A DNA stretch of 13,831 bases, from contig JANXNO010000088.1 in NCBI GenBank assembly GCA_025354075.1, forward strand, positions 1-13,831, written 5' to 3'. Below the pieces are notes generated by a model that did no database searches, was not told where the DNA came from, and worked only from the letters and a program-made list of their open reading frames with translations. Shown here piece by piece: positions 1-13,831 of this stretch (positions are counted from its first letter, which is position 1; the number at the start of each line of letters is the position of its first letter). Both the position numbers and the translations under genes were made by a program. Source of the stretch: Burkholderiales bacterium. Lineage in GTDB: Bacteria; Pseudomonadota; Gammaproteobacteria; Burkholderiales; Casimicrobiaceae.

Positions 1-1104
1 GGCTGCGATGACAGCCGCCATCGCTAGATACGGATTTACATCAGCACCGGGGCAGCGCGTTTCGAGGCGCGTGGCCTTGGGCGAGCCAGCGATCACGCGG
101 AAGCTGGCCGTGCGGTTGTCCAGTCCCCAGGTCGGTTTGACCGGAGCCCAGAAGCCGTCTACCAGTCGCTTGTAACTGTTGATGGTCGGCCAGAACATCG
201 GCGCGAATTCCATCAGGCATGCGACTTGACCAGCGAGATAACTTTCGAACAGTTTGCTCATTGAGCGCGAGCTCTTGGCGTCGAAGAACAAATTCTTCTT
301 GCCGTCCGACAGACTCTGGTGAATGTGGCCACTGCAACCGGGATACTGCTGGCTCCACTTCGCCATGAAGCTCGGCATGATGCCGTAGCGCTTGCCGATT
401 TCGCGCGCACCCGTCTTGAATAGGATCGCTCGATCCGCCTGCTCCAGCGCGGCGCTGAAGGCGATGGCGACCTCATAAACGCCGGGCCCGGTCTCTGTAT
501 GCAAGCCTTCGATCGGTACGCCAAACGCCAACATATCGTCCATCAGCGCGTTGAAAAATTCGCGGTTGTCGGCCATGCGCAACAGTGAATAACCGAACAT
601 GCCAGGCGTTAATTTGGTGGGGTTGACGCCCTGCTTTTCAGCCCAGCTCTCTGGTGTTTCCTTAAAGTTGAACCACTCGAATTCCATGCCTGTCATCGGC
701 GCGAAGCCCATGTTCTCAGCGCGTTTCAATACACGTTTGAGCGTCTGCCGCGGACACACCGCATAGGGCGAGCCATCGGCGTTGATGAAATCGCTCAAGA
801 AGAACGAAACGTTGTTATCCCAGGGCACTTTGCGATGCGTGCCCAGATCAATCTGCGCCAGCGCATCCGGGAAGCCGTGCTGCCAGCCAGTGACTGTGGC
901 GTTGTCGTAGCAAAGGTCTTGCGAGTCCCAACCGAACACCACGTCGCAGAAACCGAATCCACTTTCGGTCGCGCCAAGAAATTTGTCCTTGTGCAAATAC
1001 TTACCACGCAAAATGCCATCAATGTCGCTCACTGCGACCTTGACTTTGTTCTCGCCAGATTTGCGGATGGCCGCAACAGCGGCATGTTCTTTGGTGCTTG
1101 CCAT
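1..1104 (-). CDS. Glutamine synthetase-family ligase, C-terminus cut by window edge
   Basis: ATP-dependent ligase of the glutamine synthetase family, joining the gamma-carboxyl of glutamate to ammonia or an amine. The open frame gives 368 residues with no stop and leaves the window at base 1; relatives are roughly 440-460 residues, so about 80 are missing. Visible family marks are DIDGILRGK near residues 27-35, the metal-binding EFE at 141-143, E204 and E211 in HTETGPGVYE, the SGHIHQS segment at 258-264, R313, R331 and R336, and NPYLAMAA at 357-364. The ATG at 1104 is preceded by AGGA and GGAG, the latter 5 nt away. It starts 57 bp after phnW on the same strand, so it is probably the last visible gene of the transport/transaminase operon. 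It could be a true glutamine synthetase, a gamma-glutamyl-polyamine (PuuA-like) or a gamma-glutamylmethylamide synthetase; the sequence alone does not separate these. The family is certain, the substrate is not. Confidence 0.93.
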   Translation of the reverse strand, partial: MASTKEHAAVAAIRKSGENKVKVAVSDIDGILRGKYLHKDKFLGATESGFGFCDVVFGWDSQDLCYDNATVTGWQHGFPDALAQIDLGTHRKVPWDNNVSFFLSDFINADGSPYAVCPRQTLKRVLKRAENMGFAPMTGMEFEWFNFKETPESWAEKQGVNPTKLTPGMFGYSLLRMADNREFFNALMDDMLAFGVPIEGLHTETGPGVYEVAIAFSAALEQADRAILFKTGAREIGKRYGIMPSFMAKWSQQYPGCSGHIHQSLSDGKKNLFFDAKSSRSMSKLFESYLAGQVACLMEFAPMFWPTINSYKRLVDGFWAPVKPTWGLDNRTASFRVIAGSPKATRLETRCPGADVNPYLAMAAVIAA

Positions 1105-1161
1105 GAAAGCTCCGTTCCTGATTGCTGTGATCGCGATGTTGCCGACCTTGCCGACGTTTTG

Positions 1162-2277
1162 TTAGGCGGGCGCGCCCGATGGTATGCCCAAATCCTTGAG
1201 CGCGAGTGCGACAGCATGCACCGCCTGCTCCATTTCGACTGGGCCAATCGCTCCAATGCATCCAACGCGGAAGGTTTCCACCTGCGTCAGCTTGCCCGGA
1301 TACAAAATGAAGCCGCGTGACTTCGCTGCATCGTAGAAGCGCTTGAACTCATAGTTCGGATGCGCGGGCGCGTGAAAGGTGACGATGATCGGTGCCTGGA
1401 TCGCGGGGTCGAGAAACGGCTTGAAGCCGAGCGCCGCCATGCCTTGTATTAGCGTCTCGCAGTTGCGCGTGTAACGAGCCAGCCGCGCGGGCTGACCGCC
1501 TTCTTCTTCAAACTGGGCGATGGCTTCGGCCAATGCAACGACTACGTGCGTGGGCGGTGTGAAACGCCACTGCCCTGTCTTTTCCATGTAGGCATGCTGA
1601 TCGTAGAGATCCATCGCCAGCGACTGACTTTGCCCGGCGCACTTGTCCAGAACCTCTTTGCGGATGAACACAAAGCCCATGCCGGGAACGCCTTCGAGGC
1701 ACTTTCCACTTGCTGCAATGAGTGCATCGAAACGCGTTTTTCGCGCATCGATTTCGAGCGCTGCGAACGAGCTCATCGCGTCAATGATGAGGCCCTTGTT
1801 GAACTCCGCGCATACATCAGCAACTTCCTGCATCGGATTCAGCACGCCAGCACCAGTCTCGCAATGAATCAGCACGACGTGCGTGATGCTGCTGTCCGCC
1901 GCGAGCTTTTCACCCAGAGCGGCGGGTGAAACTGCTTCATGGTCGGCGAATGGCATCAACGTGCAACGTCGTCCCATCAACGTCGAGAGCTTCGCCGCGC
2001 GCTTGCAATACGCGCCATTGTCGAGCACAAGAATGTGTCCACTGGTCGGCACCAGAGTTGCGACCGCTGCTTCGACGCTGAAGGTGCCGCTGCCTTGCAA
2101 CGGCACCACGATGTGCGTATCTTCCCCATCGACAATTTTTAGGAGACTGTGGCGTACGCTTGCAGTGACATTGTTGAACTCAACGTCCCATGAGCCCCAG
2201 TCACGCAGCATTGCGAGCTTGGTACGCAGGCTGGTCGTCAGCGGGCCGGGCGTGAGAAGAATGGAATCGTGTGACAT
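1162..2277 (-). CDS. phnW: 2-aminoethylphosphonate:pyruvate transaminase PhnW
   Basis: Cytoplasmic PLP enzyme (EC 2.6.1.37) that moves the amino group of AEP to pyruvate, giving phosphonoacetaldehyde and L-alanine; this is the first step of the locus. At 371 residues it has the usual length of the family. The N-terminus [10 protein letters not shown] is typical. The PLP-binding lysine is K192 in [12 protein letters not shown]166 in LIIDAMSSF is the aspartate expected to contact the pyridine nitrogen, and R337 in ETFRVG is the expected substrate-carboxylate arginine; the K/D spacing matches what is known for Salmonella PhnW. An AGGAGGT Shine-Dalgarno stands 10 nt before the ATG. The permease gene ends 24 bp upstream and the glutamine synthetase-like gene follows 57 bp downstream. 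No phnX lies nearby; the aldehyde produced is instead the substrate of PhnY, encoded on the opposite strand. Confidence 0.96.
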
Positions 2278-2287
2278 TGGTTGTGCT

Positions 2288-2294
2288 ACCTCCT
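2288..2294 (-). promoter_or_regulatory. Strong Shine-Dalgarno of phnW
   Basis: AGGAGGT on the minus strand is a full-length anti-SD match, 10 nt from the phnW ATG. It lies inside the 24-bp gap after the permease stop. It is the best ribosome binding site in the leftward operon and suggests phnW is translated efficiently and independently of the permease. Confidence 0.7.
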
Positions 2295-2301
2295 GCCTTG
2301 C

Positions 2302-4020
2302 CTATCTCGTACCGCGCCATGCTTGCGTGCGACGATCCACGAGTCGTGCCAGCAGCATAAACACACCCGTCGCGACGGCAGATATTCCGGCGATCATCAC
2401 CGCCATCGCAGCCGCCGCGCCAATTTCGCCTGCTTCATCGAGATTGAGAATGGCGATGGATGCGACTTTGGTTTCAGGTGAATAAAGGAATACTACGGCT
2501 GAAATGGTAGTCATTGCATTGATGAAAAAGTAGCGTGCGATATCAACCAACGCAGGCGTACATATAGGCAGCGTCACACGCCAGAAGGTTTTGTACCAGG
2601 GCACTTTCAGCGACGCACTAACTGCCTCGAACTCGCCATCCAACGCCTTAAGCGCTGTTACTGCGGTCAAATGCCCTGTCGTGTAGAAGTGAACGATAGT
2701 GCACAGCGTGAGTAGCGCCGTGGTGTGATACAGCCAGTTCAACGGGTTTGACAGCGCGTTAAAGAAGAAGATGTAACCCAGGCCCAACACTAATCCGGGC
2801 ACCGCCATCGGCAGCATCGCGAGCATGCGAACCGGTGCGCGCAGCCAGCCTGCACCTTTGGTTTTTTCTAGAAGGTATGCCGAGAAAAAAACCAGCACTG
2901 TGCCAAAGAGTGCTGTACCTGACGCCATCTTGAGACTGTTCACGAAGCCTTCACCCACCTCGCCGTCCACCATACCAAGCACGTAGTGGCGAAGGCTAGG
3001 CGTCAAGTTGTACGGCCAGAAACTCGCGAATGATGCAAAGATCGCCATACCCAGCATCGCCAGCATCAACAGGGAAATCACTGTGCAAAACGCCGTCATC
3101 GCCATGTCGTAGCCGCGCGATGGAACGGGTCGGTGAGGCACTGCACGTGCGGTGAGCATGGCGGTTTGCTTTTTGCTCACATAGTGATCAACGGCAAAGG
3201 TCAGCACTGCGGGCAACAACAATAACAGCGCTACTACCGAACCTTTGGCAAAGTCCTGTTGGCCAATGACCAGTTTGAAAACGTCCGTTGCCAGCACATT
3301 GAAATTGCCGCCAATGACTTTGGGGATTCCGAAATCGGTCATCACCAGCGTGAAGGTCACCAGCCCCGCCGAGAGCAGGCCATACTTTGCACCCGGCACC
3401 GTAATGGTGAAAAACTTGCGCGAAGCCGTGGTACCCATCGCGGCAGCGGCTTCATACAGGCGGGCATCGGCGAGGCTCAACCCCGTGATCAGGATCATCA
3501 ACGCATGCGGGAATACCGAAAAACACTCGGCGACCACAATGCCTGGCGCACCATAAATTTGCGCGATGCCAACGCTCTGCATCGCCGCCTTCAGTACGCC
3601 CTGATTGCCAAACCAGTAGATGAGTGAAATCGCGGACAGCAACGACGGTGCCAGCAACGGAATGAGGCTGATGCCGCGGAACAGCGATTTGTGCGACATG
3701 CAGGAGCGCGTGATGGCGTAGGCGAAGCCGAATGCCAGGGGCAGCGTGATGACGGTGACCACAATCGACACCCACACGCTGTTCCACAAACTCGTTAGCA
3801 GCGCAGGCGTCTGCGCATAGGTAATGAAATTGGAGAAGCCCGCGAATTCACCCGCTTTTCCGAGGAGTGATTGCATGAGGATCGCGCCAAGCGGAAACGC
3901 CAGGAAAACCATCAGCGCAAGCGCAACCAGTGCAAGGCTCAAATGCGCGATGCGATCACTCCAGTGCGTTTTTTGTCGCACCGTAAGCGACGTCGACGAA
4001 TTCAGCACTGCGTCTATCAC
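2302..4020 (-). CDS. phnU: AEP ABC transporter permease, two fused permease domains
   Basis: Inner-membrane channel of the AEP importer. At 572 residues it holds two binding-protein-dependent permease domains in one chain, as in the alternative AEP transporter family (PhnU2-type, also called AepW); the Salmonella system uses separate PhnU and PhnV. Each half carries about six hydrophobic segments. The EAA loops that dock on the ATPase are at about 189-212 (YEAAAAMG, then TVPG) and 463-488 (EFEAVSASL, then TLP). The halves are joined near residues 280-305 by a polar linker. The start is GTG at 4020, whose G is the last base of the phnT stop (TAGTG), so translation is probably coupled; no better upstream start is possible without running deep into phnT. 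The neighbouring phnS, phnT and phnW set the substrate as AEP or a close analogue. The family is secure, the exact substrate range is inferred from context. Confidence 0.93.
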   Translation of the reverse strand: MIDAVLNSSTSLTVRQKTHWSDRIAHLSLALVALALMVFLAFPLGAILMQSLLGKAGEFAGFSNFITYAQTPALLTSLWNSVWVSIVVTVITLPLAFGFAYAITRSCMSHKSLFRGISLIPLLAPSLLSAISLIYWFGNQGVLKAAMQSVGIAQIYGAPGIVVAECFSVFPHALMILITGLSLADARLYEAAAAMGTTASRKFFTITVPGAKYGLLSAGLVTFTLVMTDFGIPKVIGGNFNVLATDVFKLVIGQQDFAKGSVVALLLLLPAVLTFAVDHYVSKKQTAMLTARAVPHRPVPSRGYDMAMTAFCTVISLLMLAMLGMAIFASFASFWPYNLTPSLRHYVLGMVDGEVGEGFVNSLKMASGTALFGTVLVFFSAYLLEKTKGAGWLRAPVRMLAMLPMAVPGLVLGLGYIFFFNALSNPLNWLYHTTALLTLCTIVHFYTTGHLTAVTALKALDGEFEAVSASLKVPWYKTFWRVTLPICTPALVDIARYFFINAMTTISAVVFLYSPETKVASIAILNLDEAGEIGAAAAMAVMIAGISAVATGVFMLLARLVDRRTQAWRGTR

Positions 4021-5111
4021 TAGAAAAGTCGCAGCCGTTCAGGCAGCAATTTCAGACGCAGCGGCGAGTCAACCACGAGCGATTGCTCGGTCAGAAAATT
4101 CAGCGACAGGTACACAGTGAGTTTGTGCGGCGCGAACGCGGGTGTGTTGACGCGCACGTGGCAGAACGAACCGAGAAACTCGATCTTCTCGATCACCGCG
4201 TCGAACACATGCGGATCGTCCGCCGCGAAGCTTGCCGCTCCGCCACCCACTGGACGCGCGAGCACGTCTTCCGGACGCAGATAGACTTTTACCGATTGCG
4301 TTGAGGAGTCTCGAGCAGGGACACGTGGGAGCGCAATTGAAAATGTGCCGACGGACAGTTGCTGACCATTCAGTGAGCCGGGCAGAACATTCACTTTTCC
4401 TACGAAATCCGCCACAAATGGTGACGCCGGTTCGCGATAAATGTCCATCGCACTGCCGACCTGCTCAATGAAACCATGGTTCATCACCACAATGCGATCA
4501 GCCAGCGACAGTGCTTCTTCCTGATCGTGGGTCACCATGATGGTGGTGACACCAAGCTTCTGCTGCAGCGCGCGAATCTCCTGGCGCAGCCGCACACGTT
4601 CAAGTGCATCCAGCGCGGACAGTGGCTCATCGAGCAGCAACAAACCCGGCGAGGTCGCGAGCGCACGCGCCAAGGCTATGCGTTGTTGCTGCCCGCCAGA
4701 CAACTGGCTCGGATACTTGGCATCGCTGCCAGGCAGGCCAACCAGTTTCAACAGCTCGGTAACGCGGTTTTTGATCGCACCTCTTTCAACTCGACGATTG
4801 ACCAATCCGTACGCCACGTTATCAGCAACACTCAGATTGGGGAATAGTGCGTAGCTCTGGAAAACAATGCCGTAGTCCCGCTCGGCTGGGGGGCGCCGAG
4901 TGATGTCGTTGCCAGCCTGAAAGATTGACCCGGAGGTTGGCGTTTCGAGTCCTGCGATGATGCGCAATAGCGTTGTTTTGCCACAGCCCGACGGTCCGAG
5001 GAAGCAGACAAACTCGCCCTTCGCAATTTCGAGATTGATGTGTGAGAGCGCGGTAAACGCTCCGAACTCTTTTTTGACGTTACGCAGCTGTAGATAGGGC
5101 TGATCGGTCAT
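4020..5111 (-). CDS. phnT: AEP ABC transporter ATP-binding protein
   Basis: Cytoplasmic ATPase that powers AEP import. Of its 363 residues, about 1-240 form the ABC domain and the rest a TOBE-type domain, as in spermidine/iron/phosphonate importers. Walker A is GPSGCGKTT at 39-47, the Q-loop glutamine is Q85 in VFQSYALFP, the signature LSGGQ is at 137-141, Walker B LLLLDE is at 157-162, and the switch histidine is H195 in VTHDQEEA. The ATG at 5111 gives the standard N-terminus, but no good Shine-Dalgarno precedes it. The gene lies 72 bp after phnS, with a stem-loop between them, and overlaps the permease start by one base. The length is normal and all catalytic motifs are intact. Confidence 0.95.
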   Translation of the reverse strand: MTDQPYLQLRNVKKEFGAFTALSHINLEIAKGEFVCFLGPSGCGKTTLLRIIAGLETPTSGSIFQAGNDITRRPPAERDYGIVFQSYALFPNLSVADNVAYGLVNRRVERGAIKNRVTELLKLVGLPGSDAKYPSQLSGGQQQRIALARALATSPGLLLLDEPLSALDALERVRLRQEIRALQQKLGVTTIMVTHDQEEALSLADRIVVMNHGFIEQVGSAMDIYREPASPFVADFVGKVNVLPGSLNGQQLSVGTFSIALPRVPARDSSTQSVKVYLRPEDVLARPVGGGAASFAADDPHVFDAVIEKIEFLGSFCHVRVNTPAFAPHKLTVYLSLNFLTEQSLVVDSPLRLKLLPERLRLF

Positions 5112-5133
5112 GGCTAAGGCAACAAAAGATAGA

Positions 5134-5161
5134 GGTGCGCCGACGCGTTACGTAGCGCACC
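5134..5161 (-). terminator. Stem-loop between phnS and phnT, possible partial terminator
   Basis: GGTGCGC at 5134-5140 and GCGCACC at 5155-5161 are perfect 7-bp inverted arms around a 14-nt loop. Read in the direction of transcription (minus strand), the hairpin is followed by TCTATCTTTTG, which is T-rich but not a clean U-tract. Such a hairpin after a binding-protein gene commonly protects the upstream message or ends part of the transcripts, making binding protein more abundant than the membrane parts. That role is inferred here. Confidence 0.5.
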
Positions 5162-5183
5162 GTCAATCAGGAACCGAAATGAA

Positions 5184-6221
5184 CTATTTCTTCTCGGATT
5201 TCGAGTCGTAGCGTTTCGTCCATTCAGCCAAAATGCGGTCGCGGTTTTCGGCTGCCCAACTAAAGTCCATTTTCACTAGCCGTGCTTCGTAATCTGCTGG
5301 CACATTGGCCAGCGGAGCCGCAATACCTGGCACGGCCGTAATGGCGAAATTTTTGCCATAGAGGGCCATCGCATCTTTACTGGAGGCCCAATCAGCCAGC
5401 CTTTTTACGGCGTCAAGTTTCTTGGTGCCTTTATGAATTGCAAAGGCTTCAAGATCCCAGCCGAGTCCCTCTTTCGGGAACACCAGATCAATCGGCGCTC
5501 CTTTAGCTTTGTTGCTATTGGCACGATATTCAAAGGAGATGCCGACCACAAATTCGCCGGAGCCAGCCATATTGCAGGGCTTCGAACCGGAGTGCGTGTA
5601 CTGTGCAATGTTCTCGTGCAAACCATCCATGAACTGCCACCCGCCGCCTTTGCCGGCATCGTCGCCAAACAGCGCGAGCCACGCAGTAACGTCGAAGAAG
5701 CCGGTGCCGCTGGACGCCGGATTCGGCATTACGATCTGTCCCTTGTAGGCTGGCTTGGTGAGGTCTTTCCAGGTTTCGGGCTTGGGGATACCCTTCTTGG
5801 CGGCCTCCACCGTATTGAAGCAAACTGTCGCCCCCCAAACGTCCATGCCGAACCATGCAGGTGGACTTTTCTTGTCGCGGTACTGCGCCTGAATGGCTGC
5901 AAGACCCGACGGAGCGTAGGGCTCCAGCATGCCTTGCTTATCCAGCACAGCAAGACTGGACGCAGCAACGCCCATCACCGCGTCAGCCTGTGGGTTGCCT
6001 TTTTCGGCGAGCAGCTTGGCGGTGATCACGCCCGTGGAATCACGCACCCATTTGATTTCGATATCCGGATAAGCTTTGTTAAAGCCTTCCTGATACGCCT
6101 TCAGTTGATCGGTTTCAAGGGCTGTGTAAACAAGAACTTGTGTTTTCTGGGCGAGTGCAACCGATGAAATCAGCGCAACGGTCGCGAGTGCAGACCAGCG
6201 ATACAGCGAAGACAGACGCAT
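5184..6221 (-). CDS. phnS: Periplasmic AEP-binding protein of the ABC importer
   Basis: Extracytoplasmic substrate-binding protein (345 residues) that captures AEP and delivers it to the permease. A Sec signal peptide is clear: MRLSSLYRWS, a hydrophobic stretch at about 10-20, then cleavage after VALA (residues 21-24), so the mature protein starts near Q25. The mature part has the type II periplasmic fold family look of iron/phosphonate binding proteins (QVLVYTALETDQ, later WKDLTKPAYKGQIVMPNP, ending in ILAEWTKRYDSK). The ATG at 6221 has AAAGGA about 8 nt upstream. It is the first gene of the leftward operon, directly behind the Pho-box-like repeat. It resembles the PhnS2 (AepX) type that pairs with a fused permease; a different phosphonate as main ligand cannot be excluded from sequence. 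Confidence 0.93.
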   Translation of the reverse strand: MRLSSLYRWSALATVALISSVALAQKTQVLVYTALETDQLKAYQEGFNKAYPDIEIKWVRDSTGVITAKLLAEKGNPQADAVMGVAASSLAVLDKQGMLEPYAPSGLAAIQAQYRDKKSPPAWFGMDVWGATVCFNTVEAAKKGIPKPETWKDLTKPAYKGQIVMPNPASSGTGFFDVTAWLALFGDDAGKGGGWQFMDGLHENIAQYTHSGSKPCNMAGSGEFVVGISFEYRANSNKAKGAPIDLVFPKEGLGWDLEAFAIHKGTKKLDAVKRLADWASSKDAMALYGKNFAITAVPGIAAPLANVPADYEARLVKMDFSWAAENRDRILAEWTKRYDSKSEKK

Positions 6222-6263
6222 AGTGTTGTTCCTTTACAAAACATGCAATGGTGTGTGCAATCC

Positions 6264-6281
6264 GTGACAACGCTGTGACAT
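6264..6281 (-). promoter_or_regulatory. Pho-box-like direct repeat upstream of phnS
   Basis: On the minus strand the sequence is ATGTCACAGCGTTGTCAC: two 7-mers, ATGTCAC and TTGTCAC, separated by 4 bp, which gives the 11-bp period of a PhoB box. The known consensus is CTGTCAT-N4-CTGTCAT, and the TGTCA core is exact in both copies. The 3' edge is 42 bp from the phnS ATG, the right side and distance for PhoB activation. The -10 element at the expected distance (about CACCAT, 6248-6253) is weak, as is usual for activated promoters. The seen fact is the repeat; control by PhoB is inferred. Confidence 0.6.
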
Positions 6282-6340
6282 GGTTTGGAGCGGTGTATCC
6301 GACTCTCTTCTTGATGACCCCCTGCGTCGCCTCAATTGCG

Positions 6341-6369
6341 TTTTAACGCTCTGTATAACTCATTGTCAA
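6341..6369 (-). promoter_or_regulatory. Possible sigma70 promoter reading toward phnS
   Basis: TTGACA (6369-6364) is followed after 17 bp by TTAAAA (6346-6341) on the minus strand. The -35 is perfect and the -10 poor (3 of 6). It would give a leader of about 110 nt before phnS and lies between the Pho-like box and the palindromic operator. It may be a basal promoter, or chance in an AT-rich stretch. Confidence 0.25.
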
Positions 6370-6378
6370 TTGTTTTTT

Positions 6379-6398
6379 GTAGATTGTTGACAATCTAC
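6379..6398. promoter_or_regulatory. Perfect 20-bp palindrome, likely PhnR operator
   Basis: GTAGATTGTTGACAATCTAC consists of two perfect 9-bp arms (GTAGATTGT / ACAATCTAC) around TG. Its centre, ATTGTTGACAAT, resembles sites bound by FCD-type GntR regulators. It sits 24 bp before the chosen phnR start and between the two divergent gene sets, so PhnR is the obvious binder. A weaker related element, ATTGTCAAT, lies at 6362-6370. Identity as the PhnR site is inferred from position and symmetry. Confidence 0.65.
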
Positions 6399-6416
6399 GC
6401 GTGCAGGCATCAAAAT
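6387..6416 (+). promoter_or_regulatory. Candidate phnR promoter, overlapping the operator
   Basis: TTGACA at 6387-6392 is a perfect -35. CAAAAT at 6411-6416, 18 bp later, matches the -10 at 4 of 6 positions. The -35 lies inside the 20-bp palindrome, so a bound regulator would block it and PhnR would control itself. Transcription would begin about 7 bp after the -10, that is at or next to the ATG at 6423. An alternative -10 (TATAAC, 6354-6359) lies upstream but has no recognisable -35. Confidence 0.35.
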
Positions 6417-6422
6417 AGCGCT

Positions 6423-7154
6423 ATGAGTTTAAGTCTGGCCTCCCCAAACGCAACGATTGCACTATTGCAGTCCAGTTCGCTGACCACTGTGGTGCAGCAG
6501 GACATTGAGCGCGCAATCCTGGCCGGCGAATACGCGCCCGGCAGCAAGCTGGTTGAGGCTACGCTTGCAGAAAAAATGGGCGTGTCGCGTGGGCCAGTAC
6601 GTGAGGCTTTCCGTATGCTTGAAGAAGCGGGGCTGGTACGCAACGAAAAAAATCGTGGCGTGTTCGTGCGCGACATACCGATGGACGAAGCAGTCGAAAT
6701 ATTTGACCTGCGCGCAGTGATGGATGAACTGGTGGGGCGTCAGCTTGCGGTCAACATCACTCCCGTTCAGCTCAGGGAAATCAAGGCACTGGTTGAAGCC
6801 ATGGAGCGCGCAGTGAAGGCCAACGACACGCGCAATTACCATTTGCTCAATCTCAAATTTCATGATCGCCTCGTGGAGATGGCAGGCAATCGCAAGCTTA
6901 CTTCGATCTATCGAAAACTGATTAAAGAGCTGGCACTGTTTCGGCGCCTCAACCTAGCGGACGGCTGGCTGTTGCCGATCTCTGCGGGCGAGCATCGGCA
7001 GATTGTGAAGGCGATTGCGTCGGGCAATGCTGAAGCGGCAGGCAAAGCGATGTTCGACCACGTGATGGAGAGCAAAGTGCGAACCATCGAGAACGATCTG
7101 CACCGACAAACCCGTGCTGCTACTAGCCGCTCCACTGAACATCGGAGCGCGTAG
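6423..7154 (+). CDS. phnR: GntR-family (FCD) regulator of phosphonate use
   Basis: DNA-binding regulator (243 residues) of the FadR/FCD branch of GntR, of the kind associated with phosphonate operons in Burkholderiales. An N-terminal winged helix spans about residues 20-85 (IERAILAGEYAPGSKL, LAEKMGVSRGPVREAFRMLEEAGLV, GVFVRDI). The FCD ligand domain follows, with its likely metal-site residues in FDLRAVMDEL, the histidine of LKFHDRL, EHRQIVKAI and MFDHV. The frame is open back to 6336, but an earlier start would run through the palindrome and promoter and add a tail unlike the family; MSLSLAS at 6423 is therefore preferred. No Shine-Dalgarno precedes it. It is divergent from phnS and 48 bp before phnA, so it probably heads the catabolic operon. 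The likely effector is AEP or a pathway intermediate. Family secure, start fairly secure, effector unknown. Confidence 0.9.
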   Translation: MSLSLASPNATIALLQSSSLTTVVQQDIERAILAGEYAPGSKLVEATLAEKMGVSRGPVREAFRMLEEAGLVRNEKNRGVFVRDIPMDEAVEIFDLRAVMDELVGRQLAVNITPVQLREIKALVEAMERAVKANDTRNYHLLNLKFHDRLVEMAGNRKLTSIYRKLIKELALFRRLNLADGWLLPISAGEHRQIVKAIASGNAEAAGKAMFDHVMESKVRTIENDLHRQTRAATSRSTEHRSA

Positions 7155-7172
7155 GCACGCGTAGACACTTGA

Positions 7173-8432
<1,260 letters not shown>

Positions 8433-8450
8433 TCGCGTCGCGAGGCAATC

Positions 8451-9908
8451 ATGATCGAACAATTCATTCTCGACAATCAACTGAACGCAATGCGGCTCAT
8501 CGGTCGCAAAGTCGGCGCTGATCGCCCGTCTGATCGAGCCATTTCGGTGCATAACCCGTACACGGAAAAACAGATCGGAACCGTGCCGAAAGCGACAATC
8601 GATGAGGTGCGCGAAACCTACGCCACGATGCATGCCTATCGGCCAAAACTCACCCGATTTGAACGCGCCGCGATTCTCAATCGTGCAGCAGATATCGCCA
8701 AACGCCGTCAAGATGACGTCGCAAAGCTGATCTCTGCGGAAGCGGGCCTTTGCATGAAGGACGCGATCTATGAGGCCGGACGTGTCAGCGATGTGTTTCT
8801 GTTCGGTGCTAACGAGGTCCTCAAAGACGACGGCCAGATTTTCAGTTGTGATCTGACTCATCACGGCAAGAAGCGACGCGTCTTCACGCAACGCTCGCCG
8901 CTGCTGGGTGTGATCACCGCAATCACGCCGTTCAATCACCCGATGAATCAGGTAGCGCACAAGGTAGTGCCCAGCGTGGCGACCAACAACCGCATGGTAC
9001 TGAAGCCATCCGAGAAAGTGCCGTTCTCTGCGATCCTGCTTGCGGACTTTCTACATGAAGCGGGTCTACCTCCCGAGATGCTCAGCGTGATCACAGGCGA
9101 CCCGCGCGAGATTGCGGATGAATTGCTGACCAATGAACATGTTGATCTGATTACCTTCACAGGTGGCGTATCGATTGGCAAATACATCGCGAGCAAGGCG
9201 GGGTATCGACGCATGGTGCTGGAACTGGGTGGCAACGATCCCATCATCGTCATGGAGGACGCTGACATTAACGAGGCCTCGACGCTGGCAGTACAAGGCT
9301 CCTACAAGAATTCCGGTCAGCGCTGCACTGCGATCAAGCGCATGCTGGTGCATGAATCGGTTGCCAATGAATTCGTTGAACAGGTCTTGGAGAAAACCCG
9401 TGCCTGGTCCTACGGCGATCCGTCCGATCCAACGCTGGACATGGGTACTGTCATTGACGAGCACGCAGCGCAGCTGTTCGAAACGCGCGTCAACGAAGCG
9501 ATTTCACAAGGGGCGAAACTGCTGGCGGGTAACGTACGCCGTGGGGCGTTGTATTCGCCGACGTTGCTTGATAGGGTGCAACCCGAGATGACGGTTGCGA
9601 TGCAGGAAACCTTCGGGCCGGTGTCGCCGATTATTCGCTTCAAAAATATTGACGACGCAATTCGTATTTCCAACGGTACTGCATACGGGCTTTCGAGTGC
9701 AGTGTGCACCAATCGCCTCGACTACATCACGCGGTTCGTCAGTGAGCTTGAAGTTGGCACGGTGAACGTACGTGAAGTGCCTGGTTATCGTCTTGAATTG
9801 ACCCCATTCGGCGGCATCAAGGACTCTGGCCTTGGCTACAAGGAAGGTGTACAGGAAGCCATCAAGAGTTTCACCAATATCAAGACCTATTCGCTGCCTT
9901 GGGTCTAG
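8451..9908 (+). CDS. phnY: Phosphonoacetaldehyde dehydrogenase PhnY
   Basis: NAD-dependent aldehyde dehydrogenase (EC 1.2.1.-) that oxidises phosphonoacetaldehyde from PhnW to phosphonoacetate for PhnA. At 485 residues it has the standard family length. Catalytic features seen are N162 in TPFNHPMNQ, K185 and E188 in LKPSEK for the cofactor, FTGGVSIGK at 236-244, the general base E258 in LELGGND, and the nucleophile C292 in GQRCTAIKR. The ATG at 8451 follows GAGG by 5 nt. It is 18 bp after phnA and 13 bp before the PhnZ-like gene. The phnW/phnA/phnY trio matches the described S. meliloti-type route, which leaves little doubt about the substrate. It should not be confused with the PhnY* 2-oxoglutarate dioxygenase, a different protein. 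Confidence 0.95.
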   Translation: MIEQFILDNQLNAMRLIGRKVGADRPSDRAISVHNPYTEKQIGTVPKATIDEVRETYATMHAYRPKLTRFERAAILNRAADIAKRRQDDVAKLISAEAGLCMKDAIYEAGRVSDVFLFGANEVLKDDGQIFSCDLTHHGKKRRVFTQRSPLLGVITAITPFNHPMNQVAHKVVPSVATNNRMVLKPSEKVPFSAILLADFLHEAGLPPEMLSVITGDPREIADELLTNEHVDLITFTGGVSIGKYIASKAGYRRMVLELGGNDPIIVMEDADINEASTLAVQGSYKNSGQRCTAIKRMLVHESVANEFVEQVLEKTRAWSYGDPSDPTLDMGTVIDEHAAQLFETRVNEAISQGAKLLAGNVRRGALYSPTLLDRVQPEMTVAMQETFGPVSPIIRFKNIDDAIRISNGTAYGLSSAVCTNRLDYITRFVSELEVGTVNVREVPGYRLELTPFGGIKDSGLGYKEGVQEAIKSFTNIKTYSLPWV

Positions 9909-9921
9909 CAGGGTTCTTCGC

Positions 9922-10476
9922 ATGTTGACACTTACGGACATTGAATATCTGTTTGCAAAAAACGGAGACGAACAGTACAGCGGTGAACCCGTCACGCAAC
10001 TGGAACACGCGTTACAAACTGCGTATTTCGCTGAGCGCGATGGAGCCGACGATGAGCTGATCACCGCAGCACTGCTGCACGATCTCGGGCATCTGCTACA
10101 TGATCTTGGCGAGACGCCTTCCCTGAGTGGCGTTGACGATGTTCACCAGTACCGTTCGCTGCCCTTTCTGCGAGGGCTTTTCAGTGATGAGGTGTTGAAC
10201 GCGATCAAATTTCACGTCGATGCGAAGCGATATCTTTGCGCGGTGCAGCCCGAATATCACCTCCGACTTTCCGAGGATTCGAAGCGGAGCCTGGTGCTTC
10301 AAGGTGGCTTATTCGCCGAGGCCGCAGCTGCGGAATTCATCCGGCAGAGGGGTGCGGAGCGCGCGGTTCGGTTGCGGCTGTGGGATGACGCTGCGAAGGA
10401 CGCGCATCTCGAAACGCCGTCGCTCGGGCACTTCATGCAAAGCGCTTCGCGTTGCGCGTTGAAAGCTCAGACTTAG
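9922..10476 (+). CDS. phnZ: PhnZ-like HD-domain mixed-valent diiron oxygenase
   Basis: HD-domain protein (184 residues) of the phosphonate-operon family. Characterised members use two irons and O2 to cleave the C-P bond of alpha-hydroxylated aminoethylphosphonates: PhnZ makes glycine plus phosphate, and TmpB makes glycine betaine plus phosphate. Expected metal ligands are present: H29 in QLEHA, H53-D54 and H57 in LLHDLGH, H75 in VDDVHQYR, H98 in KFHVDAKRYL, and D155 or D156 in LWDDAAKDAH. The lid tyrosine and glutamate typical of PhnZ are visible as Y19 and E22 (QYSGEP). An upstream in-frame start exists within phnY, but ATG 9922 with AGGG 8 nt before it gives the family length. It follows phnY by 13 bp and its stop overlaps the EamA start (TAGTG). 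No PhnY*/TmpA hydroxylase is encoded in the window, so the true substrate is open. Confidence 0.88.
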   Translation: MLTLTDIEYLFAKNGDEQYSGEPVTQLEHALQTAYFAERDGADDELITAALLHDLGHLLHDLGETPSLSGVDDVHQYRSLPFLRGLFSDEVLNAIKFHVDAKRYLCAVQPEYHLRLSEDSKRSLVLQGGLFAEAAAAEFIRQRGAERAVRLRLWDDAAKDAHLETPSLGHFMQSASRCALKAQT

Positions 10477-11318
10477 TGACGCTGACCTGGCCGATTGTTG
10501 TCATTGTGCTCTTCGGCGCATTGCTGCATGCAAGCTGGAACGTAGTGGTTAAATCGAGCAGCGACAAGGCGCTGGACATGGCGCTCATTCATTTGCTCGG
10601 CTGCTTCATTGCGCTGCCGCTTGTTTTGGTCGTCGGATGGCCGCCGTTGGTGGCGTGGCCGTACATCCTCTCGTCAGTCGTCATCCACATTGCGTACTAC
10701 GTGGCGCTGACCAATGCCTACAAGCATGGTGACATGGGCCACACCTATCCGCTGATGCGCGGTGTCGCGCCGATGCTGGTGGCAGTGTCCGCGTTCACTA
10801 CGCTGGGCGAACACTTGTCGCCGCTTGCGTGGGCCGGGGTCACGGGCGTTTGTTGTGGCGTACTGGTACTAGGACTCAGCCGACAAGCGCTCGACAATCG
10901 TCGCGCGACCTTGTTTGCTTTAGCGAATGCCGTTGTGATTGCTGTCTACACCGTCATTGATGCGCTAGGTGCGCGCGCGTCCGGCAATGCCGTGCAGTAT
11001 GTTGTCGCGCTGTTTGTACTCGACGGCTGGCCGTTCGCGCTCATGGTGCTCGCACGACGCGGGCGTGCAGCGTGGCCCTATGCGAGAGCGAGGTGGCCCA
11101 TAGCTGCCGGTGGTGCGCTGGCGTCACTGGGTTCTTACGGCATCGCGCTGTGGGCAATGACGCGGGCACCCGTTGCCAGCGTTGCGGCGTTGCGTGAGAC
11201 TTCCGTGCTCTTTGCGGCGCTGCTCGGAAGCTGGTTTTTGAAAGAGAAATTCACGCCACGTCGCGCACTGGGTACGTGCGTCATCGTTGGCGGCGTAATG
11301 GCATTGCGATTGGGTTGA
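10476..11318 (+). CDS. EamA/DMT-family membrane protein of the phosphonate operon
   Basis: Inner-membrane protein (280 residues) of the drug/metabolite transporter fold, with about ten hydrophobic segments in two EamA repeats. Repeat one is around residues 5-135 (GALLHASWNVVVKSSSD, then HTYPLMRGVAPMLVA). Repeat two is around 143-278 (VYTVIDALGARAS, then VAALRETSVLFAALLGSWFLKE). It resembles the family annotated as a phosphonate utilization-associated putative membrane protein. The start chosen is GTG 10476, which overlaps the previous stop by one base (TAGTG); a TTG 24 bp upstream is possible but less likely. It ends 19 bp before the FAD/GcvT gene. It may export a by-product such as alanine, or move a phosphonate or amine. 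The substrate is unknown. Confidence 0.86.
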   Translation: MTLTWPIVVIVLFGALLHASWNVVVKSSSDKALDMALIHLLGCFIALPLVLVVGWPPLVAWPYILSSVVIHIAYYVALTNAYKHGDMGHTYPLMRGVAPMLVAVSAFTTLGEHLSPLAWAGVTGVCCGVLVLGLSRQALDNRRATLFALANAVVIAVYTVIDALGARASGNAVQYVVALFVLDGWPFALMVLARRGRAAWPYARARWPIAAGGALASLGSYGIALWAMTRAPVASVAALRETSVLFAALLGSWFLKEKFTPRRALGTCVIVGGVMALRLG

Positions 11319-11337
11319 GTGCCCTTGAGGGATTGAA

Positions 11338-13749
11338 ATGAGTCTTCCATCACACGCAGAAATCGTCATCGTTGGTGGCGGTATTGCAGGTTGTTCAACG
11401 GCGTATCACCTCGCAAAATTGGGCAAACGCGATGTGCTGCTGCTGGAGCAGGGCAAGCTGACCTGCGGCACGACATGGCATGCCGCAGGACTCATCGGGC
11501 AAATGCGACCCAACCGCAACATAACGCGCATGAGCAAGTACGGTATCGAGCTTTACTCCACGCTCGAAGCGGAAACAGGGCTGGCTACCGGCTGGAAGCA
11601 GTGCGGCAGCGTCAACGTGGCGAGTACGCCAGAGCGTATGAAAGTGCTGCGAAAGCAGGTCGCCTTGGCGAAAAGTTTCGGCGTTGACGTCGAGGAAATT
11701 TATCCGCAACAAGCCGGCGAACTTTATCCTGTGATGCGCACCGATGACTTGCAGGGCGCGATCTGGATTCCCGGTGATGGCAAAGCGAATCCCGCAGATC
11801 TTGCAATGTCATTGGCGAAGGGCGCGCGCAATGGTGGCGTGCGCATCGTTGAAGACCTTGAGGTAACAGGCGTCATCATCGAAAAGGGCCGCGCGGTCGG
11901 CGTGCGAACGGCGCAGGGCGATGTGCGTTGTGAAGTCGTGGTGAACTGCGGCGGACAGTGGGCGCGGCAGTTCGGTCGTCGTGCAGGTGTGAATGTGCCG
12001 CTCTATTCGGCGGAACATTTCTACGTGGTCACTGGCAAGATTGACGGCGTGCATCCGATGCTTCCGGTGATGCGCGATCCCGATGGTTTCATTTATTACA
12101 AAGAGGAAGTCGGCGGCCTCGTGATGGGTGGGTTCGAGCCGAAGGCGAAACCCTGGAAAGTGGATCCGATTCCGTCCAGCTTTCAGTTTGAATTGCTGGG
12201 GGAGGATTGGGATCAGTTTGAACCCCTGATGACCAACGCGATCCATCGCACGCCGTGTCTGGAAACGGCCGAAATCAAGATGTTGCTCAACGGGCCGGAG
12301 AGCTTCACACCGGATGGTAATTTCATCCTGGGCGAAGCGCCGGAATTACGTAATTACTTCGTTTGTGCCGGGTTCAATTCAGCGGGTATTGCCAACTCTG
12401 GTGGTGCAGGTCGCCTCATCGCGGAATGGATTGTCGGCGGCGAAGCGAGCAGCGATTTGTGGGACGTGGATATTCGTCGCTTTGGCAGCTTTACCGGTAA
12501 CCGCAAAGCATTGTTTGATCGCACTGCCGAGACGCTAGGCCTGCATTACGCAATGCGCTGGCCGCGACAGGAGCTTGAGACGGCAAGGCCGCTGCGCACA
12601 TCGCCGCTGTACGATTTGCTGGCTGCGAATAACGCGGAATTCGGCAGCAAAAATGGCTGGGAGCGAGCAAACTATTTCAAATCTCCGGGTACTACTTGCC
12701 CTGAGTTTGGTCTGGACAAGCCGGGCTGGTTGCCGTGGATGATTGAAGAGCAATGCGCAACGCGCGAAACGGTTGCACTCTATGACCGAACCTCATTCTC
12801 GAAGCTGCTCCTGCAAGGGCGAGATGCGCTCAATGCGCTGCAACGCCTATGCGCCAACGAGATTGATATTCCGGTCAACAAGATGGTCTACACCGCGATG
12901 CTCAACGCACGCGGCGGCTTCGAGAGCGATCTAACCATCATCCGCCTCGTCGATGAAAAATTCCTGATCATCACCGGCTCTGCGCAGACGGTGCGCGACG
13001 CAGACTGGATCAACCGCAATATCACGCCAATCGAACACGCAATACTCACTGACGTGACGGGACAGTTCAGCGTGCTCTCGGTGATGGGGCCAAAAGCGCG
13101 AGCATTGATGGCTCGCGTTAGTCCGGACGACCTCTCGCCCGAAGCGCTCAAGTTTTCGTGGACGAAGGAAATTGACGTCGGCTTTGCACGCGTGCGCGCA
13201 GCGCGCATGAGCTATGTCGGCGGGCCGGGGTTTGAGCTTTATATTCCGGTTGAAATGGCGCGTCATGTGTATCTGGCGCTTCACGAGGCAGGGCGCGATC
13301 TCGGGCTTCGCGATGCAGGCTACTACGCGCTGGACGCCCTGCGAATCGAGCAGGGCCGACGTGCCTGGGGTGCGGAGCTTGGCCCTGATGAAACGCCGTG
13401 GGAAGCGGGCCTGAGCTACGCCGTGAAGCTCGATAAGCCGTCGGAATTCATTGGCAAATCGGCGCTACTGAAGTCACAGTCCCAACCGCTGCGCAAGAAA
13501 CTGGTGACTCTCGTTCTCGACTCGGCAGAGGCTTATGTCTGGGGCGGCGAAGCCATCGTTCTCGACGGTGAAACGGTGGGCGAAATTTCCTCCGTTGGCT
13601 GGAGTCCACTCGCCAACGCTTGCGTCGGCCTCGGGTATGTGCGCGGCGCGGGAGCCAACGCTATGCACGACGGCACGACCGCTCAAATTGAGCTTTGGGG
13701 TGAGGCGGTCGCCGTCAAGCTTTATGATCACTGGCCTCAGCGTCAATAG
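11338..13749 (+). CDS. FAD/GcvT amine oxidoreductase (dimethylglycine/sarcosine dehydrogenase type)
   Basis: Two-module flavoenzyme of 803 residues. The N-terminal half (about 8-365) is a DAO-type FAD domain, with the dinucleotide motif IVGGGIAG at 11-18 and H48 in TTWHAAGL, the histidine that carries covalent FAD in dimethylglycine and sarcosine dehydrogenases. A short FAD-oxidoreductase middle region (about 370-425) follows, then a GcvT folate-binding domain (about 428-690; MLNARGGFESDLTI with D531, the aspartate of the tetrahydrofolate site) and a GcvT C-terminal barrel (about 700-800). Members oxidise N-methyl amines and pass the methyl carbon to tetrahydrofolate as 5,10-methylene-THF. 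A GAGGG site lies 6 nt before the ATG. It is cotranscribed with the PhnZ-like and EamA genes. Substrates to consider are sarcosine, dimethylglycine or an N-methylated AEP. Family sure, substrate unknown. Confidence 0.93.
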   Translation: MSLPSHAEIVIVGGGIAGCSTAYHLAKLGKRDVLLLEQGKLTCGTTWHAAGLIGQMRPNRNITRMSKYGIELYSTLEAETGLATGWKQCGSVNVASTPERMKVLRKQVALAKSFGVDVEEIYPQQAGELYPVMRTDDLQGAIWIPGDGKANPADLAMSLAKGARNGGVRIVEDLEVTGVIIEKGRAVGVRTAQGDVRCEVVVNCGGQWARQFGRRAGVNVPLYSAEHFYVVTGKIDGVHPMLPVMRDPDGFIYYKEEVGGLVMGGFEPKAKPWKVDPIPSSFQFELLGEDWDQFEPLMTNAIHRTPCLETAEIKMLLNGPESFTPDGNFILGEAPELRNYFVCAGFNSAGIANSGGAGRLIAEWIVGGEASSDLWDVDIRRFGSFTGNRKALFDRTAETLGLHYAMRWPRQELETARPLRTSPLYDLLAANNAEFGSKNGWERANYFKSPGTTCPEFGLDKPGWLPWMIEEQCATRETVALYDRTSFSKLLLQGRDALNALQRLCANEIDIPVNKMVYTAMLNARGGFESDLTIIRLVDEKFLIITGSAQTVRDADWINRNITPIEHAILTDVTGQFSVLSVMGPKARALMARVSPDDLSPEALKFSWTKEIDVGFARVRAARMSYVGGPGFELYIPVEMARHVYLALHEAGRDLGLRDAGYYALDALRIEQGRRAWGAELGPDETPWEAGLSYAVKLDKPSEFIGKSALLKSQSQPLRKKLVTLVLDSAEAYVWGGEAIVLDGETVGEISSVGWSPLANACVGLGYVRGAGANAMHDGTTAQIELWGEAVAVKLYDHWPQRQ

Positions 13750-13760
13750 ACACAAAAAGC

Positions 13761-13831
13761 ATGCTGCAATCACCACCGGACTGGGTGCTGCGCTTTCGGG
13801 CTGCCGCCGATCAACCGCCACTGCGTGAGCG
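13761..13831 (+). CDS. Possible start of a further gene, cut by window edge
   Basis: An ATG 11 bp after the FAD/GcvT stop opens a frame of 23 codons that leaves the window (MLQSPPDWVLRFR, then AAADQPPLRE). The short spacing, same strand and ordinary codon use suggest another operon member. No clear Shine-Dalgarno precedes it, and the peptide is too short to recognise. It may be spurious. Confidence 0.3.
   Translation, partial: MLQSPPDWVLRFRAAADQPPLRE

Follow-up and report, generated by a model that had tools for sequence, protein, structure and literature searches.

The stretch of DNA analysed here (the window, 13,831 nucleotides) is one contig, C61, of a Burkholderiales assembly of 689 contigs, and its genes are collected in Table 1. 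Judged by NCBIfam profiles, the operon is a genuine cluster for the breakdown of 2-aminoethylphosphonate (AEP): PhnW, PhnU2, PhnT2, PhnS2, the phnR_burk regulator, PhnA, PhnY and Phn-HD all score over their cut-offs, which bears out the AEP operon named in the first-pass annotation. The start of Phn-HD was placed at an in-frame Met within the ORF 9832-10476. The glutamine-synthetase-like protein at the contig end is dispensable for the reaction proposed below. The gene of principal interest, which encodes an FAD/GcvT protein (DAO-GcvT), begins 19 nt after the stop codon of the EamA-type permease gene, with GAGG 5' of its ATG. Among the best 80 of its 169 relatives in genome contigs, the closest are mostly from Burkholderiales, including Polaromonas, Ramlibacter and Rhodoferax.

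Table 1. Genes of the window, with positions, strand and basis of assignment
Product	Position	Strand	Basis
Glutamine-synthetase-like protein, truncated at contig end	1..1104	-	ORF list, profile match
PhnW 2-AEP:pyruvate transaminase	1162..2277	-	NF010006, 565.9 vs 296 bits
PhnU2 permease	2302..4020	-	TIGR03262 over cut-off
PhnT2 ABC ATPase	4020..5111	-	TIGR03265 over cut-off
PhnS2 AEP-binding protein	5184..6221	-	TIGR03261 over cut-off
PhnR GntR/FCD regulator (phnR_burk)	6336..7154	+	TIGR03338 over cut-off
PhnA phosphonoacetate hydrolase	7203..8432	+	TIGR02335 over cut-off
PhnY phosphonoacetaldehyde dehydrogenase	8451..9908	+	TIGR03250 over cut-off
Phn-HD oxygenase	9922..10476	+	TIGR03276 over cut-off; start inferred
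EamA-type permease (TIGR03340 phn_DUF6)	10452..11318	+	284.0 bits, just under cut-off 288.15
DAO-GcvT flavoenzyme, 803 aa	11338..13749	+	ORF, Pfam, structure-sequence alignment, residues

The window protein consists of an FAD/DAO module (approximately residues 1-367), an FAO_M linker (368-422) and a GcvT folate module (424-795), as delimited by Pfam matches that all exceed their cut-offs (DAO 9-364, FAO_M 368-422, GCV_T 424-694, GCV_T_C 720-795). It aligns over nearly its whole length with rat dimethylglycine dehydrogenase (DMGDH, 4pab; phmmer 3.7e-141, residues 6-769) and Arthrobacter dimethylglycine oxidase (DMGO, 1pj5; 5.3e-100, residues 6-791). Sequence, Pfam matches and alignment place the two residues singled out by the first-pass annotation, the predicted covalent-FAD histidine (H48) and the folate-site aspartate (D531), exactly where it had them in this 803-residue protein; D531 pairs with Asp552 of DMGO, at which position the otherwise matching chain 3gsi has Ala. 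H227 and Y253 pair with His225 and Tyr259 of DMGO (numbers counted by hand on the alignment), the His/Tyr catalytic dyad described for DMGO and DMGDH in the accessible portions of PMC5082570. Each of these four residues is present in 99 of 99 sequences, the window's included, of the phn-linked clade described below (clade I). The protein thus shares with demethylases of the DMGDH/SARDH/MabO type the domain order DAO, FAO_M, GCV_T, GCV_T_C, the residue expected to carry the flavin and the catalytic dyad, and conservation of the folate-site aspartate throughout clade I makes tetrahydrofolate-dependent capture of the methyl carbon a putative further trait.

Residue 50 is Ala in the window protein and in DMGDH and Pro in DMGO, and it provides weak evidence for a dehydrogenase, since the portions of PMC5082570 available tie the Ala/Pro and Ile/Val difference to oxygen reactivity only tentatively and give no residue numbers. 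The loop at 345-351 reads GFNSAGI, that of DMGDH being one residue shorter (GFG-YGI); the pattern GFNSxGI also occurs in paralogues that have no phn link (L193, L197), so that the loop is no marker of phosphonate use. Basic residues standing out in the clade I comparison (Lys149, His303, Arg410 and Arg674) were screened in the alignment, and on sequence alone none could be positioned with respect to the flavin or tied to phosphonate binding.

To assess conservation of the genomic setting, we kept the best 80 of the 169 relatives confirmed among genome contigs, mostly from Burkholderiales, and mapped their loci with the window proteins, PhnX, PbfA and other probes; antisense artefacts of ORF calling (clusters c17, c21 and c75) were disregarded. 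With 24 loci excluded for having less than 5 kb upstream, phn genes were present at 51 of the remaining 56, calls that depend on identity thresholds of our own choosing and, given kinship within the clade, are not independent from locus to locus. Three of the 51 are thinly linked, two (L058, L084) through PhnY alone and one (L111) through PhnS2/U2 at about 55% identity, and five of the 56 (L051, L055, L075, L091, L109) have no phn genes. The EamA gene lies directly 5' of the DAO-GcvT gene at 48 of the 72 loci of this set having at least 900 bases upstream. Two clade I members, L189 and L132, do not adjoin phn genes. A module of GS, Fe-ADH, C26 and ALDH genes occurs at several of the related loci.

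Surveys of whole genomes point in the same direction. Among 64 genomes of the family, a clade I copy (at least 56% identity, fragments counted) accompanied PhnA in 29, occurred without it in five and was absent from seven that had PhnA, 23 having neither; the corresponding Fisher p of 7e-7 is indicative only, since the genomes are related. Across 399 genomes of the order, in each of which just two candidates were scored, PhnW was present in 10 of the 11 with a copy of at least 52% identity and in 39 of the other 388, and in none of nine whose copies are only 42-49% identical. Eighteen genomes lacking PhnW on the locus stretch were searched elsewhere, and 16 have PhnW over cut-off, one a fragment and one none, which brings the total with PhnW to 26 of the 29 genomes examined for it. 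No DAO-GcvT copy was detected in 39 of the 49 PhnW-bearing genomes of the order survey; many AEP clusters therefore do without the enzyme, and its gene is accessory.

Linkage extends to a second proteobacterial class, the Alphaproteobacteria. On plasmid records of S. meliloti, Phyllobacterium, Shinella, Ensifer and Aminobacter, clade I genes lie beside or near phnW-phnA-phnY in gene orders that differ from that of the window, usually with a DeoR regulator near; the copy of S. meliloti 1021 (NC_003078.1, match 1060549-1062921) is 2.9 kb from phnW. Both phnA and phnY are present in eight of the nine plasmid regions inspected whose copy is at least 55% identical; the remaining one (L246) stops short of the site at which its relative in Aminobacter MSH1 carries phnW. 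Three further genomes from a survey of the phylum (L247-L249) likewise have clade I near phnW-A-Y, and all 17 fetched loci of relatives at 44-51% identity are free of phn linkage. In a tree built by a quick method, with long branches outside the clade, the linked copies fall into a single clade of 32 rows (SH-aLRT 99), of which 26 are linked; the window's own row was marked by hand, its fetched locus being short. A second phn-linked clade (clade II) stands apart. The neighbourhood with PhnW/A/Y or PhnX is thus conserved across lineages, and DAO-GcvT has phn neighbours in both classes of Proteobacteria. On these grounds, together with the unlinked paralogues, chance placement beside phn genes is rejected, and the survey of co-occurrence proposed in the first-pass annotation is thereby answered in favour of a real association.

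Exchanges among the neighbouring genes narrow the step at which the enzyme could act. Within the 51 linked loci (from the best 80 of 169 relatives), the genes for handling phosphonoacetaldehyde are PhnA/Y at 42 and PhnX at seven, never both, with neither at two; Phn-HD is found at 30 and PbfA at five, and 21 give no HD match. A set of 85 loci, drawn from two sources and containing repeats, has HD in 47 and PbfA in 14, and both in none, and tblastn found no HD oxygenase in the rhizobial loci L242-L245. Because DAO-GcvT is retained when PhnYA gives way to PhnX, or HD to PbfA, it probably acts on a compound that precedes phosphonoacetaldehyde in the pathway. Its indifference to both choices makes it unlikely that this compound is phosphonoacetaldehyde itself or, in general, the product of HD. 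The interchange of HD and PbfA while DAO-GcvT stays also makes it more likely that HD serves (R)-HAEP. At four close loci (L203, L204, L207, L208) DAO-GcvT is missing from a cluster that still has EamA and an adjoining IclR gene, as expected of an accessory gene that widens the range of substrates.

Enzymes that act on methylated AEP in such clusters are already known. According to the portions of PMC10590968 available, N-methyl-2-aminoethylphosphonate (M1AEP) is frequent in nature and is not a substrate of PhnW, and PbfC and PbfD, for which it is a proven substrate, oxidise its ethyl side to phosphonoacetaldehyde and methylamine. The FAD of PbfB, PbfC and PbfD is reported there to be non-covalent, and neither GcvT nor folate turned up when its main text was searched by word, in agreement with the description of known N-methyl-AEP oxidases in the first-pass annotation as DAO enzymes with no folate part. 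The same source equates TIGR03364 with PbfD1; TIGR03329 probably corresponds to PbfB. We looked for such single-module oxidases at 21 PhnW/PhnA loci without DAO-GcvT (from six of the seven PhnA-only genomes of the family and 14 of the 39 PhnW-only genomes of the order, with L202; one, L206, spans only 3.6 kb), and found TIGR03329/TIGR03364-type proteins at nine. Seven of the nine were scanned against NCBIfam, with TIGR03329 over cut-off in three and TIGR03364 in three; that of L217, cut by the locus end, falls under the TIGR03329 cut-off, and those of L210 and L213 rest on a custom profile. The two profiles gave no strong match in the DAO-GcvT loci searched. Mutual exclusion of the two kinds of enzyme is suggestive only, since the lineages compared differ. 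An extra single-module DAO near PhnW in L073 is D-amino-acid-dehydrogenase-like and under cut-off. The window protein, with its two modules and His48, is itself unlike this group: it scores 65.2 bits against TIGR03364 (cut-off 285.1), and TIGR03329 is not among the matches listed for it (25 of 43 families). In Azospirillum B510, the single DAO ORF beside phnW and PbfA, taken as PbfC by position, has Arg and Ser at the places of His48 and His227 and no GcvT module.

Taken together, these findings suggest that the window protein is probably a folate-linked N-demethylase for M1AEP that feeds PhnW. Among the proposals of the first-pass annotation, demethylation of N-methyl-AEP to AEP is the best-supported reading, given linkage in two classes, the PhnW counts of both searches and the retention of the catalytic residues and GcvT. 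We infer flavin attachment, folate use, substrate, product and electron acceptor as follows. FAD held covalently on His48, with the His227/Tyr253 dyad, would oxidise the N-methyl group of M1AEP; the one-carbon intermediate would pass through an internal cavity to the GcvT module, as described for DMGO and DMGDH; tetrahydrofolate at Asp531 would take up the carbon to yield AEP and 5,10-methylene-THF; electrons would go to a carrier or quinone, not mainly to oxygen; and the AEP would proceed through PhnW, PhnY and PhnA. Demethylation is favoured over deamination because the residues and module known for N-methyl oxidation and folate capture are kept, the B510 ORF being without His48, His227 and GcvT. 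A demethylase requires PhnW downstream and an enzyme forming phosphonoacetaldehyde does not, so that PhnW in 26 of 29 genomes fits, although this is no proof of demethylation, as plain AEP also requires PhnW. Almost as good a match for the substrate would be N-methyl-HAEP or dimethyl-AEP.

Other functions can be envisaged. Sarcosine or dimethylglycine, freed by Phn-HD from hydroxylated, methylated AEP, might be oxidised instead, an alternative also raised in the first-pass annotation as following HD/TmpB-type cleavage. It draws on the presence of Phn-HD in the window and at 30 of the 51 linked loci among the best 80 relatives, and on the cleavages by which, in the accessible portions of PMC10574752, TmpB yields glycine betaine and PhnZ glycine. 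It is weakened by the 21 linked loci and four rhizobial loci at which HD was not matched, and by the exchange of HD for PbfA (47 and 14 of 85 loci, never together) around a constant DAO-GcvT, and we regard it as unlikely. To be viewed as similarly improbable is a general dehydrogenase of dimethylglycine, sarcosine or methylamino acids that sits by chance in loci for head-group utilisation: the nearest solved structures are indeed DMGDH and DMGO, some copies, L075 and L109 among them, have no phn genes beside them, and the GS, Fe-ADH, C26 and ALDH module is at hand at several loci, but linkage recurs in two classes with differing gene orders, and 16 of the 18 genomes lacking PhnW on the locus stretch have it over cut-off. 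Very improbable is PbfC/PbfD-like oxidation of the ethyl side of M1AEP with a vestigial GcvT module, which could appeal to the proven activity of PbfC and PbfD on M1AEP (accessible text of PMC10590968) and to a cluster setting and accessory pattern in common with PbfB-D, but is disfavoured by His48, His227 and Asp531 in 99 of 99 sequences, by the absence of His48, His227 and GcvT from the B510 ORF, by the low TIGR03364 score and by PhnW in 26 of 29 genomes, though plain AEP would account for PhnW.

The demethylase reading for M1AEP acquires a broader frame from clade II, whose members are 37-43% identical to the window protein. A Rieske oxygenase resembling GbcA stands next to them at five loci from Burkholderiales (L137, L138, L139, L140 and L143), of which L137 and L139 also have phnW, phnA and phnY, L143 has a PhnSTU-like transporter (40-52% identity), and L138 and L140 are short, with no phn gene within them. 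Four of these five genomes (G004, G024, G048 and G057, not G002) hold a clade I copy elsewhere. The Rieske-clade II pair recurs on plasmid records of Shinella, Sinorhizobium RAC02 and Aminobacter; pAM01 of Aminobacter MSH1 has, in order, Rieske, VanB-type reductase, clade II, DeoR, a dihydrofolate-reductase-family gene, clade I, further genes, LysR, Na/Pi, phnW, phnA, phnY, DMT permease and phnSTU, the Rieske, reductase, both DAO-GcvTs and phnWAY-STU lying inside about 27 kb. The clades were decided here on identity (43.6% and 57.2%) and on the tree position of L246, the relative of MSH1. A tree of the Rieske proteins, from which L138 was left out as too short, groups seven of the phn type in a single clade (97/94); five of them score 353-371 bits against a GbcA cut-off of 670, under which three proteins of the neighbouring clade (463-491 bits) likewise fall. 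A search for the Rieske oxygenase at 1e-80 matched 12 of the 399 order genomes, with identities of 35-38% throughout; a search of 319 phylum genomes at 1e-110 matched none, a negative that, run with no positive control, carries no weight. The clade II loop (GFTS-GI) is shorter and DMGDH-like, that of clade I being GFNSxGI, and from this we infer, and only infer, a split between tertiary (clade II) and secondary (clade I) amines, since GFNSxGI also occurs in unlinked paralogues.

Belief and doubt weigh about equally, in our judgement, on whether Proteobacteria hold a full cascade of oxidative N-demethylation from trimethyl-AEP to AEP, feeding PhnW and mirroring glycine betaine breakdown. In such a cascade the GbcA-like Rieske oxygenase would convert trimethyl-AEP to dimethyl-AEP, clade II would carry this to monomethyl-AEP and clade I, the window protein among them, would complete the conversion to AEP, and as many as two of the carbons would be retained as methylene-THF. 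With the same even balance, it may be separate from TmpAB and PbfB/C/D, the window carrying its last step only.

No folate-linked enzyme in AEP clusters is described in the openly accessible aminophosphonate literature searched, as judged by titles and the beginnings of abstracts, or in the accessible portions of PMC10574752, PMC12366243, PMC8154272 and PMC12478193; nor did the accessible literature searched describe a Rieske and DAO-GcvT cascade for trimethyl-AEP. Within those bounds, the enzyme is best viewed as a known architecture in a real and widely conserved context, with a specific proposed function that the portions of literature examined do not describe. With the known N-methyl-AEP enzymes the methyl group is lost as methylamine (PMC10590968, in the portions available); a folate route, if correct, would convert it to one-carbon units and keep the nitrogen with AEP, available to PhnW, changing the carbon and nitrogen yield expected when bacteria of soil, freshwater and the rhizosphere use phosphonates, and the Rieske-linked extension would represent use of trimethyl-AEP besides TmpAB. 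The clade I copy of S. meliloti 1021 makes the function directly testable in an organism whose AEP breakdown is characterised (by the title of a 2011 paper cited in PMC8154272).

Among known systems, DMGDH and DMGO are closest, sharing near whole-length homology, the order DAO, FAO_M, GcvT, His48 and the His/Tyr dyad and, for DMGO, the aspartate of the folate module; the window protein differs from them in its operon setting, that of AEP breakdown. Several of its relatives are automatically named 4-methylaminobutanoate oxidase, and an Arthrobacter copy of 40.6% identity (L273), regarded as a MabO-type 4-methylaminobutyrate demethylating oxidase, has the same architecture, the GFNSxGI loop and the His48, His227 and Tyr253 positions; unlike the window gene, it has folD and purU as its flanking genes and an SSADH nearby, in place of phn genes. 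PbfB, PbfC and PbfD resemble the window protein as accessory FAD/DAO enzymes of AEP clusters and in their substrate, M1AEP, which is demonstrated for PbfC and PbfD (PMC10590968, in its accessible portions) and predicted here, but the presumed PbfC of B510 is a one-module protein without the two histidines and the GcvT module of the window protein. Finally, glycine betaine catabolism, in which GbcA is followed by demethylation of dimethylglycine and sarcosine, matches in reaction order the set of Rieske, clade II and clade I enzymes, whereas the phn-linked Rieske proteins form a clade of their own, under the GbcA cut-off.

Across the 85 compared loci carrying clade I DAO-GcvT (the group of the window's flavin and folate enzyme), a set that includes some repeated loci, the TIGR03276 HD oxygenase Phn-HD occurs in 47 and PbfA in 14, and the two are found together in none (0/85). 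This mutual exclusion is as if (R)-1-hydroxy-2-aminoethylphosphonate (HAEP) were consumed by both, and it hints that the TIGR03276 protein is a PhnZ-like enzyme acting on HAEP.

The window's glutamine-synthetase-like gene is the leading member of a set that recurs in L071, L186, L187, L188 and L055: glutamine synthetase, Fe-ADH and a PuuD-like Peptidase_C26, joined by an aldehyde dehydrogenase in several loci. The set looks like a gamma-glutamyl pathway for an amino alcohol, housed within the AEP locus.

Neighbours of the DAO-GcvT and AEP genes
Feature	Locus	Position	Strand	Context
Glutamine-synthetase-like gene	window	1-1104	-	behind phnW
Dihydrofolate-reductase-family gene	L276	8606-9265	-	beside clade I DAO-GcvT

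The dihydrofolate-reductase-family neighbour is seen on Aminobacter plasmids (L276, L246, L268). A Nudix hydrolase follows DAO-GcvT in the near relatives L147, L148, L149 and L151, the corresponding place lying beyond the window end, and in AEP clusters a Na/Pi cotransporter-PhoU protein repeatedly separates phnY from HD/EamA (e.g. L118, L122, L126, L133, L062, L092). Choline/ethanolamine-kinase or phosphotransferase genes adjoin DAO-GcvT relatives of 47-51% identity, according to annotation in L271 and L272, where betaine/choline ABC transporters are also present, and on visual inspection in the case of L190 and L191.

Clade II DAO-GcvT, the second group, is adjoined by or close to a clade of GbcA-like Rieske oxygenases (L137, L138, L139, L140, L143, L243, L244, L246, L276), and phn genes often lie alongside the pair. 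This Rieske clade is a candidate trimethyl-AEP demethylase.
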